In this document: positions 1 through 58,992 of the stretch, piece by piece
Layout: every line of letters starts with the position of its first letter
How positions within the stretch are numbered: position 1 is the first letter of the stretch
Origin: Pseudomonadota bacterium
GTDB lineage: Bacteria > Pseudomonadota > Alphaproteobacteria > GCA-2731375
Length of the DNA: 58,992 bases
NCBI GenBank assembly: GCA_027623205.1
Contig: JAQBYC010000012.1
Span: 1-58,992, forward strand
Direction: 5' to 3'
Notes under the pieces: generated by a model
Told to the model about the DNA's origin: nothing
The model's database searches: none
The model's input: only the letters and a program-made list of their open reading frames with translations
Made by a program: the position numbers and the translations under genes

Positions 1-26
1 CCAAGCCCTTGGAACGCTTCCAAAGA

Positions 27-71
27 CCGGACATATCGTCTGCTACAAAATCCGGACATATCATTCGCTAC
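27..71. repeat. Tandem direct repeat, two ~20-bp units
   Basis: Two units, 27-46 and 52-71, begin with the same CCGGACATATC and end with GCTAC. They match at 17 of 20 positions and start 25 bp apart. They lie upstream of the cupin gene at 157. The 25-bp phase would suit a repeated protein-binding site, but a remnant of a mobile-element end is equally possible. No function is assigned. Confidence 0.5.
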
Positions 72-156
72 TGACATCGTGAAACAAAATCGTCGCCAAT
101 GATACCAATTTTGATTGATAATGGTTTCTCGGGATCGCAACAATTTGGAGGTTGAT

Positions 157-501
157 ATGGAAGTGCGCCCCTACGAGGCCGCGAAGATCGCGGGCCGCGA
201 GTCGATCATGGAAGGCGCCGACATGCGCGTGACGGTGCTTACCCTGGCAGCGGCCGAATATATCCCCTGGCATTATCATAGCGAGATCACCGACTCCTTT
301 GTCTGTCTGGAAGGACCGATGGTCGTCGAGACGCGCGCGCCCCGCGCCGAATACGTGCTGGGGGCGGGCGAACGCTGCGAAGTCCCGCCGATGGTCGCGC
401 ACTACGTCCATGGTCTGAATGACGGTGCTTTCAAGTTTCTGATCATTCAAGGTGTCGGCGTCTATGATAATATACCGGTAGGTGGCAGACCGAAGACCTA
501 G
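157..501 (+). CDS. Small cupin-domain protein
   Basis: A 114-residue single-domain cupin. The metal-site signature is visible as WHYHSEITDSFVCLEG (His-x-His followed by Glu/Gly about ten residues on), then a second, weaker motif around VAHYVHG. Small cupins of this type bind a divalent metal and act as isomerases, dioxygenases or sugar/ligand-binding modules, so the substrate cannot be named. I chose ATG 157 because TTGGAG lies about 7 bases upstream; an in-frame ATG at 115 has no ribosome site. It converges with the reductase gene that ends at 539. The fold is clear; the reaction is unknown. Confidence 0.75.
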   Translation: MEVRPYEAAKIAGRESIMEGADMRVTVLTLAAAEYIPWHYHSEITDSFVCLEGPMVVETRAPRAEYVLGAGERCEVPPMVAHYVHGLNDGAFKFLIIQGVGVYDNIPVGGRPKT

Positions 502-538
502 CTGTGATCTCTCACGCGGTTCTTCATTCGATCCCGCT

Positions 539-1474
539 CTAGTAACCCGCCGCGATATCTATTTCCTGCAGGAGCGGTTCGCCCGCTTCTAGGCGCCGGA
601 CGTTGGCGGCGATTTCGGTGACCAGCCGGGCGACCGTCGGCCGCCGCGCCACATGTGGCATGACGGTGACCTTGGGATGCAGCCAGAGCGGGCTTTCGGG
701 CGGCAAGGGTTCGGGCCACAGGGCGTCGAGGGCGGCATACGACAATTGCCCGGAATCGAGCGCCTTGATCAAATCCCCGTCGACCACATGTTTGCCGCGT
801 CCGACGTTGATCAGCATCGCTCCCTTTGGCATCATGGCGAAGGTGCGGGCGCAGAATATGCCCTCGGTTTCCCCGGTGAGCGGCAACAGGCAGACGGCGA
901 TGTCGGTTTGATTGAGAAAAGGCTCGAGTTGACCGGGGCCGTGAAAAATCGGAACTTCGGCATCCTCTTTCGGTGTTCGGACCCAAGCCGAGACGTTGAA
1001 TTCCAGCGACTTCAAAACCAGGGCCGGGGCCTTGGCCATCATGCCGTAGCCCAGGAACCCGATGCGCCTGTCCTCGGGCCGCGTTATCGGCCCCCGATGC
1101 CATTCCCGCCTGGCCTGGCGCGCCTGATAGGCCGGCATATCGCGATGGAAACGAAGCACATGCATGACGACGTATTCCGTCATCATCGGGTCACCGCCCG
1201 ACGGCTCCAGCTTGCCGAGTGGCGCGTGCGGCAATTTCGGATGGTTGACGAAGTCATTCACGCCCGCGGAGCGCGTGAACATGGCTTTCAAATTCGGAAA
1301 TGCGGGTAGAACGTCGAAATCGGGGTGGACGAATGCCAGATATTCGATATCCGCCGGCTCTCCCACGGCGGGCCAAAGGCGAATTTCCAAATTGGGAAAC
1401 TGTTCGGCGAACGCCTCGCGCCACGCCCCTGCGGTGCCGATAAATTTGTCCAGATTAACGATGAGCAGCGCCAC
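539..1474 (-). CDS. GhrA-type D-2-hydroxyacid dehydrogenase
   Basis: 311 residues, full length for the glyoxylate/hydroxypyruvate reductase A branch of the NAD(P)-dependent D-2-hydroxyacid dehydrogenases, which reduce 2-oxoacids such as glyoxylate in the cytoplasm. The Rossmann loop reads IGFLGYGMMAK, where the usual third glycine is replaced. The catalytic set is present: Arg in NVGRGKHV, Glu in the WPEPLPPESPLW segment, and His in MPHVARR. The start is GTG at 1474, preceded closely by AAGGAGG. An overlapping ATG two bases upstream is in another frame and gives only a short open frame. The family call is firm; the physiological substrate is inferred. Confidence 0.85.
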   Translation of the reverse strand: MALLIVNLDKFIGTAGAWREAFAEQFPNLEIRLWPAVGEPADIEYLAFVHPDFDVLPAFPNLKAMFTRSAGVNDFVNHPKLPHAPLGKLEPSGGDPMMTEYVVMHVLRFHRDMPAYQARQARREWHRGPITRPEDRRIGFLGYGMMAKAPALVLKSLEFNVSAWVRTPKEDAEVPIFHGPGQLEPFLNQTDIAVCLLPLTGETEGIFCARTFAMMPKGAMLINVGRGKHVVDGDLIKALDSGQLSYAALDALWPEPLPPESPLWLHPKVTVMPHVARRPTVARLVTEIAANVRRLEAGEPLLQEIDIAAGY

Positions 1475-1796
1475 ATGGCCTCCTTGTCATTTTGTTCATG
1501 TTCCGCTTCAGCGAAACCAGTCCGCGAAGCAGCGGCTTTTATCCTACTCCCAGGGCAGGGACGCCGATAGCTTGGAAAATCTTATTTTCCGCTTCTGATG
1601 CGCTTCGATGGGAAGGTCCCCTGGCAGTGATTACCCCCATGCCCCCGATAGCCGACGATCCCGCTCGCTCAAGATTGGGTGCGGCACCGGGCATATGAGC
1701 GTGGCCAATAGAGCAATTTTCAATTACTTAAGCCGCCGTAGCGACGCCGATTAATCGCGAATTGCGCTAACTTGGCCTGCACGGGGAGATGGTTTC
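1475..1796. other. Divergent intergenic region
   Basis: This 322-base gap separates the divergently transcribed reductase and amidohydrolase genes and should hold both promoters. I see only the dispersed palindromic repeat copy at 1709-1769 and the GGGGAG ribosome site (1783-1788) of the amidohydrolase. Short open frames here lack coding character. Confidence 0.6.
1709..1769 (+). repeat. Dispersed palindromic intergenic repeat, copy 1
   Basis: Begins TAGAGCAATTTTCAATTA and ends GAATTGCGCTA, so the termini are imperfect inverted repeats around a GCCGTAGCGACG centre. It matches the copies at 5915, 22639, 26753, 32813 and 54425. The termini are the best-conserved part. Confidence 0.7.
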
Positions 1797-3464
1797 ATGG
1801 AGCGGATCACGGTCTATACCGCGCGGCGGATCCACACCATGGATCCGGGCCGCCCCGCGGCGCGGGCCATTGCCATTGCGGATGGCCGCATCATCTCGGT
1901 GGGTACACTGCAATCCATGCAGCCTTGGCTGCGCCGGGTTGCCCACGACATCGATGACCGGTTCCAGGACGATATCCTGATGCCCGGCTTTATCGATCCC
2001 CACACCCACTTGCGCATGTCGGGCACCTACATGGGTTTGCACTATGTGGGGCCCATAACATCCCATGGTCCGGACGGCCCCGTATCCGGTCTGCCCGGCC
2101 GTGATGCCGTGTTGGGGCGGCTCAAGCAACTGGTGGACGAACAGAACGATCCCGACAGCCCCATCATCACCTGGGGCTACGACCCGGGCATGCAGGGCGG
2201 TCATCTGGACCGGGACATGCTGGATCGGATCTCGGACCAGGTGCCGATCTGGGTGCTCTCCTACGCCCCGCATATCGTCTATACCAACACGCCCATGATG
2301 GCGCGGACCGGTGTTGCGGACGACACCACCGCCCATGGCATCGGCCGCTATCCCGACGGCCGCCTGAACGGCTGGTTCATCGAAAGCCGCGCCGTGGGCC
2401 AGGCCACCCGGCCGGTGCAGCGGCAGGTCTACCGCCCCGGTTTCGGCCCGGCAGCTTTGTTGCGCCAATCACAGGTCGCGGTGCGGAACGGCGTCACCAC
2501 GGTGGCGGACCTTGCCTGGGGTTTCGAGTCCTTCGAGACTGAATGGAACGATCACGCCAAGGTGGTCAATGAACCGGACTTCCCGTTGCGGATTTTGTTG
2601 ATCCCTTTCGATGCCCGGCTGGTGGCCAAATATGGTGCTGACCGCTTTGACTATCTCAATTCCATGCGGGCCCAGGCGACCGATAAACTGGCGGTGCATG
2701 GGGTGAAGTTCATCAATGACGGTTCTTATCCCTCCATGACCTTGCGGCTGAATTTTCCCGGCTATCTGGATGGCGAGGTGGGTCTGACCGGCGAAACGCC
2801 TTGGGAGGATATGGTCGAATGTATGTTGCCCTACTGGCAGGCCGGCATCCAAATCCATTCCCACGCCAACGGCGATCAGACCGTGGATATGACGCTGGAT
2901 ACATTGGCGGCGTTACAGTTGCGTCATCCCCGTTTTGACCACCGCTTTACGATCGAGCATTATTGTATATCCACGGTGGCCCAAGGCCGGCGTCTGGCCG
3001 CCTTGGGCGGCTTGGCCAGCGTCAATCCGTACTTTGTGCACTACCGCTCGCTGATCCATGCCGACAGCGGCTTCGGACCCGATCGGGCCGAGGCGACGGC
3101 GCGCCTGGGCAGCCTGGAACGGGCCGGGGTGACCTTCGCCCTGCATTCGGATTTCAACCTGGTGGTGGGACCCATGGCGCCCCTGACGGCGGCCTGGGTG
3201 GCGGTCAACCGCATCGCCGCCGACGATGCAACGGTGATGGCGCCGGGCGAGCGGATATCCGTCGATCGGGCCCTGCGGGCGATCACCGTCGATGCGGCCT
3301 TTGTGCTGCGCCGGGATCACGAAATCGGCAGCCTTGAAGTGGGCAAGCTGGCCGACCTGGCGGTCCTGGGCGCGGATCCCTACGAAGTGGAGTCCCTGGC
3401 CCTGAGAGATATCCCGGTCAGGGGCACCATGGTGGGCGGCGTGCCGCATATGGCCAATGACTAA
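1797..3464 (+). CDS. YtcJ-type metal-dependent amidohydrolase
   Basis: 555 residues, normal for the amidohydrolase-3 (YtcJ-like) branch of the amidohydrolase superfamily, which hydrolyses C-N bonds in exocyclic amides or formyl groups with zinc or similar metals. The N-terminal beta-sandwich segment is followed by the metal motif DPHTHL (His69, His71). Later metal-ligand segments appear as HSHANGD, IEHYC and LHSDF. The C-terminus (LEVGKLADLAVL) has the usual return to the sandwich domain. GGGGAG sits 8 bases before ATG 1797. The last 8 bases overlap the start of the COG0523 GTPase gene, implying translational coupling and a possible metal-delivery partnership. The substrate is unknown. Confidence 0.88.
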   Translation: MERITVYTARRIHTMDPGRPAARAIAIADGRIISVGTLQSMQPWLRRVAHDIDDRFQDDILMPGFIDPHTHLRMSGTYMGLHYVGPITSHGPDGPVSGLPGRDAVLGRLKQLVDEQNDPDSPIITWGYDPGMQGGHLDRDMLDRISDQVPIWVLSYAPHIVYTNTPMMARTGVADDTTAHGIGRYPDGRLNGWFIESRAVGQATRPVQRQVYRPGFGPAALLRQSQVAVRNGVTTVADLAWGFESFETEWNDHAKVVNEPDFPLRILLIPFDARLVAKYGADRFDYLNSMRAQATDKLAVHGVKFINDGSYPSMTLRLNFPGYLDGEVGLTGETPWEDMVECMLPYWQAGIQIHSHANGDQTVDMTLDTLAALQLRHPRFDHRFTIEHYCISTVAQGRRLAALGGLASVNPYFVHYRSLIHADSGFGPDRAEATARLGSLERAGVTFALHSDFNLVVGPMAPLTAAWVAVNRIAADDATVMAPGERISVDRALRAITVDAAFVLRRDHEIGSLEVGKLADLAVLGADPYEVESLALRDIPVRGTMVGGVPHMAND

Positions 3465-4503
3465 GCCGGCGGATGGTGCGCAGTTGCGCCGCCTTGTGGC
3501 GGAGTGGGAGTTGCTGGTCTCCACCCTGCAAGCCCCGCGGGACGCACCGGCGGAATTTTCGCCGAACCGGGTCGGGGTGACGATTTTGGCTGGCTTCCTT
3601 GGCGCGGGGAAGACCACCATGCTGCGTTATCTTCTGCAAGGCGGGCACGGCCTGAAACTGGCGGCGGTGGTAAATGATGTGGGCGCGGTCAACATCGACG
3701 CCGCCCTGATCGGCAATGCCAACGGCGGCGTCACCGAACTGACCAACGGCTGCAGCTGCTGTGCCCTTGGCGCCGAATTGGGGCGCACCATCGACAGGCT
3801 TGCAACGGCACGTGAGCCGCCCGATGGGATCATCATCGAGGCCAGCGGCATCACCGATCCAGTGGGCCTGGCAACGATCGTGGCCGCCAACGCCCGCGCC
3901 CGGCTCGACGGCGTTGTCACCGTGGTCGATGTCACCGCGCTGGATACCTGGCTCGACAATCCGGCGACGGAGCCGCTGTTCCAGCGGCAACTGGATGCCG
4001 CGCATCTGCTGGTGCTGAACAAGGCGGACCTGGCCGGCGATGATGCCATCGCGGCGGCAACGGCGTGCCTTGGAACCCTGGCGCCTGGCCGTCCGGTGAT
4101 TTTGACCCAACAGGGCCGGCTGGCAGTGGACGTGGCGCTGGGCGCTGGGCTGCGGGGCGCGCGGATCCGCCCCCCTGATTTGCCCCACGACACGGGCGGC
4201 TTCGCAACCCGGACCATCGCCCTGGGTCCACCCATCGACCGCGCCCGCCTGGCGGACTTCCTGGATAACCCGCCAAAGGGCCTGCTGCGGGTGAAGGGCG
4301 TTGTCGAGACGCTGGACGCGCCGGGCCGGGCGCAGTTGGTACAGGCCGTCGGGCGGCTGTGGAGCATCGAACCCCTGGCGCAGACCGCTCATTCAACCCG
4401 GCCCGCCAACGGTTTGGTGCTGATCGGTTTGGCCGCGCAGGCGGGCGTCTGGGCCAAAGCGCCGGATCTGGGCGAGGCAGGTTCGCCGCGCTGTTTGGTA
4501 TAG
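3457..4503 (+). CDS. COG0523 (CobW-like) GTPase, putative metallochaperone
   Basis: 348 residues of the G3E P-loop GTPase family that loads Zn, Co or other metals onto client enzymes. Visible motifs are Walker A GFLGAGKTT (46-54), the metal-binding CxCC as GCSCC (Cys99, Cys101, Cys102), IEASG (128-132) and the guanine-specificity NKAD (188-191). About 38 residues precede the G domain, longer than usual. The C-terminal half is the shorter CobW-C type. The ATG lies inside the 3' end of the amidohydrolase gene with an 8-base overlap, so both are made from one message. Inference: it services that metalloenzyme. The family is certain; metal and client are not shown. Confidence 0.88.
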   Translation: MTKPADGAQLRRLVAEWELLVSTLQAPRDAPAEFSPNRVGVTILAGFLGAGKTTMLRYLLQGGHGLKLAAVVNDVGAVNIDAALIGNANGGVTELTNGCSCCALGAELGRTIDRLATAREPPDGIIIEASGITDPVGLATIVAANARARLDGVVTVVDVTALDTWLDNPATEPLFQRQLDAAHLLVLNKADLAGDDAIAAATACLGTLAPGRPVILTQQGRLAVDVALGAGLRGARIRPPDLPHDTGGFATRTIALGPPIDRARLADFLDNPPKGLLRVKGVVETLDAPGRAQLVQAVGRLWSIEPLAQTAHSTRPANGLVLIGLAAQAGVWAKAPDLGEAGSPRCLV

Positions 4504-4586
4504 AGCCGGGCTGTGCGGTATATACTGAGCGCAGCGGTTAACATGGCGCGCAATTCTTCAGCCACGGCCATACGAGGAGCCATCCC

Positions 4587-5882
4587 ATGAGCGAGGCCAG
4601 ACCTTTCGACGGCATTCGGGTGGCCGAGTTCGGGCAGTTCATTGCCGTGCCTTTTTGCGGACAGATGCTGGCCGATGGCGGGGCTGAGGTGCTCAAGATC
4701 GAAGCACCGGGCGGCGACCCAACGCGCCGGTTCAATCCCCTCGCGCCGGGAGAATCCCGCATCTTCCTCTCTCGCAACCGCGGCAAGCACTCGCTTCCAC
4801 TGCACCTTAGCAAGCCGGCCGCGCGGCCGGTCATCGAGCGCATCCTCGCCTGGGCGGACGTTGTGTTGATCAACTTCCGCCCTGGTCTCGATACGCAGCT
4901 TGGTCTGAAACCGGAAGACCTGCTGGCCGCCCATCCTCGGCTGGTGATCGCGTCGGTGACCGCCTTCGGCAAGCGCGGCCCGGACGCCGGCCTGGCGGGA
5001 ATGGACATCGTCCTGCAGGCGCGCAGCGGATTGATGGCCGCCAACGGGCGGATGATCGATGGCCGTCCGGCGTCGGGCGATCCGGTCAGTGCCGACTATA
5101 TGTGTGCGATGTGCCTGTCGTTCGGCGTCGCCTCGGCGCTATTGCGCCGGGAACGTACCGGCAATGGCGGCATCGTGGATGTTTCGCTCATGCAGGCCGC
5201 AATGACCCTGGCCAACAATCAGCTCATTCGGTCCGAGGACAAAGACGGCCCGGCGCATGACGCTGCCCTGAAGCGGCTGGCCGAACAGCGGGCCGCGAAG
5301 GCACCCTACGAAGAGCAGGCCGCGGCCATGCCGAATGCACGGTTTCCGTCCATGAGTGCGGTGTATTTCCGCACTTTCGAGACCGCCGACCGCGCCATTG
5401 CCGTCGCCTGTGGCAGTCATTCCCTGCGCGTCAAGTTTGCCGGCGTACTGGGCATCGAGGATTTGGGTCTGCTGGAGACGTCGCTTGAGAGCCCACGCTG
5501 GGAGGACTACTACGCCGCACTCAAGGGGGAGGTCGAAAGCATCCTGCGCCAAGCCTCGGCGGAGACCTGGATCGCACGTCTGAACGAGGCCGGCATTCCG
5601 GTTGCCGCGGTGCGCTTCCCGATCGAACTGTTCGACGATCCGCATGCCCATGCCAACCATATGTTTCACGACATGGATCACCCCGCCGCCGGAACAGTGC
5701 GCATGCTTGGGCCGCCGATAGAGCTCGACGGCGACGGCTTTACACCGAGCGTGCCAACGCCGCCCTTCGGGAGCGAGACCGACCGCATACTTCGCGAACT
5801 GGGTTTTGACGCGCCGGCGATCGAGGCGCTCGTAGCGGAGGGTATCGTGCGCCGGGGTCTGTTCGCACCCGACGACGGTTGA
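4587..5882 (+). CDS. Class III CoA-transferase (CaiB/BaiF family)
   Basis: 431 residues, the usual length for family III CoA-transferases, which move CoA between carboxylic acids through an aspartyl-CoA thioester. The N-terminal block GIRVAEFGQFIAVPFCGQML and the segment DVVLINFRPG are diagnostic. The likely catalytic Asp is Asp140 in GMDIVLQARSG. GAGGAG precedes ATG 4587. It lies 83 bases after the GTPase gene on the same strand and could share its message or have its own promoter. The acid substrate cannot be read from sequence. Confidence 0.9.
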   Translation: MSEARPFDGIRVAEFGQFIAVPFCGQMLADGGAEVLKIEAPGGDPTRRFNPLAPGESRIFLSRNRGKHSLPLHLSKPAARPVIERILAWADVVLINFRPGLDTQLGLKPEDLLAAHPRLVIASVTAFGKRGPDAGLAGMDIVLQARSGLMAANGRMIDGRPASGDPVSADYMCAMCLSFGVASALLRRERTGNGGIVDVSLMQAAMTLANNQLIRSEDKDGPAHDAALKRLAEQRAAKAPYEEQAAAMPNARFPSMSAVYFRTFETADRAIAVACGSHSLRVKFAGVLGIEDLGLLETSLESPRWEDYYAALKGEVESILRQASAETWIARLNEAGIPVAAVRFPIELFDDPHAHANHMFHDMDHPAAGTVRMLGPPIELDGDGFTPSVPTPPFGSETDRILRELGFDAPAIEALVAEGIVRRGLFAPDDG

Positions 5883-5914
5883 AGAAACGCGTTCCAGCGG
5901 CGGTGTGATATTGT

Positions 5915-6013
5915 TAGAGCAATTTTCAATTAATCGGAGTCGCTATCGCGACCTAGGTATTTGGTACAATTGCTCTATTCTTAAGAGTCCGGGCATGTTT
6001 CGAAGAAACATGC
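5915..6013 (+). repeat. Dispersed palindromic repeat, copy 2 (most complete, two hairpins)
   Basis: Arm TAGAGCAATT at 5915 pairs with AATTGCTCTA ending at 5977. A second perfect hairpin follows, GCATGTTTC (5993-6001), loop GAA, GAAACATGC (6005-6013). The whole unit recurs inverted at 26753-26851, including the linker around TTAAGAGTCC. It lies between the CoA-transferase and sulfatase genes, where it could also stop transcription. Confidence 0.85.
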
Positions 6014-6083
6014 TCTGGGATTACTGCGGATATGAAGGTTGCCTGGGAAATGTCGGCATGATGATCAGCATTGGTTGGAACAG

Positions 6084-7313
6084 ATGAGGGGTCCCCGTTG
6101 CAGGCATGTCGTATTGATCGTCTTTGACTATATGGGCTATGGCGATATTGAGCCGTTCGGTCAGTCCGAGATCCGGACGCCGAATATCCGGCGGCTGGCA
6201 GAAAATGGCATCCAATATACCGACTGCTATGCGCCGGCGCCAATTTGTGTGCCCAGCCGAGCGGCGATGCTAACCGGGCGCTATCCACGGCACCTGGGAA
6301 TAGAGCAAAACATCTATCCAGGCGAGGCTGGGTTGCCGGTTTCGGAAAAGACCCTGGCGCGCTATTTCAAGGACGCGGGATTCAATACCGCCCTCTATGG
6401 CAAATGGCACCTTGGCTATGAGGCGGCGGATAGCCCGAACGCTCACGGCTTCGACGATTTTGTCGGCTTCCACGAATGGAATATCGACTATTATTCCCAT
6501 AACACCCGTGAAGGCAGACCCGCGCTATACCACAACGCCACGGCAATTGATCGAAAGGGCTACACCAGCGACATATTTACCGACTGTGCCGTGGATTTTG
6601 TTGTCCGGAACGGCGCCGCGCCGTTTTTCCTTTATGTCGCCTATAACGCCGGTTTGCCGCCTTACGCCCCGCCCGGCCGTGAGAACGAAACGGCCACCTT
6701 CGATACCTGGCGCAATGGGACGCGTGCCGACTATGTCGCAATGGTGGCGCATCTCGATACCTGCGTCGGCCGGATCCTCACGTCTTTGGCGGACCAGGGC
6801 CTGGCCGACGATACTTTGGTTTTGCTCACTTATGACCATGGCGGCGCCGAATTGGCCACCAAAGGGCCTTTTTTTCATGGCTTCGGCACCCTATGGGAAG
6901 GCGGAATTCGGGTCCCGATGATCCTGCATTGGCCTGCCGGACTGGCGGCAAGCGGCAAGGCGCCGGGGGCCGTGTCCGCGGATCCCGCAATCCTGATGGA
7001 TGTCACGGCGACGCTGCTGACCACGGCGGGGCTGGAGCCGGATCAGGTAATGGATGGCCGGGATCTGCTTGCGGCAGAAGCAGCAACGGCAGAGCGCTGC
7101 CTGTATTGGCGAATTGATCTGCCAACCCTGCACGAAAACTGGCGCGCCAGGGCCCAACGCGCCGTGCGTAGAGGCAAATGGAAGTATCTATGGGACGGCG
7201 GTTTCGAGTTTCTCTACGATCTGGACCGTGACCCTGGGGAGCGCGATAACCTGGGCTACCGGTACCCGGACCTGATGGCCGAGTTGCGGGATCTCTCGAA
7301 CAGCGACTGGTAG
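6084..7313 (+). CDS. Type I sulfatase-family protein
   Basis: 409 residues from ATG 6084, with no secretion signal. The formylglycine signature is intact: CVPSR (Cys55 to Arg59) followed by AAMLTGRYP. KWHLG and the later TYDHGG metal segment are also present. Two usual active-site features differ: the first metal motif reads FDYMGYGD instead of DDxGYGD, and the PHxP-like segment is replaced by GLPPYAPP. Family members hydrolyse sulfate esters, or sometimes phosphonates, using a formylglycine made by a separate enzyme. The frame is open upstream to a TTG at 6039, but that stretch has no sulfatase homology and runs past the repeat. Substrate unknown; altered ligands leave activity in some doubt. 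Confidence 0.82.
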   Translation: MRGPRCRHVVLIVFDYMGYGDIEPFGQSEIRTPNIRRLAENGIQYTDCYAPAPICVPSRAAMLTGRYPRHLGIEQNIYPGEAGLPVSEKTLARYFKDAGFNTALYGKWHLGYEAADSPNAHGFDDFVGFHEWNIDYYSHNTREGRPALYHNATAIDRKGYTSDIFTDCAVDFVVRNGAAPFFLYVAYNAGLPPYAPPGRENETATFDTWRNGTRADYVAMVAHLDTCVGRILTSLADQGLADDTLVLLTYDHGGAELATKGPFFHGFGTLWEGGIRVPMILHWPAGLAASGKAPGAVSADPAILMDVTATLLTTAGLEPDQVMDGRDLLAAEAATAERCLYWRIDLPTLHENWRARAQRAVRRGKWKYLWDGGFEFLYDLDRDPGERDNLGYRYPDLMAELRDLSNSDW

Positions 7314-7503
7314 TTGCGGAGTCTTATTTCAAGGCACGGCGTTATGATGAGCGCCGCATTAAAATATTTGACATGATAGTCAGGTCCTTTCCTTGAAGCT
7401 TCGGTGTCTGCAAACATCAGCTTTTCAGAGCGGAGTCGAATGAACAATCTGGTGACAACCCACATCTAGGGCTTCCGGAAATTGAAGTAGGAGACAACCC
7501 TCC

Positions 7504-8352
7504 ATGGCCTATGAATTCAATCATCTTAAAGTCGATCAACGGGGTCGCGTGGCTACCGTCATCATCGACAACCCGCCGGTGAACGTCATCACCCTGGCGC
7601 TGCTTGCGGAGCTCGATGCGCTTTCCGTCGCACTGAAGGCGGATCGGGATCTCACCGTTGTCGTGATGCGAAGCGCCGATCCGGATTTCTTTCTGGCGCA
7701 TTTCGATGTGGCCGCCATACTTGAGCGCCCCATCGATTCCGAGCCCCGGCGCGAAGTGCAGCTGAAGCCTTTTCATGCCATGTGCGAGCGGTTTCGCACA
7801 ATGGACAAGGTGATTATCGCCCAGATCGAGGGACGCGTTGGCGGCGGCGGCAGTGAGTTATCGACCGCGTTTGACATGCGGTTCGGCGTTCGGGGCAAGA
7901 CCCGTATCAATCAGATGGAAGTGCCGCTCGGCATTCTGCCCGGCGGTACCGGCACGCAGCGGCTGCCGCGCCTGATCGGCCGCGGCCGCGCGATGGAGCT
8001 GATCTTGAGCGGCGATGACATGGATGCCGAGACAGCGGAGCGCTGGGGTTATCTCAATCGAATTTTCGAGCCGGACGAGATTGGCCCGTACGTCGAGCGA
8101 TTGGCGCAGCGTATTGCGTCCTTCCCGCCCACCGCAGTGCGTCTTGCGAAAGAAAGCGTCAATCAATCGGACAGGCCGTTGCTTGAGGGGCTATTCGAGG
8201 AAGCCTTTCTGTTCGAACAATTGCTGCGGACCGATACCGCGCGCACGAACATGCAACGCTTCCTGGAAATCGGCGGCCAGACCCGTGAGGGCGAGTTGCG
8301 GATGAACGAGCTGTGTGCCGAGCTTGGCGAGACCCCCCAAGACGACGGGTAA
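7504..8352 (+). CDS. Enoyl-CoA hydratase/isomerase (crotonase) family protein
   Basis: 282 residues, typical of crotonases. The oxyanion-hole glycines are in RVGGGGSELS. Both glutamates used by hydratases are retained: Glu139 in QMEVPLGILPGG and Glu165 in GRAMELILSG, so hydratase chemistry is plausible. The first residues (VATVIIDNPPVNVIT) match the family start. A purine-rich stretch (GTAGGAG) precedes ATG 7504. It stands alone between the sulfatase and a convergent enolase-superfamily gene, so the pathway is unclear; it is not BoxC, which lies at 11096. Confidence 0.85.
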   Translation: MAYEFNHLKVDQRGRVATVIIDNPPVNVITLALLAELDALSVALKADRDLTVVVMRSADPDFFLAHFDVAAILERPIDSEPRREVQLKPFHAMCERFRTMDKVIIAQIEGRVGGGGSELSTAFDMRFGVRGKTRINQMEVPLGILPGGTGTQRLPRLIGRGRAMELILSGDDMDAETAERWGYLNRIFEPDEIGPYVERLAQRIASFPPTAVRLAKESVNQSDRPLLEGLFEEAFLFEQLLRTDTARTNMQRFLEIGGQTREGELRMNELCAELGETPQDDG

Positions 8353-8393
8353 TATCGAGGACCATTGGCATAACGGCCAGATCGCATTTCAAT

Positions 8394-9503
8394 TCAAAGA
8401 TCGATACGTCGTTTCTGCAATTCACTTTCAACAAAATCGATGCCCAGACCCGGCGCTTCGGATAAATTGAACAAGCCATCGACAGGGAAGGGCGGCCGGT
8501 CAAACACCGCGTGCATCCGTGTGCTGGGGTCATTCCATTCACAGGGTTTGGTGGCATGCAGTTGGGCGGCACACACATGCAAATTCGCCACATGCCCAAT
8601 CATCGGCTGCGTTTGATGCGAGACCAGTTCGACGCCATGCGCCTGCGCCAGCGCCGCGCACCGCAGCAACCCGGTAATGCCGCCCATCTTGACAATGTCG
8701 GGCTGGATCATACGGACACCGGCTTCGATCAGTTCAACCAGGCCGCCTGTGGTATATGTCTGTTCACCCGCTGACACGGTTATGGACAGCTTACTGGCAA
8801 CTTCCCCCATCGCCTTGATATGGTAATGCTGAACCGGTTCCTCGAACCACCAGTAACCGAGATCCTCCAGTACCCGGCCAACCCGGATGGCGCCGCCTGT
8901 CGAATAGCCATTGTTGGCGTCGAAGGCGAGTGGAAAGTTGTCGCCGACAAGCCGGCGCACGGCGCGCGCTTTTTCAAGGTGGTCGGGAATATCGGCATCC
9001 AGATTGACCCGTCCGTTATCGAACCGAATTTTTATGGCGGCGGGTTTGTCCTGCATGCGTTGTTCAATGATGCGCAAAACATCGTCCAACGTACGTTCCA
9101 CGCCGTTGCCGCCGATGGAGGCGTAAAACGGCAGCGCGGTTCGCCAGGCGCCGCCCAACAACTTGTAGATCGGTTGGTCGAAAAGCTTGCCCTTTAAATC
9201 CCAAAGCGCGATATCGATTGCCGCCAAGGCGCCCGTCAAGGCGCCTTCCGGACCAAGTTTGGCCAGACGATGGCTCAAGCGGTCCTGCAGCACGGCATGA
9301 TCCAACGGGTCGGCGCCGATCAGACCTGGCGCAATATCGTGGACGATCATGCCGAGCGAGGCGAGACCCCCTTGCATCGGCGAGGCTTCGCCCACGCCAT
9401 GTTGCCCGTCGTCGGTCCAAACCCGCACGAAGGCGCTGCGTTGCGCGGCCGTGTCGTCAGGCGACCACTGAACCTGAAACGCTTCGATACGTTCAATTGC
9501 CAT
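8394..9503 (-). CDS. Mandelate racemase/muconate lactonizing enzyme family (enolase superfamily)
   Basis: 369 residues with the complete enolase-superfamily layout: capping domain 1-120, then a barrel with KIR (Lys158, Arg160), Asp195 in FDANNGY, Glu221/222 in WFEEP, Glu247 in SAGEQ and His296 in SHQTQP. The three acidic residues bind Mg2+. The Lys-x-Arg and His positions resemble the mandelate-racemase subgroup of acid-sugar dehydratases and racemases more than the cycloisomerases. ATG 9503. It converges with the enoyl-CoA hydratase gene and lies downstream of boxB on the same strand, 157 bases away. The exact acid substrate is not predictable. Confidence 0.85.
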   Translation of the reverse strand: MAIERIEAFQVQWSPDDTAAQRSAFVRVWTDDGQHGVGEASPMQGGLASLGMIVHDIAPGLIGADPLDHAVLQDRLSHRLAKLGPEGALTGALAAIDIALWDLKGKLFDQPIYKLLGGAWRTALPFYASIGGNGVERTLDDVLRIIEQRMQDKPAAIKIRFDNGRVNLDADIPDHLEKARAVRRLVGDNFPLAFDANNGYSTGGAIRVGRVLEDLGYWWFEEPVQHYHIKAMGEVASKLSITVSAGEQTYTTGGLVELIEAGVRMIQPDIVKMGGITGLLRCAALAQAHGVELVSHQTQPMIGHVANLHVCAAQLHATKPCEWNDPSTRMHAVFDRPPFPVDGLFNLSEAPGLGIDFVESELQKRRIDL

Positions 9504-9660
9504 CGTTTCCCCCTGTATACGGACGTTTGCGCGCTCAAGACTCTAGGCAAAATCAACAAAATCGGCACGAAGCGGTAGCCGGCGCCTATCCGTCTGACCA
9601 CCGCGCCGGATCGAAATGCCGACAATGCGGGTAAAGTAGCTTGCCGCGCCGCACCAAGAC

Positions 9661-11091
9661 CTAATTCAGCCGTACATACTCGAAATCCACCGGCTGGTTG
9701 TTGATGCCGCGGGCGGGCGGGGCGATCCAGCCGGCGTATTTGCCCGGCTCGGTGACCGGTTGCATCAGGCCGATCACATAGGCGCGGTCGGCCTCCGTGG
9801 GCAGCCAGCCGCCATGTTTCTGGGTCCATTCCGCCTCGGTAATGACCTCGCCCTCGGGGCTGACCCGCACGCCCGAGGTATTCGCGAGATTGAAGCTGCC
9901 GATCTGGCGATTGAAGGCGCGATGGGGCAGTTTCAATTCGAAATTGATGCCCTGACGCTTGATGATCTGGTTCCACCGCCGTACGCCACGGTCACAATCG
10001 GTGACATAGTCATCGCGCAGGCGCTCGTTGATGACCGTCAGGGCGTTATCCTGGTTGGTGACGAATTTTTCGCCCTCCAGTTCCAGGATGGGGTACAGCG
10101 CATCACCCAGGGTGTGATCGTCGTCGATCTTGGTTTCCTCGAAACGCCCTTTCAGCCCCATGGAATAGAAATTCGCCGCGTTGGTTGATCGTTCCGAACC
10201 GAACAGGTCAAGGGAAACAGAGAAATGGAAGTTCAGATATTTCTGCAGCGTGGGCAGATCAATGCCGCCCATTTTGCGGACGTTGTCTTCGCCATGTTCC
10301 TTCATCAACTCGCAGGCCCGCTGGATGACCCGGCCCACGCCGGTCTCGCCCACGAACATATGATGGGCTTCCTCGGTCAACATGAAGCGGCAGGTGCGCG
10401 ATAGCGGGTCAAAGCCGCTTTCCGCCAGGGATGCCAACTGGTACTTGCCATCCCGGTCGGTGAAGTAGGTGAACATGTAAAAAGACAGCCAGTCGGGCGT
10501 CTTCTCGTTGAAGGCCCCGAGGATGCGCGGCTTGTCCGGATCACCCGAATGCCGTTGCAGCATCTCGTCGGCCTCCTCCCGGCCATCGCGGCCGAAATAG
10601 CCGTGCAGCAGGTAGACCATGGCCCACAAATGCCGGCCTTCCTCGACGTTGACCTGAAACAGATTGCGCAGGTCATAGAGGGACGGGGCGGTAAAGCCCA
10701 GTTGCCGCTGCTGTTCCACCGACGCCGGCTCGGTATCACCCTGGGTGACGATCAGGCGGCGCAGCATGCCGCGGTATTCGCCGGGTACTTCCTGCCAGGC
10801 GGCCTCGCCCTTGTGTTCGCCGAAATTGACTTTGCGCTCCGCTTCCGGTTCCGCAAGAAAGATGCCCCAGCGGTATTCCGGCATTTTCACATAGCCGAAA
10901 TTTGCCCAGCCCTTGGCATCGACGCTGACCGCGGTGCGTAAATAGACCTCATGGGTCTGAAACTCTGTCGGCCCCATTTCCTGCCACCATTTTTGATAGT
11001 TCGGCTGCCACGCTTCCAAGGCCCGTTGCAGGCGGCGGTCTTCCGACAGGTCGACGTTGTTGGGGATGCGTTCCTGATAATCAATCGCCAT
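9661..11091 (-). CDS. boxB: Benzoyl-CoA 2,3-epoxidase, oxygenase component BoxB
   Basis: 476 residues, the usual BoxB length. BoxB is a class I di-iron oxygenase that epoxidises benzoyl-CoA to 2,3-epoxybenzoyl-CoA. The di-iron ligand pattern is visible: Glu121, ExxH at Glu151-His154 in VEEGRHLW, and ExxH at Glu241-His244 in EEAHHMF. I start at ATG 11091 (MAIDYQERIPNNV), which follows AAGGAGGG. The open frame extends 25 residues further, but only into the end of boxC. Only 4 bases separate it from the boxC stop, so the two are co-translated. The reductase partner BoxA is not in the window. Confidence 0.95.
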   Translation of the reverse strand: MAIDYQERIPNNVDLSEDRRLQRALEAWQPNYQKWWQEMGPTEFQTHEVYLRTAVSVDAKGWANFGYVKMPEYRWGIFLAEPEAERKVNFGEHKGEAAWQEVPGEYRGMLRRLIVTQGDTEPASVEQQRQLGFTAPSLYDLRNLFQVNVEEGRHLWAMVYLLHGYFGRDGREEADEMLQRHSGDPDKPRILGAFNEKTPDWLSFYMFTYFTDRDGKYQLASLAESGFDPLSRTCRFMLTEEAHHMFVGETGVGRVIQRACELMKEHGEDNVRKMGGIDLPTLQKYLNFHFSVSLDLFGSERSTNAANFYSMGLKGRFEETKIDDDHTLGDALYPILELEGEKFVTNQDNALTVINERLRDDYVTDCDRGVRRWNQIIKRQGINFELKLPHRAFNRQIGSFNLANTSGVRVSPEGEVITEAEWTQKHGGWLPTEADRAYVIGLMQPVTEPGKYAGWIAPPARGINNQPVDFEYVRLN

Positions 11092-11095
11092 GGGG

Positions 11096-12745
11096 TCAGA
11101 CCCTCCTTTTATCGAATTCACTGCGCTGGCCGCTGCCGTACAACGGCAGCGCGCCGGTTTCGCCAACCGCGTTGGGGCGCTGGAATATCCAGTTCTGCCA
11201 GGCGGAGAGGCGCGAGAAGATTTTGCTTTCCAGGGTTTCCGGTCCGCCGAAGCGGAGGTTGGCTTCCATGCCGGTCAAGGCGTCCGGAGAGAAGGCGGCG
11301 CGCTCTTCAATGGCGATGCGTATCTCGTCCTCCCAGTCAATGTCGTCGGGGGCAAAAGTGACCAGACCGGCCGCTTCCGCCGCAAGGGCGTCCATGGCCT
11401 CGCCCTGCCGTTGTTCCAGGGCCGCGATGGTATCCGCATCGTCCAGGAAACGGGATTGCAGGCGGGTCAGGCCATTGACCATCTCGTAGGCGCCAAAGTT
11501 CATGGTTGTCAGGGACACCGTGGCCGGCGGCCGGTTGTCGCCTTCGAACTGACCATCGAGCATGTAACTGCGGTCAGCGGCCAGGGCCAGTTCCAGCAAG
11601 GTGCCGGTGAAGCAGGATGCCGGTTCGATAACGGCGAAGATGCTGCGGGATGTGACATCGATCCGCTTGAAGGTGCGTTTGAGATACAGGATCACCTCGC
11701 GCACCAGCCAATGATCCTGGTTCGCAGCCAGGGTGGCATCGTGCGCGGCCACCAGATTGCCGTCGCCGCTGGTATGGAACAGCCAGGTGCCGATTTCATT
11801 CTCGTTGGTGCGCAGGTGCAGAATAGCGTCGTCCAATTCGCGGGCCAGGCGAAGCGGCCAGTAGTCGGCGCCCAGCGCTTCGATGGCGTCCGTATCGGGC
11901 GGTGGCGCTTCGGTCGGCGCCAGCACGGTTAGGCTGGCGGTGCGGGCATCCCGGTCAATCTCCACCCGCAATGCGGAATAGCTGATGCTATCGCCGTCGA
12001 TGGTGCGTTGCAGCGGTGTCAGGGCGATACCCTGGCCGTCGGCGGGCCGGTCCGATTGGGCAACGGCCCGGGCCGCGCGGGCGGCCACGGCGTCATGGTA
12101 TTTGGAACGCGGTGCGATCTCGTCTATCAGACGCCAGTCCACGGCGCGCTGGCCGCGGATACCTTCCTCCAGGGTACAGAAGAAATCGGCCCGGTCGCGC
12201 CGCACCTTGCGTTTGTCCGACAGGCGGGTCAGGCCGCCGGTGCCGGGCAGCACGGCCAGCAGGGGGACTTCCGGTAAGGATACGGTGGTGGCGCCATCGT
12301 CGATCATGACAATCTGGTCGCAGGCCAGGGCCAGCTCATAGCCTCCCCCCGCGCAGGGGCCGTTGACGGCGGCGATATAGATCTGCCCCGAATGGGCCGA
12401 GGCGTCTTCGATGCTGTTGCGGGTCTCGTTGGTGAATTTGCAAAAATTCACTTTGTGGTCATGGGACGAGGTTGCCAGCATGCGAATATTGGCGCCGGCG
12501 CAAAAGATTCTGTCCTTGGCCGAGGTCATGACAACGGCGGCCACTTCCGGATGCTCAAAGCGCAAGCGCTGTACCGCATCGTAAAGTTCGATATCGACGC
12601 CCAGGTCGTAGGAATTCAGCTTCAACTCGTAGCCGTCCCGCAGACCGCCGCCTTCGTCCACGGCCATGGCCAAGGTCGCGACGCGGCCGTCCATGGACAA
12701 TTGCCAATGCCGGTAAGATCCAGGCTCCGTGCGGAATTCAATCAT
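11096..12745 (-). CDS. boxC: 2,3-epoxybenzoyl-CoA dihydrolase BoxC
   Basis: 549 residues, full length for BoxC, the large crotonase-fold enzyme that opens the ring of 2,3-epoxybenzoyl-CoA to 3,4-dehydroadipyl-CoA semialdehyde and formate. The crotonase core is visible as FCAGANIRML, NGPCAGGGYELALACD and SLPEVPLLAVLPGTGGLTRL. The long C-terminal region is characteristic of BoxC. First gene of the boxC-boxB pair. A sigma-70-like promoter and TGCA-type palindrome lie 55-85 bases upstream (12801-12830), pointing to BoxR control. It supplies the semialdehyde that a BoxD dehydrogenase, not seen here, would oxidise. Confidence 0.95.
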   Translation of the reverse strand: MIEFRTEPGSYRHWQLSMDGRVATLAMAVDEGGGLRDGYELKLNSYDLGVDIELYDAVQRLRFEHPEVAAVVMTSAKDRIFCAGANIRMLATSSHDHKVNFCKFTNETRNSIEDASAHSGQIYIAAVNGPCAGGGYELALACDQIVMIDDGATTVSLPEVPLLAVLPGTGGLTRLSDKRKVRRDRADFFCTLEEGIRGQRAVDWRLIDEIAPRSKYHDAVAARAARAVAQSDRPADGQGIALTPLQRTIDGDSISYSALRVEIDRDARTASLTVLAPTEAPPPDTDAIEALGADYWPLRLARELDDAILHLRTNENEIGTWLFHTSGDGNLVAAHDATLAANQDHWLVREVILYLKRTFKRIDVTSRSIFAVIEPASCFTGTLLELALAADRSYMLDGQFEGDNRPPATVSLTTMNFGAYEMVNGLTRLQSRFLDDADTIAALEQRQGEAMDALAAEAAGLVTFAPDDIDWEDEIRIAIEERAAFSPDALTGMEANLRFGGPETLESKIFSRLSAWQNWIFQRPNAVGETGALPLYGSGQRSEFDKRRV

Positions 12746-12800
12746 GCGGTCTGATCCCCAATATCTCGTTCAGCCTGACCCTGCGCCCTATTCGTAATAG

Positions 12801-12812
12801 GCATTATAATGC
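12801..12812. promoter_or_regulatory. Palindromic TGCA-TATA operator upstream of boxC
   Basis: GCATTATAATGC is a perfect 12-base palindrome, flanked by T to give TGCA on the minus strand. Eleven of its 12 bases recur at 23719-23730 in the boxR/flavodoxin intergenic region. BzdR/BoxR-family repressors are known to recognise TGCA-containing repeats, so this is inferred to be the BoxR site. Confidence 0.65.
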
Positions 12813-12830
12813 ATTTATGTCTAAGTTCAA
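12803..12830 (-). promoter_or_regulatory. Putative sigma-70 promoter of boxCB
   Basis: On the minus strand TTGAAC (plus 12825-12830) and TATAAT (plus 12803-12808) are separated by 16 bases. The -10 box lies inside the palindromic operator, so a bound regulator would block RNA polymerase. The boxC ATG is 58 bases downstream. Confidence 0.6.
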
Positions 12831-12833
12831 GAA

Positions 12834-13787
12834 TTATTTCGCATGTTTTACGGCCTGGACCGTTACCCTGCCGTGCACGCCCTCTCGATAAATAATATAT
12901 ACGCCGGTGGCGATCAGGATAGCGGCGCCACTCACGGTCCAGCGGTCGGGCAGGTCGCCAAAGGCCAGATAACCGAACCAGGTATTCCATAGCAGGGCGG
13001 TATAAGACAGCGGCGCCAGTACGGCGACGGGGGCGAACTCAAACGATTTGATCAGGGCATAATGGCCGATCGCACCCATCAACCCGAGCGAGGCCAACAT
13101 CAGCCAGTGCTCTGGCGTCGGCGGATTGCGCCAGAAAAACGGAACCACCAGGGACATGGCGCCGGCCCCCACCAGGCCGGAGAAGAACAAGGTCGTAATA
13201 GGGTCATCGGTGCTGGTCAGCATGCGCGTGGTGATTTGGTAAAGGGCATAGCCAAGCGCCATTAGCAGTAATAGCCATACGGCCCAATGCATCACGCCGA
13301 GGCCCGGCCGGACGATGATCATGGCGCCGACAAAGCCGACGGCAACGGCGGTCCACCGCCGCCGGCCGACCGCTTCCCCCAACAAAGGCACGCTCAGGGC
13401 GGTGACCAGCAGGGGCGAGACGAAACTGATTGCCACCGCATCGGCCAAGGGCATGTATTGAATGGCCGTGAAGAAGGCGACGGTACACAACACCAGCAGC
13501 AGGGATCGGATCCATTGCAGCCCCGGACGGCTGGTCCGCAGCAGGCGGCGTCCGCGTTTGGGCCAAAAGATCACCACCATGAAGGCGAAATGGAAAAAAT
13601 AGCGGGCCCAGGAGATCTGTATCACGGGCAGGGTCTGGCTCAGATACTTGGCTTGCAGGTCCATCAGCGAAAGCAGAAAGATCGCAGCCAGTGCCAACAT
13701 AATGCCGGTGAGCTGATTTGGTCCCAGTCGTGCAGCCTTCGCCCTGCTTTTCGTCGGGGCCTTCTCTGCGGTCTCTGGCGCTGTCAC
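12834..13787 (-). CDS. EamA/DMT-family membrane transporter
   Basis: 317 residues with about ten hydrophobic helices arranged as two EamA repeats (first around 27-160, second around 165-300), the drug/metabolite transporter pattern of inner-membrane exporters and importers. The N-terminal 25 residues are cytoplasmic and Lys/Ala rich. The start is GTG 13787, directly after the stop codon of the giant coiled-coil gene, so it is read from the same message. It ends just before the boxCB promoter. Its position next to benzoate genes permits a role in aromatic-acid transport, but operon linkage is to the upstream gene and the substrate is unknown. Confidence 0.85.
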   Translation of the reverse strand: MTAPETAEKAPTKSRAKAARLGPNQLTGIMLALAAIFLLSLMDLQAKYLSQTLPVIQISWARYFFHFAFMVVIFWPKRGRRLLRTSRPGLQWIRSLLLVLCTVAFFTAIQYMPLADAVAISFVSPLLVTALSVPLLGEAVGRRRWTAVAVGFVGAMIIVRPGLGVMHWAVWLLLLMALGYALYQITTRMLTSTDDPITTLFFSGLVGAGAMSLVVPFFWRNPPTPEHWLMLASLGLMGAIGHYALIKSFEFAPVAVLAPLSYTALLWNTWFGYLAFGDLPDRWTVSGAAILIATGVYIIYREGVHGRVTVQAVKHAK

Positions 13788-16700
13788 CTAGTTTAAACGT
13801 CCCAGGGCCTTGGACATCAGCAGGTACAATTTGCCCACGTCGGAGGACAACAACACGGCCGCCAGGATCTCTTCGGGGTCGTTCTCCTCCGCCTGCGCCA
13901 ACGCCTCCTGGAACTGAACGAGATAGCGGTCCACATGTTCGCGGAAGCCGTCGTCGGCCTGGTAATTGTTCCGGATGGCGTCCAGGGAGAAACGGTCGCG
14001 GTTGCGGACAATGCGGCGGGCAAATATGCCCCGGTCACCGTCCAGATAGCGCTCCCAGGCATCCTCGGGCACGTTCTTTTCCATGGCCCGATCAAGATCA
14101 ATGGCCAGGGAGTTCATGCGTTCCGTCACGAAGGCCATGTTGCGCATGAAGGCTTTGCGCCGGGTCAAGGCGCTGTTCGTTTCAATCTTGGCCGCATCGG
14201 CCAGGGCTTTTTCACTGACCTGGCGCAGGTCTTCGGCCTGGCGGCGATAGGAGGCGCCAACCGAAATCGCGGCCTGACCGGTCCGCTCTGACAGTTGCTC
14301 CAATTCACCCGCGTTGCGGGCCAATTGTTCGCCCAGGCGCAACAGCCGCTTTTCGCTACCCTTGGCCTGATCGGACAGCTCTTCCACCGCCAGACGAAGA
14401 TCCTTGCTCAATTCGGCGATCTGCTGTGACAGCCGGCTGGATTCATTTCGCAGGTCGTTGCCCTGGCTGGCCATGTCGAGACTGGCGGCCTTCAATCTTT
14501 CGGCGCCGCGTTCGCCGGCCGCCGCGACATTCTGAATTTCTTGGCGAAAGGCGATGCCGGCGCCCAGAATGCGCGTTGCTTCACGGTCGGAGGTTTCGTT
14601 CAAGGCGATGGAGGCATTATCGAAGGTGATATGGGCGCCCCGCAACCGGGCCGCCGCCTCGTCGGCTGCCTCCGCCACACGCGAGGTGCCGCGGCCCAGG
14701 ACATCAATAGCGTCCGCTAGATCGGACTTCGATTGGATTGCGACCGCGCTCATTTGACCGGCCCTTTGCAGAAGCTCCTCGCTGACACCGCCGGACTGCC
14801 GGCTCAGCGCCTGGCATTGTTCCATAAAACGGGCCAGGGACGTTTCGATGCGCGCCGCCGCCGCCGCCGCCGCTTCGTTCAGTTGATCGCCGTGCCCGCG
14901 CAAGGACTGCGCCAGGTTCGCCATGTTTTCAACCGCCTTGGTGGACGCGCCCTCGGCGCGCCTGCCGCCCTGGCTCAACAGATCCATGATCTGGTTCAGA
15001 TAGGCCCCGCCCTTGGTCGTGGCGGTGTCGAGGGTCTGGAGTTCCGCGCCCAGCGCATCACCGGCCTTGGCCAAATCATCGAGCGCGGACGTTGATGCCT
15101 GCTTCAAGGCAATGGTACTTTTCTCCAATATGGTCTCTATCTGGTCGGCCCGTTCAGCGATAGCGGCAGTGATTTGCTGCAGGGCACCGGCCCGGCTGTG
15201 CAGATCCTGGCTCAAACGCGCGGTACGTTGCTCCGCCCTATCGGCGGCCTCTTCCAGCACCGTGGCATGCTGCTGCATGGTGGCGCCCAGGTTTGTCGCC
15301 TCGGCCTGAACCCGGTCAGTGGCGGCCGTCAGATGTTGCGCATTCAGGCGCAGCGTCTCACCGGTGGCGTCCACCGCCGCGTTGGCTTTCTGGGCCGCCG
15401 CCGTGACGCCATCGGCCTCTTCCCGCAGGCTGGAAGTGGTATTGTGAATTTGCGCCAGGGCACGCTCCCCTTCCGTGGCCAAAGTGTCGGCAGCCTCTAC
15501 GAACGCCGCTTCGGTGGCACGCATTTCGGTCATCGCCGCGTTACCGGTCCGGGCCAGGCCGGCGATGCTTTCTTCCAGTTGACGCCCGGCCCCTTCGGTT
15601 CGCACGGCTGCAACCGTTACGCCTTCGATGCCCTTGTCCAGGGCGGATTGCACCGCCTCGATACGCCGGCTTGCGGCCGCGGCGGCATCGGTAACCCGGC
15701 TGGTGGTGGCGTCGGTGATCTGCTGTAAATTTGCCTCCGCCCCTTCGCTCAATTCACTCAGACGCCGCGCCGCCGTGCTGGTCAGGTTGTCAATGCGCTG
15801 GTCCGTGCGCTGGGCGAAGTTATCGATCCGTTCCTCGACCGAGCCGGCCATGGCGTCGACCCGCTCCTCGACAGCGCTGCCTAGGTCTTCAATTTGTCCG
15901 GAAGCGGTCGTGGCGGCGAATTGTATCCGGCTCATGGCCTGTTCGACGCCTTCGCCAGCCTGGCCGATTACGGCCGCGGATTGCCGCGACGTCGCGGCGA
16001 TGGCCTCGGCGCGGGCGTTCAGATGTTGGCTGGCCTCGTCAATCCGTTGGTCTGCCTGCTGGGCGGCCTGCTGCACGGTTTCCGTGGTTGCGGCCAATCG
16101 GCTGCCGGCGTCGGCAATGCGTTCCTCGGTCCTGCCGGCCGTGGCGTTCAATATTTCCAGATGCTGTTGCACGCGCGCTTCGATGCCGTGGGAGATGGTT
16201 TCCACCTCGCTTGAAAGCTGGCGCAAGCTGCTGCCGTTCTGGCGCATGGCCGCCCCCGTACGCTTGGCCTCGGCCCCGATCTGGAATGATACGTCTTGCA
16301 GCCATTTGCCTTCCTGATGCAGGTTCTGGTTCATCTCGCTGCCACGGTCGATCATATCGTCAACCGCCTGGCCCAAATCCGCGATTTGTGCCCGCAAGCC
16401 GGCTTCCACCGTGTCGGCCTGGCCAATGGTGCGCCGCGCCAGTCCTTCCAGGCTTTCCATCACGTCGGTGATCCGCGCCTCGAACTCTTCGCGAATGGCT
16501 TCGGCGGATTGGCTTGCGTCCCGGCCGATTTTTTCCGAATTGCCCGCGACGGATTTGCCGATTTCGTCGATACGTTGTTGAAAGGCATTGCTCAACGCCA
16601 AGGCGTTCAGTGCAGCCTGGCGGGAGGCATCCTCGGCATAAGCGGTGACGACGGCAGCGCCCTCCTTGAAGGACTGCGCGATTTCCTCGGTCCGGCGATT

Positions 16701-19556
16701 GACGAAACTGGCAATTTTATCCGTCTCGCTGGCGATTTGCACCGTACGCAATTTAAACGCCTGGGCAACAGAGTCGGCCTTGGCCTCGCCCCGGCGGGCG
16801 CTGTCTTCAACCGCGCTGTTGAAGGCTTCAGCCCGGCCCCGCAACTCGGCTTCAACCTTGGCAACCGTGGCGCGAAGGCCATCGACAGTACCCTCCGCCA
16901 GGGCCAGAAGTTGCCCGCGCCGGGAGTCCAGGTCAGCCATCAAGGCATCGATCCGTCCGGCGGCATGATCGGTCATGCGGTCGGCGGTTTGCCGCGCCTC
17001 GAATTCTTCTTTCCGCAGCCGCTCAGATATCACTTCGGCATGTTGCGAGACATCCGAGGTGATGCGCCGGGCAACATCAGCCAGCGCGGTGGCGCGCTCG
17101 TCCACATTTGATTGCAGGTTGGCCCAGTCCTGGTCGATCCCGTCAATTGTGCGGTTCATGTCGCCGCTGACCCGCTCTATGCGCGACAGCAGGGTTGCGC
17201 TCATTTCCTCTAAGCGGCGCACGGTCTGTTCCGTGGCCGCGGTGGTGGCGGCGCGAAGATCGTCCGTCTGTAATCGTATCCGGTCGCCGGTATTGGCGAC
17301 ACGGTTTTCCAGGCGGTCTATGGTATGATCGATTTCCTGGCCTAATTTACCGACTGTTTGCCGGACGCCATCGGCCATCTGATCGGCATGGCCGGCGACG
17401 GTCTTTTGCGTCCCGGCCGAAGTCGCCTCGATAGCGGTCAATTGCTGGGCGTAATGCTGGCGCATTTGTTCGGCGCTGGCCATTGCCTGGTCGGTCATCT
17501 CGCCGGTACGCGCCAGCAACTGGTCCAGGGAATGACTGTAATCCTGACCCATCTGATCCACCACCTTGCGTACACCGTCCGACGTTTCATTGGCGCGTCC
17601 GGCCACGGCTTTTTGGGTTTGGATCGATGCCAGATCTATCCCGGCCAGCTGTTCGCCATAATGCCGGCGCATATGTTCGGCCTGGGCCATGGCGCTGGCG
17701 GTCATCTCCCCGGTCCGGGATTCCAGACGGTCGACGGACAGGTTGAAATGATCGGCAAGGTCGTTGAGATTTTGCTCGACGTTGTCGGCCAGACGGTCGG
17801 CGCGCCCGGCCAGGGCAGCGTGGGCCTTGTCCGTCGATTGCTCGATTATGGCCAGCTTTTCCAGGTATTGCAGGCGCAATTGTTCCACCCGTTCCATGGC
17901 GGTGTCGCGCAGGTTGTCGGAACGGTTGTTCAGACCGTCGATGGATTGGTCGAAGGCCTCGGTCATAAGATTCAGATTTTGCCGCATATGGCTGGCCATG
18001 CGTTCGGTTTGGCCCGCGATGGCGGTCTGTAGCTCGGTGGATTGCTGTTCGATTTCAGTCAGTTTCAGACCATAATGCTGATGCATTTCATCGGCCCTGA
18101 CGGTGGCGGCTTCGCTCATTTCGGCGCCGCGGTGGCTCAAGTCATCGATGTTTTGATCCAAGCGTTCCGCCATTTCCTCGATGCCGCGGCTAAGGTCCCG
18201 GGCCATTTGGGTGCCGCGTGCGGTAATGGCGGTTTGGCGTTCGTCCGCGTTCTGGGCGATGGCGTTCAGTCTGTCTTCGAAATGCCGGCTGATGCTGTCG
18301 GCCCCGGCCATGGCCTCGTCCTTCAGGCCGCTGGCGCGCGCCGCCAGGTGGTCCATGGCGGTGTCGAAATCAGTTTCCATGTGGCCCAGGTTTTGCTGCA
18401 AATCGGCGGCCATCTGTGCGCCACGGGTGGCGATGGTGGTTTGGGTCTGTTGCCCCGTGCGCTCAATCTCGGTCAGGCGGGTGCCATAATGCTGGCGGAT
18501 CTGATCCGCCCGCGCCATGGCTTCTTCGCTCCAGGCGCTTGCCCGGCCATCCATATGGTCAATGGTCTGGGTAAATTTTTGATCCATCTCATTCGCGTTG
18601 TGGGCCATGCCGTCGGCCATCATGCCGGCCCGCTGCGAGAAATTCTGCTGCGCCTGCTGGACGCTCTGCTCTATTTCGGCCAGGCGGGCATTGTAATGCT
18701 GGCTCAGACGGTCGGCCTGGCTCATGGTATTTTCGGTCAGGCTCTCGGCCCGCGCCTCGGCCCGGTCCATGGCCCCGGCCAAGGCTTCCGATTGCGCCTG
18801 CAGGACGCCGGCCGCCTCTGCGGCCCGATGTTGTGATTTCGTGACGGAGGCTTCGAATGCGCCGGCCTGTCCCAGCAACAAATCGTTGATCTTGCCGCCC
18901 TGTTCGGTCAGGCGTTCGGCCGCACCTTCCAGGGCCCTGGCCCGTCCGCCCAGTTCTTCGACCAAGGCGGCGGTGCGGGCGTTGGCGGAGGTCGAACTGT
19001 GGCTGATGTCTTCGACCCGTTGGCGCAACAGGCTTTCAACCTGGCGCACCTGATCGGTGGCCTGCGCCGACGCCTGGGTCAACTCCTCCGCCTGGCGGCG
19101 CAGGGCGGCGGAGATCATTTCGATCCGGGCATCCGCCTGATCGTCGGGATAGGTCAGACGCCGCAGCTCCGCCTGCAATGCGGCGGCATGATCGGTCATC
19201 TCGCTACCCCGGCGCAGATAGAACAACGCCAGCCACAGGACACCCAAGGGGGCGAAAACAGCGCTTAGCACCGACGCGAGTTCGTGGGGCAGCAGAAAGC
19301 CCAGGGCGTCCCATCCGACATAGCCGATGATATAGCTGAAACAGACGGCCAGCCAGACCGCGGTGATCAGCAGACCCAGCATCAGGCCGCGGTGGAAATT
19401 GACCTCCCGCGGGGACCACCATCTTGGCGGCCGTCCGCCCACGCCGCCACCAGGGCCGCCGCTAAAGTTACCCCCACGCCCGCCGTGGCCGTGATCCCGT
19501 ATGACGGCTTCCGCCGGTATCGGCAGTTGGGTGACGGGTGTCTCTATTTGCGACAT
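13788..19556 (-). CDS. Giant membrane-anchored coiled-coil protein, GPR/RgsE-like
   Basis: 1922 residues. A Gly-rich cytoplasmic head (1-55) is followed by two membrane helices (about 57-79 and 93-114). The rest is almost continuous helix rich in Ala, Glu, Gln and Arg with no Cys or Pro clusters. Residues 282-764 form seven tandem repeats of exactly 69 residues, each starting near a D/E-x-[LIM]-x-x-[HQ]-[YF] motif. The C-terminal 125 residues (MRNMAFVTERMNSLA, WERYLDGDRGIFARRIV) look globular. This plan resembles the rhizobial growth pole ring protein GPR/RgsE, a very long apolipoprotein-like protein that organises polar envelope growth. Homology is inferred from plan and tail, not aligned. 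It follows a secreted-protein gene by 37 bases and abuts the DMT transporter gene. Confidence 0.75.
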   Translation of the reverse strand: MSQIETPVTQLPIPAEAVIRDHGHGGRGGNFSGGPGGGVGGRPPRWWSPREVNFHRGLMLGLLITAVWLAVCFSYIIGYVGWDALGFLLPHELASVLSAVFAPLGVLWLALFYLRRGSEMTDHAAALQAELRRLTYPDDQADARIEMISAALRRQAEELTQASAQATDQVRQVESLLRQRVEDISHSSTSANARTAALVEELGGRARALEGAAERLTEQGGKINDLLLGQAGAFEASVTKSQHRAAEAAGVLQAQSEALAGAMDRAEARAESLTENTMSQADRLSQHYNARLAEIEQSVQQAQQNFSQRAGMMADGMAHNANEMDQKFTQTIDHMDGRASAWSEEAMARADQIRQHYGTRLTEIERTGQQTQTTIATRGAQMAADLQQNLGHMETDFDTAMDHLAARASGLKDEAMAGADSISRHFEDRLNAIAQNADERQTAITARGTQMARDLSRGIEEMAERLDQNIDDLSHRGAEMSEAATVRADEMHQHYGLKLTEIEQQSTELQTAIAGQTERMASHMRQNLNLMTEAFDQSIDGLNNRSDNLRDTAMERVEQLRLQYLEKLAIIEQSTDKAHAALAGRADRLADNVEQNLNDLADHFNLSVDRLESRTGEMTASAMAQAEHMRRHYGEQLAGIDLASIQTQKAVAGRANETSDGVRKVVDQMGQDYSHSLDQLLARTGEMTDQAMASAEQMRQHYAQQLTAIEATSAGTQKTVAGHADQMADGVRQTVGKLGQEIDHTIDRLENRVANTGDRIRLQTDDLRAATTAATEQTVRRLEEMSATLLSRIERVSGDMNRTIDGIDQDWANLQSNVDERATALADVARRITSDVSQHAEVISERLRKEEFEARQTADRMTDHAAGRIDALMADLDSRRGQLLALAEGTVDGLRATVAKVEAELRGRAEAFNSAVEDSARRGEAKADSVAQAFKLRTVQIASETDKIASFVNRRTEEIAQSFKEGAAVVTAYAEDASRQAALNALALSNAFQQRIDEIGKSVAGNSEKIGRDASQSAEAIREEFEARITDVMESLEGLARRTIGQADTVEAGLRAQIADLGQAVDDMIDRGSEMNQNLHQEGKWLQDVSFQIGAEAKRTGAAMRQNGSSLRQLSSEVETISHGIEARVQQHLEILNATAGRTEERIADAGSRLAATTETVQQAAQQADQRIDEASQHLNARAEAIAATSRQSAAVIGQAGEGVEQAMSRIQFAATTASGQIEDLGSAVEERVDAMAGSVEERIDNFAQRTDQRIDNLTSTAARRLSELSEGAEANLQQITDATTSRVTDAAAAASRRIEAVQSALDKGIEGVTVAAVRTEGAGRQLEESIAGLARTGNAAMTEMRATEAAFVEAADTLATEGERALAQIHNTTSSLREEADGVTAAAQKANAAVDATGETLRLNAQHLTAATDRVQAEATNLGATMQQHATVLEEAADRAEQRTARLSQDLHSRAGALQQITAAIAERADQIETILEKSTIALKQASTSALDDLAKAGDALGAELQTLDTATTKGGAYLNQIMDLLSQGGRRAEGASTKAVENMANLAQSLRGHGDQLNEAAAAAAARIETSLARFMEQCQALSRQSGGVSEELLQRAGQMSAVAIQSKSDLADAIDVLGRGTSRVAEAADEAAARLRGAHITFDNASIALNETSDREATRILGAGIAFRQEIQNVAAAGERGAERLKAASLDMASQGNDLRNESSRLSQQIAELSKDLRLAVEELSDQAKGSEKRLLRLGEQLARNAGELEQLSERTGQAAISVGASYRRQAEDLRQVSEKALADAAKIETNSALTRRKAFMRNMAFVTERMNSLAIDLDRAMEKNVPEDAWERYLDGDRGIFARRIVRNRDRFSLDAIRNNYQADDGFREHVDRYLVQFQEALAQAEENDPEEILAAVLLSSDVGKLYLLMSKALGRLN
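17265..18713 (-). repeat. Seven in-frame 207-bp repeats (69 residues each)
   Basis: Codons 282-764 of the coiled-coil gene. Anchor heptads are DRLSQHY, DQIRQHY, DSISRHF, DEMHQHY, EQLRLQY, EHMRRHY and EQMRQHY, each exactly 69 residues after the last. Within each unit a second anchor ([IV]D-x-[LM]-x-x-R) falls at the same place. The units are diverged in sequence but not in length. Confidence 0.9.
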
Positions 19557-19593
19557 TGGGCTATCCCTTCAGGACCCATGACTACGGCGCGGT

Positions 19594-20238
19594 TTACAGG
19601 TGATCCGGATCGACCGATTGGTACAATTGGGCATAAGGCGGGCGGACGTGTTGAACAAGAAAAAAATTCGGCATTATACCCGTATGGGTGATGGCCACCG
19701 CGAAGCGGACCCATGCGCCCGGATTGACTTGTCCCTGGCTGAAGCGGATCACGTCGCGCGGTTCCGTCAAATCATCAACCTGGGCAAAGCTGTCCGAGCG
19801 GAAGGGCCGGTTTACCGTTGCCATTTGGGCAAAGGACAGACCGTCGTAGTAATCGCTGCCGCGCCCGGCCTCGAACTCCAATTCCAGGGCATAGTAATCC
19901 CAGATCATATCCGTGCGGTTGATCACCACCTTATGCAGGGCGAAACCGACCGCATGCATGGTGTGTACCCGGCTGCCGAAATCCGCCGCCTCCACACGGA
20001 TGGCAACGACGACTTCGCCCTCGCCAAAAACTTCTTCAACCAGCACGATGGGATCTTCCAGGCTGCCCGTGCCGGATGCCGCCAGCAGACGAAAGTTGCT
20101 CGACGCCTCGGAAAAGCTAATGCCCGGCAACGAAATGCGGCTGGCCGCCCCGGCCCCATGGGGACCGACACCGGCGGTCAGGAGCAAAACCGCAAGAGCC
20201 AGATAAAAACGCAGGGTTATGGCTAATCGCATAGGCAT
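19594..20238 (-). CDS. Conserved-looking secreted protein of unknown function
   Basis: 214 residues beginning with a clear signal peptide: Arg-containing start, hydrophobic stretch LALAVLLLTAGVG, and a likely cleavage after GAGA. The mature part is rich in beta-type sequence and aromatic residues (IWDYYALELEFEAGRGSDYYDG) and contains no Cys pairs or enzyme motif I recognise. It precedes the coiled-coil gene by 37 bases on the same strand, so a shared envelope role is plausible. ATG 20238 or the in-frame ATG two codons later (20232) could be the start; the second has the better spaced GGGG. Real gene; function unknown. Confidence 0.75.
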   Translation of the reverse strand: MPMRLAITLRFYLALAVLLLTAGVGPHGAGAASRISLPGISFSEASSNFRLLAASGTGSLEDPIVLVEEVFGEGEVVVAIRVEAADFGSRVHTMHAVGFALHKVVINRTDMIWDYYALELEFEAGRGSDYYDGLSFAQMATVNRPFRSDSFAQVDDLTEPRDVIRFSQGQVNPGAWVRFAVAITHTGIMPNFFLVQHVRPPYAQLYQSVDPDHL

Positions 20239-20424
20239 GCCCCATTGTCCCTGACTGTGGGCCTCAGGTCAAAGCATGGCTTGCCTGTCGGGGATCTGAT
20301 TGCCAACGGCGTCGATGGGGCACGACGGCTTTCAAATCATGCAGAAGGCCTCTAAACTGCTGCGTCAAGGCGGTGGATGAGGTCCGATACGACCTGTTCA
20401 AGCCGATTGGGGGAGGCACAGACT

Positions 20425-22641
20425 ATGGCGGCACGGACCATCTACGAGGCGCCGCGCCCGGCGGCGGGGCCGGGAGAGACCATCGTGACCAGTACCTGCG
20501 GCCACAATTGCGGCGGACGTTGCGTGGTCAACGCCCATGTACACCAGGGCCGGATCACCAGGATATCCACCGATGCCCGGCGCTGGAACCCGGGACATCC
20601 ACCATTGCAGGCCTGCGCCCGCGGCGTCGGTCAGATCGAGCGCACCTATCATCCCGACCGTCTGCAATATCCCATGCGCCGCACGGGCCCCCGCGGGTCC
20701 GGCCAGTTCGCGCGGATTTCCTGGGATCAGGCCTTGGACGAGGTCGCGGCCCAGTTGTTGCGCGTGCGCCAGACCTGGGGCAACAAGGCCATCCTTGACG
20801 GCTCACGCTCGGGCACCCTGTCCATGTTGCATGGCCGGGGGGCGGCGAAGCGTTTCTTGCATCTGTTTGGCGGCTGCACCAATCTGTGGTCGAACATGTC
20901 CTGCGAGGCGGAGATTTTCGCCGTGCGCGCCACCTATGGCCCGGAAATCTCGTACAAGGCCGCCGGCCGGGAACCCACGGACTATGTCAATTCAAAGCTG
21001 ATCTGGATGTGGGGCTGGTCGCCGGGTGACGGGACCTTTGGCACCGGCACCATGCAGTATTTGAAGCAGGCGAAACAACAGGGCACGCGCATTGTCTGCA
21101 TCGATCCACGCCGGACCCGCACCTCCATCCAGTTGGCCGACGAGCACATATTCATCCGTCCCTCCACGGATGCCGCGGCGCTGATCGCCATGACCTATGT
21201 GATCGTCGCCGAAGGGCTGCACGATCAGGCTTATTGCGACCGTCATGTGCAGGGCTTTGACGAGGCGACCCTGCCCGCGGGTGCGCCGGCGGGCGCCTCC
21301 TATCGCGCCTATCTGATGGGCGCGGGCGATGGCATCGTCAAGACGCCGGAATGGGCGGCAGGGATCACCGGCATCCCCGCCGCGACCATTCAGCGCCTGG
21401 CGGTCGAGTTCGCCACAACCAAGCCGGCCGCGTTGCAGGGCGGATATGCGCCCGGTCGAACGGCGTTTGGCGAACAATTCCACCGGGCGGCCTATGCCCT
21501 GGCGGCGATCACCGGCAATGTGGGCGTCGTGGGAGGCAATTCCGGCATCAGCAATGGCGCCACCGGCAATAGCTTTTTCCAGGGCTTTCCGGCGGGGCGA
21601 AATCCGCTGGCGGCGAATGTGTCCGCGCCCCTGCTGGCCGACCTGTTGACCCGGGGGAAAAGCGGCGGTTATCCGGCGGACATCAAATTGATCTATTCGG
21701 CGGGCGGCGATCTGTTCAATCAGTGTCCGAACGCGGCGAAAACCGCCAAGGCTTTGGACAGCGTCGAATTCATTGTCGGCCAGGATCATTTTCTGACCCC
21801 GACCACCCGCCATGCGGATATCGTGCTGCCGGCCACGACCTTTTGGGAACGCAACGACGTCCACACCCCCTGGGCCGGGGCGGGTCATTACGCGATCTTC
21901 ATGGGCCAGGCGATCGAACCCATGTACGAGTGCCGCAATGATCTTGATATTTTCACCGATCTGGCCGGGCGGGTCGGGATCGAGGGTTATAACGACCGCG
22001 GCGAGATGGACTGGCTGCGCGACCTCACCAAGGGCGCGGTGGATGATTTCGATGCCTTTCAGGCGCAGGGCGTGGCCCGTTTTCCCGCACCGCGGGACGC
22101 GGTCGCCTTCGCCCGGCAGATCCGGGAACCCGAGGCGCATAAATTTTCCACGCCGTCGGGCAAGATCGAAATCTACGCCTCCGCCATCGCCGAAAACCCC
22201 GATCCTTATGGCCTTGGCGCCATCGCGCCGATCCCGACCTGGGTGCCGCAACTGGAGCACGATAGCGCCTATCCGCTCAGCTTATGCAGCCCAAAGTCGC
22301 GGGCCCGCACCCATTCCATTCATGGCAACCAGGAAAAGCTGGCCAAGGTGGACCCGGACGATCTGTGGCTGCATCCGGTGGATGCCGCGGCGCGCGGCAT
22401 TCACCAGGGTCAGATGGTCCGGGTTTTCAACGCCCAGGGCGCCACGATGTTGCCGGCCCGGGTGACGGATAACATCGCACCGGGCGTGGTTTCCATCAAG
22501 GAAGGCGCCTGGTTCACGCCGGATGCCGAGGGGGTCGACACCGAAGGTTGCGCCAATGCGGTGACCCTGGACCGGTCCGCGCCCAGCGGCGCGACGACGT
22601 ACAACACGAACTTTGTCGAGGTGCGGCCGGTCAATAGTTAG
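20425..22641 (+). CDS. DMSO-reductase-family molybdopterin oxidoreductase
   Basis: 738 residues from ATG 20425 (GGGAGG 8 bases upstream). The N-terminal [4Fe-4S] motif is CGHNCGGRC with the fourth Cys in LQACARG. The Mo ligand is probably the Ser in SNMSCEAEIF, the Ser-type (DmsA/BisC/TorA) class. The MGD-binding segments (WMWGWSPGDG, IDPRRTRT) and the C-terminal dinucleotide-binding domain (GNQEKLAKVDP) are all present. There is no twin-arginine signal, so the enzyme should stay in the cytoplasm, and no ferredoxin-type or membrane subunit follows. Its stop codon TAG is also the first triplet of a dispersed repeat. The acceptor is unknown. Confidence 0.88.
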   Translation: MAARTIYEAPRPAAGPGETIVTSTCGHNCGGRCVVNAHVHQGRITRISTDARRWNPGHPPLQACARGVGQIERTYHPDRLQYPMRRTGPRGSGQFARISWDQALDEVAAQLLRVRQTWGNKAILDGSRSGTLSMLHGRGAAKRFLHLFGGCTNLWSNMSCEAEIFAVRATYGPEISYKAAGREPTDYVNSKLIWMWGWSPGDGTFGTGTMQYLKQAKQQGTRIVCIDPRRTRTSIQLADEHIFIRPSTDAAALIAMTYVIVAEGLHDQAYCDRHVQGFDEATLPAGAPAGASYRAYLMGAGDGIVKTPEWAAGITGIPAATIQRLAVEFATTKPAALQGGYAPGRTAFGEQFHRAAYALAAITGNVGVVGGNSGISNGATGNSFFQGFPAGRNPLAANVSAPLLADLLTRGKSGGYPADIKLIYSAGGDLFNQCPNAAKTAKALDSVEFIVGQDHFLTPTTRHADIVLPATTFWERNDVHTPWAGAGHYAIFMGQAIEPMYECRNDLDIFTDLAGRVGIEGYNDRGEMDWLRDLTKGAVDDFDAFQAQGVARFPAPRDAVAFARQIREPEAHKFSTPSGKIEIYASAIAENPDPYGLGAIAPIPTWVPQLEHDSAYPLSLCSPKSRARTHSIHGNQEKLAKVDPDDLWLHPVDAAARGIHQGQMVRVFNAQGATMLPARVTDNIAPGVVSIKEGAWFTPDAEGVDTEGCANAVTLDRSAPSGATTYNTNFVEVRPVNS

Positions 22642-22701
22642 AGAACATTTCCATGAACTGGAGTCGTGAACGCGGCTGAAGTGATTGGTTCAATGTCTCT
22701 A
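22639..22701 (+). repeat. Dispersed palindromic repeat, copy 3
   Basis: Starts TAGAGAACATTTCC and ends TTGGTTCAATGTCTCTA; the second half shares AAGTGATTGGTTCAAT with the copy at 26753 read in reverse. Its first TAG is the stop codon of the molybdoenzyme gene. Confidence 0.7.
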
Positions 22702-22756
22702 GTCGCGAAGACCCCAAGCACATAGAGAGCAAATGTACACTGGGCCCGGCGGGATC

Positions 22757-23656
22757 TTACCGGTCGCCGTGGGCGGCCTTGGGTACCATGCCGACCAGTT
22801 CGTCCAGGCAGGCGGCCTGGGTGCGGGCCGTGGTGTCCAGGCTGGCGTCGGCCTTGCGGTACAGGCTTTCGCGGCCATCCAGGATGCGGTGCAAATCCTG
22901 CATGGCCTCCCGGTTGCCGGCCATGGGGCGCTGGTCGCCCTGCGCCGCCACCCGGGCCATGTGCGCCTCCGGCGCGGCTCGCAGCCAGATGGTGTAACAG
23001 GACGAGAGCAGGCGTTCGTAGGTGCCGGGTTCCGTGACCAGACCGCCGCCGGTTACCAGCACCGCCCGGGGATGGCTCTCGATCACCTGTTCCAGGCACT
23101 GCCGTTCCAGCCGGCGGTAGGCGGCCCGGCCCAGCAGATCAAAGATCTCGTCCAGACCCATGCCGGCCTTTTCCTCGATCTGCTTGTCCAACTGCACGAA
23201 GGGTAGAGCCAGACGCTGGGCCAGGGCCCGCCCCAGGGTGCTTTTGCCGGCGCCGCGCAGGCCGATCAGGGCGATGCGGCCGCTTTGTCCGGCCTCGGGC
23301 GCATAACGCAGGCGCAGATGACGATGCAGATCGGCCAGGTCATCGTTGTTCAGCGCGGCCAGTTGCTCCAGGATCAGCGCCATTTCCACCGGCCGGTCCG
23401 GGCCGTCCTGAACCAGTTCCGAAAGCGGCAGATGCATGGCGGCGGCGATTTGCCGCAACAGAATGATCGACACATTGCCCTGGCCGCTTTCCAGTTGCGC
23501 CAGATAGCGTTCCGACACCCCGGATTCAGCAGACAGTATCTTGCGCGTCATGCCGCGCCGGGCCCTGGCCCCGCGCACCCGGTCGCCCAGCAGGGCCAAA
23601 TAGCGTTCGTCGCCGTCGGCCCTGTCCGCCTGATTTTGCTCCATTCGACGCTGCAT
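22757..23656 (-). CDS. boxR: BoxR-type transcriptional regulator (XRE domain plus shikimate-kinase-like domain)
   Basis: 299 residues with the two-part layout unique to BzdR/BoxR: an XRE helix-turn-helix (about 27-82) and a C-terminal shikimate-kinase-like domain carrying the P-loop GLRGAGKST (132-140). The effector domain is known to bind benzoyl-CoA, which releases the repressor from DNA. I start at ATG 23656 with GAGG upstream; the frame stays open to 23722, but that part overlaps the operator. It diverges from the flavodoxin gene, with two TGCA-TATA elements between them. It probably represses both box arms and itself. Confidence 0.92.
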   Translation of the reverse strand: MQRRMEQNQADRADGDERYLALLGDRVRGARARRGMTRKILSAESGVSERYLAQLESGQGNVSIILLRQIAAAMHLPLSELVQDGPDRPVEMALILEQLAALNNDDLADLHRHLRLRYAPEAGQSGRIALIGLRGAGKSTLGRALAQRLALPFVQLDKQIEEKAGMGLDEIFDLLGRAAYRRLERQCLEQVIESHPRAVLVTGGGLVTEPGTYERLLSSCYTIWLRAAPEAHMARVAAQGDQRPMAGNREAMQDLHRILDGRESLYRKADASLDTTARTQAACLDELVGMVPKAAHGDR

Positions 23657-23716
23657 GGTTGCCTCGTTGCCGTGAATTCGCTTGCGATCAGCTATTGGAG
23701 CATGAAATGATGTTAC

Positions 23717-23730
23717 ATGCATTATAATTC
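23717..23730. promoter_or_regulatory. TGCA-TATA operator 1 in the boxR-flavodoxin region
   Basis: ATGCATTATAATTC carries 11 of 12 bases of the palindrome at 12801-12812 near boxC. It contains TATAAT on the plus strand (23723-23728) and lies between the boxR and flavodoxin starts. Confidence 0.6.
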
Positions 23731-23755
23731 TTTTTTGTTGGTTTTGGGATTAAAA

Positions 23756-23769
23756 ATGCAGTATAGATC
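23756..23769. promoter_or_regulatory. TGCA-TATA operator 2, overlapping the likely flavodoxin promoter
   Basis: ATGCAGTATAGATC matches operator 1 at ATGCA, TATA and the last C, and starts 39 bases after it. TATAGA (23762-23767) could be a -10 box with TTGGTT (23738-23743) 18 bases upstream, serving the flavodoxin and benzoate-CoA ligase genes. Confidence 0.5.
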
Positions 23770-23811
23770 ATTTTTAGAGCTGACTATGCGCGATCGAAAT
23801 CCGGGGGACCC

Positions 23812-24270
23812 ATGGCGAAATCCATCACCATATTGATTGGCACCATCACGGGGACCGCGGAATTGGTTGCCGAAGATGTGGCGCCGGTGTTGGAAGAAGC
23901 CGGCTATCGGGTCGCGACCGTGGATATGGACGGCTTGACCCCGGATGTGCTGTGCGAGTGCGATCTGGTGCTGATCTGTACCTCGACCTATGGTCAGGGC
24001 GATGTGCCCGATAATGCCATGGAACTGTACGAAGCGTTGGGCGCGCAGCGGCCTGATTTGTCGGGCTTGCGTTATGGTATGATCGGTTTGGGCGACAGCA
24101 CCTACGCCGATACCTACAACCAGGGCAGCGCCCGGTTTGACGCCCTGTTGCGGGAACTGGGGGCCCAACGGATCGGCGAAGTCATGCGCCACAATGCGTC
24201 GAGCGATGAATTGCCGGAAGAAGCCGGCGTTGTCTGGGCCAGGGAATGGGTCAAAACTCTGGCCAACTAG
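23812..24270 (+). CDS. Short-chain flavodoxin (MioC-like)
   Basis: 152 residues forming one flavodoxin domain. The FMN phosphate loop is GTITGTAE (10-17), the second loop is STYGQGDVPDN, and the third is GLGDSTYAD. It is soluble, cytoplasmic and should carry electrons one at a time. It is the first gene of the run that continues with benzoate-CoA ligase 30 bases later, and shares the control region of boxR. As BoxA is missing here, this protein is a candidate electron carrier to BoxB; that is inference. Start ATG 23812 follows GGGGGA. Confidence 0.85.
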   Translation: MAKSITILIGTITGTAELVAEDVAPVLEEAGYRVATVDMDGLTPDVLCECDLVLICTSTYGQGDVPDNAMELYEALGAQRPDLSGLRYGMIGLGDSTYADTYNQGSARFDALLRELGAQRIGEVMRHNASSDELPEEAGVVWAREWVKTLAN

Positions 24271-24300
24271 AAACTTCGCGACGGTGGGAGGAACATTGAT

Positions 24301-25887
24301 ATGACCAGCGGCCACAGTACATTCGATCTGTCCCAGGAGCCGCCTTTGGTGACCGTGCCGCGGGATTATAACCTGGCGGTGGACTTCCTGGACCGGCGCG
24401 TCGACGAGGGCTTTGGCGAAAAGACCGCCTTCATTGATGGCAGCGGCAGCCACAGCTATGGCGCATTGCAGGACAGCGCCAACCGCTTCGGCAATGCGCT
24501 GCTGGATCTGGGGGTGCAACCGGAGCAGCGCGTCATGCTGCTGCAACTGGACAGCATTGATTTTCCCATTGCCTTCTTTGGCGCCATCAAGGCCGGCCTG
24601 GTGGCGGTGCCCGTCAATACCCTGCTGACCACCGACGATTATCACTACATGCTGCGGGATTCCCGCTCCCGCGCCCTGGTGGTGAGCGCCGAACTGTTGC
24701 CCGTGGTTGCGCCGATCCTGGATCAGTTACCCGATCTGCGCCATATAATCGTCACCGGCAGCGGTGACACGGCAGGTCATGCAACCATGGCCGCGACCTT
24801 GGCGGGGGCCAGTCCGGCGCTCGCGGCGGCGCCCACTTCGGCCGACGATGTGGCGTTCTGGCTCTATTCCTCCGGCTCGACGGGACGCCCCAAGGGCGCG
24901 CCCCATTTGCAAAGCGATATGATCCATACGGCGGTCCTGTATGGCCTGGGCGTCTTGGGCATTCAGTCCGACGATGTGGTCTATTCCGCCGCCAAGTTGT
25001 TTTTCGCCTATGGACTGGGTAATGCCCTGACCTTTCCCATGATGGTGGGCGCCACTTCGGTTTTGCTGGCCGGGCGGCCGACGCCCGAGGCCGTCATGGC
25101 CCAAATCAGGGACAGCAAGGCCAGTATATTTTATGGCGTGCCCACGCTTTACGCCGGTATCCTGGCGGACGACAGCATTGGCCGGGCAGCATCCTCGCCG
25201 CGCCTGCGCCAATGCGTTTCGGCCGGCGAGGCCCTGCCCGAGGACGTCGCCAAACGCTGGGCAGAGCGGTTTGGCGTGGATATTCTGGACGGCATCGGCT
25301 CGACCGAGATGTTGCACATTTTCGTTTCCAACCGCCCGGGTGCGGTGCGTTTCGGCAGTACCGGATTGCCGGTGCCGGGCTACCGTTGCCGCCTGACCGA
25401 TGATACGGGCGGGGAGGTGGCGCCGGGAGAGATCGGTGATTTGCTGGTCAACGGGCCGACCTCGTCGCCTTATTACTGGAACAACCGGGAAAAAAGCATC
25501 GCCACGTTTGAAGGCGCCTGGACCCGTACCGGCGATAAGTATATCCGTGGCGAGGACGGCTATTTCATCTATGCGGGCCGCACCGATGATATGTTGAAGG
25601 TCGGTGGCATCTGGGTCTCGCCGTTCGAGGTGGAATCCGCCCTGATGGCCCATGACAGCGTTCTGGAAGCAGCCGTGGTCGGGCACGGCGATAGCGACGG
25701 ACTGATCAAGCCGAAGGCCTTTATTGTGCTTAAGGCGGGGGGCGGCGATGGGGATCAGGCGGCCGCGCTGCAACAATTCGTCAAGGACCGGCTGGCGCCC
25801 TATAAATATCCCCGTTGGGTGGAATTTGTCGACGAATTGCCCAAGACCGCGACCGGCAAGATCCAACGTTTCAAGTTGCGCGATTAG
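24301..25887 (+). CDS. bclA: Benzoate-CoA ligase
   Basis: 528 residues, the length of benzoate-CoA ligases (BclA/BadA). It activates benzoate with ATP and CoA to benzoyl-CoA, the substrate of BoxB and the effector of BoxR. The AMP-binding P-loop YSSGSTGRPKGAPH sits near residue 187. Other ANL motifs are YGLGNALTFP, CVSAGEALPEDV, DGIGSTEMLHIF, and the C-terminal catalytic lysine motif TGKIQRFKLR. The early segment FGEKTAFID is also family-typical. GGAGG precedes ATG 24301. A closely related hydroxy- or aminobenzoate ligase is the only real alternative, and the box neighbours favour benzoate. Confidence 0.92.
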   Translation: MTSGHSTFDLSQEPPLVTVPRDYNLAVDFLDRRVDEGFGEKTAFIDGSGSHSYGALQDSANRFGNALLDLGVQPEQRVMLLQLDSIDFPIAFFGAIKAGLVAVPVNTLLTTDDYHYMLRDSRSRALVVSAELLPVVAPILDQLPDLRHIIVTGSGDTAGHATMAATLAGASPALAAAPTSADDVAFWLYSSGSTGRPKGAPHLQSDMIHTAVLYGLGVLGIQSDDVVYSAAKLFFAYGLGNALTFPMMVGATSVLLAGRPTPEAVMAQIRDSKASIFYGVPTLYAGILADDSIGRAASSPRLRQCVSAGEALPEDVAKRWAERFGVDILDGIGSTEMLHIFVSNRPGAVRFGSTGLPVPGYRCRLTDDTGGEVAPGEIGDLLVNGPTSSPYYWNNREKSIATFEGAWTRTGDKYIRGEDGYFIYAGRTDDMLKVGGIWVSPFEVESALMAHDSVLEAAVVGHGDSDGLIKPKAFIVLKAGGGDGDQAAALQQFVKDRLAPYKYPRWVEFVDELPKTATGKIQRFKLRD

Positions 25888-25913
25888 CGGCGATCGGGGA
25901 TGACAACCAGCAC

Positions 25914-26720
25914 ATGGTAGGTGGCTTTGAAAGTATCCGGGCGGCGGGCCAGCGCCTGGAATGCGCCTGGTTGGGTCCGGCGCCATCTGACGATCCCGAC
26001 GGTCCACCCACCCTGGTATTTCTGCACGAAGGACTGGGCTGCGTTGCCCTGTGGCGTGATTTTCCGGCCCAATTGGTTGCCGCCACGGGCCTTGGCGGGT
26101 TTGTCTATAGCCGCCAGGGCTATGGCGGCTCCGATCCCTGTGTGCTGCCACGGCCTATTACCTATATGCATGATGAAGGACTGCGGGTTTTGCCTGCCCT
26201 ATTGGCCGCTGCCGGCATCAAACGGGCCATTCTGGTGGGCCATTCCGACGGCGCCTCGATCGCGCTGATCTATGCCGGCGGCACGCCGGCGTTGGGTTTG
26301 GCGGGCCTGATCCTGGAGGCGCCCCACGTGTTTATGGAACACTGCAACGCGGCCAGCATCGCCAAGGTGCGGGAAACCTATGCCATGGGTGACCTGCGCC
26401 AGCGTCTCGCGAAATATCATGGCGACAACGTGGACTGCGCCTTCCGCGGCTGGTCGGAGCCCTGGCTGGGGACAGGTTTCAGCAGTTGGAATTTGGAAGA
26501 ATACCTGCCGCATATCTGTGCGCGAAAGCCGGTGCCAACCCTGGTGATCCAGGGCGCGGATGACGAATATGGCACCATCGCCCAATGCCAGGCTATTGAG
26601 CGGGGCATCGGCGCGGATGCGGCAACGCTGTTGCTGCCTGAATGCGGCCATGCGCCCCACCAGGATCGGTTCGAACAAACCCTTGCGGCCATGGTGGCGC
26701 ACATCGGCGCTATCGTTTGA
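25914..26720 (+). CDS. Alpha/beta hydrolase next to the benzoate genes
   Basis: 268 residues of the alpha/beta hydrolase fold. The oxyanion motif is HEGLG, the nucleophile elbow GHSDGAS, the acid probably Asp in GADDEYG, and the base His in ECGHAPHQD. It could hydrolyse a ring-cleavage ester or CoA thioester, or act as a salvage thioesterase, in the box pathway. The start is uncertain: ATG 25914 begins 26 bases after the ligase stop and has only a distant GGGGA, while the frame remains open into the ligase gene to 25815. It is the last gene of the run, followed by the dispersed repeat at 26753. Confidence 0.82.
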   Translation: MVGGFESIRAAGQRLECAWLGPAPSDDPDGPPTLVFLHEGLGCVALWRDFPAQLVAATGLGGFVYSRQGYGGSDPCVLPRPITYMHDEGLRVLPALLAAAGIKRAILVGHSDGASIALIYAGGTPALGLAGLILEAPHVFMEHCNAASIAKVRETYAMGDLRQRLAKYHGDNVDCAFRGWSEPWLGTGFSSWNLEEYLPHICARKPVPTLVIQGADDEYGTIAQCQAIERGIGADAATLLLPECGHAPHQDRFEQTLAAMVAHIGAIV

Positions 26721-26752
26721 AGCGCCCTTCGGCCCGGCGGCAAGCGCCTTAA

Positions 26753-26851
26753 GCATGTTTCTTCGAAACATGTTCGGACTCTTAAGAAAAGAGCAATTGA
26801 ACCAATCACTTGGGTCGCTAAAGCGAATCCAATTGACTGAAAATTGCTCTA
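26753..26851 (-). repeat. Dispersed palindromic repeat, copy 4 (inverted full copy)
   Basis: Reverse-complement counterpart of 5915-6013. The GCATGTTTC/GAAACATGT hairpin comes first, then the AGGACTCTTAAGAA-type linker, then the 63-base palindrome ending AAAATTGCTCTA. It lies between the convergent alpha/beta hydrolase and GcrA-like genes and may serve as a terminator. Confidence 0.85.
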
Positions 26852-26863
26852 GGAAAGAGAGCC

Positions 26864-27055
26864 CTAGGCGGCTTTTCGGCGCGGAATAAACGGCTGGCGC
26901 GGTTCGACCTCTAAATCACGGATCGATTTCGCTTTATGTTCTTCGCAGTACGAACTACCGTCGGAGCGAACTTCGCCGCAGTATTCGTGGCTAGGGTGAT
27001 CGCCGTGGGGCCACAGGGGCCAAAGACACCCTCTGCGGGGCCTGATATCAAGCAT
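26864..27055 (-). CDS. GcrA C-terminal-like microprotein
   Basis: 63 residues. The sequence CLWPLWPHGD, HEYCGE and YCEEHKAKSI has the Cys-Trp-Pro, Cys-Gly and Tyr-Cys-x-x-His spacing seen at the C-terminus of GcrA, the alphaproteobacterial cell-cycle regulator that works with sigma-70 on CcrM-methylated promoters. The N-terminal DNA-binding helix-turn-helix of full GcrA is absent, and no in-frame remnant precedes it. GAGAGCG lies before ATG 27055. It may be a stand-alone metal-binding module or a modulator of GcrA. Resemblance is by motif only. Confidence 0.65.
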   Translation of the reverse strand: MLDIRPRRGCLWPLWPHGDHPSHEYCGEVRSDGSSYCEEHKAKSIRDLEVEPRQPFIPRRKAA

Positions 27056-27252
27056 TTTCCGCTCTCATCACGTTATTAAAAAGGACATGTTACTATGGAA
27101 CATGTTTATCATATGTTGCGGCGCACCATTTTGTCAAGTACCGATTATCATTAATGAATCATCATGCGCCACTTTTTTCGAATCGGCCCGTGGATAGGTC
27201 ATGCAAAAGCCCGCGCTTTGCCTGCCTCCTGGATTAAGATAGTCTTGGGCGC

Positions 27253-27477
27253 ATGGCATACCCTAGTGAAAGCCAAGTTCGCTATTTGAAGCGGGGATTG
27301 ACCCAGCCGGGCGGAAAATTGCCCCTGTTCGACGAACTGGGCCAGGAAATCGATCTTCGCACGATTCGCGCCTGTATCAAGGCCGGTTGGTCCGAACCCT
27401 GGTTCGCCAACCCGTTGAAACCCGATTGGCTGGTCTGCCGCCTGACGGACAGCGGTCGGACGATACTGGCCAGATAA
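27253..27477 (+). CDS. Small conserved-type protein of unknown function
   Basis: 74 residues, strongly protein-like: YLKRGLTQPGGKLPLFDELG followed by a basic/aromatic half (GWSEPWFANPLKPDWLVCRL) and ending RTILAR. Codon use agrees with its neighbours. The repeated Leu/Arg and Trp positions suggest a compact winged-helix-sized fold, but I recognise no named domain. The upstream 195 bases are AT-rich and probably hold its promoter and that of the divergent GcrA-like gene. Confidence 0.65.
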   Translation: MAYPSESQVRYLKRGLTQPGGKLPLFDELGQEIDLRTIRACIKAGWSEPWFANPLKPDWLVCRLTDSGRTILAR

Positions 27478-27637
27478 AATCAAGGACCATTGGTACAATA
27501 TCAACGCCCGCCGCTATGCGATGTGTTTTTTGTGGAAATGTCCGGACCTTGATCTGGCCCTTCCGGAGGCGCCATGAAGCTGTCCCCGACGGTCGTCCAA
27601 ATGAGCGCGGGCCTGTGAGCAGGAGATCGATTTAGGC

Positions 27638-28783
27638 ATGCCGTATAAAACTTTTGGCTTTACGCAAGAACAAATTCTGATGCGGGATAGCATCCTTGGG
27701 CTGTTGGGGCGGGTGCTGCCGGCGGAAAAAATGCTGGAACTGGATAAGGCCTCGGCCTTTCCCGCCGCGGCCTTTGAGGCTATTGCGGCGGATGGCTGGC
27801 TTGGCCTGCCCATCGGATCGGAATATGGCGGTGCCGGGGCCTCCAACACGGATATGGCGGTCTTCATCGAGGCGATGGGCTATTACCACTACGGGGTCCG
27901 GTCGGCCTATATGACAACGGCGATCTACGGCGCCTCGCATTTGCAATACCATGCCACCGAGGCCCAGCGGCAGGACATGCTGCCCCGCCTGATAGCGGGC
28001 CAGTTGAGGATGTGCATCGCCTATTCCGAGCCTGACAGTGGATCCGATGCCGCTGGCATTCGCACCCGTGCGGTTCGCGACGGCGATGCCTACCTGATCA
28101 ATGGGCAAAAAATCTACATCACCAATGCGCATGTCAGCGATTGGATGGTGGTCTCGGCCAAGACTGATCCTGACGCCGGGCACAAGGGACTGAGCTTGTT
28201 CCTGGTGGATAGCAAGACGCCAGGACTGACGATCCGGCCCATGGATCCCTTGGGCTCCCGCAGCTCTTTGCCGAACGAAGTATTCTTCACGGATGTGCGG
28301 GTGCCGGCTGGCAATCTGCTGGGCAGCGAGGGCGGCGCCTGGCCGATGCTGATGCGCGGCCTGAACCAGGAGAGGCTGCTGCTGGCCGCGACATCCGCCG
28401 GCCATTGCATGCGCATACTGGAACTGGCCAAGGATTTTGCTGTCAATCGCACGGCGTTCGGGAAGCGTATAACGGAATATCAGGCGATCTCCCACAAACT
28501 GGCGGATATGCATATGTTGACCGAGTTGGCCCGCATGGCGACTTTTCACGCGGCGCGGATGCTGGACGCGGGCGAAGACGCGGTTTTGGAAACCACCACG
28601 GCCAAGATCGTGGCAACGGAGAATAATTTCAAGGTTGCGGACCTGGGTATGCAGATCATGGGCGGAGCGGGCTATATGGCCGGGGAAATGCAACGATTGT
28701 TTCGCGAGGCGCGCCTGGGCCCCATTGGCGGCGGCACCTCGGAAATTCTCAGAAATGTCATTGGCAAGCGCTTAGGGCTTTAG
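27638..28783 (+). CDS. Acyl-CoA dehydrogenase
   Basis: 381 residues, the standard length of FAD-dependent acyl-CoA dehydrogenases that introduce the alpha-beta double bond and pass electrons to ETF. Visible are the FAD/substrate segment CIAYSEPDSGSD, the adenine-binding RTAFGKRITEYQAISHKLADM, and the C-terminal GPIGGGTSEILRNVIGKRL. The catalytic Glu usual in the C-terminal YEGT motif is Gly here. The Glu in NQERLLLA occupies the position of the isovaleryl-CoA dehydrogenase base and probably replaces it, suggesting a branched or bulky acyl substrate. AGGAG precedes ATG 27638. It stands alone. Confidence 0.88.
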   Translation: MPYKTFGFTQEQILMRDSILGLLGRVLPAEKMLELDKASAFPAAAFEAIAADGWLGLPIGSEYGGAGASNTDMAVFIEAMGYYHYGVRSAYMTTAIYGASHLQYHATEAQRQDMLPRLIAGQLRMCIAYSEPDSGSDAAGIRTRAVRDGDAYLINGQKIYITNAHVSDWMVVSAKTDPDAGHKGLSLFLVDSKTPGLTIRPMDPLGSRSSLPNEVFFTDVRVPAGNLLGSEGGAWPMLMRGLNQERLLLAATSAGHCMRILELAKDFAVNRTAFGKRITEYQAISHKLADMHMLTELARMATFHAARMLDAGEDAVLETTTAKIVATENNFKVADLGMQIMGGAGYMAGEMQRLFREARLGPIGGGTSEILRNVIGKRLGL

Positions 28784-28905
28784 CAATGCCGCATTTTGCC
28801 GTAAAACAATGCAGCATTGGCGCGGCGGGGTGGAATTCCATTCGCAACATCGCCGCTACGCTGGCACACTGGGCACCGGTTAGGGGCGGGATTCAAGCAG
28901 GCTAA

Positions 28906-29241
28906 ATGGCGAACAATAGTGAAATTAAACGCACCATGAAACTGGTGATCGACGCGGTCGACGAGGTGCCCCATGTGGACGAGGCGGTGCGGCGTGACTT
29001 GCGCCGATTGTTCACCAGCCTGCGTGACATTTTGACCCGATTGCCTGAGGCGCGTTGGGACGAGGCGGAGATGGTGGCGGATCAGGCCAAGGAATTTTTG
29101 GCATCCGCCTCCCTGGACCGTCTCAACCAGACCATGATCCGTTCGTCTTCGTTGGGTCTGCGCCAGGCGGCGGAAAGGCTGGACGACATTGCCCCGCGGG
29201 TGCTGATCCTAAGCCGCCAGGCGACCAACCTGTTCAGCTAG
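28906..29241 (+). CDS. Helical protein of unknown function
   Basis: 111 residues, predicted almost all helix with heptad-like Leu/Val spacing (RRLFTSLRDILTRL, QAAERLDDIAPRVLILSRQA). No signal or membrane segment. The ribosome site before ATG 28906 is weak (AGCAGG). Its stop TAG spans the IS insertion point: TA belongs to the duplicated target and G is the first base of the element. The base after the target copy on the far side is also G, so the gene was not shortened. Function unknown. Confidence 0.6.
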   Translation: MANNSEIKRTMKLVIDAVDEVPHVDEAVRRDLRRLFTSLRDILTRLPEARWDEAEMVADQAKEFLASASLDRLNQTMIRSSSLGLRQAAERLDDIAPRVLILSRQATNLFS

Positions 29242-29254
29242 GGCCTGTTGACAA

Positions 29255-29653
29255 TCATTTTGCTGCGATGATTGCAGCCACGAGGTTGAGATTAGCGGCA
29301 TAGCTTATATCTGTCTTGTCGTACCTAGTTGCGATGCCTCTGAATTCCTTGATTTTGGCGAAATAGTTTTCCACCAGATGCCGCCAGCGATAGACATGCT
29401 TGTCGTATTCATACTGGATCTTTCGATTGCTCTTTGGCGGGATGACGGCGGCGGCACCGCGTTTGTTCAATTCCTCTCGCAGCCAGTCGACGTCAAAAGC
29501 CTTGTCGCCTAACAATGCGGCGAACTCAACATTCTCAATGAGCGGCGCAACGCCAATCGTGTCGTGACGCTGTCCTGGCAGCAGAACGAACCGCACTAGG
29601 TTTCCCAAGGCATCCACCAAGGCATCCACCAAGGCAACGATCTTGGTGGTCAA
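29255..29653 (-). CDS. IS5-family transposase, C-terminal frame (OrfB)
   Basis: 132 residues from a nominal TTG at 29653, but normally made as a -1 frameshift fusion with OrfA. It carries the second catalytic Asp in LLGDKAFD and the Glu in HLVENYFAKIKEFRGIATRYDK, completing the DDE triad. A 12-bp tandem duplication (29607-29618 and 29619-29630) inserts an extra VDAL before GNLVRFVLLPGQRHD. The reading frame survives. The last codons lie within the left inverted repeat. Confidence 0.85.
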   Translation of the reverse strand: MTTKIVALVDALVDALGNLVRFVLLPGQRHDTIGVAPLIENVEFAALLGDKAFDVDWLREELNKRGAAAVIPPKSNRKIQYEYDKHVYRWRHLVENYFAKIKEFRGIATRYDKTDISYAANLNLVAAIIAAK

Positions 29654-30024
29654 GCCGCCTTTCGAGCGCCCAATGGCCTGATTTTGAGTCCCCCTTTTGC
29701 GCCGCTCGCCTTCTGGTGAACGCTGACGATGCTACCGTCGATCATGGCGTATTCGAAGTCCGGTTCCTCCGATAGGACCTCGAACAACTGTTCGAACACG
29801 CCGTTTTTGGCCCAACGCCGAAAACGTTGGAAGATGGAGTTCCAGCTACCAAAGGTTGGCGGCAGATCGCGCCAGGGGGAGCCTGTGCGAACGCGCCACA
29901 AAATAGCCTCCAGAAACAGTCGGTTATCGGCCGCCGTCACACCGCAATCCGTGGCTTTACCCGGAAGGTGCGGTGAAACCTTCTCCCAGACCCTGTCATC
30001 GACGACAAAACGTTCTGTGTTCAT
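29650..30024 (-). CDS. IS5-family transposase, N-terminal frame (OrfA)
   Basis: 124 residues from ATG 30024, with GGGGAG upstream. The DUF4096-type N-terminal domain is clear (WEKVSPHLPGK, AILWRVRTGSPWRDLPP, FGSWNSIFQRFRRWAKNGVF). The first catalytic Asp is in AMIDGSIVSVHQ. It stops shortly after a slippery run, where the frame of OrfB takes over, the common arrangement of the IS427 group. Confidence 0.85.
   Translation of the reverse strand: MNTERFVVDDRVWEKVSPHLPGKATDCGVTAADNRLFLEAILWRVRTGSPWRDLPPTFGSWNSIFQRFRRWAKNGVFEQLFEVLSEEPDFEYAMIDGSIVSVHQKASGAKGGLKIRPLGARKAA
29688..29700 (-). promoter_or_regulatory. Probable -1 ribosomal frameshift site of the IS transposase
   Basis: On the minus strand the sequence reads GCAAAAGGGGGAC. 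A one-base backward slip on the A4/G5 run moves the ribosome from OrfA into the OrfB frame and restores the typical GGTQNQAIGRSKGGL segment of this family. Confidence 0.7.
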
Positions 30025-30103
30025 GATAAACTCCCCGCAAAGGGTAGCTTGAATCACATTTCTCGATTCAGGGGAATCCCCTAATTGTCAACAGGCCCTA
30101 GCG

Positions 30104-31066
30104 CTAAACACTGAATGTAGTGAAACTCAGGCCGACATAGGCTCCGTAGCCAGCCAAGAGTATCCCACCTTCCAACCGGCTTAGACAATTCTTCGTATAC
30201 AAGAACAGCAACAGCAGTAGAGACGTTCCAAGCATGATCCATTGGTCGAATTGAAGAATTCGTTGGTGGACCGGAAGTGGCTGAAGCAGGGCAGATATAC
30301 CTAGAATTCCTAACAAATTAAAGATATTGCTGCCAAGCACGTTTCCAATGGCCACATCTGCGTGCCGACGCAGCGCCGCGATCACCGAAATCGAAAGCTC
30401 TGGGAAGGACGTGCCAACCGCTACCAACGTCAAGCCGATAACTGCGTCGGAAACGCCCAATTGCTCTGCGATCCCGACGGCCCCTATAAGTAATACGTGT
30501 GATCCAGCAATTAGGAGCAGTAAACCAGTAGTCACGGTCGTTACAATCCATACGGCTGCTTTTGGCAGAGGGGTGATTTCTTCGGCTTCGGCTTCGTGGA
30601 CCTCGGCAGAAGGTGCGCCGTGGAAGCGTTCGCTCCAATAAGCCCATACCAAGTAAGCCACCAACGCCATCAAAAAAATCACGCCGTCCGCGCGCTCCAG
30701 CGCGCTTCCGCCGAGCAAAACGGAAAACAATATGCTGGCCGCTACGACCGTGACAGCGTCACGGCGTAGTGCCAACGGCTTGACCGCCAGCGGCGTAATC
30801 AGGGCGCATATTCCTAGAATCAGCAGAATATTGCCGATATTGCTACCGACAACATTGCCGATAGCGATATCTGGTCGCTCATCTAGTGCGGCCTCTACAG
30901 AGACCATCAACTCTGGCGCCGAAGTGCCGAAGCCTACGATGACGAGCCCACTTAGCAATGGCGATACGTCGAGACGCCTAGCGGAAGCCAATGCGCCTCG
31001 AATCAAAGCCTCGCCGCCAAAAGCAAGCAAGGCCACGCCGAGCGCCAAAAGCAGGAAATTCACCAT
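30104..31066 (-). CDS. Calcium/sodium antiporter (CaCA, YrbG-like)
   Basis: 320 residues with about ten membrane helices. The two inverted alpha-repeats of the Ca2+/cation antiporter family are clear: GFGTSAPELMVSV with GNVVGSNIGNI in the first half, and AVGTSFPELSISV with GNVLGSNIFNL in the second. A charged cytoplasmic loop (EVHEAEAEEI) separates them. It exchanges Ca2+ (or another cation) for Na+ or H+ at the inner membrane. The base composition is visibly lower in GC than the genes on both sides, and an IS ends 5 bases from its stop codon, which suggests recent acquisition. Confidence 0.9.
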   Translation of the reverse strand: MVNFLLLALGVALLAFGGEALIRGALASARRLDVSPLLSGLVIVGFGTSAPELMVSVEAALDERPDIAIGNVVGSNIGNILLILGICALITPLAVKPLALRRDAVTVVAASILFSVLLGGSALERADGVIFLMALVAYLVWAYWSERFHGAPSAEVHEAEAEEITPLPKAAVWIVTTVTTGLLLLIAGSHVLLIGAVGIAEQLGVSDAVIGLTLVAVGTSFPELSISVIAALRRHADVAIGNVLGSNIFNLLGILGISALLQPLPVHQRILQFDQWIMLGTSLLLLLFLYTKNCLSRLEGGILLAGYGAYVGLSFTTFSV

Positions 31067-31358
31067 GTTTCAGTACTACCTTTATCGCTATCTCTGGAAC
31101 CCTCGCGAAGGGCGAGCGCGCAGCACTATATCTAGTGGTTTCGCGGACAGAATAAGTTACTGTAAAATCAGTCTCTAGTGTTCCGCACCATTTAATTCGA
31201 GATGAAAAACTTGACCTCTTCGCGGGGGCGCCGGCCGGAGAACGGCCAGGGCAGCCGTGGGCACCGTAGCGGGGCGGTATAGCTGGGAAACGAGGCGCGC
31301 CGCCGGGGCGCCGGGGTCTTGGGCGGGCGAGTCGCCAATGCGTAGTCTGGCCGGCGCA
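31067..31358. other. Gap between lpd and the antiporter gene
   Basis: 292 bases between two minus-strand genes. The left half is AT-rich and holds two short direct repeats (CTAGTGGTTTCGC at 31132, CTAGTGTTCCGC at 31175). The right half is very GC-rich. No gene or clear terminator is visible. Confidence 0.5.
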
Positions 31359-32774
31359 TTAGCTGTTCAGCGGTTTACCGGTCACGGCCAGGGCGGCTTC
31401 CTTGACGGCTTCGTTCAAGGTGGGATGGGCATGGCAGGTGAGCGCAATATCTTCCGACGAGGCGCCCATTTCCAAGGCCAGAACCAGTTCGGCGATCAGG
31501 GTGCCGGCATCGGGGCCGATGATGTGGGCGCCGAGTAGACGGTCGGTCGACTTGTCCGCCAGCAGTTTGACGAAGCCGCCCTCGGTATCGCCGCTGGAAC
31601 GCGCCCGGCTGTTGGCGGCAAAGCTGAAACGGCCCTTGTTGTAGGCGATGCCGGCATCTTTCAACTGCTCTTCGGATTGACCTACCGTGGCGACTTCGGG
31701 CCATGTGTAGCAGACTGCGGGAATGGCGTCGTAGTTCACTGCAGCCGCATGGCCGGCCAGTTTTTCCGCCAGGACCACGCCCTCGTCCTCCGCCTTGTGG
31801 GCCAGCATGGGGCGGTCTGGCAGGACGTCGCCGATGGCGAAGATGCCCGTGATATTGGTCTGGTAGTCTTCATCCACGGGTATGAAGCCACGCGCGTCCA
31901 TGGCAACGCCCGCCTCGGCCAGGCCCAGGCCGTCGGTAAAGGGTTTGCGGCCGATGGCGACCAGGGCCACATCCGCCTTCAGGGTTTCCTTATCGCCGCC
32001 TTTGGCCGGCTCCAGGCTTAATTCCACGCCGCCGCGAACCTTCCTTGCCGCCGTGACCTTGGTGCCCAGGCGGAACGCCATGCCCTGCCCGGTCAGGCTG
32101 CGTTGCAGGTTGCGCGACAGTTCTCCATCCATGCCCGGCGTGATCCGGTCCAGGAATTCAACCACCGTGACCTTGGCGCCCAGGCGGCCCCAGACCGAGC
32201 CCATTTCCAGACCGATATAGCCGCCGCCGATCACCACAAGATGTTTTGGCACCTTGCTCAACGACAGGGCGCCGGTCGACGACAAGATGAGTTTTTCATC
32301 AATCTCCACCCCCGGCAGCCCCATGACCTCCGAGCCGGTGGCAATAACGATGTTTTCCGCCGTCAAGGACCGTTCGCCGCCGGCGCTCAGGCTGACCAGG
32401 ACCGTGCCCGGCGATGCGATGCGCCCGCGGCCAGGGATATATGCCACCTTGTTTTTCTTAAACAGTCCCTCGATCCCCGTGGTGAGGTCGGTGACCACCT
32501 GGGTCTTGCGGGCCATCATGGTTTTCAGATCCACGGACAAGCCGCCGGTCTTGATCCCGTGCCGCGCGAATTCCGCTTCCGCCTCGTGATAGAGATGGGA
32601 GGATTGCAACAGGGCCTTGGATGGAATGCAGCCCACGTTCAGACAGGTCCCGCCCAAGGCGCCGCGCATCTCCACACAGGCCGTGCGCAGGCCCAGCTGG
32701 GCCGCCTTGATGGCGCCAATATAGCCACCCGGGCCGCCGCCAATGAAGACTACATCAAATTTATCATCGCTCAT
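31359..32774 (-). CDS. lpdA: Dihydrolipoyl dehydrogenase (E3)
   Basis: 471 residues from ATG 32774. E3 reoxidises the dihydrolipoyl arm of SucB (and other E2s) with NAD+. The FAD motif is GGGPGGYIGAIKAAQLG, the redox-active disulphide GGTCLNVGCIPSK, the NAD motif VVIGGGYIGLEMGSVWGRLG, and the catalytic His-Glu pair CHAHPTLNEA. The frame is open 9 codons further, into a region without a ribosome site. It lies 112 bases downstream of sucB, a gap occupied by a dispersed repeat, so lpd may be co-transcribed or partly independent. Confidence 0.95.
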   Translation of the reverse strand: MSDDKFDVVFIGGGPGGYIGAIKAAQLGLRTACVEMRGALGGTCLNVGCIPSKALLQSSHLYHEAEAEFARHGIKTGGLSVDLKTMMARKTQVVTDLTTGIEGLFKKNKVAYIPGRGRIASPGTVLVSLSAGGERSLTAENIVIATGSEVMGLPGVEIDEKLILSSTGALSLSKVPKHLVVIGGGYIGLEMGSVWGRLGAKVTVVEFLDRITPGMDGELSRNLQRSLTGQGMAFRLGTKVTAARKVRGGVELSLEPAKGGDKETLKADVALVAIGRKPFTDGLGLAEAGVAMDARGFIPVDEDYQTNITGIFAIGDVLPDRPMLAHKAEDEGVVLAEKLAGHAAAVNYDAIPAVCYTWPEVATVGQSEEQLKDAGIAYNKGRFSFAANSRARSSGDTEGGFVKLLADKSTDRLLGAHIIGPDAGTLIAELVLALEMGASSEDIALTCHAHPTLNEAVKEAALAVTGKPLNS

Positions 32775-32812
32775 GGCAGGCTTCCATTGGCGCACGTTCA
32801 ATTCAAAGGTGC

Positions 32813-32889
32813 TCAGACTCTATAAGAACGAGCGGTTGAAGCAATCATCGAGACGCGTAAACGAACCCAATTCATCGACAACTGCCCTA
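32813..32889 (-). repeat. Dispersed palindromic repeat, copy 5 (degenerate)
   Basis: Reads CAGACTCTATAAGAACGAGC to ATCGACAACTGCCCTA, aligning along its length with the copy at 26753-26851 minus its hairpin. On the minus strand it begins TAGGGCAGTTG, and this TAG is the stop codon of sucB. Confidence 0.6.
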
Positions 32890-34215
32890 GATTTCAAACA
32901 ACAGGCGTTCGGGTTCCTCGATACATTCCTTGACCCGCACCAGGAAGGTTACCGCCTCGCGGCCGTCAACAATCCTGTGATCGTAGCTCAATGCCAGATA
33001 CATCATTGGCCGGGCTACGACTTCGCCATTTACCACCATGGCCCGGTCCTGGATCTTGTGCATGCCCAGAATGGCGGATTGCGGCGGATTCAGTATCGGC
33101 ATGGAGAGCAACGAACCATAGACTCCGCCGTTTGAAATGGTAAAGGTACCGCCCTGCATTTCGTCGATGCTCAGTTTGCCATCACGGGCGCGGCGGCCGA
33201 AATCGATGATTGCCCCTTCGATATCGGCAAAAGACATGCCATCCGCATCGCGCAATACCGGGACCACAAGGCCCTGGGGCGTACCAACGGCAACCCCAAT
33301 GTTGTAATAATTCTTGTAGATCAGATTGTCGCCGTCGATTTCCGCATTGACCGCCGGCACCTCGGCCAGGGCCTGGGTGCAGGCACGCACGAAGAAGGAC
33401 ATGAAGCCGAGGCGGTGACCGTGGCGTTTTTCAAAGACGTCCCGGTACTTGCTGCGCGCCGCCATGACCGCGCTCATGTCCACCTCGTTGAAAGTGGTCA
33501 GCATGGCGGCGGTGTTTTGCGCCTCCTTGAGGCGCCGCGCGATGGTCCTGCGCAGGCGCGTCATGCGGACGACTTCTTCCAGCCCGGCGTTGGGGCGCGG
33601 GCCGACGTCCTGGTGTCCTGCCGGCGCGGCGGTGACATTCGGGTCTGGAATAACCTGTTGCGGCGCGGCGGCTGGTGCCGCTGGAGCCGCCACAGGGCGG
33701 ACCATTGGGGTCGAGACGGGCGTCGACGCCGCGCCGGACTTGACGTAATTCAGCACATCTTCCTTCAACAGCCGGCCATCCTTGCCGCTGGCCGGTATGG
33801 CGGCGGGGTCAAGGCTATGTTCCTGCACCAGACGGCGCACCGCCGGTGACAAGGAGGCAAACGCCGTGCCGGCTGTCGCCATGGGCGCCGCCGCGGCTGC
33901 CGCGGCAGATGCGACCGGGGCCGGGGCGGCAACGGGGGCCGGGGCGCTGACCGGCCCGGCAGGCGCGGCGGTGGTGGCCTGGGTCTCATCAATGCGGCCC
34001 AACAGGCCACCCATGGCCACCGTGGCTTCCTCCAGCGCGACGATTTCGGTCAGGATACCGGCGGTGGGCGCAGGTACTTCCACCGCGACCTTGTCCGTTT
34101 CCAGTTCCACCAGCGGCTCGTCCTGGGCAACCGTTTCGCCGACTTGCTTCAGCCAACGGGCCACGGTCGCCTCGATCACGGATTCACCCAATATGGGAAC
34201 CAGGATATCGATCAT
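32887..34215 (-). CDS. sucB: 2-oxoglutarate dehydrogenase E2, dihydrolipoyl succinyltransferase
   Basis: 442 residues. The lipoyl domain (1-76) has the lysine in [11 protein letters not shown] long Ala/Pro-rich linker follows. The E3-binding domain is [18 protein letters not shown] to KEDVLNYV. The catalytic acyltransferase domain ends with [16 protein letters not shown], carrying the active-site His and Asp. It transfers succinyl from the E1 product to CoA. It starts 45 bases after sucA; its stop codon lies in a dispersed repeat. Full length for the family. Confidence 0.96.
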
Positions 34216-34260
34216 CTAAGGGCCCTCGTTTCGTTGCATGCACTCAATAATTGGTTGCGT

Positions 34261-37197
34261 TTAAAGTCCCAGCGCCTTGGCGACCAGAGCGGACTGTTCC
34301 TTGAGATGGGTCGCTGCGCTGCCGGTGGCGGTCGAGGCGCTTTCGGGCCGTCCGATGTAATGCGGCCGTTGTGATTTATGGCTGATTTTGTCCAGCACCT
34401 GTTCCAATCGGGGCATTATGAACCACCAGGCGCCCATATTCTGCGGTTCTTCCTGACACCAGATAACCTCGGCATTGGGAAAGCGAGCCAGTTCCTTGCA
34501 CAGGGCGGCCTTCGGGAAGGGGTATAGTTGTTCCATGCGCAGCAGATAGACGTTCTTTTTCCTCGCTGCATCCCGTTGCTCCAACAAGTCATAATAAACC
34601 TTGCCGCTGCACAGAACGACGCGACGGATCTTGTCGTCGGCGGCGAGCTGTTTGCGGTCGCCGTCGTGTTCGTCCCAAAGCAGGCGGTGAAAGTTGGAGC
34701 CCGGCCCCAGGTCGGCCAGGTTGGAAACACAGCGTTTATGGCGCAACAACGATTTTGGTGTCATCAAGACCAGTGGCTTGCGGAACTTGCGATGCAGTTG
34801 CCGGCGCAGGATATGAAAATAATTGGCCGGCGTGGTGCAGTTCGCGACCTGCATGTTGTCTTCGGCGCAAAGCTGTAGGTAACGCTCCAGCCGGGCCGAG
34901 GAATGTTCCGGACCCTGGCCCTCAAAGCCATGCGGCAGCAACATGACGAGGCCGCTCATCCGCAGCCATTTGCTTTCCCCGGACGAGATGAACTGGTCAA
35001 TAATGACCTGGGCGCCATTGGCGAAATCGCCGAACTGCGCTTCCCAGATGATCAGGCCGCGTGGTTCAGCCAGGGAATAGCCATATTCAAAGCCCAGCAC
35101 CCCGGCCTCGGACAGGGCCGAATTTACGACGTCAAATCGCGCCTGCATTTTATCCAGATTGTTCAACGGCGTGTAGGTATGTTCGTCAACCTGGTCGATA
35201 AATTGGCAATGCCGTTGGGAAAATGTGCCACGGGCGCTGTCCTGGCCCGACAGCCGGACGGGAAACCCTTCCAGTGCCAACGATCCAAAAGCCAGAGCTT
35301 CCGCCGTCGCCCAATCGATGCCTTCGCCGCTTTCGACAATGGCCCGCTTGGCGGTCAGTTGCCGCTGCACGGTACGATGCAGGTTGAAATCGCCGGGCAC
35401 CTCCGTCATCACCCTGCCAATATGCGCCAGGGTCTTCAGCTTGACCGAAGTTTCACCGCGCCTGGCCTCGCCGCGGGCTGCTTCCAGGCCCTGCCAGCGG
35501 CCTTCCAGCCAATCCGCCTTGTTCGGTTTGTAGGCCGCCGCCGCCTCGAAATCCTGTTCCATGCGGGCCTGGAAGTCGGCCACGCTGTTATCGGCCTCTT
35601 CCTGACTTACAACGCCGTCGGCGACCAGCTTTTTCGCATAGATCTGGCGCGAGGTCGGGTGCTGACCGATGGCCTTGTACATCAGCGGCTGGGTAAAAGC
35701 CGGTTCGTCGCCTTCGTTATGGCCGTGGCGGCGATAACAGTACATATCGACGATCACGTCCTTTTTGAACCGCTGGCGAAATTCAGCCGCGATCTTGCCG
35801 ATGTAACAGACCGCTTCAGGGTCATCGCCGTTGACGTGAAAAATCGGCGTCTGCACCATTTTGCCCACGTCGGAGGGATAGGGCGAGGAGCGGGACAAGT
35901 GTGGATTGGTGGTAAAGCCGATCTGATTGTTGACGATGATATGGATCGTGCCGCCAACCGTATAGCCGTCCAGATCGGACAAGGAAAAACATTCCCCGAC
36001 CAGACCCTGCCCGGCGAACGCGGCATCGCCATGCATCAACAGCGCCATCACCTTGCTGCGGTCGTCGTCATTCTGCTGGTCCTGCTTGGCCCTGGCCTTG
36101 CCCAGGACAACCGGATTGGCCGCTTCCAGGTGCGATGGGTTGGCCGCCAGGGAGAGATGCACCATTTGGCCGCCCAACTCCCGATCGGCGGAGGTGCCCA
36201 GATGATATTTCACATCGCCCGAACCCTGCACGTCCTGGGGATGGGCCGACTGCCCCTGAAACTCTGAAAAAATTGCCGTGAATGGCTTGCGCATAAGGTT
36301 GGACAGAACGTTCAGACGGCCCCGGTGCGGCATGCCGAGCGAAATTTCCCGTACTCCCAGTTGCGCCGCCCGGATCAGAACCGAGTGCAGCAGCGGCATC
36401 AGGCTCTCGCCGCCGTCCAGACCAAACCGCTTTGTACCCGGGTGTTTAACCTGCAGGAAGCTTTCAAAGCCTTCCGCTTCCACCAGCTCGCGCAAAATTT
36501 GCCGCTTTTCGTGGTCGGTCAGATTTATTTCCTTGCCCCTGCCCTCAATGCGCTCCTGGATCCAGGCTTTTTCGTCCGGCCCCATGATGTGCATGAATTC
36601 CACACCAATGCTGCCGCAATAGGTGCGGTTCACAATGTCCAGAATTTCCCGCAAGGTGGCATTTTCCAAACCAAGGACATAATTGATAAAGATCGGCCGA
36701 TCCAGGTCCGCCTCGGTAAAACCAAAACTGTGCGGGTCCAGTTCGGAATGGGATACTGTTTTCTGCAGGCCCAGGGGATCCAGCCTGGCATGTAAATGGC
36801 CGCGCACGCGGAAGTTCCGGATCAACATCAAGGCGCGCAGGCTGTCCGTGGTGGCCTGGCGTATCTGTGCCGGGGTAATTGCGCCCAGCGCTGCCGGCGC
36901 CCGGCGGGCGCCGCCGATAATATCCCGTTCCTCGGCACCGGCGGCATAGGGGTCGGTGGGGCTTTCCAGGCTGGGTCGTGGCGCCCAGGGGGCGCCGCGG
37001 ACTTCGGCCACGACAGCCTCCGCTTCATCACCCAATTCGTTGAAGAAATGCTGCCAGGAGGCATCAACCGAACTGGGAGAGCTCAAAAAGCGCTGGTAAA
37101 GCTGTTCTATGAAAGCGCTGTTGGCGCCAAACAGAAATGACGAACCTTCAAGGTTCGTTCCTGCAGGGCCCGCGCCACTCGAGTCCGCTATGGACAT
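34261..37197 (-). CDS. sucA: 2-oxoglutarate dehydrogenase E1 (thiamine-dependent)
   Basis: 978 residues from ATG 37197, preceded by GGTGGAGAG. E1 decarboxylates 2-oxoglutarate with thiamine diphosphate. The N-terminal SSFLFGANSAFIEQLYQRFL, the MPHRGRLNVL segment, the ThDP site HGDAAFAGQG and IIVNNQIGFTT, and the C-terminal transketolase-like part (LPHGFEGQGPEHSSARLERY) are all in place. The frame stays open 15 codons upstream without family similarity. It lies 72 bases after sucD on the same strand. Confidence 0.96.
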   Translation of the reverse strand: MSIADSSGAGPAGTNLEGSSFLFGANSAFIEQLYQRFLSSPSSVDASWQHFFNELGDEAEAVVAEVRGAPWAPRPSLESPTDPYAAGAEERDIIGGARRAPAALGAITPAQIRQATTDSLRALMLIRNFRVRGHLHARLDPLGLQKTVSHSELDPHSFGFTEADLDRPIFINYVLGLENATLREILDIVNRTYCGSIGVEFMHIMGPDEKAWIQERIEGRGKEINLTDHEKRQILRELVEAEGFESFLQVKHPGTKRFGLDGGESLMPLLHSVLIRAAQLGVREISLGMPHRGRLNVLSNLMRKPFTAIFSEFQGQSAHPQDVQGSGDVKYHLGTSADRELGGQMVHLSLAANPSHLEAANPVVLGKARAKQDQQNDDDRSKVMALLMHGDAAFAGQGLVGECFSLSDLDGYTVGGTIHIIVNNQIGFTTNPHLSRSSPYPSDVGKMVQTPIFHVNGDDPEAVCYIGKIAAEFRQRFKKDVIVDMYCYRRHGHNEGDEPAFTQPLMYKAIGQHPTSRQIYAKKLVADGVVSQEEADNSVADFQARMEQDFEAAAAYKPNKADWLEGRWQGLEAARGEARRGETSVKLKTLAHIGRVMTEVPGDFNLHRTVQRQLTAKRAIVESGEGIDWATAEALAFGSLALEGFPVRLSGQDSARGTFSQRHCQFIDQVDEHTYTPLNNLDKMQARFDVVNSALSEAGVLGFEYGYSLAEPRGLIIWEAQFGDFANGAQVIIDQFISSGESKWLRMSGLVMLLPHGFEGQGPEHSSARLERYLQLCAEDNMQVANCTTPANYFHILRRQLHRKFRKPLVLMTPKSLLRHKRCVSNLADLGPGSNFHRLLWDEHDGDRKQLAADDKIRRVVLCSGKVYYDLLEQRDAARKKNVYLLRMEQLYPFPKAALCKELARFPNAEVIWCQEEPQNMGAWWFIMPRLEQVLDKISHKSQRPHYIGRPESASTATGSAATHLKEQSALVAKALGL

Positions 37198-37269
37198 CTC
37201 TCCACCGGCAGCTTTCTGCCACCGTCTCCAATACGATTGCAAGGCTTGCGCATAATGCGCGCGGTATGG

Positions 37270-38148
37270 TTAACTCTTCATTACTGCCAGCATGGTACTG
37301 CCCAGTTTCGCTGGTGAATCGGCCACTTCGATGCCGGCGCTGCGCATGGCCTCCATCTTGTCACCGGCGGTTCCCTTGCCGCCCGAAATGATGGCGCCCG
37401 CATGGCCCATGCGCCGGCCGGGAGGGGCCGTGACCCCGGCGATAAAGCCGACCATGGGTTTCTTTACCTTGGATCGCTTGATGAATTCGGCGGCTTCTTC
37501 TTCGGCCGTGCCGCCGATCTCGCCAATCATCACAATGCCTTCGGTCTCGTCATCGCCTAGAAACATTTCCAGGCAATCAATAAAATTGGTGCCATTGATC
37601 GGATCGCCGCCGATGCCGATACAGGTGCTTTGCCCCAGACCGGCTGCCGTGGTCTGGCCCACGGCTTCGTAGGTCAAGGTACCGGACCGCGAGACAACGC
37701 CGATTTTTCCGCGGGTGTGGATATGGCCCGGCATGATACCGATCTTGCATTCATCCGGGGTAATCACGCCGGGACAGTTCGGCCCGATCAGGCGCGTCCT
37801 GCCCGAGGCCTGCAAGGCCCGCTTGACGGTGACCATATCCAGAACGGGAATGCCCTCGGTAATGCAGATCGCCAGTTCGATCTCGCAATCGATGGCTTCC
37901 AGGATCGCATCCGCGGCGTAGGGCGGCGGGACATAGATCACGGAGGCATTGGCGGCCGTCGCCTCGATCGCAGCGGCCACTGTATCGAAAACCGGCAGAC
38001 CCAGATGCGTTTCGCCGCCTTTTCCCGGCGAGACACCGCCGACCATTCGGGTGCCGTAGGCGATGGCCTGTTCCGAATGGAAGGTGCCTTGTTTGCCGGT
38101 AAAGCCCTGGCAGATTACTTTTGTTTCCTTGTTAACCAGCACTGCCAT
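37270..38148 (-). CDS. sucD: Succinyl-CoA synthetase alpha subunit
   Basis: 292 residues, standard for the ADP/GDP-forming alpha subunit. The CoA-binding segment is [20 protein letters not shown], and the phosphohistidine loop lies in [20 protein letters not shown]. It forms succinate and ATP from succinyl-CoA together with SucC. The ATG shares one base with the stop codon of sucC (TGATG), which couples their translation and keeps the subunits equal. Confidence 0.97.
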
Positions 38149-39317
38149 CAGGCGGCCTCCTGCACGGCGGCGACGATCTTGGCCGCCGCATCGCCCAAAT
38201 CGTCGGCGGAGATGATCGTCAGTCCGGAGGCCGCCATGATCTCCTTGCCTTTTTCAACGTTGGTGCCGGCCAGACGCACCACCAGCGGTTTGCTCAGATG
38301 CACCTCCCGGGCTGCCGCCACCACGCCTTCGGCAATGATGTCGCAGCGCATGATGCCGCCAAAGATGTTGACCAGTATGCCTTGCACGTTCGCATCGGAT
38401 AAAATGATCTTGAAGGCCTGGGTTACCCGATCCTTGGTGGCGCCGCCGCCAACGTCGAGAAAATTGGCTGGCTCTCCGCCATGCAACTTGATGATATCCA
38501 TGGTCGCCATGGCGAGGCCGGCCCCGTTCACCATGCAGCCAATGCTGCCGTCCAGCTTGATGTAGTTCAGATCCGCCTTGGCGGCTTCCACCTCGGCCGG
38601 ATCCTCTTCATCCGGGTCCCGCATGGCCTCGATTTCGGGATGACGGTACAGGGCGTTGTCGTCGAAGTTCATTTTGGCATCCAGGGCCAAGACCGCGCCG
38701 GCGCCCGTCACCACCATCGGATTGATCTCAACTAGGGAGGCATCCGTATCCACGAAAGCCCCATACAGCGCCGTAATCAGCTTGACCGCGGAACCAACCT
38801 GTTCGCCTTTCAGACCCAGGCCAAAGGCCAGGCGGCGGGCGTGATGACCCTGCAAGCCGGTGATCGGGTCGATGATCAAAGTCTGGATTTTTTCCGGGGT
38901 TTCTTCTGCAACCGCCTCGATATCCATGCCGCCCTCGGTGGAGGCCATGATGGCGATGCGCGAGGTGCCCCGGTCCATCACCGCGCTAAGGTAAAGTTCC
39001 CGCGCGATGTCGCAGCCATCCTCGATATACAGCCGCTTGACCTCTCTGCCGTCCGGCCCGGTCTGACGGGTGATCAGGGTCATGCCCAGCATCTCGCCGG
39101 CAATTTTGCGGACTTCGGCAATGGATTTGGCCAGCTTGACGCCGCCGCCCTTGCCCCTGCCGCCGGCATGGATCTGCGCCTTGACCACCCAGACCGGTCC
39201 TGGCAAAGCCTTGGCCGCCTTTACCGCCTCGGCCACGCTATAGGCCGCGCTGCCATCCGGTACGCTGACGCCATAACTTTTTAACAGGCTTTTGGCCTGA
39301 TGTTCATGAATATTCAT
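38148..39317 (-). CDS. sucC: Succinyl-CoA synthetase beta subunit
   Basis: 389 residues with the ATP-grasp domain at the N-terminus ([36 protein letters not shown]) and the C-terminal ligase domain ([34 protein letters not shown]). It binds the nucleotide and provides the power helix for the alpha-subunit phosphohistidine. It follows mdh by 44 bases and overlaps sucD by one base, placing it in the mdh-sucCDAB operon. Confidence 0.97.
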
Positions 39318-39361
39318 CGCATTCCCTATTGACTGCCGCCAAAGTCGAACAAACGGCTCGG

Positions 39362-40673
<1,312 letters not shown>

Positions 40674-41054
40674 ATGAGCAGACGTGAAGAATTGGTGGCC
40701 GAGGTCATGGCTCTGTTGCACAAATATCAACAGGCCATCGAAACCGGCAGCCGCGACGAAATTCAGGCCATGGTACATCTGCCGGTGGCCTATATCGCCG
40801 AGGACAGCGTGCAGATGCGCGAACGCTATCCGTTCGATCCGGCGAAGTTGCGTGCGGCGACCGGCTTTCGTCACGGTAATTCCCATTACAACGTGGTTCA
40901 TGTCGACGAAACCAAGGCCCATGTTCTGATTGACGCCACCCGCATGCGGGCCGACGACAGCCCCATTGAGGTGGTCGGGGCGTTCTATATTCTGCAAAAA
41001 CGCGATGGCGAATGGAAAATCGCCGCCTTCTCGGGTATCCGCACACCGGCCTAA
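40674..41054 (+). CDS. SnoaL/NTF2-like small protein
   Basis: 126 residues. A helix-rich start (EELVAEVMALLHKYQQAIET) is followed by alternating strands (YNVVHVDETKAHVLIDATR, GAFYILQKRDGEWKIAAFSGI), the cone-shaped NTF2-like fold seen in SnoaL and DUF4440 proteins. No conserved catalytic Asp-His pair can be assigned, so it may bind a ligand or act on a small molecule. I start at ATG 40674 after AGGGAG. It precedes the tandem acyl-CoA dehydrogenase genes by 39 bases, so all three may be one operon. Confidence 0.7.
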   Translation: MSRREELVAEVMALLHKYQQAIETGSRDEIQAMVHLPVAYIAEDSVQMRERYPFDPAKLRAATGFRHGNSHYNVVHVDETKAHVLIDATRMRADDSPIEVVGAFYILQKRDGEWKIAAFSGIRTPA

Positions 41055-41093
41055 AGTTTAAAATATGGGTATTTTCAAGGATAGATTAGGCAC

Positions 41094-42302
41094 ATGAGTA
41101 TTTCCGCCGGGGAACTGAACGAATTCGAGGTCGAGGCTGCGGCCTGGTTCGCGGAAAACAAACCGGGCGATCCGGGATTTTTACTGCCGCAAAGCTTCAT
41201 GGAAGTGGGCACCGATCAGCAGTTCGAGTTTCTGCGCGATTGGCAGCGCAAGGTCTACGAGGCGGGTTATCTTGGCCTGGCCTGGCCGGCGGAATACGGC
41301 GGCGGCGGCAAGCACCAGGCCTTTCAGGACATCGCGACGGCAGAGATGGCGCGTCAAAAGGTTCCGTTCATGACCAATACCATCGGGCTTAGCTGGGCCG
41401 GGCCATTGATCCTGAATATGGGCACCGAGGCGCAAAAACAGGCTTATATCAAACGCATCCTGAGCGCCGAGGACATCTGGTGCCAGGGCTTTTCCGAGCC
41501 GGACAACGGCTCCGACCTGGGCAATGCCCAGTTGCGCGCGGTTCGTGACGGCGACGAGTTCGTCCTGAACGGCTCCAAGATCTGGACGTCGTTGGGAAGT
41601 TACGCCGATTACATGATCCTGCTGGCCCGCAGCAATAGCGAAACCAACACCAAGTACGAAGGGCTAAGCTATTTCCTCTCGCCCATGAAAATTCCCGGCA
41701 TCGACCCGGTGCCGATCCGAAAATTGACCGGCGAATACGGCTTTACCCAGACTTTTTTCGATAATGCGCGTATTCCCGATAGCTGTCTTATTGGCGAGGA
41801 AGGCAAAGGCTGGCAGGTCGCCATGAAAACCCTGACCTTTGAACGCGCGGTCAGCGGCGGCCAGGCGGGCGGCGTGCATTCCATGCCGGTTTTCGCCGGC
41901 GAGGTGGTTGAACTGGCCCGCCATGCCCAGCGCGATGGCCGCCCGGCGATAGAGGATCCGTTGATCCGCGATCAACTCGTGGCTTTCCTGATCGAGGAAC
42001 GCGGCCTGGAGCTGAATAACCAGCGCGCGCAAATTCCGGGCCTGAATACGGAATGGCCCGGCGCCATCGCCATGGCCCGCAAGTTGACCAATTCCGAATG
42101 GCGCCAGCGCCTGAACCTCTTTGCCGTGACCCTGCAGGGGGCCAATGCGTCGCGTTATGTGGATGATGCCCTGGCCATTGACGGCGGACGCTGGCAGCGC
42201 GGTTACTTCAACTCGTTTTCCAGCACCATTGGGGGCGGCACCAGCCAAATTCAAAAGAATATCGTCGGCGAACGGGTCCTTGGCCTGCCGAAGTCCGCGT
42301 AA
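41094..42302 (+). CDS. Acyl-CoA dehydrogenase, first subunit of a tandem pair
   Basis: 402 residues. FAD/substrate segments CQGFSEPDNGSDLGN and FVLNGSKIWTSLGSYADYMI are clear, and the C-terminus reads STIGGGTSQIQKNIVGERVLGLP. The usual C-terminal catalytic Glu is Gly; Glu in TLTFERAVSGG may take its place. This resembles the larger subunit of heteromeric (alpha2beta2) acyl-CoA dehydrogenases acting on bulky, sterol-side-chain-like CoA esters. The second subunit gene starts 11 bases after its stop. The substrate is inferred only from this architecture. Confidence 0.88.
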   Translation: MSISAGELNEFEVEAAAWFAENKPGDPGFLLPQSFMEVGTDQQFEFLRDWQRKVYEAGYLGLAWPAEYGGGGKHQAFQDIATAEMARQKVPFMTNTIGLSWAGPLILNMGTEAQKQAYIKRILSAEDIWCQGFSEPDNGSDLGNAQLRAVRDGDEFVLNGSKIWTSLGSYADYMILLARSNSETNTKYEGLSYFLSPMKIPGIDPVPIRKLTGEYGFTQTFFDNARIPDSCLIGEEGKGWQVAMKTLTFERAVSGGQAGGVHSMPVFAGEVVELARHAQRDGRPAIEDPLIRDQLVAFLIEERGLELNNQRAQIPGLNTEWPGAIAMARKLTNSEWRQRLNLFAVTLQGANASRYVDDALAIDGGRWQRGYFNSFSSTIGGGTSQIQKNIVGERVLGLPKSA

Positions 42303-42313
42303 AGGGCGCCATC

Positions 42314-43462
42314 ATGACGGAACCAGCGGAAATTTTGTTCAGCGACGAACAGGCTCAACTACGGGAAATTGCCGAAACCTTTTCGGCCAATAAGGCCCCC
42401 ATGGCCGCCGTGCGCCGGCAGTTGGAGGCCGACGCAGCGATCACAACGGAATTGTGGCAGGAAATCGCCGGTCTGGGCTGGCTGGGTATTGCCATACCCG
42501 AAGATTTTGGCGGCAGCGGTCTGGGTCTGGGCGAGGTGGTGGCCATTGTCGAACCCATGGGCCGGAATCTGCTATCCTCGCCCCTGGCCGCCACCACATT
42601 GGCCGCCCAGGCGATCCTGTGGAGTGGCAGCGACGAGCAGAAATCCCAATGGCTGCCGCAACTGGCCGGCGGCGCCGTCGCCGCCCTGGCCTTGACCGAG
42701 GCGCACGGCGATTGGGATTTATGCCATCTGACCTGCAGCGCCAGCCGCACCGCCAGCCGGCATGGCGATATGCTGTCCTTGAGCGGCGGCAAGACCTTTG
42801 TCACGGATGCGGCCATGGCCGATCTGTTTTTGCTTTCCCTAGCCCTGGACGGCGCCCCGGCATTGCTGCTGGTGGAAAAATCGGCTCTGGGGGAAGCGGC
42901 CTTGCACCGCGAAGTGGTGATTGATGAAACCCGGCGCAGCTATGGCCTGAACCTGAATGGCATCGAGGTGCCGGTGGCAAATCTGTTGCCGGCGGCAGAC
43001 GTATCCGGTTGCCTGAAACGCCTGCACCTTGGGGCCTGTCTGTTGTATGCGGCGGAAATGTGCGGCGGCGCGACCGGCGTCATCAACCTCACCCTGGAAT
43101 ACCTTAAGACCCGGCGCCAGTTCGACCATTTCATCGGCGCCTATCAGGCCCTGAAGCACCCCATGGTCGATGCCCTGGTGGGGTTGGAGCAGGCCCGCTC
43201 GCACCTCTACCATGCGGCTACCGTCTTCGAAATGGGTAACCTGACGGATGGCCGGGGCGAAGTGGCGGTCCGCATGGCCAAGGCCCAGGCAGCGGCGGCC
43301 TTCGCCTTTGCCTCCGACCGGGCCATCCAGTTCCATGGCGCCTTTGGTTTTACCTATGATTGCGATGCGCAGCTATATCGCCGCCGCGCGCTATGGTGTG
43401 AACAACAGCACGGCGATGCACTGCATCACCGCAAACAGCTGGCGGCGTTGTTGCTGGATTAG
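42314..43462 (+). CDS. Acyl-CoA dehydrogenase, second subunit of a tandem pair
   Basis: 382 residues. The N-terminal helical domain (FSDEQAQLREIAETFSANK, LGWLGIAIPEDFGGSGLGLGE) and the C-terminal helical domain (TRRQFDHFIGAYQALKHPMVD, QFHGAFGFTYDCDAQLYRRR) are well preserved. The middle beta domain is poorly conserved (LALTEAHGDWDL), and the C-terminal GGTSEIQ segment is missing. It is therefore probably a structural partner that completes a shared FAD site with the upstream gene product. Spacing of 11 bases supports a complex made in equal amounts. Confidence 0.85.
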   Translation: MTEPAEILFSDEQAQLREIAETFSANKAPMAAVRRQLEADAAITTELWQEIAGLGWLGIAIPEDFGGSGLGLGEVVAIVEPMGRNLLSSPLAATTLAAQAILWSGSDEQKSQWLPQLAGGAVAALALTEAHGDWDLCHLTCSASRTASRHGDMLSLSGGKTFVTDAAMADLFLLSLALDGAPALLLVEKSALGEAALHREVVIDETRRSYGLNLNGIEVPVANLLPAADVSGCLKRLHLGACLLYAAEMCGGATGVINLTLEYLKTRRQFDHFIGAYQALKHPMVDALVGLEQARSHLYHAATVFEMGNLTDGRGEVAVRMAKAQAAAAFAFASDRAIQFHGAFGFTYDCDAQLYRRRALWCEQQHGDALHHRKQLAALLLD

Positions 43463-43482
43463 CGTAAATGAACCGATTACCT

Positions 43483-43500
43483 AAGCCGCGTTCGCGGCTT
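43483..43500. terminator. Hairpin between convergent genes
   Basis: AAGCCGCG (43483-43490), loop TT, CGCGGCTT (43493-43500): a perfect 8-bp GC-rich stem between the convergent acyl-CoA dehydrogenase and SprA-related genes. No T-run follows on either strand, so it may be a weak bidirectional terminator or a degenerate piece of the dispersed repeat. Confidence 0.5.
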
Positions 43501-43519
43501 CAGTGATTTGAAATCCACT

Positions 43520-44470
43520 TTAGATTGTCGAGGCGCCCGCAATGGCGTTCAGGGGGGCGGCATAGGCCGCGGCTGCCGCGGCGTGGGATACCCTTGCGGC
43601 GGAGAGTGCCGGCTTATCCTTATCCTTGGGCTGTTCGCTGTCGAAGGTGAAGCCGGCAACGAAGCCCTCGGCAGGAGCCCCCACAGGATCGCGGGCAGGA
43701 CCCCCAGCCGGAGTCCTGGCAGCATCTTGGGCCGCCTCAGCCTCGACTGACTTTTCGTCCGCCGGCCCGGCGCTTTCCTGCGCCTTCAATTTGGTCAGTT
43801 CCACCTGGGCGGTCTGCTTTGCGGCGGCGGCCCTGGCGGCCACGGAGCGGTCCGCGCCGGAGGGCTCGGCCGGCGCGTTGGCGGCGCGCTGTACCACGGT
43901 CATTTTCTCTATGGTGGCTTTCGGATCGCCGGCCACGGGCGTGACATCAATCGAGACATGGCCGCTGTTGGCATAACGCTGACCGTCCGGGCCCGTGGCA
44001 TAGCCATATTGCGGCGGACCGGCGTATTGCCCGCCCGCGGCGGCGTGTGCCTGTTCGTGACGGTGTATCTCGGCGTCCTGCTTTTTCAGTTCTTCGACCT
44101 GCTTCCGCTCGCCTTCACTCAACTGTACGGCCTGCCCGGCGGCCGGTGCGGCCGCGGGGTCGGCAGGCGCGCTTGCACCGCCCGGTGCCGCATCCTGCGC
44201 GCGACCCTGTTCCTGAGCCGCCAGCAGGCTGTTGAGATTGACCGGCGAATGCGGCCGCGAGGCGGTGGATTTGCTGCCTTCGGCCTGATGGCCGGCGCCT
44301 TTTTGCTGGGACGTGGAATGGCGGTGGTCGGCGCGGCTCTCCGCCGCCGGCTTGACCTGGTCAGCCGAAGGGGTCGGCGGCCGCATGGGTAAATGCGGGC
44401 CGAGACCAATGCCAGGCAAAGCAACCACGTTTGATGTCATCTGACCCATCACCGAATTCAGGGACGGCAT
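43520..44470 (-). CDS. SprA-related putative metalloprotease (CJM1_0395 family)
   Basis: 316 residues. The first 115 are low-complexity and rich in Ala, Pro, Ser and Gly. The conserved core runs from LSEGERKQVEELKKQDAEI through RHEQAHAAAGGQYAGPPQY to SGHVSIDVTPVAGDPKAT. HEQAH has the HExxH form of zinc peptidases, the basis of the family name, although activity has rarely been shown. The Ala-rich C-terminus is again disordered-looking. No signal peptide is visible. It is alone, with no partner gene to hint at its role. Confidence 0.8.
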   Translation of the reverse strand: MPSLNSVMGQMTSNVVALPGIGLGPHLPMRPPTPSADQVKPAAESRADHRHSTSQQKGAGHQAEGSKSTASRPHSPVNLNSLLAAQEQGRAQDAAPGGASAPADPAAAPAAGQAVQLSEGERKQVEELKKQDAEIHRHEQAHAAAGGQYAGPPQYGYATGPDGQRYANSGHVSIDVTPVAGDPKATIEKMTVVQRAANAPAEPSGADRSVAARAAAAKQTAQVELTKLKAQESAGPADEKSVEAEAAQDAARTPAGGPARDPVGAPAEGFVAGFTFDSEQPKDKDKPALSAARVSHAAAAAAYAAPLNAIAGASTI

Positions 44471-44577
44471 TCGCCGCTATAACAATTGCTGATTATCGGC
44501 CAGTGATCCCTAAGAACGGATTAATCGAAATGGTTAATGGCCCGATACATCCATCACCGGGGTTGTCATCGCCGGCG

Positions 44578-45612
44578 CTACAGCTCCCCCCGCACCTGTT
44601 CGGCGCCGGCCACCATGGCCCTGGTCTTGCTGCGTGCCAGCCAGCGGGGAATGGCGGAAAAGCCGCAGTCGGCGGTAATGGTCAGCATTGACGCCGGCAC
44701 ATGGCGCAGCACCTCGCGGATACGGACGGCGACATCCTCGGCGCTTTCCTGATGAAATGACTTCACATCGATGACCCCCGCGGCGATCTGATAACGCTCT
44801 GACAGCGGCCCCAGGATATCCAGCTCCGCCATCTCGCGGTTGGCGAATTCCAGTACCAGCATGCGGGTATCCAGAATTTCCATGGCGCCCAGCAACCGCT
44901 TCAACCCGCGCGGGGACGACGGGCGCGAGGCGTTGTTGCCAAAACAAACGTGCACCGCCGTGTGTTCCCCCAGGCCATGGGTTACCTGGTTGATGCATTT
45001 CGCCGCCTCGGCCAGGCTGCGGCGTTCCGGCACGAAGGTCAGGCCCGGCTCGTCAAGCTGAATGAAATCCGCCCCGGCCCGGCGCAGGGCCTCGATTTCG
45101 GCGCGCAGCATGGCGATGACATCGTCCATCAGGTCGGCGGTGGCGTTGGTGCCGTCGCCATAGTGGGGGCTGGGCAGGATGCTGGCGGCAAAGGTCAGGG
45201 GGCCGGGAAAAGCGATCTTCAGCCTGCTGTCCGGGGCTAGGCGGGCCAGATCCTGGTATTCCCGCACCAGCCCCAGGCCATCCGGGGCGCCGACCTTGCC
45301 AGTGGCGAAAAACTTCGGCGCCATGTCATAACCGGGCACGCCCAGCTTGCGCGGCCGTTGTTGCCGCTCGATCCCGGAAATGCGTTCGTACATCTCGTAG
45401 ACAAAACGCTGCCGGCGCAGCTCGCCATCGGAAACAATGTCGATCCCCGCCTCCACCTGATCGGCAATGGCCAGCCGGGTGGCGTCCTCGAACGCCTCGG
45501 CCACATCCATGGGCGCGGCCGCCTCGCGCATATGCCGGCGGAACAGATGCATCCACCCGGGCAAGGCATAACTGCCCACGCCCATGGTTGGCAATATTGG
45601 CAGCTCTGTCAT
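44578..45612 (-). CDS. MetE-like cobalamin-independent methyltransferase (catalytic half only)
   Basis: 344 residues corresponding to the C-terminal barrel of MetE. The zinc ligands are visible as His221 and Cys223 (HVCFGN), Glu255 (VLEFANRE) and Cys316 (TADCGF). The substrate segments SDGELRRQRF and QLDEPGL are also present. Stand-alone barrels of this kind transfer methyl groups to homocysteine or other thiols from donors other than folate. I start at ATG 45612 (MTELPILPTMGVGSY); the open frame extends 78 codons into sequence overlapping the end of the amidase gene and without similarity. The methyl donor is unknown. Confidence 0.85.
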   Translation of the reverse strand: MTELPILPTMGVGSYALPGWMHLFRRHMREAAAPMDVAEAFEDATRLAIADQVEAGIDIVSDGELRRQRFVYEMYERISGIERQQRPRKLGVPGYDMAPKFFATGKVGAPDGLGLVREYQDLARLAPDSRLKIAFPGPLTFAASILPSPHYGDGTNATADLMDDVIAMLRAEIEALRRAGADFIQLDEPGLTFVPERRSLAEAAKCINQVTHGLGEHTAVHVCFGNNASRPSSPRGLKRLLGAMEILDTRMLVLEFANREMAELDILGPLSERYQIAAGVIDVKSFHQESAEDVAVRIREVLRHVPASMLTITADCGFSAIPRWLARSKTRAMVAGAEQVRGEL

Positions 45613-45721
45613 GTTGGCACCTATCAAGGCTAATCCCGTCCCGCGCAGTATGCCCGAGCTGTATGCCAAGGTGAAGACAGGAGGGCTGGCCGGGGGCCAG
45701 ACGGGCTTGATTGCCGCCGCG

Positions 45722-47173
45722 TCAGTCCGCGAAACCGGGTGGAGCAACGAAGCCTCCGAATTCCAGTTCCATAAGATGCGCGAAATGGATGCTGGTGTAA
45801 TCGTTGAATTCCGCGCTGACCGCCTGCACACCGATGGGCAGACCATCGGCCCCGGGACCGGTTGGAAACACCGTACTGGGCAGATAGCTCACCGTGACAA
45901 GGCCGGACCAGAAAATTTGCTGGAAATACTCCTGCGCCGTCCCATCAACCAGCAGTTTCCGGGTCTCAAGTTCGCTGTGGTCATGGGGGAAGGCGGTGGT
46001 CGCCACTTGCGGACAAAGGAGAATATCCCAGTGGTTGAAAAATTGCCGCCAGGCCAGGCGCATTGTTTCGCGCCGGTTGTGCCAGTGCAGCCAATCCCGG
46101 TGCGTTTGCACCAGGGCGCGCATCCTGGTGGGCAGGCGGCCCTTGTCCTCTGGCGCAAATCCTTCGGCGGTATTCTGCAAGGTCCGAAAGAATTCATCCG
46201 AAAGCCCCGCGCCCGTAACGCCGCATAACATGTAGATATAGGCCTGGTGCGAGATATCGAGATCGATCTCGGGCCGGGCCGTATCGGACACGATGGCGCC
46301 GCATTTGCCAAGTTGATCGCCCAGGGACTGGATGCGGCCGGCAATCGCCGCACTCACCGGCGCGCGCGGATCGTCAGGCCAGACCGCGACCCGATACTCT
46401 GACAAGCTGCGTTTTTGCGGCCGCGCCAGATTGAGCGTCCAGCCCGGCGCCTGCAGCGGGTCCGCGCCGGCGACAATATCCATGGCGAGCGCGAGGTCGT
46501 CCGCGGTGCGGGCCAGGGGGCCGACCACGGCGATATCGGGCGGCGCCACCATGCCGGGCAGGGCATGGCCTTGCGGAGGAACCACGCCCCAGGTTGGCTT
46601 GTGCCCATAGACGCCGCAAAAATGGGCCGGATTGCGGATCGACCCACCGATGTCGGAACCGGCTTCAAGACCGCAAAACCCAGCCGCCAGCGCCGCCGCC
46701 GAGCCGCCGGACGAGCCGCCCGGCGTGCGCGTGAGATCCCATGGATTATTGGTTGTCCCGTATATCTCGTTATAACTTTGAAAGTCGGCCAGATTGATCG
46801 GTACATTGGTCTTGCCCAGAAAATGCGCGCCCGCGGCTTTCAGCCGCTGCACCATTACCGCATCTTCCCTGGCCACGTTGTCCTTGAAAGCCGGATGGCC
46901 CCAGGTGGTGGGCAGTCCGGCAATGTCATAGGCTTCCTTGATGGTCATGGGCAGGCCATGCAGGGGACCAAGCGAGCGGCCTTCCGCCTGCGCCCGGTCG
47001 GCCGCATCGGCGGCGGCCCGGGCGCGTTCAAAATCGCGGACCGGCACCGCATTCACCGCGCCATCAAAACGCTCGATACGGCCGAGGTAATAATCGGTCA
47101 GTTCCCGCGCGCTGATTTCCTTGTCGCGGATCTTTTGCGCCAGCGCCCTGGCCGATGCAAATGCCAAAGTCAT
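45722..47173 (-). CDS. Amidase-signature-family amidase
   Basis: 483 residues with the complete Ser-cisSer-Lys triad: Lys79 in TIKEAYD, cis-Ser155 in PGGSSGGSAAALAAG, and nucleophile Ser178 in AGSDIGGSIRNPA. The family hydrolyses carboxamides to acids and ammonia, usually in the cytoplasm. I start at ATG 47173, preceded by GGGAGAGG; the frame is open 64 codons further upstream but runs into the Sel1 promoter region. It is 109 bases before the MetE-like gene on the same strand, so the two may be co-transcribed. The natural amide is unknown. Confidence 0.9.
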   Translation of the reverse strand: MTLAFASARALAQKIRDKEISARELTDYYLGRIERFDGAVNAVPVRDFERARAAADAADRAQAEGRSLGPLHGLPMTIKEAYDIAGLPTTWGHPAFKDNVAREDAVMVQRLKAAGAHFLGKTNVPINLADFQSYNEIYGTTNNPWDLTRTPGGSSGGSAAALAAGFCGLEAGSDIGGSIRNPAHFCGVYGHKPTWGVVPPQGHALPGMVAPPDIAVVGPLARTADDLALAMDIVAGADPLQAPGWTLNLARPQKRSLSEYRVAVWPDDPRAPVSAAIAGRIQSLGDQLGKCGAIVSDTARPEIDLDISHQAYIYMLCGVTGAGLSDEFFRTLQNTAEGFAPEDKGRLPTRMRALVQTHRDWLHWHNRRETMRLAWRQFFNHWDILLCPQVATTAFPHDHSELETRKLLVDGTAQEYFQQIFWSGLVTVSYLPSTVFPTGPGADGLPIGVQAVSAEFNDYTSIHFAHLMELEFGGFVAPPGFAD

Positions 47174-47313
47174 TTCAGGCCTCTCCCGGGCTGTGGTGAT
47201 ATCGTCGAGTGTAACATGCCCGATTGGACGCGGATTTGTCATTTTTGTCACCACGCGCGTCAATCCGGTCTGGCGGGATGGGAATGAATTTTGGAACAAA
47301 CAGAGAATACGGC

Positions 47314-47343
47314 TCGACAAATCCAAATATTTCCTTCTATAGT
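47314..47343 (+). promoter_or_regulatory. Possible promoter of the Sel1-repeat gene
   Basis: TCGACA (47314-47319) and TATAGT (47338-47343) are 18 bases apart in an AT-rich stretch, 45 bases before ATG 47389. The match to sigma-70 consensus is fair only. Confidence 0.35.
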
Positions 47344-47388
47344 TGTTAACTAAAAACTCATGCAATTTTTTTGTTGGGGGATTTTGGT

Positions 47389-49074
47389 ATGAAAAGGTTT
47401 ATTCGGGCGGCATTCACCATCTGCGTTTTGTGCCTGGGGCTGGGCGCGCCAGGTGTGGCGGGGCCGGCGGAGGACGCCGCCGCCGCTTTTGAGCGTGGCG
47501 ATTTTGCTACCGGCATTGGCGTGCTGCGCTCCATGGCCGAAGACGGTGATGCAACCGCGCAACAGAACCTGGGGATCCTCTACCTGAAAGGATACGGTCT
47601 GCCCCGGGACGAGGGGGAGGCGATGAAATGGTTCCGCCGCGCCGCCGCGCAGGATAATGCCGAGGCGCAGTATGCCCTGGGTATCGCCTACGCCAGGGGC
47701 ACTGGTCTGCCCAAGGATCTCGATCAATCTCTGAAATGGTTCCGCCGCGCCGCCGCCTTGGACCATGCCGGGGCCTGGTACGGTGTCGGCCTCGCCTATG
47801 ACGTTGGTTTGGGCGTGCAACCCGATCCCGCCATGGCGGCGAAATGGTACCGCAAGGCGGCTGAACAGGGCGTCGTGCAGGCGCAATTTAATTTGGCGGT
47901 ATTGTATGACGAAGGCCGGGGCGTAAAGCAGGATCAAAAGCTGGCGACCAAATGGTTCGGCAAGGCCGCCGATCAGGGTGATGCGCTGGCGCAATACAAG
48001 ATGGGGTTCCGTTACGAGTCGGCAAGGGGCGCGCCGCAGGATGACGCCGAAGCGGCGAACTGGTATCGCCGGGCGGCCGAACAGGGTGACGCCGCCGGGC
48101 AGAATGCACTGGGGACTTTCTATCAGGATGGCCGGGGCGTGGCGCGGGACGACGCGGCGGCGCTGATGTGGTACCGCAGGGCAGCGGACCAGGGCAATTC
48201 CAGCGGCCAATATCACACGGGCAACATGTACTACTATGGCCATGGCATGCCCGAGGACCCGGCCGAGGCGGCGAAATGGTATCGCAAAGCGGCCGAACAG
48301 GATCTCTCCCTGGCGCAATACAGTCTTGGGTTCATGTATGATAAAGGAAGGGGCCTGCCTCAGGATTACGCCGAGGCGCTGAAATGGTACCGCCTGGCGG
48401 CCGCGCAAAATAATCCTAATGCGCAAAACAGGCTGGGTCTCGCCTATGACAATGGCCTTGGCACGGGCCGGGATCACAAGGAGGCCGTGCAATGGTTCCG
48501 CCGCGCCGCCCAACAGGATCAGGTTGACGGCCAGTACAATCTGGCGGTGATGTACGAAATGGGCCGGGGCGTGGGCCAGGACTATGCCCAGGCCCTGACA
48601 TGGCATCGCAAGGCCGCGGCCCAGGGATATGTTAAGGCCCAGTAAAGCATCGGCTATTTATACGAACATGGCCAAGGCGTGGCCCGCGACAGTGCGGCTG
48701 CCCTGGAATGGTTCCGCCGCGCCGCCGAGGGCGGCTTCGACATGGCGCAGTATAACCTGGGGATGTTTTACAAGGACGGCCGCCGCGTGCCCAAGGACCT
48801 GGCCGCGGCAGTAACTTGGTACCGCAAGGCGGCGGCGCAAGGGCATGCCAAGGCGCAGTACAGCCTGGGGGCCATGTACGGCAATGGCCAGGGGGTGGCA
48901 AAGGACTATGTCGAGGCCTATTTCTGGTTCGATCTGGCAGCCGCCAATTTCAAGGAGAACGAGGCGGCCTATCGGGCCCTGGCAATCGAGCAGCGGGACA
49001 AGGTCGCCGCCAGGATCAGCCCGGCCCAGCGCGTCGCCGCCCTCGTGCGTATCCGCAACTGGCGGCCGGAATGA
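47389..49074 (+). pseudogene. Secreted Sel1-repeat protein gene interrupted by an in-frame TAA
   Basis: From ATG 47389 (GGGGGA upstream) a signal peptide (KRFIRAAFTICVLCLGLG, cleavage near GVAG) leads into 36-residue Sel1-like repeats of the form AQYxLGxxYxxGxGVxxDxxEAxKWYRKAAxQ. Ten complete repeats precede a TAA at 48643-48645. Exactly the same frame continues after it with three more repeats and a family-type C-terminus, ending TGA at 49074. The TAA stands where the repeat has Tyr (AQY), so a TAC or TAT codon was changed. Without it the protein would have 561 residues. As it stands it is cut after 418 residues within repeat 11. Sel1 proteins act as periplasmic or secreted scaffolds. Confidence 0.8.
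48643..48645 (+). other. In-frame nonsense codon within Sel1 repeat 11
   Basis: TAA replaces the conserved Tyr of AQY-SIGYLYEHG. The frame is open and repeat-homologous on both sides, so only this one codon disrupts the gene. Confidence 0.85.
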
Positions 49075-49171
49075 GCATGGGCGCATCGGGCGAGCCATCG
49101 GGCGGGTCCTGTGGGTCCAGGACCGGCCATGCCGGGACGGTGGCAGAGACGTCCGCAAGCCGGACCGGCGG

Positions 49172-50026
49172 TCAGCCGGGCAGGGGCGCCAATGCGGCCC
49201 AGGTGTTGGCGCCCACCACGCCATCGTTGCCCAATCCGTTCGCGGCCTGAAACGCCTTGACGGCGTTTTCCGTCGCGGCTCCGAAATCCCCATCCAGCGC
49301 TCCGGGCGAAAAGCCCCTGGCCGACAGGGCGTGTTGCAGCCGTTCGACCAGCCCGCCCTCGTCGCCGGGCCTGAGCGTCGCGAGGACCTGATCACCCTCG
49401 AGCGCGGCCAATGCCAGTGAGGTTCGATGGCGCCGGTCCGCCAGTCCGTTCAGGCCACCGTTGACGATCCGTGTCACCGCCTCGACATTATTATCGTCGG
49501 CCCATTCCAGGGCCGTCTTGCCGTGCCAGCTTCGGGTCGCCAGATAGCTCGCCGCGATCAGCCACGCGGTCGCCGGTTCCATGGCGCCTTCCGGATCGGC
49601 TTCGAGGTCGAGACCGAGCCGCGAGCCGAATTTGCGGTAGTTTTCCCGTCCCGTTAGCTGCAAATAGCCGCGGCCGCGATAGCGATAGCCATCGCCGGAC
49701 GCCGGCGGGCCATTGCCCATCCGGTTGCCATAGACATAGTTGGCGAGCTTCTCTGCATTGCGTACGTATTCGGCGGCCTGCGCCGCATCGTGAAAGTAAC
49801 GGGGGAACACCGCCAGCAGCCGTTCTGGCGTGGTATAGAACAGCGATTCCGACAGGCGCGTGAAGCCAACCGATTCATGGGCGCACTGACCGATCATATT
49901 GGCGCCACGAAGTAAGTTACCCAGGGCGCCTTGCGGGGCGATCTGTACCTCCGCCTGCTCGAGCCCCGCAATTGCCGTGTCCGGCGCGTCATGCGCCGCG
50001 GCCCGGATCGCCGATGCCAGTTCCAT
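49172..50026 (-). CDS. GH19-type endolysin-like hydrolase with peptidoglycan-binding domain
   Basis: 284 residues. The first 200 match the chitinase-class-I/GH19 lysozyme fold used by phage endolysins: catalytic-Glu segment CAHESVGFTRLSES, GYRYRGRGYLQLTGRENYR, and VNGGLNGLADRR. The C-terminal 65 residues form a PG_binding_1 domain (LQHALSARGFSPGALDGDFG, AVKAFQAANGLGNDGVVG). It would cleave peptidoglycan or chitin glycans. There is no signal peptide, as in phage enzymes that need a holin, but no phage gene is near. I start at ATG 50026, 8 bases after GGAGG, rather than GTG 50041. It lies between two Sel1-repeat genes. Confidence 0.85.
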   Translation of the reverse strand: MELASAIRAAAHDAPDTAIAGLEQAEVQIAPQGALGNLLRGANMIGQCAHESVGFTRLSESLFYTTPERLLAVFPRYFHDAAQAAEYVRNAEKLANYVYGNRMGNGPPASGDGYRYRGRGYLQLTGRENYRKFGSRLGLDLEADPEGAMEPATAWLIAASYLATRSWHGKTALEWADDNNVEAVTRIVNGGLNGLADRRHRTSLALAALEGDQVLATLRPGDEGGLVERLQHALSARGFSPGALDGDFGAATENAVKAFQAANGLGNDGVVGANTWAALAPLPG

Positions 50027-50388
50027 GTTGGCCGCCTCCACATGCCCACTATGTCATCAACGGCATGTCATCAACAGCTACCAGCATATTCCACGCCATC
50101 GGAAAACACCATGATTTCCACGGCGCGACCGATCCAACGCCACACTGGGGGCATTGCTCCCGCGTCCCCGCCAGGGGTGCTTGGAAACAGCTGGGGAAAC
50201 CGAAACCGCCGCCAAGGCAGGGACCGGCTTTTGCCTGCCGTCACGGTTCAACAGCTCAGTCTCAGGGATCGTTGGTATTATCGGGCGTGCCGTTTAAATG
50301 GTTGAAAAGAAAAATGACTCATCTTAAGATTGCGGATAGCTGAAGCGTGATATTGCCGATCCGCAACAATCGGCGCGGGGAGGTGAGG
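50027..50388. other. Divergent intergenic region
   Basis: 362 bases between the endolysin-like and second Sel1 genes. The only clear elements are the two ribosome sites (GGAGG on the minus strand at 50035-50039; GGGGAGG before 50389). Short open frames here look non-coding. Confidence 0.5.
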
Positions 50389-51402
50389 ATGGCCAAGATG
50401 ACGCCACATTTTGATACTGCGGCGCTGGCGGGGGAAGGGCCGCTTGGGCTGGCGGTTGCCGCCTATGCACAGGGCGACTATGCAAAGGCGGCGGGCCTAT
50501 TCGCGCCGCTTGCCGCGCAAGGGGACGTCCATGCCCAGGTTTTCCTTGCGGTCATGCACCACAATGGCGATGGCGTCGAGCGGGATCATGACCAATCCGC
50601 CGAATGGTTTCTTGCGGCGGCCCGAGGGGGAGATGCCGGCGCGCAATACCAATATGCGGTGAAACTCAGCGTTGGCCAGGGTGTCGCGGCAAAATTCACC
50701 GAGGCGGCGAAATGGTTCCGCGCGGCCGCCGAGCAAGGCGATATGGAGGCGCAGGCGGAACTTGGGGCCATCTACCGTACCGGACGGGGGGTGGAGCCGG
50801 ACGTCGACGAAGCGGTCAAGTGGTATGAGAAGGCCGCCGCGCAAGGCCATGCCTGGGTACAGCATGCTTTAGGCCACATCCATGAAACCGGCGACGGCGT
50901 GGCGATCGACGATGTCGAGGCCGTAAAATGGTACCGTTTGGCGGCCGATCAGGGCATCGCGGAAGCGCAAAAGGATCTGGGCACCATGTACCTTGATGGC
51001 CGCGGCGTGGCGCAGGATTATGCCGAAGCCGCGCAATGGTATGGCAAGGCCGTGGCACAGGGTGAGATCAAGGCGCTTGGCGGTCTCGCTTATTTGTATT
51101 TGTCGGGTCTCGGGGTCGCGCAGGACTATGTCGAGGCGGCGCGGTTGTACCAGGAAGCCGCTGAGTATGACTTTGCCGATTGCCAGCTTAACCTGGGTAT
51201 TATGTACCTTAATGGAACCGGCGTGCCGCAGGACGATGTCACCGCGCATATGTGGCTCAACCTTGCGTCATCGGGCGAAACGTCCGCTCGTGAAGACTAC
51301 CAGGAACAGGCCGCTGAATGCCGCGATTTCGTTGCGGCCAGGATGACACCTGCGCAGATTGCCGAGGCGGAACAGCGGGCCCGCGATTGGGAGGACGATT
51401 GA
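50389..51402 (+). CDS. Cytoplasmic-type Sel1-repeat protein
   Basis: 337 residues, about seven or eight Sel1-like repeats of 36 residues (for example AQAELGAIYRTGRGVEPDVDEAVKWYEKAAAQG), followed by a C-terminus (MWLNLASSGETS, ARMTPAQIAEAEQRARDWE) that closely resembles the tail of the broken Sel1 gene at 47389. Unlike that gene it lacks a signal peptide, so it should stay in the cytoplasm. The start at ATG 50389 follows GGGGAGGTGAGG. Sel1 repeats form curved helical scaffolds for protein-protein contacts. The partner is unknown. Confidence 0.85.
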   Translation: MAKMTPHFDTAALAGEGPLGLAVAAYAQGDYAKAAGLFAPLAAQGDVHAQVFLAVMHHNGDGVERDHDQSAEWFLAAARGGDAGAQYQYAVKLSVGQGVAAKFTEAAKWFRAAAEQGDMEAQAELGAIYRTGRGVEPDVDEAVKWYEKAAAQGHAWVQHALGHIHETGDGVAIDDVEAVKWYRLAADQGIAEAQKDLGTMYLDGRGVAQDYAEAAQWYGKAVAQGEIKALGGLAYLYLSGLGVAQDYVEAARLYQEAAEYDFADCQLNLGIMYLNGTGVPQDDVTAHMWLNLASSGETSAREDYQEQAAECRDFVAARMTPAQIAEAEQRARDWEDD

Positions 51403-51560
51403 TCGCCGCGCCATCTCACCCCGGTCCGGGTCGTCGGGTTGCCGATTGAAGGCTTTCCAACCGAGCCGGTTTTTGCGTACCATCCTGGTAGATGAACTGA
51501 TCCATCTACCGGGCAGAGGGGCTTTGGCTTTTGGGGCCTGAACCACAGGGGAAGACAACA

Positions 51561-52703
51561 ATGGAATACAACTGCATTTCCGCCGACAGCCACGTCGATC
51601 TGTGCTGGATGCCGCCCGAGCTGTTCGTCAACGAGGCGACCGCGGCCATGAAGGACCGCATGCCCTATGTGGTGGATGGTCCCGACGGGCCGTACTGGAC
51701 CAGCAGGAACGGCACCTCGTTCGGCCTGAAAAACGGCGTCGGTCCCAGCGGCGCGAAGTACGAGAAGGGCAAACACGCCCGCGCGGACCTGATGGCCGCG
51801 ACCAATCTTTATGAAGACGGCAAGAATGACATCCGGCGGGTCTCCGACCCGCACCTGCGTCTCAAGGACATGATGCTGGACGGCGTGGATGCGGAGGTCA
51901 TCTACGGCATTCTGGGCGCCGCCACCCGGCTGGCGGATCACGAGGCGGCGAACGAAATGTTCCGCATCTACAATGACTGGCTGGCGGATTTCTGCAGCCA
52001 TTATCCAGAGCGCCACATTGGCCTGGCCTGTCTGCCCTATGGCGATATCGAGGCGGCGCGCAGGGAGGTCTACCGTGCCGCCGATCTGGGCTTGCGGGGG
52101 CTGGAGCTATCCTGTTCCTGGGATATGCAACCCATGTACGACCCCTGTTGGGAGCCCCTGTGGCAGGCGGTGAACGAGGTGGGGTTGCCGCTGCATTTCC
52201 ATACCTTCCCGGCCATCCCCACGGACCAGATCGCCAATCTGACCGGCAAGACCCGGCGCGCCGCCTTTTTCACCGTGGTATCCGGATTTCAGATGAACCT
52301 GGTCAACATTATCGCCGCCATCATTTCGGGCGGCGTGCTGGAACGCTATCCCGAATTGAGGATTGCCCTGGGTGAAAGCGGCTGCGGCTGGATCCCCTAT
52401 ATGCTCGACCGCATGGATTTTGAATGGGAAGACCGCTTCCATGATCTCGAGTTGACCATGCGGCCAAGCGATTATTGGAAACGCCAATGCAAGGCAACCT
52501 TTCAGTATGATACCATCGGCATGAAGCTGATCGAGGACATGGGCGTGGAAACCCTCATGTGGGGCTCGGACTACCCCCATGGCGACGGCGTCTGGCCGGA
52601 ATCCCCCCGCTATATTGAAGCGCAGTTCGGCCATCTGCCCGCCGCGGACCGGCGCAAGATTACCTGCGAAAACGCCGGAAAATTCTATGGTTTGATCAAA
52701 TAG
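51561..52703 (+). CDS. Amidohydrolase-2 family (ACMSD-like) metal-dependent hydrolase
   Basis: 380 residues of the TIM-barrel amidohydrolase-2 group that includes decarboxylases such as ACMSD and gamma-resorcylate decarboxylase, and hydrolases of ring-derived substrates. The N-terminal metal motif reads ADSHVDLC, with Asp where many members have the second His. Other metal segments are LHFHTFPA and the C-terminal MWGSDYPHGDG. I start at ATG 51561, after AGGGGAAG, ignoring ten upstream codons. A cupin and a phytanoyl-dioxygenase gene follow with short gaps (31 and 54 bases), suggesting one catabolic operon. Substrate unknown. Confidence 0.87.
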   Translation: MEYNCISADSHVDLCWMPPELFVNEATAAMKDRMPYVVDGPDGPYWTSRNGTSFGLKNGVGPSGAKYEKGKHARADLMAATNLYEDGKNDIRRVSDPHLRLKDMMLDGVDAEVIYGILGAATRLADHEAANEMFRIYNDWLADFCSHYPERHIGLACLPYGDIEAARREVYRAADLGLRGLELSCSWDMQPMYDPCWEPLWQAVNEVGLPLHFHTFPAIPTDQIANLTGKTRRAAFFTVVSGFQMNLVNIIAAIISGGVLERYPELRIALGESGCGWIPYMLDRMDFEWEDRFHDLELTMRPSDYWKRQCKATFQYDTIGMKLIEDMGVETLMWGSDYPHGDGVWPESPRYIEAQFGHLPAADRRKITCENAGKFYGLIK

Positions 52704-52734
52704 GCGGGCCGTCAGTAAATTTGGAGCCGTGAGC

Positions 52735-53199
52735 ATGCCAGCGCGCCAGTATAATTTCGATACCAGTCATATCGAATGGGTCCACTTCGCGGGCAGTTCA
52801 AGGTTCGACTACCCCATCGACTATGCCCTGGCGGTGCTGGGCGCGCAGCCGGAGATCGGCGCCCTCGACATGTTGATGAAATGGGCGCCGAACGCATACT
52901 GCCACTTCCACCGGCATCTGGCTGCAACCACCACCCTGGTGCTGGAGGGCGAACAGCATATCCATGAAACCACGGAGACGGGCGAGCGCATCCATAATAT
53001 CCGCAAGGCCGGCGACTATGCCCACAGCCCCGGCGGCGATGTCCATATGGAGCGGGCCGGCCCCCAGGGCGCGCTGATCTTCTTCGGTCTGAAATCAGCC
53101 GACGGCCGCCTGTTTCAAACCCTCGATAAAGACCGGAACATCCTTGCCACCGCAACAGTCGATGACTGGGCCGCCGGCCGTATCGCAGGTTCGCGATAG
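52735..53199 (+). CDS. ChrR-like cupin protein
   Basis: 154 residues forming one cupin domain. The metal motif is CHFHRHLAATTTLVLEGEQH, with the His-x-His and Glu of cupin motif 1; DVHMERAGPQGALIFF forms motif 2. Proteins of this subgroup (ChrR-like, acetylacetone-cleaving-enzyme-like) act as dioxygenases or sensors. I start at ATG 52735, 8 bases after GGAG; a GTG two codons upstream (52729) is also possible. It lies between the amidohydrolase and the dioxygenase genes and is probably co-transcribed. Confidence 0.8.
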   Translation: MPARQYNFDTSHIEWVHFAGSSRFDYPIDYALAVLGAQPEIGALDMLMKWAPNAYCHFHRHLAATTTLVLEGEQHIHETTETGERIHNIRKAGDYAHSPGGDVHMERAGPQGALIFFGLKSADGRLFQTLDKDRNILATATVDDWAAGRIAGSR

Positions 53200-53253
53200 G
53201 CTGGCTTTTGGATTCTCGGCAATGTCGCCGGTGGGAACGAGAGGAGGCGTTGC

Positions 53254-54417
53254 ATGGTGACTAATCGGGAGCAGGCGGTTGCCGCCGACTATGGCCGGGA
53301 GCAGGCCGCCATGGACGCCTATTTGCATGCCGGCGCGGCGAAAGCCTATGCCTTGGGCAACCGCGGCCCGGTGCGCTATGACGCTGATGGCGCGCTGCAC
53401 GGCGATATTCTGGAGGCCTATTGGCGCTGCGGCTTTTACGTCTTCGAAGGGGTGCTGGGCGCCGATGAACTGGCGGATATCGAAGCCGACATCGCCGACA
53501 TTCGCGCGCGGCTGCCCCGTGCGAAAGGCGCGCCCCTGGATGCCCGGGGACGGCCCGCCCTGGGCGCTGATTGCCAGGCCCCCACCTTGTTCTGGTCCAA
53601 GCCCCTGGGCGATCCGTTCGGCGGCACCGATCAGGCCAATGGCCGCCATCCGGTAAAAATGCTGGAACCAATACCGGCCCCGGATGCCCCAGAGGAAATC
53701 GTCTACCTGATCCTGGGCTCGCTGCAGTTTTCCGAGGCCTGCCTGCGCGCTTATGGCCACCCGGATTTGCTGGCCATTTCGGCCGGCATCAATGGCGAGG
53801 ATTTCGTGCCCTTTGCCGATGCCATATTCATCAAGGAACCGGGCCTGGGCGCCTCCGTCGCCTGGCACCAGGATGGGGTCACTCATTGGGACAGCGAAGC
53901 CTGGGACCAGGGCAGCCACGGCTTCAACATCATGGCGCAGCTGTATGGCTGCACGCCGGCGAATGGCGTCTGGGTGGTGCCCGGCACACACAAGCTGGGC
54001 AAACTGAACATCAGGGCGGCGGTGGCGGCGGCCGGCTCCGAACGGCTGGGGGACGCGGTGCCCATCGTTTGCGCGCCCGGCGATGTCGCCGTCACCAACC
54101 GCCAGGCCCTGCATGGTTCGTTTGCCAACACCTCGCCCCATTGGCGCGTCACCCTAAATTTTGGTTGTCACCGCCGGGCCTCGGTGCTTGGCGTGCGGGG
54201 CGGCGGCCTGCATAACGCGGCGGCGGTCTATGACGCGGCCCGTATCCGCGAACGGGCCCGCCTGATCGCCTACGCCATCGACGCCCGGCGGCAGCGATTT
54301 CCGAACGAGACGCCTTATGTCTACCAGCCCTTCGCGCAATCCGGCGACAGCTTCCCCTGGGACGAGGCCGCCCGGCAAAGCATGAAGGACTACAACCTGC
54401 TCGACCTGAGTATCTGA
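53254..54417 (+). CDS. Phytanoyl-CoA dioxygenase (PhyH) family protein
   Basis: 387 residues of the Fe(II)/2-oxoglutarate oxygenase superfamily. The iron triad is His205, Asp207 (AWHQDGVTHWD) and His287 (QALHGSFANTSPH), and the 2-oxoglutarate-binding Arg is Arg298 (WRVTLNFG). Bacterial PhyH proteins hydroxylate a wide range of small molecules, seldom phytanoyl-CoA itself. AGAGGAGG precedes ATG 53254. It closes the probable three-gene operon from 51561, converges with the GST gene, and is followed by a dispersed repeat. Confidence 0.88.
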   Translation: MVTNREQAVAADYGREQAAMDAYLHAGAAKAYALGNRGPVRYDADGALHGDILEAYWRCGFYVFEGVLGADELADIEADIADIRARLPRAKGAPLDARGRPALGADCQAPTLFWSKPLGDPFGGTDQANGRHPVKMLEPIPAPDAPEEIVYLILGSLQFSEACLRAYGHPDLLAISAGINGEDFVPFADAIFIKEPGLGASVAWHQDGVTHWDSEAWDQGSHGFNIMAQLYGCTPANGVWVVPGTHKLGKLNIRAAVAAAGSERLGDAVPIVCAPGDVAVTNRQALHGSFANTSPHWRVTLNFGCHRRASVLGVRGGGLHNAAAVYDAARIRERARLIAYAIDARRQRFPNETPYVYQPFAQSGDSFPWDEAARQSMKDYNLLDLSI

Positions 54418-54424
54418 GCACCCA

Positions 54425-54484
54425 GCCCAATTCTCAATTAATCGGAATCGCCAACGCGGTTTGAATAATTGGCCTAATTTCTCC
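54425..54484 (+). repeat. Dispersed palindromic repeat, copy 6
   Basis: Reads CCAATTCTCAATTAATCGGA to GGCCTAATTTCTCCA and shares TCAATTAATCGGA with the copy at 5915. It lies between the convergent dioxygenase and GST genes. Confidence 0.65.
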
Positions 54485-54495
54485 AGGCCTTGCCT

Positions 54496-55107
54496 CTATG
54501 CCTTGGCGCTGGGCCGGGCCGAGACGGCCGCATGCCAGCGGGCCAGATTGGGGCGGTCATCGCCCACTCTGAGGCCGATAACCTTGGCGAAATCCACGCC
54601 GCAAAGGGCGGTGATGTCGGCTACCGTGTAATGATCGCCGGCGACGAATTCGCGGTCCGCCAGGACGCCGTCGAGCCAATCGAAACGGGCCGGCGCCTTG
54701 GCCTGGTTCAATTCGCCCCAGGCGGGCACCTGGTCCTCCAATTCCGCGAAGAACTTGTTGGTGTGACGAAAGCCGGCGGCCACGCAGGCCGAGATGTTGA
54801 ATTCCACCCGCCGGTTCCACATTTCCACCAGGGCGCGGTCCTTGGCGTCGCCGCCGAACAGTGCGGGCGCGGGCTGGATTTCCTCGAAATAGCGGCAGAT
54901 CGCCATGGATTCGGAAATATGGCTGCCGTCATCCAGTTCCAGCACCGGCACCTGGCCCAGTTGATTGATGCCCGCGAGATACTCTGCCGTCTTGTGTTCG
55001 CGCTTGGCGATATCGACGGGCACCAGGGGAATGTCGATACCTTTTTCCGCCAGGAATATGCGCACCCGGCGCGGGTTTGGCGCCATCTGGCTATCGTACA
55101 GTTTCAT
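54496..55107 (-). CDS. Glutathione S-transferase family protein
   Basis: 203 residues. The thioredoxin-like N-terminal domain (MKLYDSQMAPNPRRVRIFLAEKG, NQLGQVPVLELDDGSHISES) with the glutathione gamma-glutamyl contacts in VPVLE and ES is followed by the all-helical C-terminal domain (DHYTVADITALCGVDFA). It conjugates or transfers glutathione in the cytoplasm. The N-terminal catalytic residue is probably Ser in YDSQ. It lies 37 bases after the PaaI-type thioesterase gene on the same strand, so both are likely one operon. Confidence 0.9.
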   Translation of the reverse strand: MKLYDSQMAPNPRRVRIFLAEKGIDIPLVPVDIAKREHKTAEYLAGINQLGQVPVLELDDGSHISESMAICRYFEEIQPAPALFGGDAKDRALVEMWNRRVEFNISACVAAGFRHTNKFFAELEDQVPAWGELNQAKAPARFDWLDGVLADREFVAGDHYTVADITALCGVDFAKVIGLRVGDDRPNLARWHAAVSARPSAKA

Positions 55108-55144
55108 TGTTGCTCTCCTGGTTAAAACTGATCCAGCCGGGTCG

Positions 55145-55618
55145 TTACTCGGCCTTGGCCGCCGTCATGATCGCCGCCGCGCCTTCGGCCCGGCCGAAGC
55201 GGGGATCGTTCGCGCTGGGCAGCTTGGCCAGGCCGTTGCAGCGCAGCACTGGGCCATCGGGTCCGATCATCAGGCCCGATGCGAAACCCAGACGCCGTGT
55301 GGTGTGGCGGAAATCGATTTCGCTGACCAGCCATTGACCCTTCAACGCCGGTTTCAGGAAATCATAACTCATTTGGATGGTGGGCGAGAAGGCCTCGGTT
55401 TTTGCCGCCAACTGCACATTGAAGCCGACCGCCATGTCCATCACGGTCATCATCATGCCGCCATGGCAAATGCCGACCGGGTTCAGGTGGTGGTCCTGGA
55501 CGACAAAGCCCATGACGCCACGGTCGCCGTCGAGCCGCCAATACAACGGCCCCACATGTTTGACGAAGCCATCGTCGAGGGTAAAAGGTTGAAAGCCTTC
55601 CGGTACGCCTGCCTGCAT
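55145..55618 (-). CDS. PaaI-type hotdog-fold thioesterase
   Basis: 157 residues of the acyl-CoA thioesterase 4HBT/PaaI group. The signature HLNPVGICHGGMMMTVMD contains the conserved Asn, the HGG turn and the active-site Asp; VSEIDFRHTTRRLGFASG forms the later strands. It hydrolyses aromatic or medium acyl-CoA, often to relieve CoA trapping. I start at ATG 55618 (MQAGVPEGF); the frame is open to 55657 without family similarity. It is the last gene of host-like composition: the foreign-looking recombinase frame overlaps it in another frame from 55362 on. Confidence 0.87.
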   Translation of the reverse strand: MQAGVPEGFQPFTLDDGFVKHVGPLYWRLDGDRGVMGFVVQDHHLNPVGICHGGMMMTVMDMAVGFNVQLAAKTEAFSPTIQMSYDFLKPALKGQWLVSEIDFRHTTRRLGFASGLMIGPDGPVLRCNGLAKLPSANDPRFGRAEGAAAIMTAAKAE

Positions 55619-57470
55619 GATGTTGGACCTGACCTCTGTTTGCCATGACGCACGCAACCGTGGGCGCGCCCGCCCACATACGGCGTTTCCGCGCCGTCGG
55701 GCAAGCCGGCGTTGGGATGCTGTGGCGAAAGGCGGCTACTCCACCGTCACCGATTAATTCAGAACGGTGATTATATTTGGACAGGTCACTCAGGTCTTTT
55801 TTTTTACCCCTCGACCTCGACAGATTCACCACCTTGGATGAACTCTTGGACCTACCTTCTCTGACTCCATAACCCAAACCCTTGTTGTCTGGATCGAGGT
55901 ACGCAAGTTTGTCCCTGACGACCTTCATCTTAAAGTACACATCGAACTTGTGTCCGACCTGTTTTCTGTTTCTGTCTCTGTCTTCTCCCATCGCAGTCTT
56001 AACCACGATCTTGTCAATCAGTCCCTTGACCCAAGATGCATGATTTTCTGGATCACTCATCTTGTGCTGAAGGTCTTCCCCGAATTTTTGAACCCAGTCC
56101 AACCAGACTCGTTCCTCTGAAAGACCCTCGATCTCCAACTCCGTCTTGGTAACCTCTTCCTTCAAGTTGTCCAGTTCATCCCTCAGTCTATTGAGAATTC
56201 CCTGTGCGATTTTCTTCTCAGTCCGTTCCTGCAACAGATCAGTTTCCAACACGATGATGTTTTCGTAGGTCTGTTCCTGTCTCCTGACCAATTTTTTGCA
56301 CTTGTCACTCAGACGTTTTTCCTGACTTTCAAGGTCTTTGTCCCTTGAAAATTTGGTTGTGAGGACATCAGTCTTGAACCGTTCTTTGAGTAGGTGCGAA
56401 TTGGAAACGACCGTTTGGATGTGGTCGAGAAGATACTGGTCGGTGAGTGGGATGTTCATAGAACGGGCATTCAAACAACTACTCTTCGTTCCGTTTTTCC
56501 AACTGCGATTCCTACTGAGACAATAGTAGACCTGCGTGTTGTATTCCTGACCGTTTCTACGAGTCCCCTTTTTGATTTCGGACCCATATTTTTGACCGCA
56601 CTCACACTCCAAATAGTCCCCGAAAAGGGTGACATGTTTCTTGTTATTGTCCTGCATTTTCTGTCTTCGTTCGACTTCCTTTCTCACTCTAAGGAAGGTC
56701 GGACGCGATATGATCGGATCAATCGAGTAGGTAAAGGTTTTATCGAGTTCTTTATCGTAGAAACTCCTCTCACCGATGTAAGACCGATTTGCTAGAATTT
56801 TGTTGATCGAACCAAGGTTCCATAATCCAGACTTTGTGCGCGGGGGAACGACACCCTTGCGATCCAACTCGTTCTTGATGTCCATTGTGGTTAGTCCATC
56901 AAGGACCGCGTTGAACATCCAGACTGTCCACTGACTCTCTTCCTCATCTATCGACAGGACACCGTTTTCCGATTTGTATCCAAACAGAACCGTTCCACCG
57001 TACCAACGGTTATCCAAACCTTGTCTGAGAAGGTGACGTTTTCCCTGTTTACTTTTGTGACTACGTTTCTCGTTCTCGTACTGTTGGAGTTTTGAAATGA
57101 TGTCGTAGGACAACTTCTCTTCAAGACTGTCAAAGTTGACGAGGTTCCCCAGTTCACCCTCGTAGAACTGGATACCGAACTTATCGAGGTAATCTTTTCT
57201 GAAGAGAGAACTGTCGGTTTCATCTCTAAAAAGTCTACTTCTGTCGTACACCCAGAGATGTTTCACCAGACCTTTTTCGATATCGTCTTTGAGGTCTTCA
57301 AGGACAGGACGAAATCGGATTGAACTGCGTCCACCCTCGTCACGCAGTCTGAATTTCAGACCTTTATCATGCGCGATCTTCTCACCAATCTTACTCTGGG
57401 TATCGAGAGAAAACCCTTTAGTTTGTTCGGTTGTCGAAACCCGTGTGTAACAGTCGAGATAATCAGTCAT
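55362..57470 (-). CDS. Large serine recombinase, C-terminus running across the boundary
   Basis: The open frame has 702 codons from ATG 57470, of which the first 573 or so are true recombinase. In order: resolvase domain with catalytic Ser12 in YTRVSTTEQ and DRSRLFRDE (about 1-140), recombinase domain (150-280), zinc ribbon with CECGQKY and paired Cys at 317 and 332, a coiled coil (375-460), and a basic Ser/Arg/Lys-rich tail (540-565). Such enzymes integrate and excise phages and mobile islands at att sites. After ELI (573) the frame enters host-like DNA and overlaps the thioesterase gene in another frame, so the last ~129 residues are accidental. Codon use differs strongly from the rest of the window. 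Confidence 0.85.
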   Translation of the reverse strand: MTDYLDCYTRVSTTEQTKGFSLDTQSKIGEKIAHDKGLKFRLRDEGGRSSIRFRPVLEDLKDDIEKGLVKHLWVYDRSRLFRDETDSSLFRKDYLDKFGIQFYEGELGNLVNFDSLEEKLSYDIISKLQQYENEKRSHKSKQGKRHLLRQGLDNRWYGGTVLFGYKSENGVLSIDEEESQWTVWMFNAVLDGLTTMDIKNELDRKGVVPPRTKSGLWNLGSINKILANRSYIGERSFYDKELDKTFTYSIDPIISRPTFLRVRKEVERRQKMQDNNKKHVTLFGDYLECECGQKYGSEIKKGTRRNGQEYNTQVYYCLSRNRSWKNGTKSSCLNARSMNIPLTDQYLLDHIQTVVSNSHLLKERFKTDVLTTKFSRDKDLESQEKRLSDKCKKLVRRQEQTYENIIVLETDLLQERTEKKIAQGILNRLRDELDNLKEEVTKTELEIEGLSEERVWLDWVQKFGEDLQHKMSDPENHASWVKGLIDKIVVKTAMGEDRDRNRKQVGHKFDVYFKMKVVRDKLAYLDPDNKGLGYGVREGRSKSSSKVVNLSRSRGKKKDLSDLSKYNHRSELIGDGGVAAFRHSIPTPACPTARKRRMWAGAPTVACVMANRGQVQHHAGRRTGRLSTFYPRRWLRQTCGAVVLAARRRPWRHGLCRPGPPPEPGRHLPWRHDDDRDGHGGRLQCAVGGKNRGLLAHHPNEL
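55740..55765. other. Composition boundary between host-like and foreign DNA
   Basis: Left of about 55,750 the DNA is GC-rich and host-like; right of it, beginning around ATTAATTCAGAACGGTGATT, it is AT-richer with different codon use. CACCG and CGGTG occur as short inverted repeats around the point. This may be an attachment-site junction (attL or attR) or an artificial join. Confidence 0.6.
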
Positions 57471-57667
57471 ACTTTTTCAATCAATCTAATCACCGTTCAT
57501 ACTACTCTATCAGGTACTCCAATCAGAGTAAAGTGAACAGCGATTAAATCGACACAGAGAGGTTCTGCGGTCTTTCTGGAGGGTTGATACCTAAATGCCA
57601 GGGGATGCGTCTGTGCGACCCTCTGTGGTCGTTTAGCAGGGTATTCAGCGGTGGAATCAGGGAGAGG

Positions 57668-57694
57668 GAACCTCACCGGATTAGGGTGAGGTTC
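57668..57694. terminator. Perfect 10-bp hairpin in the foreign segment
   Basis: GAACCTCACC (57668-57677), loop GGATTAG, GGTGAGGTTC (57685-57694). It lies 28 bases beyond the stop of the 124-residue minus-strand gene and 198 bases upstream of the recombinase start. No T-run follows, so termination by hairpin alone, or a protein-binding site, is possible. Confidence 0.45.
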
Positions 57695-57721
57695 TATTCG
57701 GGTCAGGTTGAGGTCTATGGG

Positions 57722-58096
57722 TTATGCGACCTCGCACTTGTCTTCGTAGGTTGCGTCCTCCAGATATTTTTTTGGGAGGAGTTCTTTTCTACGAACTTTC
57801 CAATCCTCAACATGTCGTTTCGCAATTGCGAGACGCTCCGTCCAATCATAACAGACGTTGTGTGCGATGCGGTCAAAATGTTCTTTTCTGTGTGATCGGT
57901 GAAGACGAAAATACGCAACACATATGTGTCTTTCGTAGGGGAAGGACCACTGTTCTCCCCAGATGGATGCGTGTTCGTCAGTGAAAAAAATAATATACCC
58001 TCCGTTTGGTGATTTTCGTAACCAATACACCTCACCATTCACCGAAATCGGTTTGTTGTGTTTCTTATTTTTCCATCCCGAGAGGTATTGGAACAT
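57722..58096 (-). CDS. Protein of unknown function in the foreign segment
   Basis: 124 residues, rich in Trp, Tyr, His and Lys (SVNGEVYWLRKSPNGGYIIFF, EHASIWGEQWSFPYERHICVAY, WTERLAIAKRHVEDW). It reads like a small phage or plasmid protein, with a beta-rich first half and helical second half, but I recognise no domain. An overlapping plus-strand frame (57584-57895) is less protein-like. No good ribosome site is seen before ATG 58096. It shares the low-GC composition and strand of its neighbours. Confidence 0.55.
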   Translation of the reverse strand: MFQYLSGWKNKKHNKPISVNGEVYWLRKSPNGGYIIFFTDEHASIWGEQWSFPYERHICVAYFRLHRSHRKEHFDRIAHNVCYDWTERLAIAKRHVEDWKVRRKELLPKKYLEDATYEDKCEVA

Positions 58097-58120
58097 CTCA
58101 TTTGAGATTAGTTCCTTTGC

Positions 58121-58975
58121 TCATTTCATAAACTTCCTAAAAAATGTAAATGTCTCTTCTTGGCTTTGACTAGTAACGTCTTTATCATAAGTGTATGTTT
58201 GAGTTCCATAATAAGTACTCTTAGTAAATCCGTCCAGTTGTTTGCAATCCCAGCAATGAGTTGCACCTTTGTATGTAACAAAGACACTGTCTGGTTGTGC
58301 TTTCTTGACGCTATTATATAACCATGAGCTACAGCCAGTACCCATTTCTACATCATTAGTACCAACCATCCAAAGTACTGGGCGAGCAACACTACTAGTC
58401 AAGTAAGTAGCGGATGGGTATGAGCAGCCACCATATAATGCTACGTGAGCTCTTGGAGTTACCCAACCAATCTTTTCGGCACTCTTAATTGAATGATTGC
58501 TAATTGCAGTAGCACCAACCATAGCACCAAGACTAGTACCCATCGTAAAGATCTTATTTTTATCTACACCAGTTACATTAGCTAGAGCTTGTACGCCATT
58601 GAACACATCACGTAACAAACGACTTTGTGACAGGTGCTTGTCCTTTCCGCAGTTCCAAGGCTTGCTTGCATTTCGACCTTCATTGTAGTCAGTAATAGCA
58701 ACAACGTAGCCTTGCTCAAGAAGTGGATTTACCCAATTATTTTTAATATCGTTTTCGTTAAAACGTTGAACACTAGCACAACTTGGAAGGAATAGTACTG
58801 CTCCTCCGTTAGCTACCTTAGGCATATAGATACTATTTTTAACAGTGTACTTCTTTTCGGAGTAAGTAAGGTCCTTATGGCGACCATCATACTTTTCACC
58901 AAACGTAGCGGCGCAAGCGGTTGTTGATGCCAGCAAAGACGAAAGTGCAACAATTTTAAATAGTGTTTTATACAT
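58121..58975 (-). CDS. Secreted dienelactone-hydrolase-like alpha/beta hydrolase
   Basis: 284 residues with a signal peptide (FKIVALSSLLASTTACA, cleavage probably after ACA). The alpha/beta hydrolase fold shows nucleophile Ser in TMGTSLGAMV, acid Asp in GTNDVEMG, and His in GATHCWDCKQ. Cys residues in SCASVQ, WNCGKD, GGCSYP, GCSSW and CWDC could form disulphides, fitting an exported enzyme. The plan is that of dienelactone hydrolases and related periplasmic esterases. AGGAG precedes ATG 58975, near the window end. Composition matches the recombinase side, not the host, so it is cargo of the element or belongs to another genome. Confidence 0.78.
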   Translation of the reverse strand: MYKTLFKIVALSSLLASTTACAATFGEKYDGRHKDLTYSEKKYTVKNSIYMPKVANGGAVLFLPSCASVQRFNENDIKNNWVNPLLEQGYVVAITDYNEGRNASKPWNCGKDKHLSQSRLLRDVFNGVQALANVTGVDKNKIFTMGTSLGAMVGATAISNHSIKSAEKIGWVTPRAHVALYGGCSYPSATYLTSSVARPVLWMVGTNDVEMGTGCSSWLYNSVKKAQPDSVFVTYKGATHCWDCKQLDGFTKSTYYGTQTYTYDKDVTSQSQEETFTFFRKFMK

Positions 58976-58992
58976 TCTAAGTTCTCCTACTT

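Follow-up and report, generated by a model that had tools for sequence, protein, structure and literature searches.

Results

Composition boundary and the integrase that leads the foreign segment

An abrupt change of base composition near one end of a bacterial contig raised the question of whether the DNA beyond it is the edge of an integrated element, and where such an element would have entered the host, or whether unrelated sequences were joined during assembly. The window, i.e., the whole stretch of DNA that was analysed (58,992 nt), is an entire contig (C20) of a 5.02-Mb genome in 228 contigs, with 96.9% completeness and 0.5% contamination; the foreign DNA is therefore cut off by the contig end. 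The low-GC segment that the preliminary description had placed from about 55,750 onwards was recovered by trinucleotide analysis, which put the first change point at 55,735 (within 3 log units, 55,735-55,793). The GC content was 0.53-0.68 before the boundary (1-kb windows) versus 0.44 in the foreign part. The window contained no tRNA gene, and hence no tRNA att site; no Rfam match was obtained.

The ORF at the boundary (55362-57470, minus strand, 702 aa) matched Pfam Resolvase (PF00239, 5.4e-14, residues 7-151), Pfam Recombinase (PF07508, 1.6e-11, residues 176-269) and the PHROG 95 integrase (1.6e-59). The motif Y-R-V-S-T was invariant between this protein and three large serine integrases, and its serine is presumably the catalytic one. 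The zinc ribbon PF13408 was not reported for the window protein at a threshold of 0.01 and was found in its relatives from a genome of the host phylum (G297) and from a viral contig collection (L185). Sequence matches to proteins of known structure were weak (TP901-1, 2.8e-6; A118, 0.0027). Phages and plasmids yielded only distant matches of the integrase, and no close relatives were found either for the integrase in the genome contigs searched or for the three foreign proteins in the viral contigs searched.

The 3' end of the integrase faces the junction. As had been described, its frame crosses the boundary into host DNA over a thioesterase gene: 575 codons, up to and including the inferred crossover core at 55746-55747, are followed in host DNA by 127 codons and a stop, the frame being shifted relative to that of the thioesterase gene.

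55748..57470, minus strand: large serine integrase, element-encoded part (Pfam, PHROG; 34% to the L185 integrase and 34% to that of G297)
55362..55745, minus strand: extension of the integrase frame into host DNA (127 codons plus stop), probably fortuitous
55145..55657, minus strand: host thioesterase (4HBT, Pfam 5.9e-8), a glmS neighbour in the genus
55736..55745, minus strand: V-E-stop left over from glmS (GGTGGAGTAG) on the host side of the junction; T-V-E-stop when read with the core

The host side of the junction

The thioesterase was 91% identical to its counterpart in G010 and 90% identical to that in G002, both of the same genus. It was found on one contig with glmS in eight of the nine genus genomes fetched (of 10), at a distance ranging from about 90 bp (G004) to 8.1 kb (G001); in G008, the two genes were on different contigs. 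Long nucleotide similarity of the window to G010 and G002 stopped at 55,711-55,716. Beyond this point, the minus strand from 55747 to 55736 reads ACG GTG GAG TAG (T-V-E-stop), as at the end of glmS, and K-S-V-T-V-E-stop was encoded by all nine genus glmS ends examined. These codons identify the host DNA at the junction as the end of glmS.

The remainder of glmS is absent from the contig. Only distant matches (28-36%) to glmS and to glmU and gph, its neighbours in G010, were found in the window's own genome; glmU and gph were sought as proteins, and a DNA search with the G010 region was dominated by a repeat (40 of 455 candidates were scored). Therefore, the adjoining host stretch seems to have been lost from the bin. 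The absence of these three genes from the MAG, the position of the segment at a contig end and the presence of a second composition break (described below) speak for a false join at 55,747 between host DNA and a low-GC fragment of another organism, as does the finding that glmS was split or cut by a contig end in G001, G002, G003 and G006. This explanation was weighed against the relatives of the integrase.

Relatives of the integrase at glmS

The integrase was searched in 398 genomes of the host phylum (E up to 1e-14, at most three candidates scored per genome), and matches were found in seven of them, its own included. The two best other matches, in G297 (34%, 6e-53) and G400 (29%, 1.7e-23), were both at glmS. 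Neither a glmS match nor a glmS tail was found within the short fetched flanks of the four weaker matches (G156, G097, G200 and G260). A K-S-A-T-V-E-like match near L179 4257 was rejected as a chance occurrence since it sits within another reading frame.

The G297 integrase (L179 6486-8150, minus strand) ends in ...GTHSATVE-stop, and the DNA under this end, CATTCCGCT-AC-GGTGGAATAA, is a leftover glmS tail. The complete glmS of G297 is on another contig, with TTTCCAACGGGGGT directly after its stop. On both contigs, the GC content was 0.55 on the island side versus 0.68 on the host side. The facing contig ends have a 44-nt tandem-repeat stretch in common, which suggests that G297 has a single island of about 11 kb, not counting repeats that may have been collapsed. 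This island contains a second serine recombinase, an AAA_13 ATPase (PADLOC PDC-S06, 9.9e-225), a type I methylase (1.2e-134) and a specificity subunit (2.5e-21).

Junctions at glmS were thus recognised by sequence at both ends in G297, on the glmS side in G400 and G008, and on the integrase side in the window and L185. The orientation in G400 is opposite: a truncated integrase adjoins glmS with its 3' end toward that gene, its stop lies 17 nt from the glmS stop, and its frame ends before the att site. L185, the sole match of a narrower profile in viral contigs, has the same integrase-side layout as the window and G297. The G008 junction is the weakest case among the half-site carriers; its contig stops about 120 bp past glmS, the GC content being 0.41 there versus 0.62 in glmS, and no integrase of the window type was found in this genome or in the other nine genus genomes. 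When 14 loci, mostly glmS loci, were scanned for this integrase type, the sole match was a resolvase fragment in L074; none was found at seven viral glmS loci.

Att sites and crossover core

The junctions of G297 were used to define the att sites.

55746..55747, minus strand: inferred crossover core AC, in the Thr codon of glmS (from comparison with the two G297 junctions and from half-site spacing)
55748..55771, minus strand: element half-site (attP half), with AACGGTGAT (outward from the core, plus strand) at 55763-55771

The two G297 junctions have outer arms that are inverted copies of each other (13/13; with E 1.7 in its own list, this match is telling only by its place). Read outward from AC, the two halves matched at 19 of 24 positions (p 4e-8, assuming equal base frequencies and with the core chosen afterwards). 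The implied attP would be a dyad of 50 bp, with the AC in the Thr codon of K-S-V-T-V-E-stop at its centre; its right half has GGTGGAATAG, giving glmS a new V-E-stop. For A118, the available part of PMC3556126 gives an attP of 50 bp with a 2-bp crossover, and for a serine-integrase attP beside int, that of PMC4068962 gives an inverted repeat whose arms are at least 20 bp apart. The G297 dyad has the size and form reported in these portions of the two papers.

Both att junctions are seen in G297, from which the dyad and the short core were read; the window shows one half only, at attR, before its contig ends. The motif GG[GT]G was present at offset +19 in all six half-sites, namely, the integrase sides of the window, G297 and L185 and the glmS sides of G297, G400 and G008; motif, offset and core were all selected after the sequences had been seen. 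It fits 263 of 54,900 host positions (0.48%) and was missing from all eight other genus glmS ends and all seven viral glmS ends. In the window, AACGGTGAT was the best of 60 offsets compared with AACGGGGGT (7/9 bases) and lay at the same offset as in the relatives. When all 24 nt are compared, only 9-13 positions of the window half-site match the other half-sites, and the window core therefore rests on the motif and the glmS tail. A junction at glmS codon -6 was considered and was replaced by the AC of the Thr codon after comparison with G297; the bases AATCGGTG before AC may be element DNA that mimics glmS. An inverted repeat across the window junction was not used as evidence.

A probable island in the 3' end of glmS

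It is very probable that positions 55748-58992 of the window are the attR end of a genomic island that was put into the 3' end of glmS by its own integrase. This target is seen here and was absent from the earlier reading. The end of glmS (K-S-V-T-V-E-stop) would serve as attB, and the crossover would fall on AC in the Thr codon. Integration would then leave the old V-E-stop of the host at the island's far end, with the integrase gene reading into it, and at attL, attP would supply a new V-E-stop to glmS, so that the essential enzyme would stay whole. We infer such completion of glmS for the window's own host as well, its attL being outside the assembly; the recombination itself and the exact core are deduced from the compared sequences.

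Several observations count against an island at glmS: the far att site is missing, as are glmS, glmU and gph; the segment is at a contig end; there is an inner composition break; the window half-site agrees poorly with the others over its full length; the motif, offset and core were picked with the sequences in view; the 13/13 arm match of G297 has a high E value; G400 has the reverse orientation and a truncated integrase; this integrase type was not found in the other genus genomes; and the four weaker matches have no glmS in their short flanks. However, a chimeric join at 55,747 would need to coincide with the glmS tail on one side and, on the other, with the 3' end of an integrase that has its two best relatives at glmS, and the half-site motif lies at the common offset. 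With two independent integrase relatives located at this gene, the join, which the preliminary description had named as an alternative to integration, is highly unlikely.

Integrase frame across the crossover

At each of the three integrase-side junctions, the frame of the integrase continues through the core. Past the core, it ends after 10 nt in G297, on the glmS stop, after 23 nt in L185, and after 127 codons and a stop in the window. Since the frame spans the crossover, the end of the integrase would be exchanged on integration.

The long open frame on the host side of the window does not appear to be special. The equivalent shifted frame over the thioesterase gene had one stop in the window and none in G002, against 4-10 in each of the four remaining relatives tested, and the 127 host codons are probably accidental. 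Closed frames were found in 77 of 83 related integrases (two of the 77 had no aligned tail). The tail after the last conserved motif had a median length of 16 aa in these proteins versus 78 aa up to residue 568 of the window protein; its conserved parts are therefore complete, and the exchanged C-terminal end is probably dispensable.

As a tentative proposal for islands at the end of glmS, the V-E-stop of attP would complete glmS in the integrated state and the integrase in the free circle. Once integrated, the integrase would borrow the old end of glmS, with which it is in frame in G297. In the window and L185, the two frames do not agree; there, integration would alter the C-terminus of the integrase, which may switch it between free and integrated states. 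We hypothesise that integration alters integrase activity.

Content of the foreign segment and the second composition break

Two further ORFs were found in the foreign segment, with a composition break between them.

57722..58096, minus strand: 124-aa ORF, frame open up to 58117, without Pfam, NCBIfam, PHROG or PADLOC match
58121..58975, minus strand: alpha/beta hydrolase, dienelactone hydrolase-like (Pfam DLH 2.6e-9, Peptidase_S9 1.9e-9)
58062..58162, no strand: second composition break (change-point analysis), reflecting a mosaic island or a second join

The 124-aa ORF gave one weak match in the 398 genomes (E 4.1e-4, with internal stops), and its predicted structure (mean pLDDT 41) was set aside. 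The hydrolase has a signal-like stretch at its N-terminus, judged by eye only. Its best relative (60%) was in a record titled Chloroflexi bacterium SP319. Neither the hydrolase nor the 124-aa ORF had a match among phages and plasmids.

The second break was best placed at 58,085 (range 58,062-58,162; delta-logL 101.9 and 101.5 in two runs). The value of 101.5 exceeded those of all 132 host windows (maximum 84.1), all 20 G297 island windows (maximum 87.9) and all 74 viral integrase windows (maximum 95.8; these came from the best 80 of 188 relatives in a profile scan of viral contigs, six loci being too short). Codon use also differed across the break (GC3 0.31 vs 0.54), and the frame of the 124-aa ORF is open up to the hydrolase stop, as though cut. 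It is quite possible, given these findings, that integration at 55,747 was real and that the contig is chimeric near 58,085, with the hydrolase outside the island. However, 101.5 was reached in seven of 42 overlapping L185 windows, partly over repeat-rich MORN genes, islands are often mosaics, and the hydrolase has its C-terminal end in common with its 60% relative. The hydrolase is a possible member of the island.

The preliminary description had taken the segment for the edge of an element, with a large serine recombinase at one att site, an exchanged integrase 3' end and the hydrolase as cargo. All of this agrees with the present island reading except the cargo, which was not established: the second break separates the hydrolase from the integrase, the contig ends 17 nt past the hydrolase start codon, and the far att site is outside the assembly.

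The phage-type integrase (PHROG 95) and the occurrence of its relative L185 in a viral-contig collection would fit a temperate phage rather than a genomic island. This is unlikely. No phage structural gene was recognised by Pfam or PHROG among the three foreign ORFs, which are only the visible part of an element most of which is unseen; the G297 island proteins scanned were a defence-type ATPase, a type I methylase and a specificity subunit; and the L185 integrase had no phage or plasmid record at 1e-25.

Comparison with known systems

A genomic island at glmS, as favoured here, points to a family of serine integrases that target the end of a gene both essential and widely conserved, and whose att sites can be recognised in the sequence. 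Such islands may carry defence genes, as seen in G297, and the integrase family may serve as an integration tool. It also gives a clean test of whether an integrase gene spanning its own att site is controlled by integration. More generally, the relatives of the enzyme at a join can help in judging a suspected chimeric contig.

Searches of an open-access collection of full texts found no report of glmS as a target of serine integrase elements. In the available portions of PMC4046053 and PMC7830746, glmS is named only as the Tn7 target, and that of PMC8409611 does not name it.

The window integrase shares the Resolvase and Recombinase domains with the large serine integrases of the phages A118, TP901-1 and SV1. 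The attP of A118, of about 50 bp with a 2-bp core, resembles that derived from G297, but A118 integrates inside comK, unlike the islands at the glmS end (PMC3556126, in part). The attP of SV1 adjoins int and has an inverted repeat, as in the glmS island; it lies downstream of int, and no compensating gene fragment was found in the portion of PMC4068962 available. In contrast, the attP of the glmS island lies within the int frame and supplies the missing end of its target gene.

Tn7 at attTn7 resembles the glmS island in using the glmS 3' end, a target that is safe and conserved, but it does so with the TnsABC transposase and TnsD targeting and inserts downstream of the coding region (accessible parts of PMC7830746 and PMC4046053), whereas the glmS island has a serine integrase and a crossover within the last codons. 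The window does not show a Tn7-like insertion downstream of the glmS stop, since glmS is cut there in its coding end with T-V-E-stop at the junction, and none of the TnsABCD genes was found among the three foreign ORFs scanned, the visible part of the island.

The nearest described logic, as far as it is set out in the available text of PMC6222049 and PMC4693430, is that of SCCmec/ECC (CcrAB) at the 3' end of rlmH. Like the glmS island, these elements rely on large serine recombinases and enter a conserved housekeeping gene at its 3' end, their att sites lying within the target gene or at its end. They differ in that SCCmec/ECC has rlmH as its target and a recombinase pair, whereas the glmS island has one integrase, whose gene runs through the att site. 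The glmS island would thus be a serine-integrase counterpart to the use of glmS by Tn7 and of rlmH by SCCmec.

The thioesterase-glmS interval and a dispersed repeat

In G001, a genome of the same genus, the distance from the thioesterase gene to glmS was found to be 8.1 kb (contig locus L074, 2342-10434), and within this interval a small fragment resembling a resolvase was present at 7995-8396 and GC content was low over approximately 8,500-10,400. Orthologues of glmS, glmU and gph were not found in the window's own genome, which was rated 96.9% complete; their absence was probably due to a lost contig.

An intergenic repeat of approximately 80 bp was present in the window's own genome in at least 40 copies with 80-90% identity, this number being a lower bound since 40 of 455 candidates were scored. 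Three copies were located as follows:

window 5914-5994, ~80-bp intergenic repeat
window 26774-26851, ~80-bp intergenic repeat
locus L038 5441-5521, ~80-bp intergenic repeat

The thioesterase-glmS interval of G010, also of this genus, contained one copy.

Related integrase-bearing DNA

The viral-collection contig with a relative of the window's integrase (L185) also harbored a pair of similar tyrosine-recombinase-like ORFs (3-365 and 12036-12647) and several MORN-repeat ORFs, all named by eye.

The inferred island at glmS in G297, a genome of the host's phylum, occupied parts of two contig loci:

L179 6486-11344 and L183 1-6430, island at glmS

Besides the integrase, it encoded a second serine recombinase, an ATPase assigned to the candidate-defence family PDC-S06, and a type I methylase together with a specificity subunit; among those of its ORFs that were scanned, a separate HsdR gene was not recognized.
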